DNA from: Branchiostoma floridae
Taxonomy: Eukaryota > Chordata > Leptocardii > Amphioxiformes > Branchiostomatidae
Assembly (NCBI RefSeq): GCF_000003815.2
Contig: NC_049984.1
Span: 797,004-861,003 of the forward strand
DNA length: 64,000 nt
Direction: 5' to 3'
The position numbers were made by a program, and so were the translations under genes. The notes beneath the pieces were generated by a model that was not told where the DNA came from, searched no databases, and worked only from the letters and a program-made list of their open reading frames with translations. Of this stretch, positions 1 to 64,000 are shown piece by piece; the first letter of the stretch is position 1; every line of letters begins with the position of its first letter.

Positions 1-1319
1 TTTCCCCGCGAACACAGCGTTAGGACATCAGATATTCTACCAATAGCAGCGCCCAGGCGCGCTACGTCACACCAAAATGGCCAATGGAGTATGACTCTCG
101 CGATTGGCGAGATATAAGTTAGTGCGAGATTGCACGAGAATTAAAATGGCAGCTCCATGGAGGCCGAAATCGGCAAATTTTGAAGTTTGAGCGAAGTTTC
201 TGGAGGAAAATTAGGGCTTACCAAAGGCATACATCCCAAAAACAGGGCGTAGATTTTCTGATATTTTTTACTAAAGGGCCTGTTAATTAAGGATCGTTTT
301 GTTTACCCAAAAAATCTAGTTGTGCGCGGCAAAACTTGACTTTCTGAACAACTTGCGCAGAGAAAACTACTTGCGCGGCAGGGGTGCACAAGTGGTTAAT
401 TCGAGCCCTGTATGTGCAAATCTCCCAAACCTCGAAGTTGCATCAGTTTCAGTTGCAAATTGCATGTTTATTACTTGTATTGTTTTACTAGTGTCCCAAA
501 TCTCCGGAGAGGACAGAAGGGAAGATATAATACAGCTGGATACCAGGCTAGACCTCAACTACCTGTCCATCCCTAAACGTGTAGTTATTGTAGAAGGTTA
601 TACAGTAGAAGTCGCTTATTAGGGAAGGCCATTTGCCAGCTAAATTTTCCCGACTAACCGGCGTTCCCGATTAAAAGATGTTGCTCGAAATGACCCGAGT
701 GGGTATGGGGGAGGGGGGCATCGGTGAACGCATCGCACGCATTGACACAAAGAATACAACACAATCATTTCTACCACAAATAATCAAGTCCATAATTTCA
801 TTAAACTCCACAAATATACTTATTAGCCACTTTCAGCGGCAAATTTATCTTTTATCGGTAATTGTGATATTGTTATCACATTTTAGTGTCGAAGAACGAA
901 TCGCGATGCATCAAAAGATCTGTTACGTTTCGTCTATAGTATCGGCTTGAAGAAAACAAAGAAATTAACACTGCTAAAACACGTTTAGCTACCGAAAAAA
1001 CGAGGTACATATGCAAACGTATTCTAAATTTGCCAAATGAACAATTGTTTTGATTAATAGAGGACTGATCAAGGGTACAGTGCACGCGCTTACTACGTAA
1101 GATTTGTCGACATGTGATACACAGACGAAAAACATCGCTACGTTGTAGGACGAAAACGCTCTTGGTTTTCAGACAAACTTTATGTACTAGGCGAAAATAC
1201 TCATGACTAACGCATAAATAAACTGTTAATCTTCATATCTACAAATTTTCCAGTTACGATGTCCACAGATTACACTGAAATTTTGCCACAGTCGACAGCG
1301 TCATTTTCAAAACATTTCC
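1..1319. other. Upstream intergenic DNA, no gene seen
   Basis: This is AT-rich sequence with scattered CpG-containing patches around 50-180. Short open frames exist, but none looks like a known domain and none has convincing splice sites. An ATG in an AAAATGGC context near 147 opens only a very short frame. It may be the 5' flank of a gene lying to the left, but nothing here proves that. Confidence 0.4.
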
Positions 1320-1460
1320 ATCACGAAAACAAAGATGGCGGACGCGGCGTCATGTGTAGTATCCCATGATTCCCTGCGGCAACCGCCGGGCCGCGCGCTA
1401 GCGACGTAAATTGAATAGAAATCGCGGCCTTTTCGGACTCAAAACAGGCAGTTTTGATAC
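1320..1460 (+). promoter_or_regulatory. Candidate promoter of the Aurora kinase gene
   Basis: A short GC-rich, CpG-containing block lies about 400 bases upstream of the Aurora start codon in otherwise AT-rich sequence. It holds a YY1-like AAGATGGCGGA at 1332-1342. It also holds TATCCCATGATTCCCTGCGG at 1360-1379, which matches the ZNF143/THAP11 site pattern at most positions. No TATA box is evident. That these sites drive the kinase is an inference from position; a divergent gene off the left edge could share the block. Confidence 0.45.
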
Positions 1461-1830
1461 TTTTGGCGATCTGATATGTTTATACGGGAAAATTTTGGTT
1501 CATTCCTGCTGATTCTGGTGATTTGTTTGGCATATTTCGGGGTTAACATGCGTTGTAACTTGAATTTTTTTCCCGATTAGCCGATTTGGGCTTTGCAAAT
1601 ATGGGGTGCTGTAAACAATAGCGCCAATGGGAAATGGTTTTGGATTTCAGAATTCTTTGCAACTAACCGATTTTTGCGACTAAGCGTATTGCAAATAGCT
1701 GGCTTCCACTGTATTGATAATCAATGTATAACATTACAGGTATCCCCAAGTTTGCAGACCAACTGTGAAGTCTTGCACCAGAGCACTGTGCAATTTTGGA
1801 GGTTCTGTGTGACCCAGTGAGACAGCCAAG

Positions 1831-4800
1831 ATGGTAAGGGTGCCCAACTGTTACTCCCTACGTTCTGTAGTTAATGACTGAGTAATGTACCCAGGTAGAA
1901 GTATCCAGCCAGTACAGTCAAACCTGTCTATAGCGGCCACTCAAGCCAAGGGACTGGTCAAAATTGGCCACTATAGAGAGGTGGCCACTATGCTGACTAA
2001 TGACCACACGCAATAAGTTACACATGGTTTTACTAACTTTTAGTACCCATTGATCTTTATTCACATAATACAGTACTGTACATGTACATGTACTGCAATG
2101 ATTGTTACACTATATGTATCAAGAAAACATAAAGGCTAAATAAAAGTTTTAAATGGGAACTATATGCCTCCAGCTGTCTTACCGCTGTATGGCCGAATGC
2201 ATGCCAGACCGTAGATCAGCGGTCCGCGTGGCCGTAATCGGCAGTGTTTCTGTGTCTGCGGGACTGGAAATCGTGTGGCCGTGGCCGTGTTGGACGGGTG
2301 GCCGCTAAGCCTATTTCTTAACCATTACGAATCCAGGGGACTGACAAAAAGTGGCCACTATGGCCAGGTGGCTGCTAATACAGGTTTGACTGTATTTGAT
2401 GCTGTGGAGTTATGCTGACACGGGTGGGCAGCGTCCAAGCTCGTCCAAGTTGCTCTTAGCTCTACCTCAGCTTGTAGTTTGACAGCATGTTGAATTTCTA
2501 TGTGTCTTTTTCAGATTAAGAATCCGATGGCACTGCTGGAGAAAGAGAACAAGGAGGCTCCCAACGTTCGGGTCAGTTTTAAACAAGATACACAAAGATT
2601 TAAGTTAGAGCATATGGAGAGGATTGGAAAACCTAAGTATTTTTTGTGGTGTGTTTAGATCCTGTTCATGGTTGAGTTGTAAATGTTCCTGTCAGCAGGG
2701 TAAGCCCTTTGCAATAATAATAGCCACAGGTTAGTTGGGCAGCCCTGGCTGTGCTGAACAGCCAAGCTAATAAATAAATAGATGTTGTTGTTGTTGTTTA
2801 GATCATGGTGAAAGGGAAGGCAGACACCACCCAGGGTGCCCAGCGCGTTCTGAAGGCCCAGCCGTCCAACAGCAGCACCGGGCAGAAACCTGCAGCACAG
2901 CAGCCCGCCAGCAGGGCAGACATGGAGAGGTGAGTTGTGTAGAGTTAGGGCAAACATCCAGTGGATAACAACTGCTGTTTGCATCAGCTGTGTTTAGTCT
3001 TTGTAGACTACAGTAACTTCTAAGAGCTGAGGCAATAATTGAATCTGGCTTCTTTGTATGTGTGTGTGTGTGTGTGTGTGTGTCTGATGTATGCGTGTGT
3101 GTGTGAGATGTGTGTACGTGTGTGTGAGATGTGTGCACGTGTGTGTGAGATGTGTGTACATGTGTGTGAGAGATGTGTGTACTGTGTAAGATGTGTGTAC
3201 TGTGTGAGATGTGTGTACGTGTGTGAGATGTGTATGTTTGTGATGTGTGTACATGTGTGAGATGTGTGCACGTGTGTATGAGATGTGTGTACTGTGTAAG
3301 ATGTGTGTGCTGCGTGAGATTTGTGTACTGTGTGAGATATGTGTACATGTGTGTGTGAGATGTGTGTACGTGTGTGTGAGATGTGTGTAGCTGGATGTAT
3401 ACTCATGTGTATACACACGTTGCTTCTGTCTCTACAAACAAACTGAAGATGTTTTTTGTTGCAATGATGATGTTTACTAGGAGAATGAAGAGTTGGAAGC
3501 TGGAAGATTTTGACATCGGCCGGCCGCTGGGCAAGGGCAAGTTCGGGAACGTTTATCTGGCGAGAGAGAAAAACTCCAAGTTCATCGTAGCACTGAAGGT
3601 CAGCCTGTTTCTGTTGGTGGTGTTACTGTGGGTACATGTAGGTTTGTGGACACGTAGGTTTGTAGGTTTATGCTTGTCAAAAATAGCCAGTAGGGGAGTA
3701 TCCCCCGGTACAATGAACCTGTAAATACTGTACATATTGTCTATTTTCTCTGTCAAGAACTCTTCGGTGAGTTGAACTGGTTCCAAACATGTGATGCTGA
3801 AAACAGGCATGTCCTTGGCTCTTACATGTCCAAAGCTGCAGAGTGAGTTTAGACTTACTGAGGGATGTTTTCTTCTGCAGGTTCTGTTCAAGTCTCAGCT
3901 GATGAAGGCAGGTGTCGAACACCAGCTGCGGCGGGAGATCGAGATCCAGTCTCACCTCAGGTGAGAACTTTCACTTTTATTGGTAAAGCTTTAACTAAAC
4001 ACACCTCCTGTGAAACACATGGTTATGGTTCACTGAATATACATATATGGCTGAACCTCAGTGATTTTATCGTTGTGTAAAGCAGTAACTTTAACCTGTT
4101 GTGGCACGTTTTATCTTGTGTTGTACGAGGCAGTAACTAACCTGTCACTTTTCCCCCAGACACCCCCACATCCTGCGGCTGTACGGTTATTTCTACGACG
4201 ACACGCGGGTTTACCTGATCCTGGAGTACGCCCCGCGCGGCGAGCTGTACAAGGAACTACAGAAGCAAGTCCGCTTCGACGAGAGAAGATCTGCCACGGT
4301 AGTTTTGGCCACGGCTTCTTTCTGTTTTAAGTTTTATAATTCTCCTTGTATAAGGCCAGCTGTATAAGGCTCATTCCTCCTCTGAACATGCCTTGATGCA
4401 GTAATGTTCACCCTTCAGGGCTCGTGACTGCGACTAGATTTGGTCGCATAGCGCCTAAATTTTTAGGAAAGCGACTAGAATAGAAATCTTGGTCGCACGG
4501 TGCGACTATAAAAATACAAGCAAAAATGTATGCCTGCGCATATGTAATGGTTGCAGAACCTTGGCAGAACCAAGGAGGTTAAAACCTCAAAGCCGACTCT
4601 GAAGAATACAAAGCTTTACGTCTACTGGTTGCCTGAACCCGCCCCGCTGGCTTTAATTTAAATATTACAGTCGGAAAAACAAGGCCCGCCCCATCCCTGC
4701 TAGCACCTGCCACTTGCTATGGCTGTTCCAAACAAATTGCAGCAAATTACCCCCTATTTCTGGTTTGTTGTGTAACCGGAGACACTCTTGGAACAATTAA

Positions 4801-7800
4801 AATCTTTCAGTTTTAAGCCTTCACAAGCATGGCTTTGTTGAAAAGATTAATAGAATTGTCCTCTATCCACAATTTCACTTGTTCTAATTCAATTTAACTC
4901 CGTAAAAAAACTGCAATTTATTTGAGGGACACTTCAGGAATATATCGTCCACACCTTCTGAAATACATCTTCTGAAATACATCGGTAAATATGCTAAATG
5001 TAACAGCCGGCTGTTCCAAAAAATGTGCATCAGAAACTGTAGCCAATCCCCCAGTTTCTGGCCGCTGGCCCTTTGTTGTGAAACTTGAGACACCCTTGGA
5101 ACAATTAAAATCTTTCAGTTTTAAGCCTTCACAAGCATGGCAAGAATATTAGAATTGTCCTCTCCCACAATTTCACTTGTTCTAATTCAATTTAACTCCG
5201 TAAAAAAACTGCAATTTATTGGAGGAACCTATATCGTCCACACCTTCTGTAAACATGGGTAAAGATGCTAAATGTAACAGCCAGGCCACCCCCTTTGAAG
5301 GTTCCTGGAAGGTTCACAGGCATCTCAAATTTCATAGGCACACAGGCTGCATGGGTCTCTCAAAGCAAAGAAGGAGGGGGCGTGGCTATGTTTCTAGCAC
5401 TACTAGATCAGCTCACTAGATGCTTTAGGGGAAACTTTTTTTTATTATGTCACATCTTGGCAACTGTTTTGATAATTGACATGGCCAGTTTACAATTTTA
5501 CCTATCTAAATAATATATTTCAGTGTTTCAAATGCAAAACTTTTTTTTTTCTCAGTTGAAAAGCGCTGTTTTCCTTACTTTATCAAAGTTAACTATTGTG
5601 AACACACCCGGGTCTGGCCTGCCCCTTCCATCCTCCCCGCTAACAAATTTGCATACTACTATGGGAGGTGAATGACCCGCCGTGCGTGCGTCACTGGAGC
5701 AGCCAAACAGGGGGCTATTTTCTGTTGACTTTAATGCCGTATTTTACGTAAAATACCAGGACTCTAACTTATGTAATTTTGTTATTTTCTTACATAATAA
5801 CTATATGAAAGTAGCCTTTGCAAAATTGTATTCTAGAAGGTGATTATCGCTTGCATTCCGCTTGTTTTGTTGGTCGCCGGGAAAACACTATCTACAAATG
5901 TTGTACATGTAAATTGTTGCGTTTTCCGACTCATATTTTTTTCCATCAACATTTATTTTATCTAATATCAACAATTTGACGAGGTCAAATTCTTTTTTTA
6001 ACAGAATTGTGTCTTTGTCTTTTGCATTGTACACGGATACTTTATTCCAGGTTAATAAGAGCATAGATCAATAAGAGTACTGAGTAATACTTGGTATGGC
6101 AAAAAGACTTTTGCTTGTGCTCCCAACCTTTTATAGTAGTGCGCCTAGATTCTAGCTGATGCGACCAAGTTTTAGGAGTTAGGAGCACAGCGCTCCTAGG
6201 TCAAAAAGTTAGTCTGGAGCCCTGCCCTTCCAGTACATTGCCCAGCTAACTACTGCCCGCCTCCCAACAGTACATAGCCCAGCTGGCAGATGCGCTGAAG
6301 TACTGCCACTCTAAGAAAGTGATCCACCGAGACATCAAGCCGGAGAACCTGCTGCTGGGCCTGAAAGGAGACCTGAAGATTGCAGACTTCGGCTGGTCGG
6401 TCCACGCGCCCTCCTCAAGGTGAGGGAAGAACAGTTGAAGTTGTGTTGTGATCTTGTAACCTTTTTTTAACTGTTGGTTTTCTCACTGAACAGTATCCAG
6501 GATTGTAACTGGAAATACATTTAAGTTCGGGGGGATTTAATTTTGCGGTTGTTTTAACTTCGCGGTAGCACCATGCACTGTAGTCTCTTACTGCCATGGG
6601 AAAATATTCGCGGTGGTTTTAAGTTTGCGGTGCAGCAGCCACCGTGAAAACCGCGAACATTAAACCACCGGGAAAGTTTCTGCATTTACAGTACCTAAGG
6701 CAACACTGTTAGCTTGACATCAATCCCGTTGTATTTCCAGTTTGCAACGGTATGGATTGGAGTAGAGTTAGAATAAGATACATTCTAGTAAGTGGTTTGA
6801 ATGTATAAAACTCCGTGGTTTGAGGTGAATGTGTGTTTTGTGTGTGTATGTTTGTTTTGTGTGTGAAACTGTGTTCCCTCCCCCCAGACGCGCCACGCTG
6901 TGCGGAACGCTGGACTACCTCCCTCCGGAGATGATCGAAGGGAAGATGCACGATGAGAAAGTGGACCTGTGGAGTCTGGGCGTGCTCTGCTACGAGTTCC
7001 TGGTGGGCAAGCCGCCCTTCGAGGCCGAGGGCCACAGCGAAACCTACAGACGGATATCAAAGGTACCAAATCTCTGATGGCCAGGAGAAAGCTGTGTCGC
7101 GGTAGCTGTGTACACATTAGGCTGTTTATAGAATCTGCACCCTGCAGTTTTCTGTCTCAACACTTACTTTTTTGTGCAAACTGTAAAGAGATGGTTTTTC
7201 AGGGGTTTCCCTTATCTGTGATTGAATACATACGGTCATGACAATAGCTGTCAGTGATCATTAAATCCCACATACATAAGTAGATAAGATCAAGCAAACG
7301 GAAAAAAAAGCAAGCTATCATAGATACATAGGAAAAAAAGGGTTTCAACCAACGAACTGACTGATTATAAACTAGTCATTGCAGCCTCGAACACCTCATG
7401 CTGTAACAATGCGACTTTGTTGAGGTAAAACGAGTGCATTACCCATGGTGCAGTAGGTCATTACCCATGGTGCAGTTGGTGATTACCCATGGTGCAGTTG
7501 GTGATTACCCATGGTGCAGTTAGTCATTACCCATGGTGCTTTGTTCCCCAGGTTGACCTGAGATTTCCGCCCCACGTGACCTCTGGAGCACGAGATTTGA
7601 TATCAAAGGTACGGTCATAATTAGCTAATTAGTAACTCGTCATAAAACATTAACCTTATTATCAACCCTGGAACCTTGTATCAAAGGTGGTACCGTGCAA
7701 TCATCAGTAACTATTCAGTGTGTCATGGATGTAGCTATAACCCTAGAGTAGGACATTTGGCTGCTAAAAATGAAGTTCTGAAGATACAGGTCTCACAATA

Positions 7801-8124
7801 GTCATCACATTTTAAATGATAGTATATCACATTTTAGACAATAATAATCTACACTATTTTAAAGTCAGACCCAGTGCCAGCATTTATTTGTGCTGACAAA
7901 ACGTTGAATATGACTGGAAGTCTGAGCTGCATGTTGTTGTTTTTGTTTACATCTCCTGCGACATAAGCTGACCGTTTGTTTGTTTACAGCTGCTGCGCCA
8001 CAACCCGATGCTGCGGCTGCCACTGGACAGCGTTCTCAGCCACCCATGGATAAAGGACAACGCAGCCACGCAGGCCGAGTCCACACCCGCACACCCCACA
8101 CACGCCTCCCACACCAAGTCATGA
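1831..8124 (+). CDS. AURKA: Aurora kinase (Aurora A-like), complete, ten coding exons
   Basis: This is a mitotic Ser/Thr kinase of the Aurora family, which acts at centrosomes, spindle and chromosomes. Coding exons are 1831-1833 (ATG only), 2515-2571, 2802-2929, 3481-3598, 3881-3960, 4160-4298, 6271-6419, 6888-7062, 7552-7608 and 7990-8124. All have GT-AG borders and compatible phases, giving 346 aa. The kinase domain begins near residue 68. Visible residues are the glycine loop GKGKFG (80-85), Lys102, alphaC Glu121, the HRD Asp196, the DFG Asp214 and activation-loop Thr228 in RRAT. The short N-terminus holds a KEN box (11-13) and a QRVL A-box-like motif (34-37); RLPL near the end fits a D-box. 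Gly138 matches the Aurora A residue that permits TPX2/A-type behaviour, where Aurora B has Asn. Invertebrate chordates may have only one Aurora, so A versus ancestral A/B is uncertain. The N-terminus is shorter than in human Aurora A. Confidence 0.96.
1913..2394. mobile_element. Tc1/mariner- or pogo-type MITE in Aurora intron 1
   Basis: The two ends are inverted copies: TACAGTCAAACCTGT followed by a GCGGCCAC-like stretch on the left, and the reverse complement on the right at 2320-2394. TA at each edge is consistent with a TA target duplication. No transposase frame is present in 482 bp, so it is non-autonomous. Repeats beginning CAGTCAAACCTGT are common in invertebrate genomes; the superfamily is inferred from the TA flank. 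Confidence 0.7.
3053..3416. repeat. GT-rich microsatellite/minisatellite in Aurora intron 3
   Basis: A pure (TG)n run at the left passes into irregular repeats of about 16-20 bp built on GTGTGAGATGTGTGTAC. It fills much of the intron between the exons ending at 2929 and starting at 3481. The His/Thr-rich frames on the other strand are by-products of the repeat. Confidence 0.9.
4416..6224. mobile_element. hAT-like non-autonomous element in Aurora intron 6
   Basis: The left end reads CAGGGCTCGTGACT and the right end is the inverted GAGCCCTG. Both subterminal regions carry GGTCGCA and AGGAGC-type motifs. CCCTTC occurs at both edges, compatible with a degenerate short target duplication. Terminal CAGGG is typical of hAT elements. 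Inside, about 4783-5087 and 5088-5300 form a tandem duplication of about 305 bp. No transposase frame is seen. Confidence 0.55.
6507..6692. mobile_element. Short palindromic MITE of the TACTGTAAATGCA family in Aurora intron 7
   Basis: The element ends in TGCATTTACAGTA and has a diverged inverted left end. The middle contains CGCGGTGGTTTTAA and its near-complement, giving an overall palindrome. Relatives occur at 16811-16930, 17339-17481, 37260-37454 and a fragment near 55122. Confidence 0.6.
7437..7545. repeat. 22-bp tandem repeat in Aurora intron 8
   Basis: About five copies of a unit built on CATTACCCATGGTGCAGTTG stand immediately before the acceptor of the exon that starts at 7552. The last copies differ by single bases. 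Confidence 0.85.
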
Positions 8125-8583
8125 TGCCCCGCACACAACACACACAAACCCGCACACAATCCCGCACACACACCACACACAAACCCGCACACACCACACA
8201 CAAACCCGCACACACCACACGTACACACACAGGCCAAGTCATGATGCCCAGTTTGACTGCTTGTTCTTTTGTGTCTTCAAAAGTGACACACTGGTGACTG
8301 ATAAAACTGTACCGAACTACAGCATTAGCATAAACAGCCATGTATGCAGAATTAGCATCCCTGTTATGGAAACTCTAAAGAAATCATGGGTTCACCAGGA
8401 TAACTGAGCATCGGGGACTTTTCCTACAACACTGTAAATTAAATGATGTAGATTCTGTGGTTTATGACTAGAGTAGACTTGAGGATATTGTAATTTGTAG
8501 GGGGAGCATTTGGGGTACTGCTGCACTGTGGGTAATTAGCACCTTATGTACAAATTAATCAATAGAAAAGATAACATATCTGT

Positions 8584-8589
8584 AATAAA
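8584..8589 (+). terminator. Candidate polyadenylation signal of the Aurora kinase gene
   Basis: AATAAA lies about 460 bases after the stop codon at 8122-8124. It is the first canonical signal noticed downstream. A second AATAAA near 8920 is an alternative. Confidence 0.4.
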
Positions 8590-10640
8590 AACTGTACAGT
8601 TCAAAAGGAAGGAATGGGTGATACTTGTGTACCGGTCTGAGACTAAACAGATCTCACTGGCATGTTGCCATGGCAGCACACGACTGTTCTGCTGTCAGCT
8701 GTCTCCTTCGGTTTGATTGGCGCTCCTGAAGTCCAGCCCTTGTGGAAGTCTGCTCAACCTTGTACTAGGGTCCGTGATCATCAGAAGATATGTTAGATAG
8801 AATGAGCTGTTTATATGTGACGCAAGAAAATATTTGCTTTGACCATTTTATTGATTTCTATGTTAGTCATTTTCTTTTACATTCCTGTCATAGGTTTCTT
8901 ACCATTATGTATCAATGAGAATAAAGATATCACATTTTACTTTGGCAGTCCTGTGTGGGTATATTGTAGACCAGGCCATGTTTCCTGTACAGCATGGTCC
9001 AGAGCTGCGGGTAGGAAACATCCTGTACAGTTTGATCTCCAGGATATGCATCATAGACAGGCGGTTAGGCATTGATCATGTGACTATATGGGTGACTCCC
9101 AGCGTTAATTTTTGTATTTTGGCTGTTTCCAAAAATAAAACGGTACGCTGGACTGAATCCAGACTTGCAAAAACGTTCCAGACTTGTAAAAAAAANAATC
9201 ATCCTCCTAACGCCCGGTCCCCAACGGCATTACCTTATGGGGCCCTGCTATCCCATGCCCTATCAGTGGCTATTATGATTGTCGCCACAAACAAGCTGTC
9301 AACCAATCAGAGAATAGGCCTTTCTTGGGCTTGTTGTTGCAAGCTGTCTCGCAAAGGCCGCTGGGAACCCTCGCGAAGCTCAGTCATACAGTTGATGCAT
9401 ACAGGAACACTTTTCCAATGTGATTCCTATGCATGTCTGAGGGAAACAGAAGGGAAAGCCAATGGAATCATAGCTAATTTCCGTGACCAACTGCTCCACC
9501 CACAGAAACACAAGGCCCTGCCAGCCTGCTGTCAGCTAGATACAGGATGCCCCCTGTGGCCCAGGAGTGCCTCCTTGTTTGTTTAAGTAACTCCTGCCAA
9601 ATGAACCATATAATTGGGGGAACACAGAGCTTCACACATGGCAGTTGTTAGTGACAAATTTGGGTCACTAAGGCTCAGATGGGGAGGAACAAGCTGCATG
9701 TGGTATATCCTGAGAAGATTGTACTAAAGGAGTGGCTGCTGAGTTTGATAAAACCTCCTTGGATAGACTCTGTCTTCCAAAGATAGTGACAAACTTGTAT
9801 ACAGTATATAAAGCCTGACTAAAATCGCGCTCCTAGCGGCCGGCCCTACAATATTAACCCCAGCCAGTGAGAGATTGTGTAAACACAAGCTAACAGTTTA
9901 TAGTACTACTTGTTTTAATCTCAAGTGTAATACTCCCAATGCAAAGGAAATCCATTGTTATGGTGGCAAAAGGGGACGCAAATTGCTGTCCCCTTGTTTT
10001 GTTGTTACTACAATGATAGTAGGTTGCCTGGAATGTAAGCAATGCAGCTGACCAGTGCTTTCTTGCAGTGCCAGTGTCCTAAAAAGGACCATTTATCACA
10101 GCTGTCATTGTCACATCAGGGAGCTGGGCTGGGCTGTGCACATGTGATTTGAGACTGACTTCCTGAGGCAACTCAAAAGAACACTGTAAACAAGTCTTTT
10201 AGTTGCAGTTTGACAAAACAATTAGGATTCATGCTAAATTCCCAATTCTGGCAACTGAGTTTGCAAATAATCTGTTTTAGTTTTAATTGTGTGGTTGGAG
10301 AATGTTTTTTGATTTTCCAAATTTTTTTCCATTGACCAGATTTTGAGTTACATGTAACCTTCCTCCAATTACCATGGTAATTTCAGTCTACTGTGTAGTC
10401 TATTCTGGCTCATATACATATATTGAGCCCAATTTTATCAATAGATAGGTTAATGGCTGCGCGACTGTTATTGTCCAAAATGTCTTTGGCGACGGCTGTC
10501 CGTAGAGGATCAAATTAGTTGTGCAACTGTTTTTCCTCGAATCATTGTGCGATCACCTCAGGCCTTCAGCGGGGATCCGCGACTATTCTTCGTATGTCTA
10601 CAGAGGAATCGTCGCCAGGGATGGAAGTGGATCATATGAC
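8590..10640. other. Intergenic DNA, no gene seen
   Basis: No domain, exon chain or RNA gene could be recognised. A 223-codon open frame at 8915-9586 contains an ambiguous base and no recognisable motif, and was not accepted. The stretch 10440-10640 is CpG-richer and looks like repeat sequence. Confidence 0.4.
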
Positions 10641-10659
10641 ATATGCTTATTAGAGGGTC

Positions 10660-11030
10660 TGCATTGGGGGTAGGTCATGGTAACACTTAAATGTAAGTTC
10701 AGGAAGTGGTGATTTCAGGAGGCCCGGTAACGTTTAACGGTGAATTCAAGTGGCCCGGTAATGCTTAACGGAGGAGGAGGAGTTCAGGAGGGGTTGTAAA
10801 GCATAACGGCTTGCTAGATTGGGGTATCACAATAGGTGAAAGTAGACTAATTACCATGTGAGAAGGAAAAGCTGCCTAGAACCAAGGACGTTACGTCCTT
10901 GCTAGAACCCGGAGGAATGCTTGGAGCACAGAAGCATCGCGCCAGAGACACGACAATCCTAGGGGGTCCGGGAAAAATTTAAATCTTGACCCTTCGAAAT
11001 GCTATTTCCTGAATTTTCCAGCAAATGTTG
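10660..11030. repeat. Degenerate dispersed repeat (GAGGGTCTGCAT family)
   Basis: The left edge GAGGGTCTGCATT is followed by several GGCCCGGTAA-(T/C)GCTTAACGG units, then by a block containing GAGAAGGAAAAG, TTTAAATCTTGACCCT and GCTATTTCCTG. The same blocks recur around 25780-26600, 33090-33280 and 38270-39360, where the opposite end reads GGCATGCAGGCCCTCT. It is probably a decayed DNA transposon family. Confidence 0.5.
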
Positions 11031-11255
11031 CTGACAGACTAACTAGATACCCAACCGATAGAGTGACCAGGTCACATGATGCATCAGGCATAATAAATAA
11101 ATAAATGAATGAAATGAAATGAATGAAGGCCAGCAGTACCCTGATAAGTCATGTGTCCTGGCCACTCCATACCAAGTTGCCAAAATGAAACAAAGGAAAG
11201 AATTTGTGACTTTCTCCACGCAGCATTGACTAGAATCTGGGGCAGGTAATTCCCT

Positions 11256-11401
11256 CATGAGGTGTGCTAAATCAGTCTGTATCTGTATATGTGGAGTGAG
11301 GAATGGTCGTCCTGTCCTGAGTTTCCCCCAATCTCATTAAAGAGAAGGATTGGGGGAAACTCAGGACAGGACCACTCCTGACTGATTTAGCACACCTCAT
11401 G
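11256..11401. repeat. Long hairpin (MITE-like inverted repeat)
   Basis: The left arm starts CATGAGGTGTGCTAAATCAGT and later runs GTCCTGTCCTGAGTTTCCC. The right arm is the reverse complement and ends ACTGATTTAGCACACCTCATG. About 25 extra bases in the left arm form a bulge. The loop near 11335-11345 is very short, so the transcript could fold into a stem of over 50 pairs. Confidence 0.8.
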
Positions 11402-11825
11402 TGGTCCTGAGGTCATGCAGCTTCTGGGTCACTGAAAGGTCAGCTCACACTCAGACTGCTATCACAACAGTATCATGTTTACATCAGCTTGATGAAGTCT
11501 GGAAGAGAATGTCAGAGAAGACAAGTTGCTTCATTCCCAATCCACAGTGTATTTGAATGGAATCGAAATAAGTCAATAGTCATCTATAGAGCTAGAGGTA
11601 TGAGACTTTTCCACAGGACTGAAGGAAATTGTAGGCACATTGTTTGGCTGGTAGTGTTATAAATTCTGACTCTAAGAAATAGTAAATGATCAGGAATAGA
11701 ACTGGATTGTGCCTTTTACTTTCTTGTTCAGAGCAAGTTATATAGATATCTCACTCACTCACTCACGGCCCGTAACCTCAGTGGTTTTCATGATAGCTGA
11801 TCATCTTTGAAATTCTGAAACTTTG

Positions 11826-12391
11826 GCACGATTTACACGAGGCAAAAAAGAAACCGGGGCGCGTGTCCTAGGACACTTTTTTTGCCCGTGTAAAAACGAA
11901 TACGACACTCTGCAGCGCGCACCTGTAGCACCTCCAGAGGTAACCTGCCACGCACCGCGGGGAGTCTGCGGTGCTGCCCAACCTCGTGTAAACGGATCCA
12001 AGTCACAGGCAGTGTGTGCACTCCTGGTATGCTCTTGCACCTAAACTGTTTGGTTGATGTGGCCTTGAGCTTCAATGATAGCAACAGCAGCAAAGAAGGC
12101 TGCCTATTGAATGTCCTGGTACCGGTTCGTACGAAGTACAAGTCGTCTTCGCCAGGCATGTACGCGTGAGGAGACAAGAAAATTATTATCTTTCGGATGA
12201 ACAACAAGAACAGAACTTGTTCTATTCCTGCCAAACGAGCACTGTCAAATGTCACGGCAGGTCACCAGAGTTCACGGCATTGCGACACACTGGCGTAGCG
12301 CGACGCAGGGGTGTGTCTAAAACGAAAACTGTCTTAAGTCCATCCTAGGACAAACGACATACATTATTCAAAGCTTCTCGTGTAAATTGGG
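11826..12391. mobile_element. Putative MITE with ATTTACACGAG inverted ends
   Basis: The left end has GGCACGATTTACACGAGG. The right end has CTCGTGTAAATTGGGCC, its imperfect reverse complement. The 566-bp interior is CpG-richer than its surroundings and has no recognisable coding capacity. Target duplication is unclear. Confidence 0.45.
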
Positions 12392-12995
12392 CCTTGGTCC
12401 AGTTACAGTGGGTTTACCCCTGTATATCAAAGCAGAGTGCAGAAGTGTAGAAGAACACTTCAGTACTGACAAAGCTGCAAATTATGGAGCCAGCAATTGC
12501 AGGGGCTCTCCTTCTCTGTGACAATAAAAAAAATTCCCTCAGCAGTACAAGTCACCCCTGTTAAAAACTCATCTGTCTTGCCTGTAATCCTTAAACAAAC
12601 AAAGGTGGTCTGTAAACCCCAGGACACTGCAGCTACACTGTCATGGCATTTCTCCATTGGCCTTTCAACAACTATTGTCATTTAAGTAGCCATGTTTGAA
12701 GACCATGATTAGTGTTAATGTTCAATGAATCATTACAATTATAGTATATTTTGTTGTCTCTCACATTATGATTAGCACTTTCCTGAAGCATGCACTTGTG
12801 TGTATAGAACTGGAGCTTTTCAGGTATTTCTGTCACTTGAACCAGCAAATGTGAAATCAGCTTACAGTTGCAGTCTATAGTTTTCTTGTGCGGGACCTTC
12901 CTGTAAGTTGAACTAAGATACAAGACAAATTTATGTCACCACATGATGAATCCAAGAGATAAAGATCAGAGGGGCCCATCTTACACTAGCCTGGG
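12392..12995. other. Intergenic DNA, no gene seen
   Basis: AT-rich sequence without recognisable exons, repeats or RNA genes. Confidence 0.35.
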
Positions 12996-15430
12996 TACCA
13001 TTCAAAGGGTTAGGGTTAGGGTTAGAGCAAGAGTGTCTTCAAGGCGGTCAAACTTGGTATGATTAGAAAGGTCTATTGGTAGGTACTTGTATGCTGCAAA
13101 CCGTTTTGAAATTGCATGCTTTGTTGTGGAGATATGAGTGTTTCAATGCTAACCCTAACCATAACCCTAATCTAGGGCTAGGGTTAGGGTAAAAGGTGTG
13201 TTCAAGGCGGCTAAACTTGGTATGATTAGAAAGGTCTATTGGTGGGTACTTGTATGCTGCAAACCGTTTTGAAATTGCCTGCTTTGTTGTGGAGATATGA
13301 GTGTTTCAGTGCTAACCCTAACCCTAACCCTAACCCTAACCATAACCCTAATCTAGGGTTAGGGCTAGGGTTAGGATAAAAAGTGTGTTCAAGGCGGCCA
13401 AACTTGGTATGATTAGAAACGTCTATTGGTGGGTACTTGTATGCTGCAAACCGTTTTGAAATTGCATGCTTTGTTGTCGAGATATGAGTGTTTCAGTGCT
13501 AACCCTAACACTAACCCTAACTGTAACCCTAATTTAGGGTTAGGGCTAGGGTTAGGGTAAAAAGTGTGTTCAAGGCGGCCAAACTTGGTATGATTAGAAA
13601 GGTCTATTGGTGGATACTTGTATGCTGCAAACCGTTTTGAAATTGCGTGCTTTGTTGTGGAGATATGAGTGTTTCAGTGCTAACCCTAACCCTAACCATA
13701 ACCCTAATCTAGGGTTAGGGCTAGGGTTAGGGTAAAAAGTGTGTTCAAGGCGGCCAAACTTGGTATGATTAGAAAGGTATATTGGTGGGTACTTGTATGC
13801 TGCAAACCGTTTTGAAATTGCATGCTTTGTTGTCGAGATATGAGTGTTTCAGTGCTAACCCTAACCCTAACCCTAATCTAGGGTTAGGGCTAGGGTTAGG
13901 GTAAAAGGTGTGTTCAAGGCGGCCAAACTTGGTATGATTAGAAACGTCTATTGGTGGGTACTTGTATGCTGCAAACCGTTTTGAAATTGCATGCTTTGTT
14001 GTCGAGATATGAGTGTTTCAGTGCTAACCCTAACCCTAACCCTAACTGTAACCCTAATTTAGGGTTAGGGCTAGGGTTAGGGTAAAAAGTGTGTTCAAGG
14101 CAGCCAAACTTGGTATGATTAGAAAGGTCTATTGGTGGATACTTGTATGCTGCAAACCGTTTTGAAATTGCGTGCTTTGTTGTGGAGATATGAGTGTTTC
14201 AGTGCTAACCCTAACCCTAACCATAACCCTAATCTAGGGTTAGGGCTAGGGTTAGGGTAAAAAGTGTGTTCAAGGCGGCCAAACTTGGTATGATTAGAAA
14301 GGTATATTGGTGGGTACTTGTATGCTGCAAACCGTTTTGAAATTGCATGCTTTGTTGTCGAGATATGAGTGTTTCAGTGCTAACCCTAACCCTAACCCTA
14401 ACTGTAACCCTAATTTAGGGTTAGGGCTAGGGTTAGGGTAAAAGGTGTGTTCAAGGCGGCTAAACTTGGTATGATTAGAAAGGTCTATTGGTGGGTACTT
14501 GAATGCTGCAAACCATTTTGAAATTGCGTGCTTTGTTGTGGAGATATGAGTGTTTCAGTGCTAACCCTAACCCTAATCTAGGGTTAGGGCTAGGGTTAGG
14601 GTAAATGGTGTGTTCAAGGCGGCTAAACTTGGTATGATTAGAAAGGTCTATTGGTGGGTACTTGTATGCTGCAAACCGTTTTGAAATTGCATGCTTTGTT
14701 GTCGAGATATGAGTGTTTCAGTGCTAACCCTAACCCTAACCCTAACTGTAACCCTAATCTAGGGTTAGGGCTAGGGTTAGGGTAAAAGGTGTGTTCAAGG
14801 CGGCTAAACTTGGTATGATTAGAAAGGTCTATTGGTGGGTACTTGTATGCTGCAAACCGTTTTGAAATTGCGTGCTTTGTTGTCGAGATATGAGTGTTTC
14901 AGTGCTAACCCTAACCCTAACCGTAACCCTAATCTAGGGTTAGGGCTAGGGTTAGGGTAAAAAGTGTGTTCAAGGCAGCCAAACTTGGTATGATTAGAAA
15001 GGTCCATTGGTGGGTACTTGTATGCTGCAAACCGTTTTGAAATTGCGTGCTTTGTTGTGGAGATATGAGTGTTTCAGTGCTAACCCTAACCCTAACCGTA
15101 ACCCTAATTTAGGGTTAGGGCTAGGGTTAGGGTAAAAAGTGTGTTCAAGGAGGCCAAACTTGGTATGATTAGAAAGGTCTATTGTTAGGTACTTGTAATA
15201 TGAAAACCGTTTTGAAATTGTGTGCTTTATTGTCCAGATATAAGTGTTTAAGCGCTAACCCTAACCCTAACTGTAACCTTAATTTAGGGTTAGGGTTATG
15301 GTAAAAAGTGTCTTCAAGGCGGCCAAACTTGGTATGATTAGAAATGTGTATTGTTAGGTACTTGTAATCTGAAAACGGTTTTGAAATTGCTCGCTTTGTT
15401 GTCCAGATATAAGTGTTTTATCGCTTACCC
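12996..15430. repeat. Satellite with telomere-like inverted arms, about 14 units
   Basis: Each unit has a conserved core (TTCAAGGCGGCCAAACTTGG ... GGAGATATGAGTGTTTCAGTG). An arm of CCCTAA repeats follows, then a short spacer (TCTAG or TTTAG type) and an arm of TTAGGG repeats. The anchor TTCAAGG occurs at 13038, 13201, 13388, 13569, 13744, 13913, 14094, 14269, 14450, 14613, 14794, 14969, 15144 and 15313. Successive distances are 163, 187, 181, 175, 169, 181, 175, 181, 163, 181, 175, 175 and 169. All equal 163 plus a multiple of 6, so units differ by whole telomeric hexamers. The last two units are the most diverged. Confidence 0.95.
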
Positions 15431-16448
15431 TAAACCTGAATATTGCTTACTTAGGACCAACTACACAGGACCTGTACTGGCTGTGCTAACTGGTGCTAAG
15501 GGTCTAGACTGAATGTACTTACTTATCTATGACCTCATCTACCCTTGGGGGTGTCGCACTTTAATGTAGTCAAACAAACACCAGAAACGTTCAGGTTGGG
15601 CAAAAAAAGCTTGGTTTCCTGTGTCCCCCTTTTCCTCCCTAACATCAAGGTTTGTGTGGGGGTTGGCTAGCAGAGACTACTGAGAGGACTTATTTACTTG
15701 TAATCGTTATACTTTAAGTCTCTATCAGACCCCCTCCCTGGTCGAATATAGTAATAGTGGGGCTTTGGCCAAGCCATCCTAGTAGGAGTTAATTGGCCGA
15801 GGACTGAACTGGCCAGCTCACTGGATAGACTGTAAAACTTATTTGTCCCTACTCCTACTTTTAATCCAGCTGACACATCTGCTTGGAGACTAGTATACTT
15901 CAACTGCAGAGGAGAGTAGTATTAGTGCCATGTTTGTGAAGAAGGCAACATGTCAGGAGGCAGTCATGTTTAGTCTCGATTTTTTGCAGAATTCCATAAC
16001 ATGTGGCCATAGGAAGGACTGGTGGAGGATATGATATGACTTTGTCTTGAATAAAAAGCATTAAAAAGTGGTGACTTTTCACGTTCAGGTTCAGCCCATT
16101 TTGGACAGTACCGCAACCTGGCTGTATATTATTTGATAGACAAGCCATAGGCAACAGGCTGATTTTAGGGGCGACAATGAGTTGTTCAAAAAGCTGATCT
16201 GGGAAAAAAAATCTTCCTTGTTTGTTGTTGTGGACTTTGCCATCCAGAACATGGACTTTGACTTCAGAAGGAGACACTGAAATAGTTTGGTTTGACTAGT
16301 GGTAAATCCCAAGACATACTGTAGAATACTAAAACTGTCATTTAATGATTTTAAAAGCTTTGTCTCAAGCATTACACTCTGAGGTCAAACTTCTACACCT
16401 TTTGTTATCACACTGTGATACATATCTAATCTAAAACATTTTGCTCAT
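15431..16448. other. Intergenic DNA with one diverged MITE fragment
   Basis: No gene was recognised. Near 15875-15895 the reverse complement of TCTGCTTGGAGAC resembles the TCTCCAAGCAGA terminus of the MITEs at 32202 and 37044, so a decayed copy may lie at 15720-15900. Confidence 0.35.
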
Positions 16449-16593
16449 ACAAAACTAAATAACAAAGTGAGGTATTTCAGATGAACAAAACTAAATAACA
16501 AAGTGAGGTATTTCAGATGAACAAAACTAAATAACAAAGTGAGGTATTTCAGATGAACAAAACTAAATAACAAAGTGAGGTATTTCAGATGTG
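16449..16593. repeat. 36-bp tandem repeat, four copies
   Basis: Four near-identical units of 36 bp containing AAAACTAAATAACAAAGTG and GAGGTATTTCAGATGAAC lie head to tail. The near-identity implies recent amplification or homogenisation. Confidence 0.95.
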
Positions 16594-16810
16594 AGCCTGT
16601 ACAATGTACATGTGTACCTTTCTGGCAAATCTAAGTCATTTCATATTAGAATGAACTTTCTTTTATATAAATGCCATAACAAAATGTTGTTTTTTTAGAA
16701 TCTACCTATCCTTGTACATATAACGTTACATGGTCATTTACATAACTGGTTTGTTTTGAAGTTATTCACATTGCAGTAAAATGTTGGTCATACTCATCTT
16801 ATTAATATTA

Positions 16811-16930
16811 TACTGTAAATGCATTTAAGTCTGTGGGGATTTCCCTTTGCTGTAGCATGTAAATGGAATGTTTGCAGTGGTTTTGAATTTGCAGTAGCAC
16901 TATCTTGTGAGTTTGAATGCATTTACAGTG
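16811..16930. mobile_element. TACTGTAAATGCA-family MITE, both ends present
   Basis: A 120-bp copy starts TACTGTAAATGCATTTAAGT and ends in the inverted AATGCATTTACAGTG. The interior holds degenerate GCAGTGGTTTTGAATTTGC. Confidence 0.7.
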
Positions 16931-17338
16931 CTGCACTGTAATCACATACTGTGGAAAACCCAGCGCCTCCGAACTGCTAGTCAGAAACCACTTACTGGTG
17001 ACTCACCAAGGATGCTACAAACAAACAGAACAGTCCACTTTTGTCCAGTACTGTGTAGAAGTAGACAGTGCTGGCGTGATCACCTGTCACTGATCTGACA
17101 ACAATATCTACCCTCTGAATAAGAAGTACAAATTATACTACTTTTCTACAATCATGATGTTATACAGTAGGTCGTATCACACACACACACACACTCACTA
17201 TCTGGTTTAGCCTCCGTTGTTCCCTGTATGGAAAAATGAATGAATGCAAACTAAAATCAAATGTGTCTTGTAAGTATTCATGTCTCTTCATCATAGCATG
17301 GTACCGCAAACATTCATTCATTTAATTATAGCAAGAAG

Positions 17339-17481
17339 GGCTGTAGGTGGCGCAAGCAGAAGATTATAAGGAAAATGTTTGCGGTGGTTTTGAGTTCGTG
17401 GTGAAGCGGCCACCACAAAAACTGCGAACATTAAACCACTGCAATATAAAACCTCTGCAAAAGTTTCTGCATTTACAGTAA
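17339..17481. mobile_element. TACTGTAAATGCA-family MITE, one-ended copy
   Basis: It contains GCGGTGGTTTTGAG and GCGGCCACCAC with a near-palindromic partner, and ends GTTTCTGCATTTACAGTA. The left terminus is not clear. The copy at 16811-16930 and this one could be two insertions or one interrupted element. Confidence 0.6.
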
Positions 17482-19264
17482 TCTTTTTTATATGTTGGCA
17501 AGAAATTTCTCATTAATAACTCAGTAACTCTCATTCAAACATACTCCTACATGTAAATTCCTTTCTGAGGTGACATGCAAACCTTTATTCAATGACATAA
17601 GCTATACTTAAGTTCTCTGTTACTTTGACATGAGTACAGATTGATGAAAAGACACACCAAGTGATTTATTTGAGCAGTCAGTGTCCTAAAGTTAGACCAT
17701 GTAATAATTAACAAATACAGTAGAAGTCCCGTAACTGTATGAGATGGACAAACTGAGCAATGATTATCAATGTCATTTCTTTAAAACATGTTGCAAAACA
17801 AATACACAAAGACTTCATGTTATCTATAATATAATCATGTTAGTTCACCTTTATATGCAGTTAAGGCTACATCCATTGTTTTTTAGAAACAAAGGGTATT
17901 TAGGAATATCAAGTTGGCAAGCAGTGCAATATTTTGGAAATATTTGCATCATTTTGAAGATATTGCAATTTGAAACCACCTTCAATTGACTTCATATAAG
18001 TTTCAGGTAAAGTTTAGTAGCTTTAGAACAATTCAAAACTTTTTCACTGTATCAAGCTATCATCAACTTTAGAGTTCCTATTTTCCATTCTACACAAAAA
18101 AAAACACAGATGAATAAATTGGAGAAATGATCTTCAAATACAATTCAATCTCTACAACTGGATTAACAAAAAAAACATTTACTTCCGGACGTTTCAAGAC
18201 TGACATCCATCACTCTTCTTCAGTATCATTAGAATAAACTCAGGCAGAACAATTTAATACAAGTACAGTTAACTAGAAAAACTGCAATTCTTTCACTGTT
18301 GTATTTAAAGATGACAAGTGTGTTTGCTTCTCATGTGAGCATAAGAAATGAAAGTATCATGATATAACATAAGCTAGAATGATTAAGTCCACAACATATG
18401 TACAATATTTCACTGTAAAAAGTGCACAGACAATAAATCATTGAATAGAATATGCGTAAACATGAGATGGAGGCCATTGAACAGAATTGAAAACGCATTC
18501 ACTTTTGCAAGCAACAAAAAATACATATTGGAAAGTAAAATAGTTAAGATTTGACCAAGCAATGCTGTACATGTGTACAGTAGAGTCCATTCCAAGACAT
18601 CATGAGGGTTTTTAGACAAGAATCGTCAAAAGTTTGAATTATTTTGAACAAAAGAATATCTATAAGCCCCAGCAGTTATAATTTTTTTTTTAATTTAATG
18701 GAGAAATTTGAATCTATCTAAATTCCTTTGAATACTTCGGAAGCATTTTGAAAGAGATCGCACAAAAATTTCTTTATTTCCAATAATTTTCAAATATCTG
18801 CAGGATTCTTTCACTTTTAGAAATATTGACAAAAAATGGTAAACTTCGCCAAATGGTAGAAATAGTTGATTGCCCTAATAAAAGTTTTGTCAGCCTCGGA
18901 TATTTTTAGACTTCACTACTGAGCACTGTTGGGTCCTTTATGGTGAGTTATTGCTGTATGACACCCAACCATACACAAACATGCACTTTGCAGGGATGTG
19001 CAAATTGCTTTCTTCCCAGTCCACTGTTACAAGAAATGGTAGAAAATGGTAAATAATGGCAATACGCTGTTACCATTATTTACAATTTGTTAGAAGTATT
19101 CTGTTCCACATCCTGAATATTTCAAAGGTTTCACACAGCCAGGAAAACATTTTAGAAAGTTGAAATATAATTCAAAATATTTCAAAATATCAAATATCCT
19201 ATACATAAAATTGAAAAGAATTGATGACAATGGCAACCCTCACAGTGACTTGGAATGGACTCTA
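17482..19264. other. Intergenic DNA downstream of the transposase-like gene
   Basis: AT-rich sequence with no recognisable gene. A (CA)n run lies just upstream near 17170-17195. The right end would be the 3' flank of the - strand gene that ends at 19298. Confidence 0.35.
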
Positions 19265-19512
19265 CATATTTTGGAGGCCATTCCACCTGGGGAAGAGTTA
19301 CTCTTTCTCAATGTTGTTTGGGAATTCTGCTGTGTATATGGAGTTATTCAGGGTCATTGATACTACCTTTGTGTTGATTTGGTTGAAGGCTATAGCTACA
19401 TAGGTTCCAGAGGGCTTGTGCCTGTTAATATGTGGGACAGAGAAAAGGGTTGTTTCATTGTTGTGCTCTTCCCCAGGTGGAATGGCCTCCAAAACATGTA
19501 CTATAGCATAGT
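19265..19512. repeat. Inverted 30-bp repeat spanning the 3' end of the transposase-like gene
   Basis: GGAGGCCATTCCACCTGGGG lies on the + strand at about 19273, just past the stop codon. Its reverse complement lies inside the last coding exon at about 19485. A third copy, + orientation, is at about 21604 in an intron. The first two could pair as a hairpin in the transcript. Confidence 0.85.
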
Positions 19513-22500
19513 GTCGTCCTACTGCGACACACTGACAAGGGTCCACACATGTGCAGGACTTAGCACTATGTTGCACATAGCAAATAATTTCCCCAACACA
19601 CTTGTCATCTCCAAATACAACAGTGAAAGAATTGTGTTTCTGAACCCTTCTGTATGCCTTAGAGTGGTAGATTATTCCATGGATCATCATTCTGTAGGAT
19701 AGATGAAAGAAAATAACTGTCATTAGCCATACATATTGATAGACTTGAGTCCAAAGATGTAGACAATCAGTTTCAACATACTTAAAATAAAATAGAGCCA
19801 CACCCTGGGCGAAAAATTGCATTAAGTCATCAAAAATTGTCTATCATAATACATTGTATTTCTGTGGAACTGGTTAGAAAACAAAAAATTCTCACATCAA
19901 GCACATATATTTGTATGATAAAAATATCCGATTCCATGAATGATGTAACAAGATTCACTTCGCATGGAAAATGCAAATAAAGCAATTAACATGCATTGGC
20001 ATAATACCGGCCGTAAGACTTATACCGACCGATAAAAAATAATGGAATTTAAAGAGATCTACACATGCAACAATAGTTATTTATTATTATAGGTATGCAC
20101 ACTTCAGACATCTAGGTGTCCAATACATCATTTACAAAGCATCGATAACAATGCATTCCAAGACAACAAGGCCAAAAGTTTTCAGTTCATTTTCGGGGCA
20201 GGCGAGCTTGTCGTGGGACAAACACACTGTCACGTTCATCACCAGATTTGTAGATAATAATCACATGTGCTCACGGCACAAGACGAGCATGATTCAACAG
20301 CAATCTTGAATTTCTTTTGGTGACCTACAACTCGTGTAAAAGTGTGAGGAACCGTTGCATTATCGCCCGGATCTACGGCGGAATGGGTCAAATTGAACGT
20401 ACGCCGCCATTTTCCCGCCATTTTTAATGCTACGCCAGCAGTAAAGTTTTACGTCATAGCGGTTGTGACGGACCAAAATTAAATTAAAATTCTTGTCAGT
20501 ATACGCCCATTTTCTCAGGCTGTAACAGCAACATGTAACTGGAGAAAATGATGCGTTGATCATTTGCCAAATTAGCATTGCTTGAGAAATTGCAGTATAC
20601 GGGCCAGTATTATGCCAATGGATGTTAGAGGGTGTTTCTGTCTGACTACATTGCTATTGGACATTGGATGGCATTACTGAATTGTTAAAAGTCTTTCAAA
20701 ACCTCTTAGCACACTGTGAATACCTTGTAGGGCATAGGTACATGTGTAGGCAGCAAGGTGTATGAGATAAAACTTTATTTACCTGTCATATGTAGCCAAA
20801 TCTCCTAATGGTTGTCCTGTAGCTGCTGTAATTGCATTGTAGTGGTCCTCAACAAGCAGTCCTTTCCCATCTTGCTTGTCTTTCTTCATGAAGCCAACGG
20901 CAAAACAGTCATCTGCTATTCGATGGTAATTTGACCTGAAAATTAATGGCAAAACAGTTCTGTATCTGTGTCTGTATCTATATAGCCGGTATAACCGCCG
21001 TTCGGCATAACACACCAGCTTCTGTATCTGTATCTATATAGCCGGTATAATCGCCCTTCGGCATAACACACCAGCTTCTGTATCTGTATCTATATAGCCA
21101 GTATAATCGCCCTTCAGCGTAACACACCAGCTTCTGTATCTGTATCTGTATCTATATAGCCGGTATAACCGCCGTTCGGCATAACACACCAGCTTCTGTA
21201 TCTGAATCTATATAGCCGGTATAATCGCCCTTCGGCGTAACACACCAGCTTCTGTATCTGTATCTATATAGCCGGTATATAACTGCCCTTCGGCATAACA
21301 CACCAGCTTCGCAGGAACATGGCATGGCAGCAGCTGGTTATATTACACTGAACAGCCTATCACACCTACATTGTAACTTATGAACTTCTTTAAAACTATC
21401 CAGGGAAGAGTTATCCCCTACTGTGCTTGGTGATAACAAATTCCATTCTAGGATAGTTCTGGGAAAATAAGAATTTTTGAACACATCAAACCTAGGTTGG
21501 TAACTCTTATTGTCTTAATCTCCATGCAAGCAGATTCCCAGGGGTGTATGATTATAAGATAGTATCAAAGATGGCAAATGAGTATAGTACATGTACATGT
21601 GTTGGAGGCCATTCCACCTGGGGAAGAGCCCATTAGCCTTGCCTTTGTAAACATTACATTGGGGATTTCTAATTCCAGTTGTTGTTTAGAACTTAAACTC
21701 TTGATAGATTCTTAAAACCAATATATAGCAAAGGGAGTAAACTTTGTGGCCTTATACTTTCATAATCGTAGGGTATTGATCTTATGAGTAGCAACCAGTA
21801 TGTTGATAATGATAACAATAACGTGTCTTGACTGTTAAATCAGCAGAATGCCAACAATTTTTGTGTTTACTACGGTGAATGGCCCTTGTGGTTTTTTAAA
21901 AATTCTGAGCCATAAAAAATATGCAGACTCCTTATATGAAATGAAACAACAGCCTTCACATTATCACAATTTGAGAATGGAAATATCTGTGATGTATTGT
22001 ACTTACTTGTGTTCTGGGTTGCTTTGCCCCCAAATCTTCTGGAGAAAGGCATGTGCTGGACTGTCAGGTTTGAAACAGTCCCTTGTAACTTCTGGGAACT
22101 TTTGCATTATTGACACTGCTCTCATGATCTGTTGATAAAAGAATAAAGGCAGTGTGAGAAAACCCCTGTTAAGATATACTTTACAAGGCTCCAATACTCC
22201 CAAATTGATTAAGGAGTCTGACAGATAGAATTTCATTTGCACTTGTACTTGTACTTGGCAACACAAATCCATGCATTTTCCTCCAGAAGTGTAACAAATT
22301 TTCAAAAGCATTACCTAGTCAATGCTTATCCAGTAAATGTAGTTTGTGGGTGGGTGTTTTGAGCCCAGCTTCAACATGTAATTGTTCCCTAGGCTACCGA
22401 GAATATAATGTACTTTATATCAAATGATATTCATTTCAGAAATCTTAAATGTAGACAACAAACACATTGCCCACATCATTGAGTTCAGTTCACTGTTTGT

Positions 22501-25500
22501 ATTAACCTGTTTCATTCTATTCTAGAACTGACCTGCTCAACAATGCCATTTGTCCCATGAACCATCTTTATGATCTGTCCGTTGAGGTCTTCAAAATAAA
22601 AACAGGAGTTCGCCCAAAGTGGACCCAGGTCCCTGACATTGTCTGCGTAATGTAGCAGGCTGTGCACATTGCAGACTAGTTCTGAAGTTGCTGCATAAAC
22701 AAAAAATTTCATGACTGTACAAATTACAATCAAACACTTGATAAATATCTTAAAGAGAGTTTGGCAAAATACCTCATTAGTCAGTGTAATAATGTACCTT
22801 TAGTCATACTGACTAATAAGACTTTAAAAGCAGCAAACATACATTTACAAGAAGGGTAACTGTCCATTAAATATAATTATCCGTGTACAGCATTTAACTA
22901 GAATTTCTGGAACTTGGGACCGTGACACACATGTTCAATGTCAATACAAATTTTCATTCATATTGCTTGATCAATACCTACCATACAAGTTTCCGAACTG
23001 GCCCACAAACTGTTCAAGTTGTGCCTCTGCCCTGTCAACATCGTCTGTTGTAATGGATGATTGTAGGAGAGTGTGAATTGCCATCACAAGTAGTGTGTAA
23101 TGCTCATAGTACGCCTCTGGCAAGATGTTCAGCATGATGGGAAGAGAGTAATAGAGTAGCCACGCCCTAAACTCCGAAGCTAGAGATACAAAATGGTAGG
23201 GAACTCATTACCTATTGTTATTGTCTGGTGATACCCAAATATTTCAAAACTGAACACAAATGTATCTAATATGTAATTAATGTATAACATATCAATGAGC
23301 TACACCCAAGTGAATTAAGAGCTAGTAAGAATCAAACATTAGTGCTCAGGGTCAAAAAATCGATTTGGCTCATACTTTGCACAGTGATAGTACTTGGCCC
23401 ACAGCCCCTCAAAATAGCTTTCTTTCCGGTCATAACTAATTGTTGCCATGGCAACAGCCCAAACAAGTTTTGAGACCATTTTCACTGATTTTTGCATGTC
23501 AACAACATGGAAATTGGCCTTGAAGTTTTCATCACATTTTTCCAAAATCAGAAAAGTGACCTACTTCTGGTAACAGCCGTATGCTAACAAGACAAGGACC
23601 CAAACTTTGCAAGGATCCATTTAATAGCTAATTCAAGTATCTACATGTATATCTGTTATAAATTTCAAGCAAAAATACTCTACACTTTGAGACTTCCATC
23701 TCCTCAAATTTGGGCAAAAAATTAAGTTTTTTGATGACTGAAAACATAGTATTGTTTTGAGGCTGCCCATTGACTGAAATCTACATGTTCATCAACTTCA
23801 CACCTATTTTGTACAAGTCTAGACATCAGTTTAACAAGATCCTTTTCTATTTGTCGTTGTGATAAAGCATTTGGTAGTAATCAGGTCCTAAACTTGGGTC
23901 TATCAAACTACATTCATCCATAGTTAGATTATACTGCTGCTGGGTTCCCTGACGCAGGGGTAGTATGTAACAATACTGACTTGGCCAGAAATACATGTTG
24001 TCATGAATATAACATATAATTAGTAATAGGGGTGGGTACCATTACGGAAAAGTCAGGTACAGGTACAGACCTGTCTATTAAGAAAAAAAACTAGCGAATG
24101 CACAATACTTAAAACAATGGTCCATTTTGCTAAAAAGGAATCTGTTTAATGGAGTAATTCCTCTTCTCAATGCATTTTAAGATCCTATGTTCAATTCGAC
24201 ATGTAAACATTCTGTTAACTTAAAGCAATGTTTAACTACTGGTATAGGAACTTGCTCAAAAATGACTTATCAACTCTCCTCTACTTCGCTTTTGTTATTT
24301 TCTTGGACCGATATGCCCCAAAATATGTGAACATCTGCCTGTAAAATCTGTTTATTTTCCAATCGTTCCAAAATCCAGTACACTGATTTTTTTTCAGGTC
24401 TGTTTTTTCTGGACCGCTCCAACAAGAGAAACAGTATAATTGTACTGGTACACTGTACCTATTCAGCAATTTTATCTTAAAGTTTGTCAAATAGTTTATC
24501 ATCTCACTTTAGCATCCAACTTGTAACGTTACTTTTAACAAAACGGACAATGGATTGAAAATCAAATCAAATACTAATGAATCCTCTAAAAGCTATGTGT
24601 ACACATACCTTTCCAGTGTTGTAGTTGAGAGGAAATACTTCTAGGCCTCCTGTGGATTTCCATGGGTGGCTGAATTCTTTCCAGCATGTCATCCACATCA
24701 TGTACAGCATGACCACAGTACCATGGCTTTGTCTTATTCGCAGGGGTTTCAGAAAACCAAAATCGGACCAGACGTTTTGTTACTCCAAGTAGTGCATTAT
24801 GCATATAATCTACTGCCATCCCTGCGATAAGATCAAAGTATGGTACTATGGTCAGCCATGTACGACCCTTTATTCCAAAGCACTGTTGGATTGGTAAGAA
24901 AAGAAAAGCAAATTGAATATCGTGCTCAGGTTGGGCAGATTAATGATTTGCAACAAGGCAATTTGGTGCTGCATTTGAGCAATGTTGCACCTTTTCAACA
25001 TTCAAAACGAGGAAAGAAAGAGGAAATTCAGATCTTAACATGAAATTTTATGCATTGATTCATGACAGGTGTCCCCACTAGAGTTGTACAAAAATTGTTT
25101 GAGAAAATATAAGGAAGGACAATAATGCAACATACGTATAATAATTGTACCATTATTTTCATTGTTTTACATATTTCAATTTTCATACAAGTTAAGAAAA
25201 TATATCCATTTTTCAAATGCATTTTTTCCAGGATAAGTTCTATACATGTAGCTCTGTGGTGATAAAAAACAGACCTGAGAAACAAATTCAAAAATCTTAC
25301 CTCAGAGTCTGTGTTTCCTTCCACTGCAGCTGCAGCATGGGCTCTGGTGTCTCGATGTGTACGCAGGGGGCCCTTTGGGTTGTCTTGGCTGAATGGGTAC
25401 TGGTGCTTGTGACCAGTATGGGTACCAGGCTGTAGGCACTTGGGACACCCATATTTGCCGTTGTGTTGCTTCATATTGATAAGCAAAGCTTTCGCTTGCA

Positions 25501-28500
25501 TGTCTGCTGTGCACCCAACCAGGAACACTTTGGTAGTGTAGCTGTTCTCATTTGGTGGGTGTACCTCAATACCTAAGATGTTGGAAAATGAAGGTATACG
25601 TTGTACTGGTCTATTGTGGTCCGTGTAATTACTTTAATGTTACTAAATTATCAACAAAACATGTCATTGATGTGCATGTCCAGTTTTTTTTTGGAATTGT
25701 GTTCTATAAGTCATACATGTATATGTAGGCAGGTCTTTATGAGGACCCAAAGGGGGGGGGGACCAGACAATGCTATACGCTAAATTCTAATGGCCGGCTT
25801 CGTATTACGCTAAATTCAGGAAGCCTCTCTATGCTAAATTCGAAAGCTTCCCCACACATTATGCAGAACTCATCATCGAGCGACTGATTAATGGTAACCG
25901 GCGGCAGAGGAGGCGGCAGCAAATTTCTAATGCGGGGGGCGCAATATTGCTTACCGAATCTTCATCATCTTGAGTGCCAAAGGCGCGACAATTCTATGGG
26001 ATCCGGGGGAATGTTCACCGGGAAAATTTTGAAATCTTGACCCTCTGAAACACTGTATTTGAGGGGCACCTTTTCTCGCAGACTCTAGGCAATACTTAAT
26101 GTCACCAAAAACAATTGGTTTCAATTAAGCAACTGGATATGACTTTGCTGGAGTAAATGTTTTTGGTGTATCTTATTAGTATACCTGGATGTCTAACTTT
26201 CATCAACGAATCTTTATTGCCATTTCTATTAATCAAATACAGTTTGAATTTTTGATGGCGACGCCACCATGTTGATGTGAGCGCAGATGGTGCGGGGCAT
26301 CGCAAAGGAGGTCACCCGAAATTTTGAAATCACGACCCTCTGAAACGCAATTTCCTGCATTTTGACGGGACTTAGGGCAATGATTAGGGTAATGGTTTGA
26401 TTACGCAATACGCTCAATTCATCCATTACGTTTTGCGGTAAATTCCGGGGAACTACAATGCACTACGTAGAATTAATAAGAGAGTCAATTACGCTCTAAG
26501 CAAAATGCACTGATTACGCTCTACGGTGAATTAAGCGATCCGCCTATGCTCTACGTAAAACTAAAACGGCCGATTACGCTCTACGCAAAAGGGCATGCAG
26601 GCCGCCTTTTATGATTTGTTGTTGATCTAATTCTTACGAAAGCTATTATTTCTAAATTGAGAATTGCCCAAGGGTACTTACCTGACGGGTAATTGTGGTT
26701 GTCCCTTACAGGACCACGAAGTGCCATCACTGGGTCACATACCTTATTATAGTGCAGTTATCTCTTTTAGCCAATCAACGCCAAGAATCAGAGTGCAAAG
26801 GTTCCTCCTTCTCATCCCCCATCTGTTTCTCATTTCATACTTGGCGCAACCGGTGCTGGACGCCAGAATGGGGGGGCAGCTGACTACAATNNNNNNNNNN
26901 NNNNNNNNNNNNNNNNNNNNNNNNNNNNNNNNNNNNNNNNNNNNNNNNNNNNNNNNNNNNNNNNNNNNNNNNNNNNNNNNNNNNNNNNNNCTTCTGTAGA
27001 GGTTGAGAAGGTGGATTCACTGGACCAATCAGCAGCCTTCAGGATCTCGGAAGTGGAGAGTCCTGCTCTTTCTGCGGCTGATGTTGCCGCACCTCTGGTG
27101 GAGTGGGCGGCAAACTGGTTCGTGTTCAGCCCGGATAGGGACATCACAGACTTAATCCAACGAGCAATGGAGCTTGGGCCCACTGCTTTATGTGGTTTCT
27201 TGAAGGAAACGAACAGGTGTTTCTCTTCTCCTCTTAAGTCCTTAGTCCTAGCGAGGTACTTCTTGATGTAGGACATTGGGCAAAGGCTTTTGTCTTGCGG
27301 GAAGGAAGGAAAGAATACCTTCTTGAGAGGTTTGTTTGGCCTGCATGTCTTTGTGAGATGTGACAGGACGAAAAGGACGCCTTTGGTTTGGTAAGAAAGC
27401 CTGGTCACATCCAGCACGGCCAGTGTGGATCCTCTGTCTGCAGACGTTAGTGCACAAAGCATAGCAGTCTTGAGTGACAATTGTTTCAAGGAGAGGACTT
27501 TGGCTGGTGACAGTTGTTTAAGGTACTTGATTACTGGTGAGACGTCCCAAGTGACCACGTATCTGGGTCGAGGTGGTCTTTCTTGGAAGATACCTTTCAT
27601 GATGCTTCGGACGAAGGGGTGTTCACCAACCTTGACTCCATCAACTGGGGCATGGACAGTTGAAATGGCCGAGCGGACTACACCGATGGACCTGTATTGG
27701 AGTCCACGCTGGAATAATCCGTGAAGGTAGTCTAGAACATCCTGGATAGGACCTCGAACTGGATCTCTGTTCCCAGAATTGCACCAGCGCACCCACTTCT
27801 GCCAGGCCCCATTGTATTGTTTCTTGGTGCTGCCGCGCCAAGATGCGAGCATGAGGTTTGTAGGTCCTGACGAAATGCCAGCACCTTGGAGGTTTCTCCG
27901 CATACTGGCCATAAAGCCATCCTCATCTCTGGAAGGAGGGGATGAGGTTGACCGTTGTGAGGGAGACGAACCAGGTCTGGTGACTTGGGTAGAAGTATTG
28001 GTTGAGCGCACAGTAGCTCTAGAACTCGAGGATACCACACCTGAGACTCCCAGACGGGAGCCAGAAGGTATACGGTGGCCGTGTCCTGTACTAGTTTGTC
28101 TAGAACTCGGGGAATCAGTATCGGTGGCGGATATGCGTATCCTATCTCCGTTCCCCAGTCTATCATGAAGGCGTCTGTGGCAATTGCTGACGGATCTGGA
28201 CCCCACGTCACGTACCTTGGGAGTTGTGTGTTTATCCTGGACGCGAATAGATCTATGGAGACGTCCGTCATGAATGGTGTTAGCTGATGGAAGACCTGTG
28301 GGTCCAGCTGCCATTCTGTTCGGTCGTTGAAGACCCTTGACAGAGTGTCGGCTAGCTGATTTTGTTCTCCTCTGACATGACTTGCCGACAGTGTTAGTCC
28401 TCTGTGAAGGGCCCACTGCCACATTTCTAGGCTTAGTAGCATCAGTTGAACTGATCTCGTTCCCCCTTTGCGGTTCACGTAGGCGACTGCTGTTGAGTTG

Positions 28501-31500
28501 TCCATTCTGAGGTGAACTTGACCTTGGGGGGCGTCCTTGGCGAAGCACTGAAGGGATAGAAAGGCCGCCTTCAGTTCCAGTACGTTGATGTGGTCCTTCC
28601 GTTCCTCGGTTGACCACCTGCCCCCCGTCTTTCCTTTCTGACAGAAGCCTCCCCAGCCCTGGAGTGAGGCGTCGGTCTGAATGGTTAGACAGTCACTGGT
28701 TTCAGTGATGCTCCGTTCCATAGTGCTAGAGAGTTGATCCACCAGGTGAGGTCCTGGTGAGCCATGGGAGACAACCGGATCTTGCGGTTGTAGTTGTCTT
28801 TCATCATCTTTAGACCGAGTCTGAGGTCTTTCTGTAGGTACCGATAGTGTAGAGGGGCTAGCGGAACTGCTTGGGTGGTAGAAGTCATTAGGCCTACGAT
28901 ACTTGCCAGATGTTTCAGCGAAGTAGAGTTCTGTGCTAGAAGGTTCTGGCACAAGTCTACGATCTTCTCCACCTTGGGTTCTGGGAGGTAAATCTTCATC
29001 TCCACTGAGTTTATCTTGAATCCCAGGAATTCCCTTATCTGGTTTGGTTCCAGTTGGGACTTGTCTATGTTGATCACAAACCCTAGGTTCTCCAGGAGGA
29101 ATCTGGTCAGGTTCGTGTGTTCTGTGCAGAGATCTGCACTCTGAGCTAGAATCAGAATATCGTCGAGGTAAATTACGCACCTGACTCCCAGGGATCGTAG
29201 GTGGGCTACGACGGGTTTCAGAATCTTCGTAAACACACGGGGCGACGACGTAAGGCCAAAGGGAAGGACCGCGAATTCGTACAGAGTCGCTTTCCAGATG
29301 AACCTGAGGTATTTCCTGTGTTTGTGGAAGACAGGGATTGTAAAGTATGCATCCTTCAGATCTAGGTTGGTCATGAAGTCTCCCGGTTGTAGAAGTTCTA
29401 TAACTTTCTGGAAATGTTCTAGTTTGCAATGTTTCTTCTGCATGGCCTTGTTGAGGTGTTTTAAGTTTATTACCGGTCTGGAGCCCCCGTTTTTCTTGGG
29501 AACCAGGAAGATTGAAGAAATAAATTGGCCCTGCGTAGGTTGTGTAGGCTGAATGGCGCCCGAATTCAGCATTTTCTCCACCTCTGTATCCACCACTGCC
29601 GAATCTGTGTCTGAGTGGATCTTGGTAATAGGGATCCTGAACTGAAAGGGTTGTCTTAGAAGCTCGAGTTGATAGCCCTGAACTGTCTGTAGTATCCAAG
29701 GGTCTTGAGTGATTTGTTTCCAGTTGTGTAAGAAAAGTCCGGTGCGGCCCGTATCGGGAATTGGAAAGGTGGGTTTGACGAAATTGTACGCAGGGTGGGA
29801 GGGGGGCGCCCGCAGAGGTGGAGATCGAGGTGTTATTAGCTGGACTTTTTGTTCGGTGGGGGGCGAAACCCCGACGATTGAGCCTGGTTTTTCTTGTTGT
29901 AGAAGCCGCTTTTATCGTAGGGCTTCTTCCGGTAACGATCGAAATGAGCCGAGTGCTTCTGTTTGTGTCGCTGCGAGTTTGATGAGCTCGAGTTTTGGTG
30001 CGGCCTACTAGCCGCTTTCTTGGGTCCCAAAACGTCCCCCAGTGCCCTCTTAGAGGCCTTTGTTTTGGAAACCTGATTGACGAAGTCTGGACCGAACAAA
30101 GAATCGGAAGTGCTTACCTCCGGAGCGATTAGAAAGCGTAAGTCCTTATCGAGGTTGGGGCAGCACTCCTCTCTCCGGTACAGGGACATCGAGAAACTCG
30201 CATTTCCTAGTAGTACTAGTGCCGCCGAGATAGCCTTGGCTATCTCGTCCTTGTCGAGATCAGCGTCATCCTCGTGTTTCAGGGCATAGTAGGCGCTGGT
30301 TAGCGGTCTGGCCGCCAGCAGGAAACGATCTTGTATTTTGCGGAGTTTGGAGTCTTCGAGGACCAGTTTGTTATCCACACATGCCGCTTGCTCCGGCGTG
30401 AGCTTAGGAGCGGAGAGGGTGGCCGATAGGTTTTCGAACAGGGGGTATTGTTCGGAGTATTTATCGAAATCCTCTTTAGGCAGTCTAACGTTGAAAGCCT
30501 TATTGATCTTATCGAATAAGGCATCCGGAACGGGTTGTAAGAAGCCTTCTGATCCATACGAGGGGAAATCGGAAGAGAACATACCTTCCATCTGAGGATC
30601 CTCGGTGGGGCCGGCACCCCCGTCGTCCGAGGTGGTGTCGTCCGAGGCAAGATGGCGGACGGCATGGCCCGATCCGGTCTGAACCGGATCTTGCAGGCGG
30701 TCATCCAGGCGCGCCATTTGGTGCTCCACACACTGTACAAAGTTTTCAAACTTTGTCTCGAGGGCGCTGAGTTGAGGAGACTGGAAGCCGTGGCCCAGTG
30801 GTGACGGCATAAGCCACGGAAATCCAGGATAGCCGGGGGGAAGCTGGGGGAAGCTTCCCGGTGCGCTCGAAGAGGCTGTGGCCTGCGACGAGCCGCTCGC
30901 TCCGTTGTTGGGCATGAATGCCCCGGGAAATGAGCCGAACGGGAAGAAGTTCGGCCATCTCATAGCCTCTCGACCAGGCTCGAAGGAGGGCAAGGTCGGG
31001 ACGACTTCAGGAATCTCTTGAGAACCACTGGGATGCAGTTGGTTCGATTCCTGGTGGTGAGGCCCTCTCGCAGCCGGTGGTTTCTTGGGGGGAAGCTCGG
31101 TATTCCCGCCATTCTGGATGTCACGAGGATCGCCGGCTGTCTTGTCACGAGGATCGCCGGCTGTTTTGTCCTTCGCCTTCCCTCGGCGACCCTCTTCCTG
31201 TAGCTCACGGTTTTCCACGGTATTCTCGGAAGACATTGTGTCAAAAAGACTCGAAAACTCCTCCAGAAAAGGCAAAATTAAAGGAAAAAGGCCCGAATCT
31301 GAAGGGAACTCTGATAAAGAGCGCTTCAAGGAGGCGCCAAGAAATAAAATGAGAAACAGATGGGGGATGAGAAGGAGGAACCTTTGAACTCTGATTCTTG
31401 GCGTTGATTGGCTAAAAGAGATAACTGCACTATAATAAGGTATGTGACCCAGTGATGGCACGGAGTGGGCCTTGTGAGGGACAATCATTGAATTTGTAGA

Positions 31501-34500
31501 GGGGAATGGAAAATATTTACACAATGCGCAGCCACCACATTTCATGTAGAGTGTAATCAGGGCTAAAAAACCTAAACTGTGGTAGTCACCAGCAATGCCT
31601 TGGCCTGTTGGGTCATCCTTTCACTCATGATCAGATAACAAATGAACCAGAAACTTTATCCCAGGTCAATTTTCACAGTAACTTCCACATGTTACTGGGT
31701 CTAATGTTACATTACCAAACCAGGGCCCTGTCAGTACTAGTATGTGGGAACGAAAAGTATGATGTAAATAACATTAAAACACACAAAACATAAAAAATAT
31801 TGCGTCATGTCCAATTTATGCATAACTTATTGATTCCCGATTTTTGTCCAGGCCTTGGTTTGGAAATGTGACCTAAGCATTACAGGGAATTCCTCCTGGT
31901 GATAACTCAGTTGAAGGCCAGCCACATCTGTTACTGTACTTATCATGCGGACAAGAAGATTCATTGTCTAACAAAATGATAATTTCAAATAATGGAATGG
32001 ATTCTCCTCTATGTTAGCAGTGAACATGATATTCTAAGTTTTAAGTCCCTTTCTGATTATACCACATTCACAGATAACCTGTTTACATGATCATTAAGAG
32101 CTGATGATAAAGGTTTATTTCTCTTCAAGCAGATATATGGTGGCATAAGATAGCATCATAAGCTGTTAAAGCTGGCCAAGGACTGTTACTAGTCCTTTCG
32201 TTAATCTCCAAGCAGATCCTGCGGTAGCATAATATAGTATCGAAAGCTGGCAGAGGACTGAAACCGGCTTAGGAGTGTGTTTTGCTACATGGCAAATGTA
32301 CACCTCTTGGCTGACTACACTCCTTGGCCAGTTTGGTACTATCTTATGCCATTGTAGGATCTGCTTGGAGATTATCCTTTCGTCCCCTAGACCATTCGTC
32401 CCCTGGATCTTTCGTCCTCGGCATGGACGTTTTGTCCTCGGATGATGCTTGTCTATGCAACAAGTTATTGACTAGTCACAAAATTTCAAGAGTTTTTATC
32501 AAACTTCTATTAAAAAAAGTAAATTTTTTTATTTGTTTTAGATCCGCTTCCGATAACCGGCACAAAACGGACGAGTAAGAAAATTATTTTCATGCCGCCG
32601 AGTCCGCCATCTTGGATGTTTACGAATGTTGCAAAGCGCTTGTGCGCACCTTTTACCGAGTTTGTCTGAGTAAATAAGCAAACTTATAGGAAACTTTAAC
32701 AACATAATCAACTGTATGCACATTTTTGAAAAACTTAAGAATGTTCATGTTGGTGAATTCACCAATGATCCGGACCAACTGGAATTATATTGTAGTCAGA
32801 GTATGGCGCCGTGCAACAGAGGACTGAGCAACTATTTTCCCGATATAAGCGGTCGGAAAATGCTTTCAAAGAATTAGATTTAATCAACTACGGAATAGGA
32901 CGTGATAAAATGTCTTATATGTTGCCTTTTGGGGGTTAAACACTGTAACATGACGAGGACGAAAGAACCATGACGATCAGGGCGAAACATCCAAAACGGG
33001 GACGAAAGATCTAGGGGACGAAAAGACCTGATACCACCAAGGACCTGGCCGAGGAGATTCTATTTGCCATTTTTCACCATGATTCCTGTAATGAGGGTCT
33101 GCATGCGGGGTCCTGACAACGATTTAATACGCTAAGTTCAGGATGGCTGAAGGCTACCAATGCTTACGAAGTCACGCTTCATCCCACTACAAATTACGTA
33201 AAATAGAATTATAGCTTCCCTACGAATCACGGGAAATTAAATACCTACGCCTTACAGAAAAGAGCAAGCAGACCCTCTATAATTTCTTGTTAAAGAATTT
33301 CTGGTGCTTAGCATTTTCAAATCAAACGTATGTACTTGTTTTGACAAATAAAGCAAAATTAGATTTTTTTTTAGCAAATTTAGTTTTCTTTAAAAGACAC
33401 AAACTGAGGTCAGGTCATCCTTTGCTTAACAACTTTCTAATATGGGTATTTCAGCTCAGTGCAGACAAACAGGAAACACTGCTTGAATTCAATTTCACAG
33501 TACATTATAATGTGTGCTACATCTCTTTCAAAAGAATTCTGTCTGCACACAGCACACTCTGTGGTTGGGTCACATCTGTTACCAATAGAGGAGTTCTCAG
33601 TGCACTGCAGATTGTGCTTGGATCTACATGTTTCAGATACAATGATTCCTACTTCTGGCCTAATCATGCTTATCAATATAAGCATTATCAGGGCCATAAC
33701 TGCGGGGAAAATACTAGGGGGAAACATCCAAACGAAAGTCATGTGAGACATTAAACATACATGTTTGAGTTGTGGCAATTTGATAATAACCTCAGGGTGC
33801 ATTCTAAAAAGAATCAAAAGATTTGGTCACAGCCTGCTATTCTTTAGACTGTAATGTTGCTTTGTTGCCGTTTAATTTGGTTTGCTTTTTTTTTGTTCAT
33901 ATAATCATGAGAATCATAACCTTTAGTTACCTCTGACCACATCTGCCTTAGATTAGAAACAAGGGCAGTGCTGTGCTCTGAGCCTCAAGGCCTCAAGGCA
34001 GCCCCTATCTCCCAGGACCTTCCTCCCCATAGAGCATTTGGTGGCCAGGCACAGCATTCCAAAGCCCCTAGCCTAATGATCCTAAGCCATACTACTCTGT
34101 TACATTTTGACCCTTCCTGTCTCCTTGACATTTTACTTTCTTTACTCAGATGATATCTGATTCTACAACAATCTTGTATTTAGCTTGAAGAAAGGGCAGC
34201 CACCCAGTATTATATTAGATGTTATTTATATTAAATCAGTTGTGATCCATGTCATCAATAAAACTTTCTTAGATAATTTGGCCTGCTATCAACAGACAAG
34301 ACTAAGTGATCTGTCAGACATGCCTCAAATTGATGTAGCATTATCATACAGATACATACATGTGCAAATTGTAATCATCCACCCTGGCTTTTCATTCGAT
34401 ACTATGTCCCCTAGCATGTCTGAACTCCCCATTGTAAAGTCTCCACAGTGTATTTGAATACATTGCAATCATTGTTGATACATACTTGTACAATGTAAAC

Positions 34501-36642
34501 AAATCAAGTGCTTAATTTTTGTATAGATCAGATTTTGTCCACTTAATAGGCATAAGCACATTAAAAACTGCAAAACATTGACCCACCTTTCTGAAGATCA
34601 ACAAGTGACCTAGCAAAGGGTTCCAAAAATGCGTGCATTGGAGGCTTCAGATTTCCAAACCATATCCCTGCAAAGATGCAGTTCTCCCGCTTGGTCCTAT
34701 GTACAGTTTGAGACATAAAAGATGAAAACATTAGATACGTTTTTCTGCCTCAGTCTGATTAAATGAAGTTATGGTATTTATGTCATAACATGTATATTAA
34801 CTGAGTCTCAGAACGTAATGCTAGTTCACCTCTATTTGTAGGATAACTTTTATCCGTTGTATTTAACCCCAGTGTATTTCAAGATATATAAAGTCGACGG
34901 ATGGTGGTTTCAAATTGCATTTTTTCAATAAAATGCAGTTTGAGACCACTGTCCATCCATCAACATGATATCCCTAAATATCCTGTTTTTAGGTACAACA
35001 ACGGATATAGGTTACCCTGTGAATAAAGGTTAGCGTTATATCAACCTGTGTCTGAAAAAAAATCTAAAAAATTTGTAGATGTCCAGCCCACAGTCTCTGA
35101 GTGCCTTTATGGGAACACTTATCATTGCATTGAAATAAACCATTCATTAAGAACATAAGTACATACACATGTACATGATACTGTCATTTTGGAAGTTTTT
35201 TTTAACGAATAGGTGGAGCTACTATACAGTGGTTAAGTGTTTGCTTCTTTTTTATTCCAAAAGTTGTCATCAATGGTACATTAAATTCTATACACATGTT
35301 GGTCAGATACAATTGAAAAAGAATGACATGCTACAATGTAGCTTTCAAATGTAGTTTTCAAAACTTTTCTTCATACACACAAATTCTATGTAGCAATGTC
35401 TTACCTGTGATGGTATGGTAGTTCATTAACTGTGAAATATATGGGCCAGATTCCATAATTGCTTGACTTGAAGACTCGAGCACCATCAGTATTCATCATT
35501 AGGGACATGTTGTTTCGGTCTCTTAACTCCTTTATCTTCTTGTATTGTCTTCCATCAGTTACATCTTCATACGTATTTTGCCCCTTTCTTGTTCTCTCAA
35601 ATCGGTTGCGAATGAGTTTACAGAATCCTTCACCTGCAGGAATAAAAAGATATGATCAACAAATAAGCAGTGCTTTCAAAACCTGAAGCTCTGCTTCAGT
35701 ACTGTATCAAGCCACTAGTGGGCCAAAAATCAATTTATCATTTTATCATCTCAATATACATACATGTACATGATGAAATACCCACTTACACACACACACA
35801 CACACATACACACACACACAAACACAAACACGCATACATTCAAATTGATTCAATGCGAGATATGACAAAAAAATTAGAAAACTAGACATCCGGGTAATAA
35901 GATATGCCAAATAGCAGTTACTCAATCAACTGGATATGGATATGAAACTGTCACAAGTTAGATATCATTCAATTATATATAGGTGTTCCGGACTGGAAAA
36001 TCTATATCAATGTTATCGTGGTCCAGGTATGATGTAAATGAAAGTATGAAAGGACATACAATGTAGGAAATATTAAGGAAGGTCAATGCACTTACGCTTG
36101 CACATACACTGCAGCTGGTCACGGATCGGCATTTCTAAGAAGTACACAGTGTCTGATCCAGATAGGTCCTTCCCACATGCCTGATTCTTACAAGTCTGAC
36201 GGGTTGGGTGGTTGAGGGCCAGACAACTGCAGACTTTCCACTTTATGACCGGGAATTGCAAGTTTTTCAAGCTGAAAAACTTGTCAAATACGTGACGAGA
36301 TGTTACCATGAGGCTGTCTTTGTGACAATGGAGCCCCATCAAAATTAGTAGGGCACTGAGTGCGTCACTGGGAAAGTGATAGTTCAGCGCGCAGGCCATT
36401 AGCATTACCATACTTTCACCGTATGTTATTTGTGCTCCATCGAAAAGCAACATCGTCTCCAAACGTTGGTTTCCAGGTGTTTCCACGTCGGTGTGTTCCA
36501 TGTTAGAACCTGAAGTTGAGCTGTGGAAGTGTCTAAACACAGTGGATGTCCGTGCACGGACTTCTTCTACTTCCTCCCAGTCTACTCCACACGATTCTCC
36601 AAAGTCATTGAAATCTGACTCGGGTTCAGATTCAGCCTCCAT
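19298..36642 (-). CDS. Tnp2/CACTA (EnSpm)-type transposase gene, ten exons, intact frame
   Basis: Exons on the - strand are 36642-36096, 35633-35405, 34696-34587, 25572-25301, 24882-24609, 23179-22982, 22690-22533, 22128-22007, 20935-20783 and 19691-19298. Every border is GT-AG and all phases fit, giving 2457 nt and 818 aa. Family hallmarks are TDG with Asp232 before NELPYHH and a WFGNLKPPM segment, VGCTADMQAKAL with Asp319, the CPKC pair Cys338/Cys341, and GMAVDYMHNALLGV with Asp411 and His414. A DUF4218-like region follows (LGPLWANSCFYFEDLNG, then VHGTNGIVEQ). Known CMC-type transposases carry two Asp, a CxxC pair and a DxxH-like motif in this order, which the sequence reproduces. The acidic N-terminus ends in a Cys-rich stretch (CKNQACG ... 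CMCKR). The start MEAESEPES at 36642 was chosen; an in-frame Met at 36696 is possible. Either a mobile element with introns or a domesticated gene; the terminal exon outside any recognised inverted repeat favours the latter. Confidence 0.87.
19987..20627 (-). mobile_element. Paired element A, TAACAT-CATTGGCATAATAC inverted ends
   Basis: The element begins TAACATGCATTGGCATAATA and ends with the inverted TATTATGCCAATGGATGTTA. It lies in the last intron of the transposase-like gene. It is close to identical, in inverted orientation, to element B at 43366-44254, and shares a 60-codon open frame (20239-20421, - strand). No known transposase is recognised, so it is probably non-autonomous. Confidence 0.75.
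20239..20421 (-). CDS. Small open frame in element A, 60 codons, unknown product
   Basis: The frame starts MAGKWRRTFNLTHSAV and contains HQKKFKIAVESCSSCAVSTC, a basic N-terminus followed by four Cys. The same peptide is encoded in element B, where the only coding differences seen are one silent change and a stop moved by one codon. The ATG follows a CpG-rich segment, so it may be a captured promoter and first exon. No family was recognised; it could also be non-coding. Confidence 0.35.
   Translation of the reverse strand: MAGKWRRTFNLTHSAVDPGDNATVPHTFTRVVGHQKKFKIAVESCSSCAVSTCDYYLQIW
20951..21315. repeat. 57-bp minisatellite beside a transposase-gene exon
   Basis: About six copies of a unit containing CTTCTGTATCTGTATCTATA and CGGCATAACACACCAG start within about 20 bases of the acceptor of the exon ending at 20935. 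Copy lengths vary through loss or gain of CTGTAT hexamers. A lone related piece, GCATAACACATG, lies near 49030. Confidence 0.9.
25780..26640. repeat. Degenerate dispersed repeat, second copy
   Basis: Multiple TACGCTAAATTC-type short units are present, together with blocks such as TTTTGAAATCTTGACCCTCT and an edge AAGGGCATGCAGGCCGCC. These match the copies at 10660-11030, 33090-33280 and 38270-39360. It lies in the long intron of the transposase-like gene, directly beside the DIRS element. Confidence 0.5.
26690..26848. repeat. DIRS terminal inverted repeat (3' end of element)
   Basis: The sequence around GTGCCATCACTGGGTCACAT through CATCTGTTTCTCATTT is repeated in inverse orientation at 31333-31494 with few changes. 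The outermost 30 bases are more diverged. Confidence 0.9.
26991..27912 (-). pseudogene. DIRS tyrosine recombinase, C-terminus disturbed by a gap
   Basis: The frame is open from 28617, but recognisable recombinase sequence starts near the Met at 27912 (MASMRRNLQGAG). It shows a core-binding stretch (STKKQYNGAWQKWVRWC), the first catalytic Arg in SADRGSTLAVL, the HxxR pair in AAHSTRGAATSAA and ILKAADWSSESTF. The expected catalytic Tyr should follow at once, but the frame then reads differently up to the run of N at 26990. A one-base loss at the gap edge is the simplest explanation, either real or an assembly error. It would integrate the circular DNA intermediate. Confidence 0.85.
27732..28710 (-). 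pseudogene. DIRS RNase H and methyltransferase-like region
   Basis: RNase H motifs appear in order: TIQTDASLQGWGG, HINVLELKAAFLSL, HLRMDNSTAVAYVNRKGG and the closing NQLADTLSR. A segment follows with DLFASRINTQLPRY, DAFMIDW, AYPPPILIPRVL and LLAPVWESQVWYPRVL, matching the DAM-like methyltransferase domain known from DIRS elements. Its last ~885 bases overlap the recombinase frame. It belongs to the same polyprotein as the reverse transcriptase but is offset by a frameshift. Confidence 0.85.
28685..29596 (-). pseudogene. DIRS reverse transcriptase region, frameshifted at its end
   Basis: A 303-codon stretch with clear reverse transcriptase motifs: FLVPKKNGGSRPVINLKHLN, LDLKDAYFTIPV, LPFGLTSSPRVF and the catalytic YLDD. 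It copies the element RNA into DNA. The reading frame closes shortly after DLTWWINSLALW, while the downstream RNase H continues in another - strand frame, so a small indel near 28710-28730 separates them. The true start may lie upstream of this Met, in the region after the gag-like stop at 29836. Confidence 0.9.
29836..31236 (-). CDS. DIRS gag-like protein
   Basis: This is a 466-codon frame starting MSSENTVENRELQEEG. The open frame extends upstream into the inverted repeat, but this Met fits the usual gag start just inside the repeat. The N-terminal half is rich in Pro, Gly and Ser and low in complexity. It carries the tandem TAGDPRDKTAGDPRD, and an Asp-Glu-rich segment lies mid-protein. The C-terminus is Lys/Arg/His-rich (QRHKQKHSAHFDRYRKKP), fitting a nucleic-acid-binding capsid-like protein. 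No zinc knuckle is present. Function is inferred from order in the element. Confidence 0.8.
   Translation of the reverse strand: MSSENTVENRELQEEGRRGKAKDKTAGDPRDKTAGDPRDIQNGGNTELPPKKPPAARGPHHQESNQLHPSGSQEIPEVVPTLPSFEPGREAMRWPNFFPFGSFPGAFMPNNGASGSSQATASSSAPGSFPQLPPGYPGFPWLMPSPLGHGFQSPQLSALETKFENFVQCVEHQMARLDDRLQDPVQTGSGHAVRHLASDDTTSDDGGAGPTEDPQMEGMFSSDFPSYGSEGFLQPVPDALFDKINKAFNVRLPKEDFDKYSEQYPLFENLSATLSAPKLTPEQAACVDNKLVLEDSKLRKIQDRFLLAARPLTSAYYALKHEDDADLDKDEIAKAISAALVLLGNASFSMSLYRREECCPNLDKDLRFLIAPEVSTSDSLFGPDFVNQVSKTKASKRALGDVLGPKKAASRPHQNSSSSNSQRHKQKHSAHFDRYRKKPYDKSGFYNKKNQAQSSGFRPPPNKKSS
31333..31494. repeat. DIRS terminal inverted repeat (5' end of element)
   Basis: Reverse complement of the repeat at 26690-26848. 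It lies about 100 bases before the gag-like start on the - strand. Confidence 0.9.
32192..33028. mobile_element. Element with tandem TTCGTCC subterminal repeats
   Basis: The left end (GTCCTTTCGTCCCCTAGACC, split by the MITE at 32202-32374) and the right end (ATCTAGGGGACGAAAAGACC) are inverted. Further TTCGTCC or GGACGAA copies lie inside both ends. No transposase is seen. It lies in the long intron of the transposase-like gene. Confidence 0.65.
32202..32374. mobile_element. MITE with 9-bp target duplication (Mutator-like), nested
   Basis: TAATCTCCAAGCAGATCCT at the left and its inverted copy AGGATCTGCTTGGAGATTA at the right bound 173 bp. TCCTTTCGT is present on both sides (32193-32201 and 32375-32383), a 9-bp target duplication. 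The duplicated bases belong to the end of the TTCGTCC element, so this insertion is younger. Partial relatives are near 32138 and 50211. Confidence 0.85.
33092..33281. mobile_element. Short element, GAGGGTCTGC inverted ends
   Basis: The left end is GAGGGTCTGCATGC and the right end is the inverted GCAAGCAGACCCTC. The interior has TACGCTAAGTTC-like units seen in the other copies of this family. It gives the clearest pair of ends for the degenerate family. Confidence 0.6.
35784..35832. repeat. (CA)n microsatellite
   Basis: A run of CA dinucleotides interrupted by TA and AA lies in the intron between the first two exons of the transposase-like gene. Confidence 0.9.
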
Positions 36643-37043
36643 GATGAAAAAAACTATGATTACAATGAAAGGGAATCTCAGAATAGAAGCAGACATGAGG
36701 GCAACCTATCCTGTGAGAGGAGGCACATGTGCGAGTGAGAATTTCAGATTAAACTGCCAGCATTGCCTCTGAAACCTAATTTATCACTGTCAACAGTCCA
36801 TACAGACATGCTCAGGACTGCAGTTGATCTCCAGATCCTATTCACAACATCATAACTAGCTGTATGTTCTTGGCACATAAAAACTTAGGCTGCATCATCG
36901 ATCCTGCTAATGCCTTTGTTGACATTAAAATGAAGGAATATTTCATTGTCATACTCAGTACAACTCTACATTTTTCAGTGTGAGGTGTGCCAAAGTGATA
37001 CCATATGGTGGATGTGGTAGAGGAGCTTAATGTGACCCTGAGG

Positions 37044-37233
37044 TACTCTCCAAGCAGAGGTTAGGATCCGGCTGTTTTTTAAACTTTTTTTTGAGTCATT
37101 TTTATCAGGCTTTCTATTTTTTTTCTATATCTTGCTGTGTCAAAACCTAACTTTGGCTGGCGTACTTCAAGAAAAATGACAAAATAGAAAGCCCGATAAA
37201 AACAGCCAGAGCCTAACCTCTGCTTGGAGAGTA
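37044..37233. mobile_element. MITE with perfect 9-bp target duplication (Mutator-like)
   Basis: The inverted ends are TACTCTCCAAGCAGAGGTTA and TAACCTCTGCTTGGAGAGTA. ACCCTGAGG flanks both sides (37035-37043 and 37234-37242). The inner parts (ATAGAAAGCC ... AACAGCCAGAGCC) recur as half-copies near 60870-60950 and 63870-63940. The 190-bp body has no coding capacity. Confidence 0.88.
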
Positions 37234-37259
37234 ACCCTGAGGTAGCCTGGAACACACAT

Positions 37260-37454
37260 TACTGTAAATGCAGTCAACTTTTTGGTTTTCGCGTTGCCAA
37301 TTTATCGCGAAATTAAAACCACCGCGAAAAATTTTCCATAGCAATAAGAGACTACAGTGCATGGTCCTACTGCAAACTTAAAACCACTGCGAACAGTCAT
37401 TTTTCTCTGCTACTGCACAATTAATCCCCGCAAACTTAAATACATTTTACAGTA
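37260..37454. mobile_element. TACTGTAAATGCA-family MITE
   Basis: It starts TACTGTAAATGCAGTC and ends CATTTTACAGTA. The interior contains TCGCGAAATTAAAACCACCG and near-complements, giving the family palindrome. It lies 27 bases beyond the MITE at 37044. Confidence 0.7.
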
Positions 37455-38260
37455 TTAGAATTTTTGTCCTAGAAATGCTGAGTGAGGGTGTTGAGCCTGG
37501 ATGCCACTGACCAGAACTGGGCCTGCCCAGCTCATGCAGCTAGCCTGGATATAAGCTCATGCCATACCCCTTACCCTGTCATAGATTCTTTGGGGGCATG
37601 TTTTGCACTGAGCGACTAGCTAGAGTCCAGGTCCTGGAGTATAGGCTTCATAATTAGGCCCTGGAAGCAATCTTGCATAGTTTTTTTTTAGAACAGTGCT
37701 CTACATTCTTCAGGGATCTCCAGGACCAGTTCAAAAGGTCCAAGATTGAAATTTTCTTCTTGGGCTGGAGAAAAGTCCAATCCCAAAAATGTTAACTTGA
37801 ACTTATGATATAACACTGATGAAAGTGTACTTTGTGAATTGTCATTGGCTCTTATGAGTCTGATCATCCAGGTACATGTAATAAATATGATGTAGACAAG
37901 TTTTATGTTCATGGTTTTTGAAGTGGCCGCTTCACTGGAAACTAAACACCACCAGTAGAACATTTTCCTTCTGTCTTTAGTTTGCGCGGCACCCCCCTCT
38001 TGCTACATGTACATGTACATGCAATATACACTGTGCATTGTCTCAGTTAAATATTCAATTCAATTCAAGTTTATTGAACCAATACCACATAACTGTATCT
38101 GAATTGTGTTCTAATGAAATAGAATAAATGAGGTATGGTATAAATTAAATGTACTATTACTTTATTATAAGAAGGTAGATACAGTCATACAACTTACAAG
38201 TGATGCATATTCCTATTCGCAACTTGCACTAGATCAGGTTATCTGAATGGGTGAAAATAT
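37455..38260. other. Intergenic DNA, no gene seen
   Basis: No exon chain was recognised. A 91-codon - strand frame at 37688-37963 has a hydrophobic stretch but no support beyond being open. Confidence 0.35.
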
Positions 38261-38269
38261 TTGACTAAT

Positions 38270-39362
38270 GACATCGTGAGAAGGAAAAGACCCCGAGAAC
38301 CCGAAGGAATGACAAGGACAATGTCCGCAGCCTCAATGACATTTGCTTTCCTGGGGGTGCTAGACTGTTCCCGCCACAGAGGCGGCAGCAGCAAACTTCT
38401 TAACCCTTAAACTGCCAGAGTTTCAGCCCTATAAAATGCTACTTAGTGCCAGAATTTGCTGCTGACCTCCAGAAAGAAACGCCCGAGCAAGGTCGAAGTC
38501 CCTAACTTCCAGGGTGCTATCCTGGTTACATCCGGGTGTGGCACACAGGGCATGTATATGTGTGCTGTAGAGATTGAATTGACGCTTCATAGTGGGGTCT
38601 GGGGTATGCTCTCTGGGAATTGGTATTTCTGGCATTTTTCGGCAAATTTTGCCAACAGACTAAGCTAGCTTAATCTCCATCAAAATTACACATGGTTATA
38701 CATGTAGCTTTGACCTCCACCCCTCAACATATTTATACCATTTCGAGCTCGGAAGGCACGAGCCGTTGCAACATATTTAAAGTCCGGGGAAATGTTTAAA
38801 TCTAGACCTGATCTAAATCGCTATTTCCTGCATTTAACAGACGAAGCTTAATTAAATGATATCTTATTAAAGAGAAAAGTTTTTTTGGGCGACGACACAA
38901 CATATTTTAGCCATGTCGTTATGAGCGAAAGCTGTCGCAAGGAAGGTCCGGAGAAACCTCATTTTCTGCATTCGAGGTGTACATTTTGCCTGAAGCTAAG
39001 CTAATTTTGGCACAGAAATCTGAAAAGGTTTTTGAGGGCGACACTTCCGCAACATATCTTTACCATGTCCAGCGCCGAAGGCTGGGAGGCTCGTAGAAAT
39101 TTTGAAATCTGGACACTTTCAAATGTCATTTCCTGCATTTTCAGGGGCTTTATCTGGCATTTGACTTCGTGGGTATCATAAAACTTAAGTTGTTACGAAG
39201 AATTTCTTGGTGATGTTTAACAGTAAATTTGGGATGATCATCATAACAAAAAACGATTAACGTTGAATCAAAACGACCAATAACGCTTCACGAATAATAC
39301 CATTAACTGTGAATTAAAATGGCTAGTAACGCTTAACGGAAAAGGCATGCAGGCCCTCTTAT
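38270..39362. repeat. Degenerate dispersed repeat, large copy
   Basis: GAGAAGGAAAAG near the left and three or more diverged blocks of the type GGAAATTTTGAAATCTGGAC ... TTTCCTGCATTT are present. Then come runs of TAACGCTT(A/C)ACG units and the edge GGCATGCAGGCCCTCTTATA. It shares pieces with 10660-11030 and 25780-26640. Confidence 0.5.
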
Positions 39363-40201
39363 ATTGATAGGGATCCAGCCTGGAAGAGATGTCACTAAGA
39401 ATGATCATGCTTCAAATGATAGTTTTCACAGCCGGCCATGTATTAAATTTTTTCCTTTGGTTGCCGTTAATTGACTCCTCTGTCTGGCTAAACTCCCCTA
39501 GCATATTATTATGTCCAATTTTTATTTGACCATCAATCTTCGGAGCCTGGTATAGGCTATAATTTTTCACCCGAATAGTCCAGTCTGTTCTTAACCTTAA
39601 GTGGTACATTTCTTCACTGCCAGGCCATTCCCCAATGGTTTCTACTCCAATGTGGATGATAATAACTTTTCCTATGGTAGAATGCTGCATGGCTGGAACA
39701 TATGCTCATCTTGGTAGGAAAACATGATATATTACTGATTTCCTCAGTTCCCAACTGACCATCTGGAGAGTTAATAATCTCCAGTATTCAGTATCAGGTC
39801 CTTCTCTGGTCACACCACAGGGGACACATAAGAACTTTCTAGAAGAAAGTCAGGTCTCATAATTAATGATCTGTCAAAGCTCTCTAGATCTTTGCTGACA
39901 AAATGGGAGAAAACATGCAGATATTTTTTTTTTCATTGATGTGATCTATGTGGTCATTGGGTCTGCATATTTAAGGTTCTTAGAGTCATGAACCAATACA
40001 GTGAAACAATATGTTGGCTTCATTTTGTTTGGAGCATCTGGTACATTTTGTACCTTCCTTAGGTCATAATTAATGACCTGTCAGATTCCCAATTTGATGC
40101 GGTTCCTAGTGGCGGGCTTTTCGTCCTCATTTTCACCAGTGCTCACTTGAGAAAGGACGTACACTACACTTCTGAGGGAATAGTTCAATCTTTTGTTCAA
40201 G

Positions 40202-40853
40202 ATGCCAACCAAGAGACAAATGGGAGGTGAGTCAACAAGTCTTTATTTTGCTACCTTTCCTAGCACTTAAAAAAAAGGACCTGTATTACTGTTTCTCTAT
40301 ACTTAGTACAGTAGTTATTGATATTTTAAGTTCATACATTTATGTACATCTGTCATCATGCCTTTAATACCTACCATAAGCAAGTGTTTTCTTCATGTAT
40401 AGATGACCAGCGATTAGCTTATCGGAATTTCACACAGCAAAATGTACTTGGAAGTGAGTTGTTGTTTTTTTCAAACTAAAGTACATGGAAGGAAAGCAAC
40501 ATAGCAGGACAAAACACTGCAATTACAAGCACGAACATAGTGTACATGTTTGTATTTACCTTAAAGTTTGTGTATTATCGAGTAGGTTACCCTGTCTATA
40601 TCCCCACATATTTCTACAACCCTATTGAAAACAACAAAACCTTCAATTTCCACAGCACTACTCAGGGAGCCAGTGTGGTTATACATCTGGTTCCCTGAGA
40701 GTGAACCTCCCAAAGGAAGTGTTATCCAGAGGAAACATATTACATCACCAGAGAACCTGTCCCTGGGCAACCTGAAAGAACTCATGGAGGTGAAGGTGTT
40801 GTGGGGAGATGGAAAAACCTACCCCGGGCAGCTTAAGTTCTGGGGACAGCCAG
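40202..40853 (+). CDS. Upstream exons with a Tudor-like segment, possible alternative 5' end of the BEN gene
   Basis: Three exons chain in phase: 40202-40226 (MPTKRQMG), 40403-40453 and 40656-40853, with consensus GT-AG borders. The third encodes VWLYIWFPESEPPKGSVIQR and later VKVLWGDGKTYPGQLKFWG. That second string resembles the N-terminal Tudor-like segment of some BEN-domain proteins. The last exon ends one base into a codon, which does not match the exon at 47087, so a linking exon is missing or these exons belong to a separate gene. A possible terminal exon at 42492 closes within 20 codons in every frame. Confidence 0.6.
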
Positions 40854-41559
40854 GTAAGAACTCTTATTCATGTTAACAACTAATGAGTCCAGTGACCCTG
40901 TTCACACTAAAAAAAATTACCTGTGTCAAGTCGTCGAATGGGTTCAGAATCTTAACACATTGGGTACCTGCCTATGGCACTGGCTGCAAATACACCCGAT
41001 AGTATTATTATTATTATTAATCTAGCTGATTAGAAAATGCGGCTCCACTGCTCACTCAAGAAACTTTAAGGCAGGTTTTGAAACAGGAAACACAACATTT
41101 TTTATTCCGTCTTTTAATATGTATAACTAAACATTCTCTTGAACTTATTTTCTAACCCGTTGATTGTGATTTGCATGCTGTGAGTACAATGGCAGTGGCT
41201 AAAATCACCCACTTTAAATATAGGTCCACTGAATCCATATGTATGTGATTCAAAACCCAGAAACAAAACAAGAAACTACCCACTCACATTCACGTTCTGG
41301 CAAAACAGTGTCAGCAAAACCCAACTTTAATATGATCTCTTAGAAGTGGATGACGAAGGATCCGTTTTGGTTTAAGTCTATGCAGACTGACTGACTGAAA
41401 TAGTGACAGTGGTAGGGAGGCCCACACTACTTTCGGTAACAGATGTGGCATGTTTAGAAACAAATATCTCTTTATTGGCGCCCTGTACGGCAATTTTGAT
41501 AGCATTTTCTAAATCAGCGTAAAAAGTTTACCTAGCATAGTTATTTTCACATTTCTCCG

Positions 41560-41976
41560 GCAACGCAAACTAACGTTATCGCAGTTTAAAAATCGATGAA
41601 AAGTGTCCGCGCGCCCATGGTTTACGCGCTGCCCGCCCGTGACCCAGTTTTCAGCGCTGCGTCCTGCACTTCCGGGTTCAACCCGCGCGCCAGGCTAAAC
41701 TGTAACTATTTCTTTGATTCGTCGGCGCCTCGCGGTAAATTCAAATAGAGCCAATCAAAGGTTTCCTTATAAAGCCAACAGTCCTGGCTACGTCATATCC
41801 CGCCCGCTCTGAACAGCTGCGGGAGTCTCTTTTCAAAAGCGAAGTTGACGAGAATACATCGACGTATTTTCGCTGTATTTTTGACATCTCTTAATTTTCG
41901 GAAAAGCGGGTTTTACAGTCGATAGATAACATATGAAGGGACATACTGACGGAGTTTTATGAATTTCCGTGCAAAA
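41560..41976 (+). promoter_or_regulatory. CpG-rich promoter with CCAAT and TATA boxes
   Basis: CpG density rises sharply at 41600-41720 (GCGCGCCC, ETS-like CACTTCCGGG). AGCCAATCAAAG at about 41750 and CTTATAAAG at about 41766 stand in the usual order and spacing for a + strand start near 41795-41800. The next ATG in a good coding stretch is at 41977. This looks like the main promoter of the BEN-domain gene. Confidence 0.6.
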
Positions 41977-44900
41977 ATGTTTGCGTGCCGCCGTCCGAAA
42001 GACCGCGGAAAACTCTACGGTGACCCAATTCACAGCTCCCGGCCGACCCTCACCCTCACGGACGGTGATTCAACGCGGACATTTTCGGTAATAATCGTTT
42101 TTTTAACGTAGTCTTGGTAGCAAAATATGAATTTTAGGAAGGATGTGGGTTTCAGAATTATCTTAGATGATATTTGATATCGATATATTTGAATTTTTCA
42201 CGCAATATATATGCCTACGTTGACAAGCATACTGTAGCAGAAGAGGGAGGGGGGCTTCATTCGTAGTATGGTGTATGTGATTCAACGTATGGGGTTAAGA
42301 CTCTAATAACGTTTTTGCGAAGCAAGATGAGGCGGGTTCCATTACCTATCAAAATAGAATTTGAAAAAATTTTGACTTAAATTAATGCTTTCAATGTATT
42401 TTGATAATTCTAGTACTTTTAGTCATGCTGGAATAAGATATGTTTGGAAGGTAAAGATTTTGTTTTAATGTTACACTTACAGGTATATGTTGCTGGAATC
42501 TACCCAAAGGACTACAGCTAAGCTGACCTTTTAGAGCTGCAATGTTCCAGTGTCAAGTTCCAAGATAAAGGAGAAGTCATTCATGCAAGAAACATTGAAT
42601 CGTGACTCAAACAAATCAACTTCATGACAGACACAGCATCTTGCTCTGTTGGCTACATGAGTTTGGAGGATTGGAAACAATTTGCTGCACCGCAAAAGTT
42701 TTGGTTCAAAATGCAAATTGGTGGTCGCACTGAGTACTGTACAGCAAATTAGTGAAGAACTACAATACACGACGAAACAGCATGGTAAGGTGAAAGCATG
42801 ATAATCCAGCCACCTGGCTGGTACGACAAGAGAAATTTGTCAAAGTTTGTGCTATGTATACTGCCAGGAAAGGACAGAGGAATGAAAACACTGTGGAGAA
42901 CCTTTGAAAGAAGGACAACTAAGAGAAATCTACAAAGAAGAGGAATCATGAAAGAAAGAAGAAAGGACAAGCATGTGATTGTGATGAAAGAAGGACAAGA
43001 AAAGACAGCTTGTTTAGACATTATAAAAAAGCGAACTCGTCACAAACCATCGCAAAGTACCAGACATGACAGGCCTGGAACTGAAATTTCAGCTTTGGGC
43101 TGAACTACCCCGATTGGGGATGAACATCATTGACTCTGGCAGAATTTATTGTCTCAGCAAACAAAATGTAAAAGAAAACAAAAAAACATGATGATGTTGA
43201 GGACTACTTACCTCTTGCTTCTGTAGCATATAATGAAGACGACATTCTTCTCACGGCCCTTAGGAGAAACGATGCTGACGCTGACATTCCACTGTCAGCT
43301 TTTCATTTTATTTATTGCATATAGGGTTATAAAATGCATAGTTGACTTTTTTTTATTATTGGATCTAACATCCATTGGCATAATACCGGTTGGTTTACTG
43401 CAATTTCTCAAGCAATGCTAATTTGGCAAATGATCAACGCATCATTTTCTCCAGTTACATGTTGCTGTTACAGCTTACCTTTGCCACTTCTTCTGTGTAA
43501 ATTATTTTGTCTCTCTGGTCCTGCTAAAAACATAATATCGTAATTGGAACACACCGCGGAATTGCACGGAGAACGGGCGCGTGGTTGGAAGGGGGTGCAC
43601 TATACCGGTCGAACGAAACACGGCACAATTAACTGCCGCTATGTACCTTTATACATCCTCTGTTGTTCCTTTCTTTCCTGTTAGTAGTTGCACAAAACAA
43701 AAATCTGCATGAGCATACAAAAAGTCATGAGAAAATGGGCGTATACTGACAAGAATTTTCATTTAATTTTGATCCGTCACAACCGCTATGACGTAAAACT
43801 TTACTGCTGGCCGTAGCATTAAAAATGGCGGGAAAATGGCGGCGTACGTTCAATTTGACCCATTCAGCCGTAGATCCGGGCGATAATGCAACGGTTCCTC
43901 ACACTTTTACACGAGTTGTAGGTCACCAAAAGAAATTCAAGATTGCTGTTGAATCATGCTCGTCTTGTGCCGTGAGCACATGTGATTATTATCTACAAAT
44001 CTGGCGATGAACGTGACAGTGTGTTTGTCCCACGACGAGCTCGCCTGCCCCGAAAATGACCTGAAAACTTTTGGCCTTGTTGTCTTCGAATGCATTGTTA
44101 TCGATGCTTTGTAAATTATATATTGGACACCTAGATGTCTGAAGTGTGCATACCTCAGAAATAACTATTGTTGCATGTGTAGATCTCTTTAAGTTCCACT
44201 ATTTTTTATCGACCGGTATAAGGCTTATGACCGGTATTATGCCAATGCATGTTACAACTTCTAGATAGATTTTGCACTAGAGTGTCACTTGACTTCTTAC
44301 ATGAATTGGGCAGCACACAGTCTTTTGTCTGGATTACACAATTTTGGCACACGGCCATATTGATGCACATGTTTTGTTTCTCAGTAGGTTACCTTGAGCT
44401 TCCATTTAATTTCTGCATCCCGAAGATGTCTAGAAGTATGTTCAGACACAAAACTTACCGATTCTAGTAGTGTGTCTGTCACAGGATGTGCCATGTATAT
44501 ACCGCCAAAGCTGGTCTGGCACAGAAATACCTAATTTTTAAATGACCACATGACCGCAAACTAAGCGGCTTCAGACCACCTTTACATTCATATAATGGAG
44601 TCGTTGAATGAGCCATATTGAAACTAATTACCAGAGGTGGTTTGCGATTTAGCCAGCTTCAATGTAACCTCGACCTTTCAGACAATCGGCTGTTTCACAA
44701 TTGAGTGTACCAAACAGGTGTCACTGAGGTTGAAAAATCAACTTTAACATATATCAGAATTGATATTGTCAGTTCAAAGTTACATACTTTGGGCTTGATA
44801 TTCTAAAAGATCTTTGCACAACACCTCCCGGTTATTATAATATAGGTCTTTCTTTAATGGGGCACTGAGGGGGTACGGACGGGACAACTGTAAGACTATG

Positions 44901-47900
44901 TAAAGGTACATACAGTATACCCACATGAAGAACTAAAGATAAACACTGTTCCATGTTATCTTCCATCACTAGTATCCACAAGACCAGAAAACTAACTTTT
45001 ATTTGCAGTAGCACCTTGTTGCGTCATTTTCTGGTCATTTATTGTAAGGTGATAATAACACCTTGCTGTCATTTCATGTGGAGGGAAAGGTCAAATACAA
45101 TTTTTTTTAAGCTCAAGCACTTTGATAGCTAAACTTTGTCAGAATTACATCAAATACATACCCCTACATAAGATTCTAGCATTCATACTTGGGCAACACA
45201 TCAAGAGACTTGATCATTTCATGAATACGATAATACATGGGGGTACGGACGGGACACAACCAGACAACAGACTGATACTCCAGGGACTTGTCCAAACCCT
45301 TTAGAACACATTTGTTCACAAAATACAAGTTAAATAAAGCATCTACAAATACTGCAATATTGTTTAAACTAAGAAAAAAGGAAATAGACATAATTATTAG
45401 ATCTGATCTGATCTAGAATGATCTGAGAATGCCATTAGAGCATATTTTCTTTGATGACCATGCTCAACCAGTGAACTTGATGGGATGTATCATGCATCTG
45501 TTCTGTCAAGAAATCTGCAATTTCTTCACCTATTTGCAGATTTCTTCTGCTCTCTTTTGTCACAGCAAGTACTAGTACCCCTTTCTTCTCAAGGATTTTA
45601 TTTTGAGTAGGAGACTTGACAGGTCTTTCCAGAACCTTTGCCTCTCTCCTTGGTGTCACAGGTAGTGTCTGTTCTCAGTCTGTCATTGTCATGTACACCA
45701 CCTGCACTGGGGGGTGAGGAGAATGTATCATCACCATCATGATGATGATCTTGGAGTGAGCTGGGCTAGAGGAGAGCACATGAACTGGGCAAATGGGATG
45801 GTATTCTCATGCCAACCAATCCCAGGCAGTTTATGGGCATTAAGGAAAAACCTGACAAAGAAAATGCTGTCAAATTCATTAAAAACTGCTATTTTTAGTG
45901 AGGAGATTAATTGCTTGTATCTATGTAGTATTTGTTATGTGTTATTTTAGCAATTGGATGTCATTTTTCCCAGTATTTTGCTTAAAACTAAAAGTGGGGG
46001 TACGGACGGGACAGCTGGGGGGTACGGACGGGACAGGGGTACGGACGGGACATTTGAAGTTATACGATGCTGTATCAGCCAAGGTCTTTATCATAGATAT
46101 TTATATAGTGGTTTGGTATCTAGTCAAAGAGACTTGTAAACCATCACAATCAAAAGCTTGTAATATTAGCCTAGTATAGAAATTGAGGGGGGGGGTACGG
46201 ACGGGACAGAATTTTTCGGAAAATTACAGCTGATACTTTGATCCTTCGCTGTGAGTCAGATGAAAGTAGGAATGATCTCATTCTACTTTTGTTCTGTAAC
46301 ATACATCATATCAAAACTTTACATGTCAAATTAACACTTATTACAGTACATCAAAAGTAGATATTACATTAAAATTGGTAACATGTGGGTGAAAATGCAA
46401 AATAACCCTGCTGGCAAAAAAAAGTTGGAATATCTTAAAAAAATTGTAATAAATCTCAAGTTAACATATGACTGCATGTACAAAATAAAGAATTTTAAGG
46501 TAGCGGTCATGTTTTTAAAGTCAGTTGCAATGTTCAGAATGTGAAAAAACTGAATGACCCCTGGTAACACTAAAAATGGGACATTTTTAGGTAACGTTTT
46601 TCACAATAGTTTCACCAAATATTGATGGATTTCTCTGTTTCTTTATTTGTTGTGTTCCTTGTTACACCAGCTTTTGGAAAATAACAGTCAAAAACAGTAA
46701 TATCTTATGTAGACTTTCTAATCAACTGGTAACATGTGGGAAAATAAATGGGTACACTCAATTGTGAAACAGCCGAATCCATCTACAGTGGTTTTGGCTA
46801 ATAGTTTGAATGATCTGGGGCCTAAGACAGTAAGAGACTCTGCACTAGCTACTTCTTTGACCTTGAAATTGATGTAGGCATTCCATATGACGTATTGTTA
46901 TAGTAATGTTTTCCAGTACATTTTTTTTCATTCATTTAATTTGCTAGTTTTGCAGCTGCTTTGTGGTTGAAAACTTTTTGAACCAATTATTTGATGACGG
47001 AAATTGACACACGTGCAAATCAGTCAACAAAGCCTAATTCATCACACTATGGCCACATGTACATCAATTATTGTTATTTATTCTAGAGGGATATGGGAGA
47101 CGCTGAGCCTGAAGATGGGACGATGATGCCACCTTTCCCAGAGGATGATCCCGATGACTCTGATGACGAGAACATTAGCAGCACTACAGCTAGAGCCACC
47201 ACCTGCACCAAAGCTAGCAATGCTGCTACTGCTACCGCTGCCACCAAGCCTAGCAGTGCTGCTACTGCTAGTGCTGCCACCAAGGCTAGCAGTGCTGCTA
47301 GCGCTGCCACTAAGCCAACTAGGAAACCTCTGGGAAACATTGGCAATGTATGTTCCTGTGTGCTGCTACATAGACTAAATATTGCATGAAATCTACATTT
47401 TTTAATGATTGTACAATAACTTTCCCTACATACTGTGATTGTAACAAGCAGCAAATACCTTGAAATGCCAGAAGTTCAAGGAAATTTTGATGAGAAAGTA
47501 GTTTGAGGGTAGAGTTAGAGATACAAATTAAAGGAAGTGCTGTTGGTAGGAAAGAAGAAAAATGTGCTTAATGATTTATTTCCAAAATTTCAGGCCCCCA
47601 AACAGGCCAAAGTCCCCAAGAAGAGGACACAGACCTGCAAGAAACCGGTAAGGTCATATTTTGATGCTGAATCTTACATGAACATGCATATTATAAATCC
47701 TATGTAGGTCATTATACTTGCTTTAGATTGACAGGTCATAGTGAAGCCTGCTATGGGGGCAATATAAATTTCAAGACTATGGAGCTCTTATTTTTAGTTT
47801 TTCCTGTCATATGACGATCCCCGATGGCTAATTGTCCCTATGATTTACTTGTGATTACATGTAAGTGACGTAGGCACGCTTGTATGACCATGGCGTTATA

Positions 47901-50900
47901 TATTTAAATTTGCCTGATTATTCCCATACACACAACATATTCTGCTATTACCGCACATGAAATCCCCATTTGTAAATTTGTATGTGACTGTGGCCTTAAG
48001 CAAAATACAAACTGTATGCATGTGAATGATGCAGTACGAATTAGGAAATTTCAAAGTATTCAACATCATGATTTTTCAATCAGATTCTTAACAATTTATC
48101 CTATAAACTTCAGGCTCCAAAGAATGCTAAGCGGTCAAAACGGACGAACCAGGACAAGACGGTAGGCCGATTTGTATATGCATGTGTAGGCCATGATATG
48201 CAAATTGATAGCAAAATTTGGACTTGATGCCAACTGATGAAAGTAACTTCTGTATCACGACTAGTAGTAGTGCACTGTGTTCTGCTGATGCAGACTGGTC
48301 TGGATACTATACATCAGCAATCAATATTTACGACTGGATACTTGTAATTGACTGCTTCATCATACTATCCTACATGTACTTTTGTGTTTTTTTATATTAT
48401 GTAACATGTTAGGAAATGGAGTTCCATTAACAACTTGTGGAGAAGAGAGCTGTATTATCCTATAGATCTGATATTCAGCATCCTTTTTGTGTCGTAAATG
48501 GCAAAAACATATACAGTACACAGGAAGGCAACTTAAGACAAACTAAACTGGCCAGTGGGAAAAAATTGACTTTTAGTGATAATAACTCTTCAATTCCAAT
48601 ATGATTTCAGAGTGAAGATGCCTTAGCAAAGCAGGCCAAACAGGCAACGCATCTCCAAGTGGAAGATGACATCTCCAGGCTTAGTGAAGTGAGTACATTA
48701 ATTTGTATGTGCTAAAAATCAATTGGAGTAGAGGTGTCTGCCTACAGCATGCTTTTTCAAGTAGTAACTAGGTAGAGATTTGTATAAACACTACCCTACT
48801 TCACACTTGCTACTTTCTTCTTCAATACACTGATAAGCACCAAAATGTGTGACTCATACCGATTTATTTAACATTGTTAACGTTCATTTTCTAATAGGTT
48901 CACTTATGTTCTTAAAGGTCAATTTTCTGGTTTCCTGTCAGTACCGGTACATTGTAACAATACCAAACATAAGTTGTCGTAGAAAACAACTTTGAATCTG
49001 TATTTATCAACCAAAATAACGCCCTTTGGCATAACACATGTTGCCACCTAGTTATGTCATAGCAAGCTTGAGTATCCCAAATCATTCAGACCTAGCTCTA
49101 CCTTAAGAAGGTTTAGCAAATGACCAAACACATAGTATTAAATATTCAACAGTGGTCTTTATTTTTTGTACTTCATTCTTTGACCTTGAAACTGATGTAG
49201 GCATTCCATATGACATATTATAGTAATGTTTTCCAATAATTTTAAATTCCTTACATTTGCTAGTTTTGCAGCTGCTTTGTGGTTGACAACTTTTCAAACC
49301 AATTATCGATGACGAAAATTGACACAAGTGCTGATGTCATCCATAGAATCAAGTAAACAAAGCCTAATTTATCACACTATGGCCACATGTAGTACATCAA
49401 TTATTGTTATTTATTCTAGTGGGATAAGGAAGACGCTGAGCCTGAAGAAGGGACGATGACGCCTTTCCCAGAGGATGATCCCGAAACGTGGCCCGGGGGC
49501 GACGCTGATGACGAGAACATTAGCAGCACTACAGCTAGAGCCACCAAGCCTAGCAGTACTGTTAGCGCTGCCACCAAGCCTAGCAGTACTGTTAGCGCTG
49601 CCACCAAGCCTAGCAGTACTGTTAGCACTGCCACCAAGCCTAGCAGTACCTGTTAGCACTGCCACCAAGTCTAGCAGTACTGTTAGCGCTGCCACCAAGC
49701 CTAGCAGTACTGTTAGCGCTGCCAACAAGCCTAGCAGTACTGTTAGCGCTGCCAACAAGCCTAGCAGTACTGTAAGTGCTTGCACCAAGACCACAANNNN
49801 NNNNNNNNNNNNNNNNNNNNNNNNNNNNNNNNNNNNNNNNNNNNNNNNNNNNNNNNNNNNNNNNNNNNNNNNNNNNNNNNNNNNNNNNNNNNNNNNTGAC
49901 TCACCACTTTCAGCTACATTCCTCCCTTCAACCATCCTTTCACTCCAAACCACCATCCACCCACCCATTGCTCCACCCACGAAACATCTTGCCACTCTTT
50001 AACGGCAGTATGATGTCCCTGCTGAACGAACAAGCACACATGCCCGATGCGCCTGCAGGTGACAGCAGGAACCAAGATCAGGTGATTTTTTTTACCTTGT
50101 TGACTTAATTTTTGTATAATGTACACTGTATGATAATTGTTGTGCAATCCTTAAAGTACAAATCAACTAGTCTATACATCAATGTAAAAGAAAGTCTATT
50201 ATATGTAATCTCCAAGCAGATCTCGCGGTGGCATAAGATAGCATCATAATCTGGGTTAAGAGTTTAATTAGCTGGCAGAGGAGTTTCATTGCCAAAAAAA
50301 TTATATAATAATACCATGGAGTCAGTTAAGTTTAAAATCACACAGGCAGATCCAAATTTTCATCACAAATACATTGTACATGTACATGCATTAGCTCTTC
50401 TGTTACCAGAATGTATGATCTGCTAGACTGTTAACTCTTCTCTCTCTGCCATCATTTTTGCCATGAAATTATGTGATATCTACATTTGTATATTAGGGTC
50501 TGCTGTAAAGAGCACCAAAGCGTTTTTTTCCATTGTACACCCAGTTGAATATTTGTTACCAGTTGACCTTTGTTAAAGTTAATAGATTGTCATACATTTC
50601 ATAGATGACAGGGCATTACTAATTAAGAAACATGCTTCGTATGTTAACTAGTACCGCTTTTTGATGTTAACTGCTTTTGAATAAGACACATTAAAATGTG
50701 TGCATGTTCCAAAATATTGTATCAGCATCAGTGCATGTTATCTAATCAGACCCTAATGTTAGATAGTTAAAACCTAATATCAAATGTAAATTGTACACCC
50801 TGCAGATCAACTGGATCTACCCTGCAAGGGCAACCTCGGTACGTAAAATACACCAACTATAACCAAATCGTTGATGATTATTGTGCCATGTGTACTGTTA

Positions 50901-53333
50901 GTATACTTGTACTTTGTCATGATAATATCTACAATTAATAACCAAAAAATGCTAGTAGAGTGGAAAACATACAATTGAAAGTAAACCTTCAGGGAATTGT
51001 TTGGAAGATCTACAATTTGTATACTGATGGATTTCATGTCTTTGTTTGATGTGTAGTGATAATTATATTATCTGTTATTATTCAAAATCCCTTCAGGATT
51101 GTGAGTTACATTACATTATGTCTTATCTTTATGGTACGAGGGAGAGTCAAAAAGTATTGCAAGAGTGGTTTTATAACAGGAGGCTCATTTTTTAATCAAA
51201 TGAGTGAAATTTGGCACAATAGTAAAGACACATATTCTCTTGACATTGAAACATCTATTTTTTTTTGTTCACCAGTTTATGAGTGAATGAGTTAATTTCA
51301 AGATGACCACAATATTGGAACTTTGTCAGACGATCAGTTTCGTTAGATCTGACGCACTTACTGTAGGTAGTGGAAATTACACATGTATAATAACAATTGT
51401 TTCTTTAAGCATGCTTATTTTTGTTATGTCTCTCAATATTAACTATCTACAGCTGCTAGGATGGAGGAAGTTGTGATTTAGAGCCATTTGAGTGCAAATT
51501 CATGATTTTTATATCTAAAATTTCATAGACTACATGTACATTCAACTGACGAAAAGAAAGGAAACTTGACACAGTCATTAATTGTTTAAAGGTTGAGAGG
51601 TGTGCAGAATTTAATTTATCTTATTTAATGATCATTAGAATTTAGGATTTGGCTTGGGATTTGCCTTGGAAGGCAGTCCGTCTAGGGGAAGAAAAAACCC
51701 TGATTCCAAACCACCTGCTGTCTTGCAGGTTATGCCTTTTGAGGCCAAGGTTAAGGGAGTTAACCCTGACCAAAATTCCGGAGGGAGGGACCCGTAGGCA
51801 GTCGTTGGTGCGGACTTATCCACAGCCATCGTCTGGCATCCCCTGCAGCTATAGGGATGCTTTGGACGTATAGACTTTGTCTCTCCTTCAGAGTGAATTC
51901 CTAGAGTCGAGTGGGGCGTGGTGCGCTATGGGCAAGGCACCGCTCCCTAACATGCCCCGGCACAGCAGAGGTCCGTTAACCTCAGCGGAAGACGGCAGTT
52001 ACGGGTTATAAGTTCTTCCAAATTGGCAAAAGGGAGGACGCCACGGGCCGTTTTTGATGGTGGGAGTGGCTGTTTAGCTACATAGGATGCGACTACCGCC
52101 CTCCAAAGCCTGGCAGCCCCAGGCCAGTTAGGTGTCGAACGGATTTAAAAACTGTGAAGCATGTGGCTTATAGAGAAATGCTTACATGTAGAGAAAGTCA
52201 CCTATAGAAGAAAAAATGGGTTGCAGAAATTCTCAATTGCACATTAATTGGACCTTTTCTTCTGACAAGGTTCCAAGGGTGTGGTCATCTTGAAATAAGC
52301 TTAGACATTCATAAGATAACCAAGAACAAATTTGGATACTTTTTTTTCAAGTTGATATCAAGTTGATATATGCCATTGCTTTTATGTAACGTTTCAACTC
52401 ATTCAACCAAAAAATGATACTGCTTTTTGATCACCCTTGTATTTTATATGACAGGCTGGACAGCCCCCAGTGCCTCTGGGAGGGCCAGAACAAGGGGTGG
52501 TGACATACCCCTACATTCTGGCTCAGGCCAAGAATAAGTCCAAGACCCCAGAACAGTTTTTCAAAATCTTAATGGGGATTTACTTCACGGAGGAGGAGCT
52601 GCTGAATGGCAATCTCCATGGGGGTGGCACACATCAGGCACTCAGCCCAGCCATCATCAGTGCTATCCTAAGTAAGGATATCTGGCATTTGATTCATTTG
52701 TGATTGTTTAGTGATTTTCCTTTTAGTTACTTTAAATTTCATGAGTTGCCTCTACCACAATCTTGCCCATGCTTGCATATTTTTCAAAGCACTATTCAAA
52801 GCACCATGGAACTAAGATTATTTCCTCGGCCTGAAATGCTTTCAAATTCTTACTCCGCCTTAAAAATAACATTCACACTGCACTGACAGTAAGAATGACT
52901 ACAGGATACAGTGTACTTTGGGGTCTAAGTAATGTCTTGAATTGTAGGTAGGTAGTATGTTTGATTGATCTGAGAAAAAAGGGTCTATTACCCAACAATA
53001 ATTCTACACTTGTATACATGTATTAACGTTACTATCTACATGTATAGAAAATGCCATCCATTCCCTACTACAATTTTAGCCTATAGTAATTGTAATTTGA
53101 TTGTTCTAAATGCCCTAATCTATGCTGAACCTTAAGACATTTGTCAATTTTGTTTTACAGCAGAGACCAAGAAACAGTACGGAGGGGTGCAGGTCAAGCT
53201 GTACCGCGTGGTAAACGAAAAGTGTGGCCGGATGAGGGCCACACTGAAGGCCAGAATGAACAAGCCAGTGGTGCTGATGGATGCAAACCAAGTTGGCACC
53301 ACTGTGAGGGAGGCACTCGAGCTGATAGATTAG
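41977..53333 (+). CDS. BEN-domain protein gene, partly in an assembly gap
   Basis: BEN domains bind DNA and chromatin partners in nuclear regulators. Exons are 41977-42087 (candidate first exon, MFACRRPKDRGKLYG), 47087-47347, 47594-47647, 48114-48161, 48611-48688, 49420-49771 or into the gap, 50009-50081, 50806-50838, 52455-52671 and 53161-53333 (TAG). The exons at 47087 and 49420 encode an acidic start followed by Ala/Thr/Ser repeats. Two small exons are Lys/Arg-rich and may be nuclear localisation signals. The BEN domain is split over the last two exons: TPEQFFKILMGIYFTEEELL, ALSPAIISAIL, then RVVNEKCGRMRATLKAR. Phases fit except from the 49420 exon to 50009, where the gap probably hides an exon. 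An extra C near 49650 shifts the frame in the 49420 exon and may be an assembly error. Gene family is clear; the 5' structure is uncertain. Confidence 0.8.
43366..44254 (+). mobile_element. Paired element B, inverted relative of element A
   Basis: It starts TAACATCCATTGGCATAATA and ends TATTATGCCAATGCATGTTA. It matches element A (19987-20627) in reverse orientation along its whole length except for an extra segment of about 255 bp at 43480-43735. That segment is CpG-rich and has CGGTCGAACGAAAC. The small open frame at 43825-44010 is shared. It lies in the long 5' intron of the BEN gene. Confidence 0.75.
43825..44010 (+). CDS. Small open frame in element B, 61 codons, unknown product
   Basis: It is the same as the frame in element A, starting MAGKWRRTFNLTHSAV, and differs by one silent base and one extra C-terminal Arg. 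An ATG within AAAAATGGCGGGAAAATGG follows a CpG-rich stretch. No domain was recognised; the two close Cys pairs could bind metal, but that is a guess. Confidence 0.35.
   Translation: MAGKWRRTFNLTHSAVDPGDNATVPHTFTRVVGHQKKFKIAVESCSSCAVSTCDYYLQIWR
44869..46210 (+). repeat. Six direct copies of a G-rich motif, core TACGGACGGGACA
   Basis: G4 or longer followed by TACGGACGGGACA occurs at about 44869, 45239, 45996, 46018, 46036 and 46186, all on the + strand and without mismatch in the 13-base core. Sequence between the copies is not repeated. The first is preceded by GGCACTGA, resembling a CACTG terminus. Clustered short direct motifs like this are typical of transposase-binding subterminal repeats, but this is inference. 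Confidence 0.9.
45435..45659 (-). other. Possible coding fragment, 74 codons, - strand
   Basis: The frame includes KKGVLVLAVTKESRRNLQIG and ends TSHQVHWLSMVIKENML. Its composition is protein-like and it looks helical, unlike most open frames nearby. No family was recognised and no upstream exon was identified. It could be a decayed transposon fragment among the G-rich motif copies. Confidence 0.25.
46858..47117. repeat. Segmental duplication, copy 1 (intron plus exon of the BEN gene)
   Basis: TTGACCTTGAAATTGATGTAGGC through the acceptor and start of the exon at 47087 is repeated at 49181-49450, about 2.32 kb downstream in direct orientation. Small indels separate the copies. Confidence 0.92.
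49181..49450. repeat. Segmental duplication, copy 2
   Basis: Direct copy of 46858-47117, including the polypyrimidine tract, splice acceptor and DAEPEEG-encoding exon start. Copy 2 has a 20-base-scale insertion (GATGTCATCCATAGAATCAA) not seen in copy 1. Confidence 0.92.
49545..49796. repeat. 30-bp coding tandem repeat running into a gap
   Basis: About eight units of 30 bp encode the decapeptide TVSAATKPSS. One unit carries an extra C near 49650, shifting the frame. The last unit reads ACTGTAAGTGC instead of ACTGTTAGCGC, creating a perfect splice donor at 49772. The array is cut by the 100-base gap, so the true copy number is unknown. Confidence 0.9.
50082..51639. other. BEN-gene introns with a MITE fragment
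   Basis: Apart from the small exon 50806-50838, nothing coding is seen. A partial copy of the TAATCTCCAAGCAGATC MITE with GTGGCATAAGATAGCATCAT lies at 50209-50290. Confidence 0.5.
51640..52145. repeat. GC-rich dispersed repeat, probably a retroelement piece
   Basis: A 500-bp block of higher GC (for example GGAGGGAGGGACCCGTAGGC and GGCAGCCCCAGGCCAG) stands in the AT-rich intron before the exon at 52455. It lacks a good frame. It resembles untranslated retroelement sequence in composition only; the class is not determined. Confidence 0.4.
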
Positions 53334-53687
53334 CTTAACAGCTTAAGACAGTATTCATTTTACTCCTTTTACTAGTGTGTTCCAAAAATGTAGAACTACT
53401 TAATATTTACTAGCATTAAATGGTAGCTGCTAGAATTTCAACCAGTTTTCAATTGCATAGTGGTCCTACTGTAAAGTCACTTGGTTCCCATGGACATGAA
53501 TGGATCTGTTTATTGTCTTGAATATCTTAACAGTACTCTTTACTACATCTGGTAGGTTATTAATGTTTTACTACATCTGGTAGGTTATTAATGTACACAA
53601 CAAGTTGTCCATAGGCATAGAATGCTACCTTGAGGAATTTTGCTTTTCACTCTACTTAATAGAAATTCTTTGCCATACTCTGATGCA

Positions 53688-53693
53688 AATAAA
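53688..53693 (+). terminator. Candidate polyadenylation signal of the BEN gene
   Basis: AATAAA in GATGCAAATAAACTTTATG lies about 355 bases after the stop codon at 53331-53333. Confidence 0.55.
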
Positions 53694-54424
53694 CTTTATG
53701 ATTTTTGCAGCTGATCAGTCTCTTCTGTTATTCACCTTGAATATGCAGTTCATTCGAGAACTTCAATGTCAAGAGAAAGACAACCACATCTACATACTGT
53801 ACAGCTGTCGTACAAGAGCACAAGAAATTAAAATAACACTACTAGTATATGAAACCAAGGTTATTTTCAAGCCTCCTTGAAAAACATTTGGTTGATTACC
53901 ACAGAATGAAGCGTAATCCTTCCTTTAATGAGGATTCCATCATAGTATATTACTCATTTAAACCAGTAGTAAGAGTCTGTAGGATACNNNNNNNNNNNNN
54001 NNNNNNNNNNNNNNNNNNNNNNNNNNNNNNNNNNNNNNNNNNNNNNNNNNNNNNNNNNNNNNNNNNNNNNNNNNNNNNNNNNNNNNNNNNNNNNNNNNNN
54101 NNNNNNNNNNNNNNNNNNNNNNNNNNNNNNNNNNNNNNNNNNNNNNNNNNNNNNNNNNNNNNNNNNNNNNNNNNNNNNNNNNNNNNNNNNNNNNNNNNNN
54201 NNNNNNNNNNNNNNNNNNNNNNNNNNNNNNNNNNNNNNNNNNNNNNNNNNNNNNNNNNNNNNNNNNNNNNNNNNNNNNNNNNNNNNNNNNNNNNNNNNNN
54301 NNNNNNNNNNNNNNNNNNNNNNNNNNNNNNNNNNNNNNNNNNNNNNNNNNNNNNNNNNNNNNNNNNNNNNNNNNNNNNNNNNNNNNNNNNNNNNNNNNNN
54401 NNNNNNNNNNNNNNNNNNNNNNNN

Positions 54425-54655
54425 CTGGACATGGTAAAAGTATGTCGAGAAGAGATCGTCCGCAGAGTTAAAAACCTTTTCACAGATAGAGATACAACAG
54501 TCGTCCTTAGCTTCAGATCAAGGAAAATGCAGAAAATGAGCTCAAAATTTCTCTATCTGGACCTCCCTTGCAACGGCTTGCACCTTTCGTGCACTGTTGA
54601 AAATATGTTGGGGTCGTGGGTTGACCCTTATATTAACAAGTGGTATATGGGTTAA
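54425..54655 (+). other. Open frame emerging from a gap, unrecognised
   Basis: A frame open from the right edge of the 437-base gap runs 76 codons, including VCREEIVRRVKNLFTDRDTT and ending INKWYMG. The basic helical start looks protein-like, but no family is recognised. It may be the tail of a transposon protein hidden in the gap. Confidence 0.25.
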
Positions 54656-55349
54656 TCCTCAACCACTGTAGCATTGTTTACCTGTTGGAAACTAGATAGT
54701 GACTACAAAGGCACAGGGTCTCTGACAATGGGATTGGGAGAAAGGAAAGTAGTTTGCAGTAATCATGCACTTGCTTACATGTATGTTTTCCTTGTGGTAA
54801 TGCTTGAATTTGGTCTCAGGAACAATTTACTACCATGGTCCTCTTAGAAACCCCAGGAGTCTGCAGGTTTGAAATGGAGACAGTACCAGCCTGCAGCTGG
54901 CATGGGTTTGTTTACATTATGGTTGATGGTTACCAGATGAAAAATGTTTATTGTTATACTCTTTTGAATTGTGGAAGCAAACATGCATGTTAGGGATTTT
55001 GATTATGTGTATACAGTATAGACTAGCTAGATAGTGTTTAGTGTCAGATAAATACATATAATTGTTTAATTCTTTCAATGGTTTCCTCAGACAGGAACCA
55101 CTATTGTGCCCCATCAAACACATTGTAAATGCATTTTAGTTCGCGGTAGCGGGGTGGGGTGGGGTTGATGGCTTTTCGTGGTGGTCTAAAGTGCGTGGTA
55201 GCACCTGAGGTCACCAAAGGTCAAATTATTTCCTAACACAAATAAAAGGTGGAGCAGAACTAATTGCCCTGACAGGAAAGGGCTGCATCACAGTTCCCAG
55301 TAATTGGAGATGCCTTGAATTCACAAGTTTGGGTGACTCTGTGTAACAC
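54656..55349. other. Intergenic DNA with a MITE fragment
   Basis: No gene seen. GTAAATGCATTTTAGTTCGCGG at 55122-55143 and the following bases are a degenerate end of the TACTGTAAATGCA MITE family. Confidence 0.4.
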
Positions 55350-55782
55350 NNNNNNNNNNNNNNNNNNNNNNNNNNNNNNNNNNNNNNNNNNNNNNNNNNN
55401 NNNNNNNNNNNNNNNNNNNNNNNNNNNNNNNNNNNNNNNNNNNNNNNNNNNNNNNNNNNNNNNNNNNNNNNNNNNNNNNNNNNNNNNNNNNNNNNNNNNN
55501 NNNNNNNNNNNNNNNNNNNNNNNNNNNNNNNNNNNNNNNNNNNNNNNNNNNNNNNNNNNNNNNNNNNNNNNNNNNNNNNNNNNNNNNNNNNNNNNNNNNN
55601 NNNNNNNNNNNNNNNNNNNNNNNNNNNNNNNNNNNNNNNNNNNNNNNNNNNNNNNNNNNNNNNNNNNNNNNNNNNNNNNNNNNNNNNNNNNNNNNNNNNN
55701 NNNNNNNNNNNNNNNNNNNNNNNNNNNNNNNNNNNNNNNNNNNNNNNNNNNNNNNNNNNNNNNNNNNNNNNNNNNNNNNNNN

Positions 55783-57985
55783 GTCCAGAAAGAGAGGGCA
55801 CACAGAGTGCTCAATGATGTGACAGAGGAGAATAAAGATCGTTTCTCGGGTAAGGCAGATCTTGTGCGTCTGTAATCATTTTCTACGACACCAGTTCCAT
55901 CTTCTTTCATTACATGGCGTTGTGTGCGCGGATACGGTAATATCCCCCTGCACGGGATCGGAGAGACCATGACCAGCATGACCAACCCTCGGACGGCTAC
56001 AAGACTACAAGAGATGACCACCCCGGAGCACAGCCCGTTGCAGTCCAGCATGGCCAACCCGGCACTGACGACTCCAAGGCCACGGAAGATGATTGCTACA
56101 GACCACAACCAGTATCAGTCCGGTGAGAGTGCGCTTTGCATGGTTTTGAGCATTGTAACCTGGCCACCTTGTCCGATTTTGTGTACTGTGATGTAGCTTA
56201 AATTTGGTAGATTATGTAGTTATACCAAGGTAGTTTCCGTTAGACAGCTTAGGTTCTAAAAGTTTGTATAGTTGAATGTAGTAAAAGTTTAGAAAAAAAA
56301 GCCGTGAAGTGTCAAGTGGATTCGTGTGATTTTGAATTTGGCTTTAGGAAGTTCTCTCCCTGATTCGGAAATGATTAAAAAAAAAAAAAAAAAAGATGCT
56401 TATCTATGGCAGTGCGATGTTCCTTGTTGTTCTTTGTGTGGTGAACGGAAAAGTAAGTCAGACTCTGTTCTGCAGTGCACGTGACGTGTATGTTAGCCTT
56501 GTACTAGTTGTAGACAATGATACTTGCAAGTTTTTGGGAGGACTGCTAAAGTTAGGATAGGTCGACAGGAGCTCTACCGACAGCCACGGTTGAGCAGGGG
56601 GTAGGGGAACTCCGCAGACTCCTGGGGTGGGGTAGGTATTGAGCGTGCCTAGTGAGACCTAGCTTTAATTGAGTCCAGGGGTAAACTTGGACAAAAAAAC
56701 ATGATAGTTTTTGGTAGGATTGGGCAGGTTGAAAACAGTTCTTTGTTTCTTGGTAGCTTAGACATTTAGATTGAGTCTCAATGGAAAGACAGATGACAGT
56801 TTCATTGAAGTGAAGAATGTTTCAGTGAGGGTCCTGGGTCCATAAGCCAGTGGGGGGTGGAGCTGACTGCCGGATTGATGTCCGTGGAAAGCCAGACATT
56901 CGGGCAAATGTTGCCGGTTAGCGGGGATGTTTGGGCGTCATGAAGGCTCAGCTGATAGCAAGGTCAGTTAAATCCTACCCCCAGAGCTTAGCTTGTGCTA
57001 GTGATAGACTAGAGACGAACATCTGAAATTAGTGTAGGGTCTAGTGAAGGTAGCAAGACGGTGTGGCCAGGTTGTACGATGCTCTACCTTGCAGGAGATA
57101 AACCCGGACGGTGGCGAAGCGAGAGTCACTTATGGAGGGTGTAAATGGTCCAGACACGGTGGAGGAGACGCCACAAAGGGCACCCCACCTACGAAGGACC
57201 AAGGATTCTACGGGCCTGTGACCTGATCCCGACAAGCCACACCGGCAGCCAATTGGGCAAGGACAGGACACAGCCGCCGTGAGGACAAGGAAGCAAGGGG
57301 AGGACAGAGAGACAACTGGTGCACCTGAGCAGAGCAGACCCTAGAGCAACAACGACGACCGGAGTGATGGTGACCCCAAGATCATGCAGATAATGACCTG
57401 AAAACGGACATTGTACCATAGACTTGATAACTGAACTCTTGATCCATTGACGAGATTTTTGATACAGATTTCATAGTTTCACAGTGTTTCTCCACTCAGA
57501 TCTGTTTGTCATATATCAATCAATATGTCACTGATGTAAACTGACTTATTGCTGTTTTTTTGTTCTTTCATAGTGATAGTTGCTATTGTAAAATGCGGGG
57601 ACGCATTTGTTTCAAAGCAGGGGGATGTAATAGAGCACATATTGACAACATCTGTTTAAATTGATTCTTGCGGGTGGGTTCTTAGAAATCCACAGATTCT
57701 GATAATCACTGATAAACATCTTGTATTTTTGCTGAGGAGTAGATGAGATAAGGAAGAACAAAGAGATGATCACAGTTAATTAATGACCTGTCAAGTACAT
57801 GTGGTAGGAATTAGCCAGAGGATAAAAAGAAGGAACACCAGTGATCAGGGTCAGTCCAGAAAGAGAGGGCACACAGAGACAGTCATGATGTGACAGAGGA
57901 GAATAAAGATCGTTTCTCGGCCACGGCAGATCTTGTGCGTCTGTAATCATTTTCTACGACACCAGTTCCATCTTCTTTCATTACA
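55783..57985 (+). mobile_element. LTR retrotransposon without recognisable gag-pol, left LTR partly in a gap
   Basis: The sequence at 55783-55914 is repeated at 57848-57985. The right LTR (57626-57985, 360 bp) starts TGTAAT and ends ATTACA and is preceded by the purine tract AAAGCAGGGGGA. The left LTR ends at 55914 and is followed directly by TGGCGTTGTGTGCG, a candidate tRNA primer-binding site. The interior of about 1.7 kb has no reverse transcriptase, integrase or protease motif, so it would depend on a relative. The LTR copies differ at several bases, so the insertion is not very recent. The left end lies in the 433-base gap. Confidence 0.72.
57626..57985 (+). repeat. 3' LTR
   Basis: Bounded by TGTAAT and ATTACA, just after the polypurine tract. 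Within it AATAAAG (about 57902) is a candidate polyadenylation signal, with the TTTCTACGACACC ending shared with the left copy. Confidence 0.75.
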
Positions 57986-59505
57986 CTTGCATACTTGAAT
58001 CTCCAACAAGTCTAAACCCCTAATTGGAAATTCAGGAAAATCTATTTGGTTTAAGCCCACTTACGTCTAAAGCAAGGTGATTTCACTACTGAGTGTGAAG
58101 AGGGCAAACTGTGCCCATCACACTTCTTAGATTGACTATAAGTTCAGACATATATACCTTACTAGTGGCTGTACTAGGCCAGTCACATGACTCAGCCCTA
58201 GGTATGTCACATGATACAGGCCTGGCCAGGCTGTATACAAGTAACAGAGCAGGGGGGCTAGGTACCTGGAAGGGGTTTCATGCAGCCTGTACATGGGCTT
58301 TCTATAGATACAGCTATTAGGTACAGGTACTGCAAGGTTTGACTAAGTATGCATAATACAGAAAAAAGAAACAGGCATCATTGACACAGATAGTATGACC
58401 CACCCCTCTACACTGACCTACATCTGTCACCATTGGTGTCTGGACTTGAGGATCTCCCTAATTCCCCAATTACATGGCTCATCTGGCAGAACTAACTTAA
58501 ACAAACACAGGATACTTCTCTGACTACAGGAGGTAATGTCTGTACTTAGCTGATCATTCCTGGTGCTTCTGTGACCAGGGTGTTGTAGGTCTTCAACTTG
58601 GTCTGTCTGGACAGTTGTTTGCAACGCCAGACTCAGTCAAGCAAGGAAAATGCTGCTGAGGCTATACCTATCATGGTCTAATTTACAGTCTGATGTGAAG
58701 CACTGGACAAGTACTCCTGAGGCATAATGTGGCGTGACCACCCCCACATTAGCAGCCCTGGAACATGAGCAGCCCTGGAACTAGGCAAACTGGATGGCAC
58801 CCCTTGTTATGCCAATCACTGCAATACCCTGTGGATTTAACACTGCCTCTGTCAAACTAGACCTTTATCTCAGTCAAACTAGACTTTCATGTTGAACTTT
58901 CAGTTCATTATCAATCATTGGTTTAGAATAAAGACAACAACGTATACAGGCCTATACAATTCAATCAGAGATATTCTATCCACAATGCCCTGGCAGTGCA
59001 TGGATAATTGATTTTTCACCCTTAATCAGCTGCAGAGATAAGGATAAGAGCCTGTTGACCATCAGCTCAGCCCAGCTCTCCTCCTAGGGTGATTGATTAC
59101 CAAGAATCACAACAGGCACACATAAGATTCACTGTCTCTAACTGGCGAAAAGGAAAGTTGTCCGTTGTATGTCCTCTTAAACAAACATTAGAACCTCTCT
59201 GACTGGGTAAAAAAGGCAGGATACACACAGGAAATAGCTCTTTTTTTGCCTGGTGTGTTTCTCCTGCATTTCTCCTCTGCTTCATCTGTATGACTGAGCT
59301 TTGGAAGGGAAGCTATCAGCCAATCATGTTACGTATTACCATGGCTTTGTTTGCTCACCATGCCGACGCCCGATCCCCAACTGCTGACTGCTCATATAAG
59401 GGCAAGCTCATTAATATTCATAAGAAAGGCACCCCTAATAACCGAATACTGTGGCTGAGTTGTCAGGGGTGATATCATAGGCTTTGCTGTGATTGTCAAC
59501 CCTGA
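57986..59505. other. Intergenic DNA, no gene seen
   Basis: No convincing exon or RNA gene. Several short frames exist on both strands without recognisable motifs. Confidence 0.35.
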
Positions 59506-60041
59506 GTGTGAGGGTGAAAAAAATGTAACGCTCACATATATCCTTTTTGTTGTAGAGCCTCTTTAACCCTCCAAAAATTGTTAAATTTGCGCTGTAAAAA
59601 GACACAACATCTACAGCTATGGCGGCTATTACTCCCGAAGTCTCGCAACTTGTTCCAGCCAAGTTGCTCGTGTCATGCCATTTAACGGGGTTTGGGGTTT
59701 CACGCAACTCTGGCGAGAACTAGGTCACTCCGTGATCATGATGGACTGACAGTCACCGAAAATTTGCAGGTATGTGTACCTACCTGTCAAAACTAGTCAG
59801 TGATTGATGAAAAATTCTACTAACTGTTTACATACGTGACTAATGAATCTCTTCAACCCAACATCAAGGTACACTGTATGACATGTCCAGTACATAGTAG
59901 AAAATAGTCAACATCGAAACTGAATATCAGTTCAAACTCTCAAAAAGCATCTTTCACCACTTTATTTCCCATCATAAAACAAAAGGCACTTTTTCTTATT
60001 GTACCATCCCCAGATATCAGACTGAAAAATCACCTTAGACT

Positions 60042-60104
60042 TAGCCTGGTGTCCAGCCGTAATATAGTTCCCGAGTCTCTTCTTTCCGGCTGGATACCAG
60101 GCTA
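60042..60104. mobile_element. 63-bp MITE hairpin with 9-bp target duplication
   Basis: TAGCCTGGTGTCCAGCCG and its inverted partner CGGCTGGATACCAGGCTA bound a 63-bp element. CCTTAGACT lies on both sides (60033-60041 and 60105-60113). The second copy at 63136-63198 has the same flanks, so the insertion is older than the segmental duplication. Confidence 0.85.
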
Positions 60105-60358
60105 CCTTAGACTCCTCTTAGTTAAACAAAGAAACACAGAACTGTACAATAAGAGAAATTTTTTGAGAAATACTTATAAGTAATGTGAAAATGGCTCAGC
60201 CCCTTAAATCCTCAGCTCCATGCAGAGATAACAAAAATAGTTCTTTTCACTATATATAAGTATCAAACTTTCACCAGACTCGTCCATAAGTATAAAAATA
60301 TGTACAACAGCTATGGGTGATTTATCCCTTCATCATCATCATCCTTATGGTCCTAATA

Positions 60359-60500
60359 TTACTATATACACCTGTTACACATACAGAATCTGATATTACT
60401 ATATATACACCAGTAGACACATACAGAATCTAATATTCCTATACATACACCAGTAGACACATACAGAATCTAATATACTCCAGAGTAGACACATACTATT
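60359..60500. repeat. Tandem repeat of about 38 bp
   Basis: Three to four diverged units contain ACACATACAGAATCTAATAT and ACACCAGTAGAC. The corresponding place in copy 2 of the segmental duplication (63450-63505) has fewer units. Confidence 0.85.
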
Positions 60501-60984
60501 AAATCTAATATTCCTACACTGGTTTATATGATTGTATATCTTATAAGCCATGTTATCAACATGCAACATTTGGTCTGACTCAAACCAACTCAGCATCACA
60601 GAAAATCAGGTTTATAACATGGCTAAACAGTTACACCACCAAATAGAAGCGTTACCACTACATGTATACAACAAGGCATTATAACCATCACAAGTACATT
60701 GTAATATACAACTGTAGATGGCATTAGGCAAAAAGACATGCATAGGCAGAATCTAGCAGATTGCTCTCTGGAACCATTCTCTGATATGTGAAGGTCAGGA
60801 ATCTACTGAAGTTTCCCCAATGATGGGCTGTCCTAGTAGAGATTTAGCTCAGACTTTTTAGGAATGGCTGACAAAATAGAAAGCCTAAGAAAAATGCCAT
60901 TGAAAGCAAGCCAGAGCCTCATTTTTGCTTGGAGAGTAGAATCATTGGCCTATGGTATGAGCAGTCTAGGTATATTCTGGGCTC

Positions 60985-61510
60985 ACGTTCTGGGTGCAGA
61001 GTAGGGTGGGGGGTCACATCGTGGGTGCAGAGTAGGGTGGGGGGCTCATGATCTGGAAGCAGAGTAGGGGGTGGGGGTATCAGGTTCTGGATGCAGAGTA
61101 GGGGGTGGGGGGATCACCTTCTGGATGCAGAGGTGGGGGGATCACATTCTGGATGCAGAGTAGGGTGGGGGGGTCACGTTCTGGGTGCAGAGTAGGGTGG
61201 GGGGTCACATCGTGGGTGTAGAGTAGGGTGGGGGGCTCATGATCTGGAAGCAGAGTAGGGGGTGGGGGTATCAGGTTCTGGATGCAGAGTAGGGGGTGGG
61301 GGGATCACCTTCTGGATGCAGAGGTGGGGGGATCACATTCTGGATGCAGAGTAGGGGGTGGGGGTGGGGGGATCACGTTCTGGATGCAGAGTAGGGGGTG
61401 GGGGTGGGGGGATCACATTCTGGGTGCAGAGTAGGGTGGGGGGCTCACGTTCTGGCTGCAGAGTAGGGTGGGGGGATCACGTTCTGGGTGCAGAGTAGGG
61501 TGGGGGGTTC
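60985..61510. repeat. Minisatellite grown from the last codons and stop of the membrane-protein gene
   Basis: About 14 units of 33-38 bp built on TTCTGGGTGCAGAGTAGGGT plus a G-rich tract. A higher-order block of about 190 bp (60988-61166) is repeated at 61177-61350. Read on the - strand, each unit resembles the codons for PPPYSAPRT and the stop in the final coding exon (61477-61542), so the array is an expansion of the gene's own 3' end. Confidence 0.9.
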
Positions 61511-62000
61511 TCTGCTGTGTAGGCCGGTGGAGCGGTGGCCATCTGGAAGACAGGAGACAAATAACTGTTACTAATATATCAGGTGACAGCATTCAATGAG
61601 ACAATTCTGATGTACTTTGGAGAGGGGTAAACGTAAAAACAGCTGATGAGCCACATTGCAGGCTTAATCAGAGTTATTCAATGCAAATAAATAGAGAAAT
61701 GCTTTGAAGAACAATTCAGCTCTGCCCTGTTAGTCCCCAACACAGAAATGAAGGACGGTACAACTTGAACTCACCGTGCTGAAGTCCTTGGCCTGGTACG
61801 GGTTCTGGTACGGGGGCGGTGCGGACGGTTGGGCGGGGCTGGGGTGTACGGGGTACGTGTAGGCTGTGGCGTCCGCAGCGTGGTACGTGTTGTTAGCGCC
61901 CCCTTGCAGCCGGACGTAGCCCTGCCGCTTGTTCCGCCCGCACAGCCAGCAGATCAAGATGATCACTTTCACCACAACAATCAGGATGATCAAAGCAATG
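61477..62000 (-). CDS. Single-pass membrane protein of the Shisa/CYYR1/WBP1 type, 3' part
   Basis: Two exons: 62000-61775 and 61542-61477 (TGA at 61477-61479), joined in phase. The first encodes a transmembrane helix (ALIILIVVVKVIILICWLCG), then a basic stop-transfer NKRQ. A cytoplasmic tail rich in Pro, Tyr and Ala with PPPYQNPY follows. The second encodes MATAPPAYTAENPPPYSAPR and the stop, with another PPPY motif. Such tails in Shisa, CYYR1, WBP1 and VOPP1-like proteins bind WW domains of ubiquitin ligases and adaptors; that is family knowledge. The Cys-rich extracellular domain expected upstream is not visible, probably past the gap at 62457-62556 or outside the window. The exact family member is undecided. 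Confidence 0.65.
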
Positions 62001-62456
62001 CTGGAACAAAGGTTACAGGTGTCAGTAACTTTCACTCTCACACAACACTAGCGCAATGCTGGAACAAAGGTTACAGGTGTCACAAACTTTCACTTTCACA
62101 CAACACTAGCGCAGTGCTGAAACAAAGGTTACAGGTGTCGGTAACTTTCACTCTCACACAACACTAGCGCAATGCTGGAACAAAGGTTACAGGTGTCAGT
62201 AACTTTCACACAACACTAGCGCAGTGCTGGAACAAAGGTTACAGGTGTCAGTAACTTTCACTCTCACACAACACTAGCGCAATGCTGGAACAAAGGTTAC
62301 AGGTGTCACAAACTTTCACTCTCACACAACACTAGCGCAATGCTGGAACAAAGGTTACAGGTGTCAGTAACTTTCACTCTCACACAACACTAGCGCAATG
62401 CTGGAACAAAGTGTTACAGGGTGTCACAAACTTTCACACAACACTAGCGCAGTGCG
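62001..62456. repeat. 58-bp intronic minisatellite containing a copied splice acceptor
   Basis: Eight units start at about 62001, 62059, 62117, 62175, 62227, 62285, 62343 and 62401, spaced 58 bp with one of 52 bp. Each unit has CTGGAACAAAGGTTACAGGT. On the - strand this includes CTTTGTTCCAG followed by CATTGC, the same as the real acceptor of the exon ending at 62000. The array is cut by the 100-base gap. Confidence 0.92.
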
Positions 62457-62556
62457 NNNNNNNNNNNNNNNNNNNNNNNNNNNNNNNNNNNNNNNNNNNN
62501 NNNNNNNNNNNNNNNNNNNNNNNNNNNNNNNNNNNNNNNNNNNNNNNNNNNNNNNN

Positions 62557-64000
62557 TGTAACGTAAAATGTATCCTTTTTGTTGTAGAGCATCGTTAACC
62601 CTCCAAAAATTGTTAAATTTGCACTGTAAAAAGACACAATATCTACATGGATTGCTGTCTATGGCAGCTATTGCTCGCAAGTTGTCGCAACTTGATTCAG
62701 ACAAGTTGCTCGTGTCATGCCATTATACATTATTCGGGGTTCCACGCAAGTCTCGACCTAGTTCTCGCAACTCTCGCGAGAACTAGGTCACTCCGTGATC
62801 ATGATGGACTGGCAGTCATCGAAAATTTGGAGGTAATATGTTTGCCTACCTGTCAAAACTAGTCACTGTTTGATAAAAAAATTCTAGTAACTTTACATAC
62901 GTGACTAATGAATCTCTTCAACCCAACATCAAGGTTTGACATGTCCAGTACATAGTAGAAAATCAAGGTTTGACATGTCCAGTACATAGAAAATAGTCAA
63001 CATCGAAACTGAATATCAGTTCAAACTCTCATCAATCATCTTTCACCACTTTATTTCCCATCATGAAACAGAAAAGGCACTTTTTCTTAGTGTACCATCC
63101 CCAGATATCAGACTGAAAAATCACCTTAGACTTAGCCAGGTGTCCAGCTGTAATATAGTTCCCGAGTCTCTTCTTTCCGGCTGGATACCAGGCTACCTTA
63201 GACTCCTCTAAGTTAAACAAAGAAACAGAACTGTACAATAAGAGAAATTTTTTGAGAAATACTTATAAGTAATGTGAAAATGGCTCAGCCCCTTAAATCC
63301 TCAGCTCCAGAGATAACAAAAATAGTTCTTTTCACTATAATATAAGTCTATATAAGATCTATAAATATCAAACTTTCACCAGACGTTTCCACAAGTATAA
63401 AAATATGTACAACAGCTATGGGTGATTTATCCCTTATGGCCCTAATATTACTATATACACCAGTAGACACATACAGAATCTAATATGCTCCAGAGTAGAC
63501 ACATACTATTAAATCTAATATTCCTACACTGGTTTACATGATTGTATATCTAGCCATGTTATTAACATTTGGTCTGACTCAGACCATCTCAGCATCACAG
63601 AAAATCAGGTTTATAACATGGCTAAACAGTTACACCACCAAATAGAAGCGTTACCACTACATGTATACAATAAGGCATTACACAGAACCATCACAAGTAC
63701 ATTGTAATATACAACTGCATATGGCATCGGACAGAAAGACATGCATAGGTAGAATGTAGCAGATAGCTTTCTGGCTGGAACCATTCTCTGATATGTGATG
63801 TCAGGAATTTACTGAAGTTTCCCCAATGATTGTCCTGTCCAAGTAGAAATTAGACTTTAGGAATTTTTGGCTGACAAAATAGAAAGCCTAAGAAAAATGG
63901 CATTGAAGCAAGTCAGAGCCTCATTTTTGCTTGGAGAGTAGAATCATTGGCCTATGGTATGAGCAGTCTAGGTATACTCTGGGCTCACGTTCTGGGTGCA
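62557..64000. repeat. Direct segmental duplication, copy 2, continuing past the window
   Basis: Matches 59520-60998 from the first bases after the gap to the window edge, including the 63-bp MITE and its flanks. It suggests that a second copy of the membrane-protein gene, or an unmerged haplotype, lies to the right. Confidence 0.92.

Follow-up and report, generated by a model that had tools for sequence, protein, structure and literature searches.

Telomere-type hexamer spacers in a candidate satellite superfamily of the amphioxus Branchiostoma floridae

A tandem array within a 64-kb stretch of Branchiostoma floridae DNA (the window, i.e. the whole stretch of 64,000 nucleotides that was analysed, C6:797004-861003) is probably a satellite with microsatellite-like telomeric spacers that undergoes turnover through unequal exchange and slippage, and whose relatives in central clusters are candidate pericentromeric satellites; we put the probability of this reading at roughly 0.7. 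The array would be a local member of a satellite superfamily in which a conserved core, some 100-112 bp long, alternates with a spacer of telomere-type hexamers. The core family extends over many chromosome-sized contigs, and its subfamilies vary widely in how many hexamers they carry and in which direction these point. The window array has been rebuilt by the swapping of whole blocks of units and has diverged units at its right edge, and the number of hexamers probably shifts by replication slippage or by misaligned exchange inside the arms. The central clusters would represent pericentromeric heterochromatin, and the window copy, located 0.81 Mb from the contig start and hence distal, may be an offshoot that lacks a function of its own.

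Results

Units, linkers and core of the window array

The array contains no N bases and is bounded by TRF at 13006-15437. Its parts, in positions of the window, are as follows:

13006..15437, + strand: tandem array of 14 cores and 13 telomere-hexamer linkers (TRF, anchors and hexamer parse)
13007..13026, + strand: outer left TTAGGG arm of unit 1 (from the sequence; GGTTAG run at 13008-13025)
13038..13149, + strand: core of unit 1 (112 bp, as in 14/14 units)
13201, 13388, 13569, 13744, 13913, 14094, 14269, + strand: starts of the 112-bp cores of units 2-8
14450, 14613, 14794, 14969, 15144, 15313, + strand: starts of the 112-bp cores of units 9-14

The anchor TTCAAGG occurs 14 times, from 13038 to 15313, and the 13 distances between successive anchors (in order 163, 187, 181, 175, 169, 181, 175, 181, 163, 181, 175, 175 and 169) are all congruent to 1 modulo 6, while the modal classes modulo 5 and modulo 7 comprise only 4/13 each. 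The original prediction that the distances follow 163 + 6n, with n = 0 to 4, is thus borne out, and its two companion claims also hold at this locus: the core (TTCAAGG to GC) has a constant length of 112 bp in 14/14 units, and length variation is restricted to hexamers, into which the arms of 13/13 linkers can be parsed. The 14 cores contain 27 variable columns and at least 33 substitutions, with zero indels. A rigid core is ruled out, since 20/327 family cores carry an internal indel within the first 100 columns; because indels are that rare throughout the family, finding none in 14 window cores is unsurprising.

Each of the 13 linkers consists of TAA, two to six CCCTAA-type hexamers, a two-base hinge (TC or TT), TAGGG plus TTAGGG-type hexamers, and a tail of fixed length. 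Most of the length change is carried by the CCCTAA arm with its 2-6 hexamers. The TTAGGG arm, which comprises two or three TTAGGG-type hexamers, has the same size in 11/13 linkers; only in units 1 and 13 is it shorter, by one hexamer. A single variant hexamer (CCATAA, CTGTAA or CCGTAA) is present in 11/13 linkers, and arm length mostly tracks this variant: units 3, 6, 8 and 10 combine CTGTAA with three proximal hexamers, the exception being unit 13, which combines it with two. As the arms are the sole short tandem repeat in the unit, steps of 6 bp would arise automatically, and the 6-bp rule is most simply the ordinary outcome of a microsatellite-like spacer within a satellite. The hexamer parse rules out a chance origin of the steps; a probability of one sixth per spacing was set aside because the units have a common descent.

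Turnover of the array

Three regions bear on how the array has changed:

13383..13876, + strand: first half of a duplication, units 3-5 (exact runs of 127, 66 and 299 at shift 525, 2 mismatches)
13908..14401, + strand: second half of the duplication, units 6-8 (same comparison at shift 525)
15144..15437, + strand: diverged edge units 13 and 14, with a decayed terminal CCCTAA arm (core divergence)

Units 3-5 recur as units 6-8 in a three-unit duplication shifted by 525 bp, with 2 mismatches in 494. Owing to this duplication, and to the fact that arm length tracks the variant hexamer, the 13 spacings represent fewer than 13 independent events. Cores of units 2-12 differ from each other at a mean of 3.5 of 112 positions; unit 1 differs from them at 5-7 positions, and units 13 and 14 at 14-19. 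The array thus has the features by which satellite DNA is recognised, namely head-to-tail units, inner units that are more alike than those at the edge, and exchange of blocks (the 525-bp duplication). Inner homogeneity together with edge divergence is the usual mark of homogenisation by unequal exchange. Among the modes of change that had been proposed, recombination has left its traces in the three-unit duplication and in the diverged right-edge units; slippage would be the natural reading of the whole-hexamer steps.

Predicted folding of the arms

Two kinds of predicted structure were located:

13683..13733, no strand assigned: representative junction between cores 4 and 5, CCCTAA arm followed by TTAGGG arm (predicted hairpin; inverted repeats)
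13537..15132, + strand: ten predicted G-quadruplex-type motifs, one per TTAGGG arm in ten arms (pattern count)

Each unit had been expected to fold into a hairpin of telomeric repeats. The arms are indeed predicted to pair strongly, but both the fold and the inverted repeats place the pairing where two units meet instead of across the single unit. For one junction, the DNA fold of 13680-13756 has -20.8 kcal/mol versus a mean of -9.1 for shuffles (sd 1.95, z -6.0), and 15-23 base pairs per junction are predicted in 13/13 junctions (calculated without shuffles). The + strand of the entire 64-kb window carries 12 quadruplex-type motifs, of which ten reside in array arms, the first at 13537-13557 and the last at 15112-15132.

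Surroundings in the window

A hidden transposon at the window was considered and rejected, as there is no other copy of the core in the 64 kb and no flanking inverted repeat above noise. On the - strand, positions 26884-31620 contain what we read as a DIRS-like retroelement, with an RVT_1 match (E 5.5e-24), a weak hit to Phage_integrase that does not reach the Pfam cut-off (E 0.00055) and one frame that runs into N. Another frame on the - strand (25028-25633) weakly matches DUF1258 (E 0.0096, again short of the Pfam cut-off) and looks transposase-like by eye. TRF also reported minisatellites at 20965-21310, 60979-61507, 61995-62455 and 16449-16591, the last of which is a 36-bp unit repeated four times without change.

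The wider family and the orientation of its spacers

In the assembly searched (513,431,437 bases, 431 contigs), a query from the window had at least 322 matches. Around listed matches 37 stretches were retrieved, three of which represent one C2 cluster, and a core-only profile identified 394 cores in these stretches and the window array together. All 37 stretches contain the core, with at least two core matches each, though they had been picked as search matches. The queries bore hexamers and core over several units, and the 505-base query favoured arrays, so that the link between core and hexamers and the absence of single copies are partly a matter of ascertainment. A telomere-type hexamer, variants allowed, is present in 300/301 linkers, a share that is biased upward by the hexamer-bearing queries. 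The array had no match in Rfam at gathering scores; as expected for an animal repeat, exact core patterns were absent from viral contigs and prokaryote genomes, and blastn gave none in plasmids.

Subfamily names were assigned from spacing (and linker) ahead of counting. The counts below cover spacings of 140-260 and cores scoring above 60, so that stretch L039 contributes none. Each line gives the type, its linker, the linkers with at least two hexamers of each orientation, and the spacings in the modal class modulo 6 and, as controls, modulo 5 and modulo 7:

Window: both arms; 13/13; modulo 6, 13/13; modulo 5, 4/13; modulo 7, 4/13
C2: both arms; 54/55; modulo 6, 42/55; modulo 5, 27/55; modulo 7, 25/55
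C3: CCCTAA only; 0/8; modulo 6, 6/8; modulo 5, 4/8; modulo 7, 5/8
171: TTAGGG only; 0/54; modulo 6, 48/54; modulo 5, 32/54; modulo 7, 30/54
160: CCCTAA only, mostly exactly 160 bp; 0/64; modulo 6, 52/64; modulo 5, 52/64; modulo 7, 51/64
203: both arms, TTAGGG predominating; 80/107; modulo 6, 33/107; modulo 5, 40/107; modulo 7, 31/107

An excess modulo 6 is clear in the window, C2 and 171 types, marginal at C3 and absent from the 160 and 203 types, in the case of the 160 type because one length dominates. A universal rule is ruled out by the 203 type, in which 33/107 spacings modulo 6 stand against 40/107 modulo 5; unit lengths incongruent modulo 6 therefore occur at other family loci, not at the window array. 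The description of a satellite with facing arms likewise fits the window array and is too narrow for the family, the 160, 171 and C3 types carrying one orientation only. The arms of the 171 type, taken between fixed flanks, vary in steps of six in 34/34 parsed cases (20/54 unparsed), and the exceptions in C2 are, by eye and in the cases printed, small indels or bigger rearrangements.

Two further observations concern the arrangement of these arrays. In stretch L012 (C3:11.167-11.171 Mb), a 171-type array adjoins a CCCTAA-only array of opposite orientation, and the stretch includes decayed cores without hexamers nearby. AAGCACTA and TAGTGCTT, by eye an inverted pair, flank the TTAGGG arm in stretches L040 and L041 and in the majority unit of the 171 type.

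A midpoint-rooted tree was calculated with FastTree for 327 cores, which remained of the 394 when those with N and those that were short, weak, late-starting or of the minority strand had been taken out. The 160, 171 and 203 types form clades, with support of 0.91, 1.0 and 0.78, respectively. The window cores do not constitute a clade of their own and group with 160, C3 and single C18 cores (0.89); the C2 cores likewise form no clade. Judging from the sequences compared in this tree, the core seems to be older than the arm arrangements, and arms seem to have been gained, lost or reversed.

Chromosomal placement and the carrier of the 203 type

Sites of the 160 and 171 types were collapsed by hand from the best matches listed, which makes the map incomplete; the 20 sites obtained lie on 13 chromosome-sized contigs at a mean relative position of 0.81 (0 end, 1 centre; range 0.48-1.0), the least central being C17:14.52 Mb at 0.48. 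Their central bias has a KS p of 1.8e-7 for the 20 listed sites and a p of 2.7e-6 with one value per chromosome. Where a chromosome has several listed sites, as seven do, these are close together (P 0.00045), yet up to 0.23 of the length apart. The placement test omits the unplaced contigs C213, C391, C171 and C233 and, for the 203 type, C158, C323 and C227, as well as the C2, C18, window and CCCTAA-only C3 loci and the matches at C9:15.14 and C4:21.41 Mb. Among the matches listed there is no 160 or 171 site on C2, C7, C10, C16, C18 or C19; C2 and C18 bear other family types. A search for the core near chromosome ends had been suggested together with the prediction; the listed 160 and 171 sites are central, not terminal. 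By their position, the central 160/171 clusters are candidate pericentromeric satellites. The unplaced contigs C213 and C391 are rich in 171-type array and are perhaps unassembled satellite clusters.

Loci of the 203 type lie distally (mean relative position 0.26 for 14 placed loci, p 0.006). Flanks shared with other loci of this type (500 bp or longer, at no less than 80%) are present on the left in 16/17, on the right in 15/17 and on both sides in 14/17 loci, on many chromosomes. The carriers fall into two groups; within each, flanks are up to 99-100% alike, and between the main members the left flanks are about 76-85% and the right flanks about 66-71% alike. When the C19 and C16 loci are compared, strong similarity runs inward from a TG-rich tract, with scattered short matches beyond. 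Since the 203 type is distal, lacks the excess modulo 6 and sits inside a dispersed repeat, part of the family appears to have been spread by mobility. Few flanks are common to several of the 160 and 171 loci, and the window flanks (up to 2.5 kb per side) gave no match to other family flanks at E 1e-6.

A coding carrier was rejected on the basis of one gap-free 203 locus (C16, 21 kb), in which frames of at least 130 aa near the array lie only inside its repeats; other frames are found toward both outer ends, some of them reverse transcriptase-like by eye. The region around this array (C16:2223001-2243999) also contains a TG-rich tract and a 43-bp minisatellite.

Discussion

The shared flanks of the 203 type bear on the possibility that a larger non-autonomous mobile element carries the arrays as its central repeats, in the manner of the oyster Helentrons discussed below, and that the window copy is a remnant. 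Loci on many chromosomes, 14/17 of them with both flanks in common, are what such an element would leave behind; however, the window flanks resemble no other family flank at E 1e-6 and few flanks are shared among 160 and 171 loci, and we consider this reading unlikely. A MITE-like DNA transposon, with telomere-type hexamers as its terminal inverted repeats and an array formed by tandem insertion or duplication, appears quite unlikely. MITE-derived satellites are on record in a review (PMC12628747), the arms of the window array are inverted repeats, and the array opens with a TTAGGG arm and closes with a decayed CCCTAA arm, which makes a whole number of arm-core-arm units. Against this, inverted arms are missing from the 160, 171 and C3 types, the window edges have by eye no target-site duplication, only an inverted ATTCA, and no single copies were seen, with at least two core matches in 37/37 stretches, a count in which the 505-base query favours arrays.

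The hexamers of the arms are those of animal telomeres, and the genome is rich in interstitial (TTAGGG)5 tracts (379 + 571 overlapping exact matches; control 0), so that a chromosome-fusion remnant or a telomerase-healed break, amplified later with the adjoining core, had to be weighed as well. Of 18 such sites derived from 100 listed matches (C1, C2 and the start of C3), one is at a known family array, and in that part of the genome interstitial telomeric tracts thus lie mostly apart from known arrays. That the same core occurs with three arm arrangements, and at many loci, speaks for shared descent over many fusions, and the tandem order TTAGGG-core-CCCTAA in the window is not that of a single fusion point. 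With 14 alternating units at C6:810 kb, the array is neither a chromosome end nor a lone head-to-head junction. An origin of this kind is therefore very unlikely. That the array or its step pattern is an assembly artefact of collapsed repeats is extremely improbable: several family relatives do adjoin runs of N, and their copy numbers are unreliable because of these borders, but the window array is free of N, its units bear distinct variants and its structure is repeated on many contigs.

There is, finally, a slim chance that the core family is a (peri)centromeric satellite whose hexamer spacers are retained in any orientation because they have a role, e.g., for telomere-repeat-binding proteins, quadruplexes or hairpins. 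If this were true, centromere and telomere DNA would share a motif through selection and not through descent. On the reading that we prefer, a satellite with microsatellite-like telomeric spacers, the larger family and its central clusters are the part most worth pursuing. Against it speak the distal position of the window copy and of the 203 type with its dispersed carrier, the chromosomes on which no 160 or 171 site is listed, and those that have two or more sites. The core, present centrally on at least 13 chromosome-sized contigs, provides a concrete candidate for an amphioxus (peri)centromeric satellite, and spacers that switch orientation while the core stays alike offer a natural experiment on whether telomere motifs in satellites are passengers or are kept.

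Among the titles and abstract openings listed in literature searches, none described a centromeric or pericentromeric amphioxus satellite, and neither a core combined with three orientation classes of spacer nor such a satellite from amphioxus was seen described in the literature listings. A satellite of fishes of the family Sparidae is reportedly associated with telomeric sequences, to go by the title of a work by Garrido-Ramos from 1998. The amphioxus 'mirage' minisatellites, which include units of 150-160 bp in a globin gene, have homogenised units and diverged cluster boundaries (PMC3087553). They resemble the window array in being amphioxus tandem repeats that are homogenised inside and diverged at the edges; unlike it, they span intron-exon borders, and the available text on them leaves telomere hexamers unmentioned (PMC3087553). 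Oyster Cg_HINE Helentrons are non-autonomous elements with satellite-like central repeats, some of which are related to classical satellites (PMC7492417). The 203-type loci are comparable in that short dispersed arrays lie inside carriers, a likeness drawn from arrays and shared flanks, whereas the window array is without such flanks and telomere hexamers are unmentioned for the oyster repeats in the accessible part of that account (PMC7492417).

The pericentromeric satellite PaB6 of Prospero autumnale has a 249-bp monomer that contains seven intact TTAGGG motifs, and a 256-bp variant has been attributed to insertion of TTAGGG (PMC4273535). It belongs to a plant, and its hexamers are dispersed in the monomer, with no facing arms or subfamilies of opposite orientation in the portion of the description available, on which the comparison is based (PMC4273535). 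Like the window family, it is a tandem satellite with telomeric hexamers within the monomer, and telomere-hexamer satellites with length variants of this sort are already known (PMC4273535).
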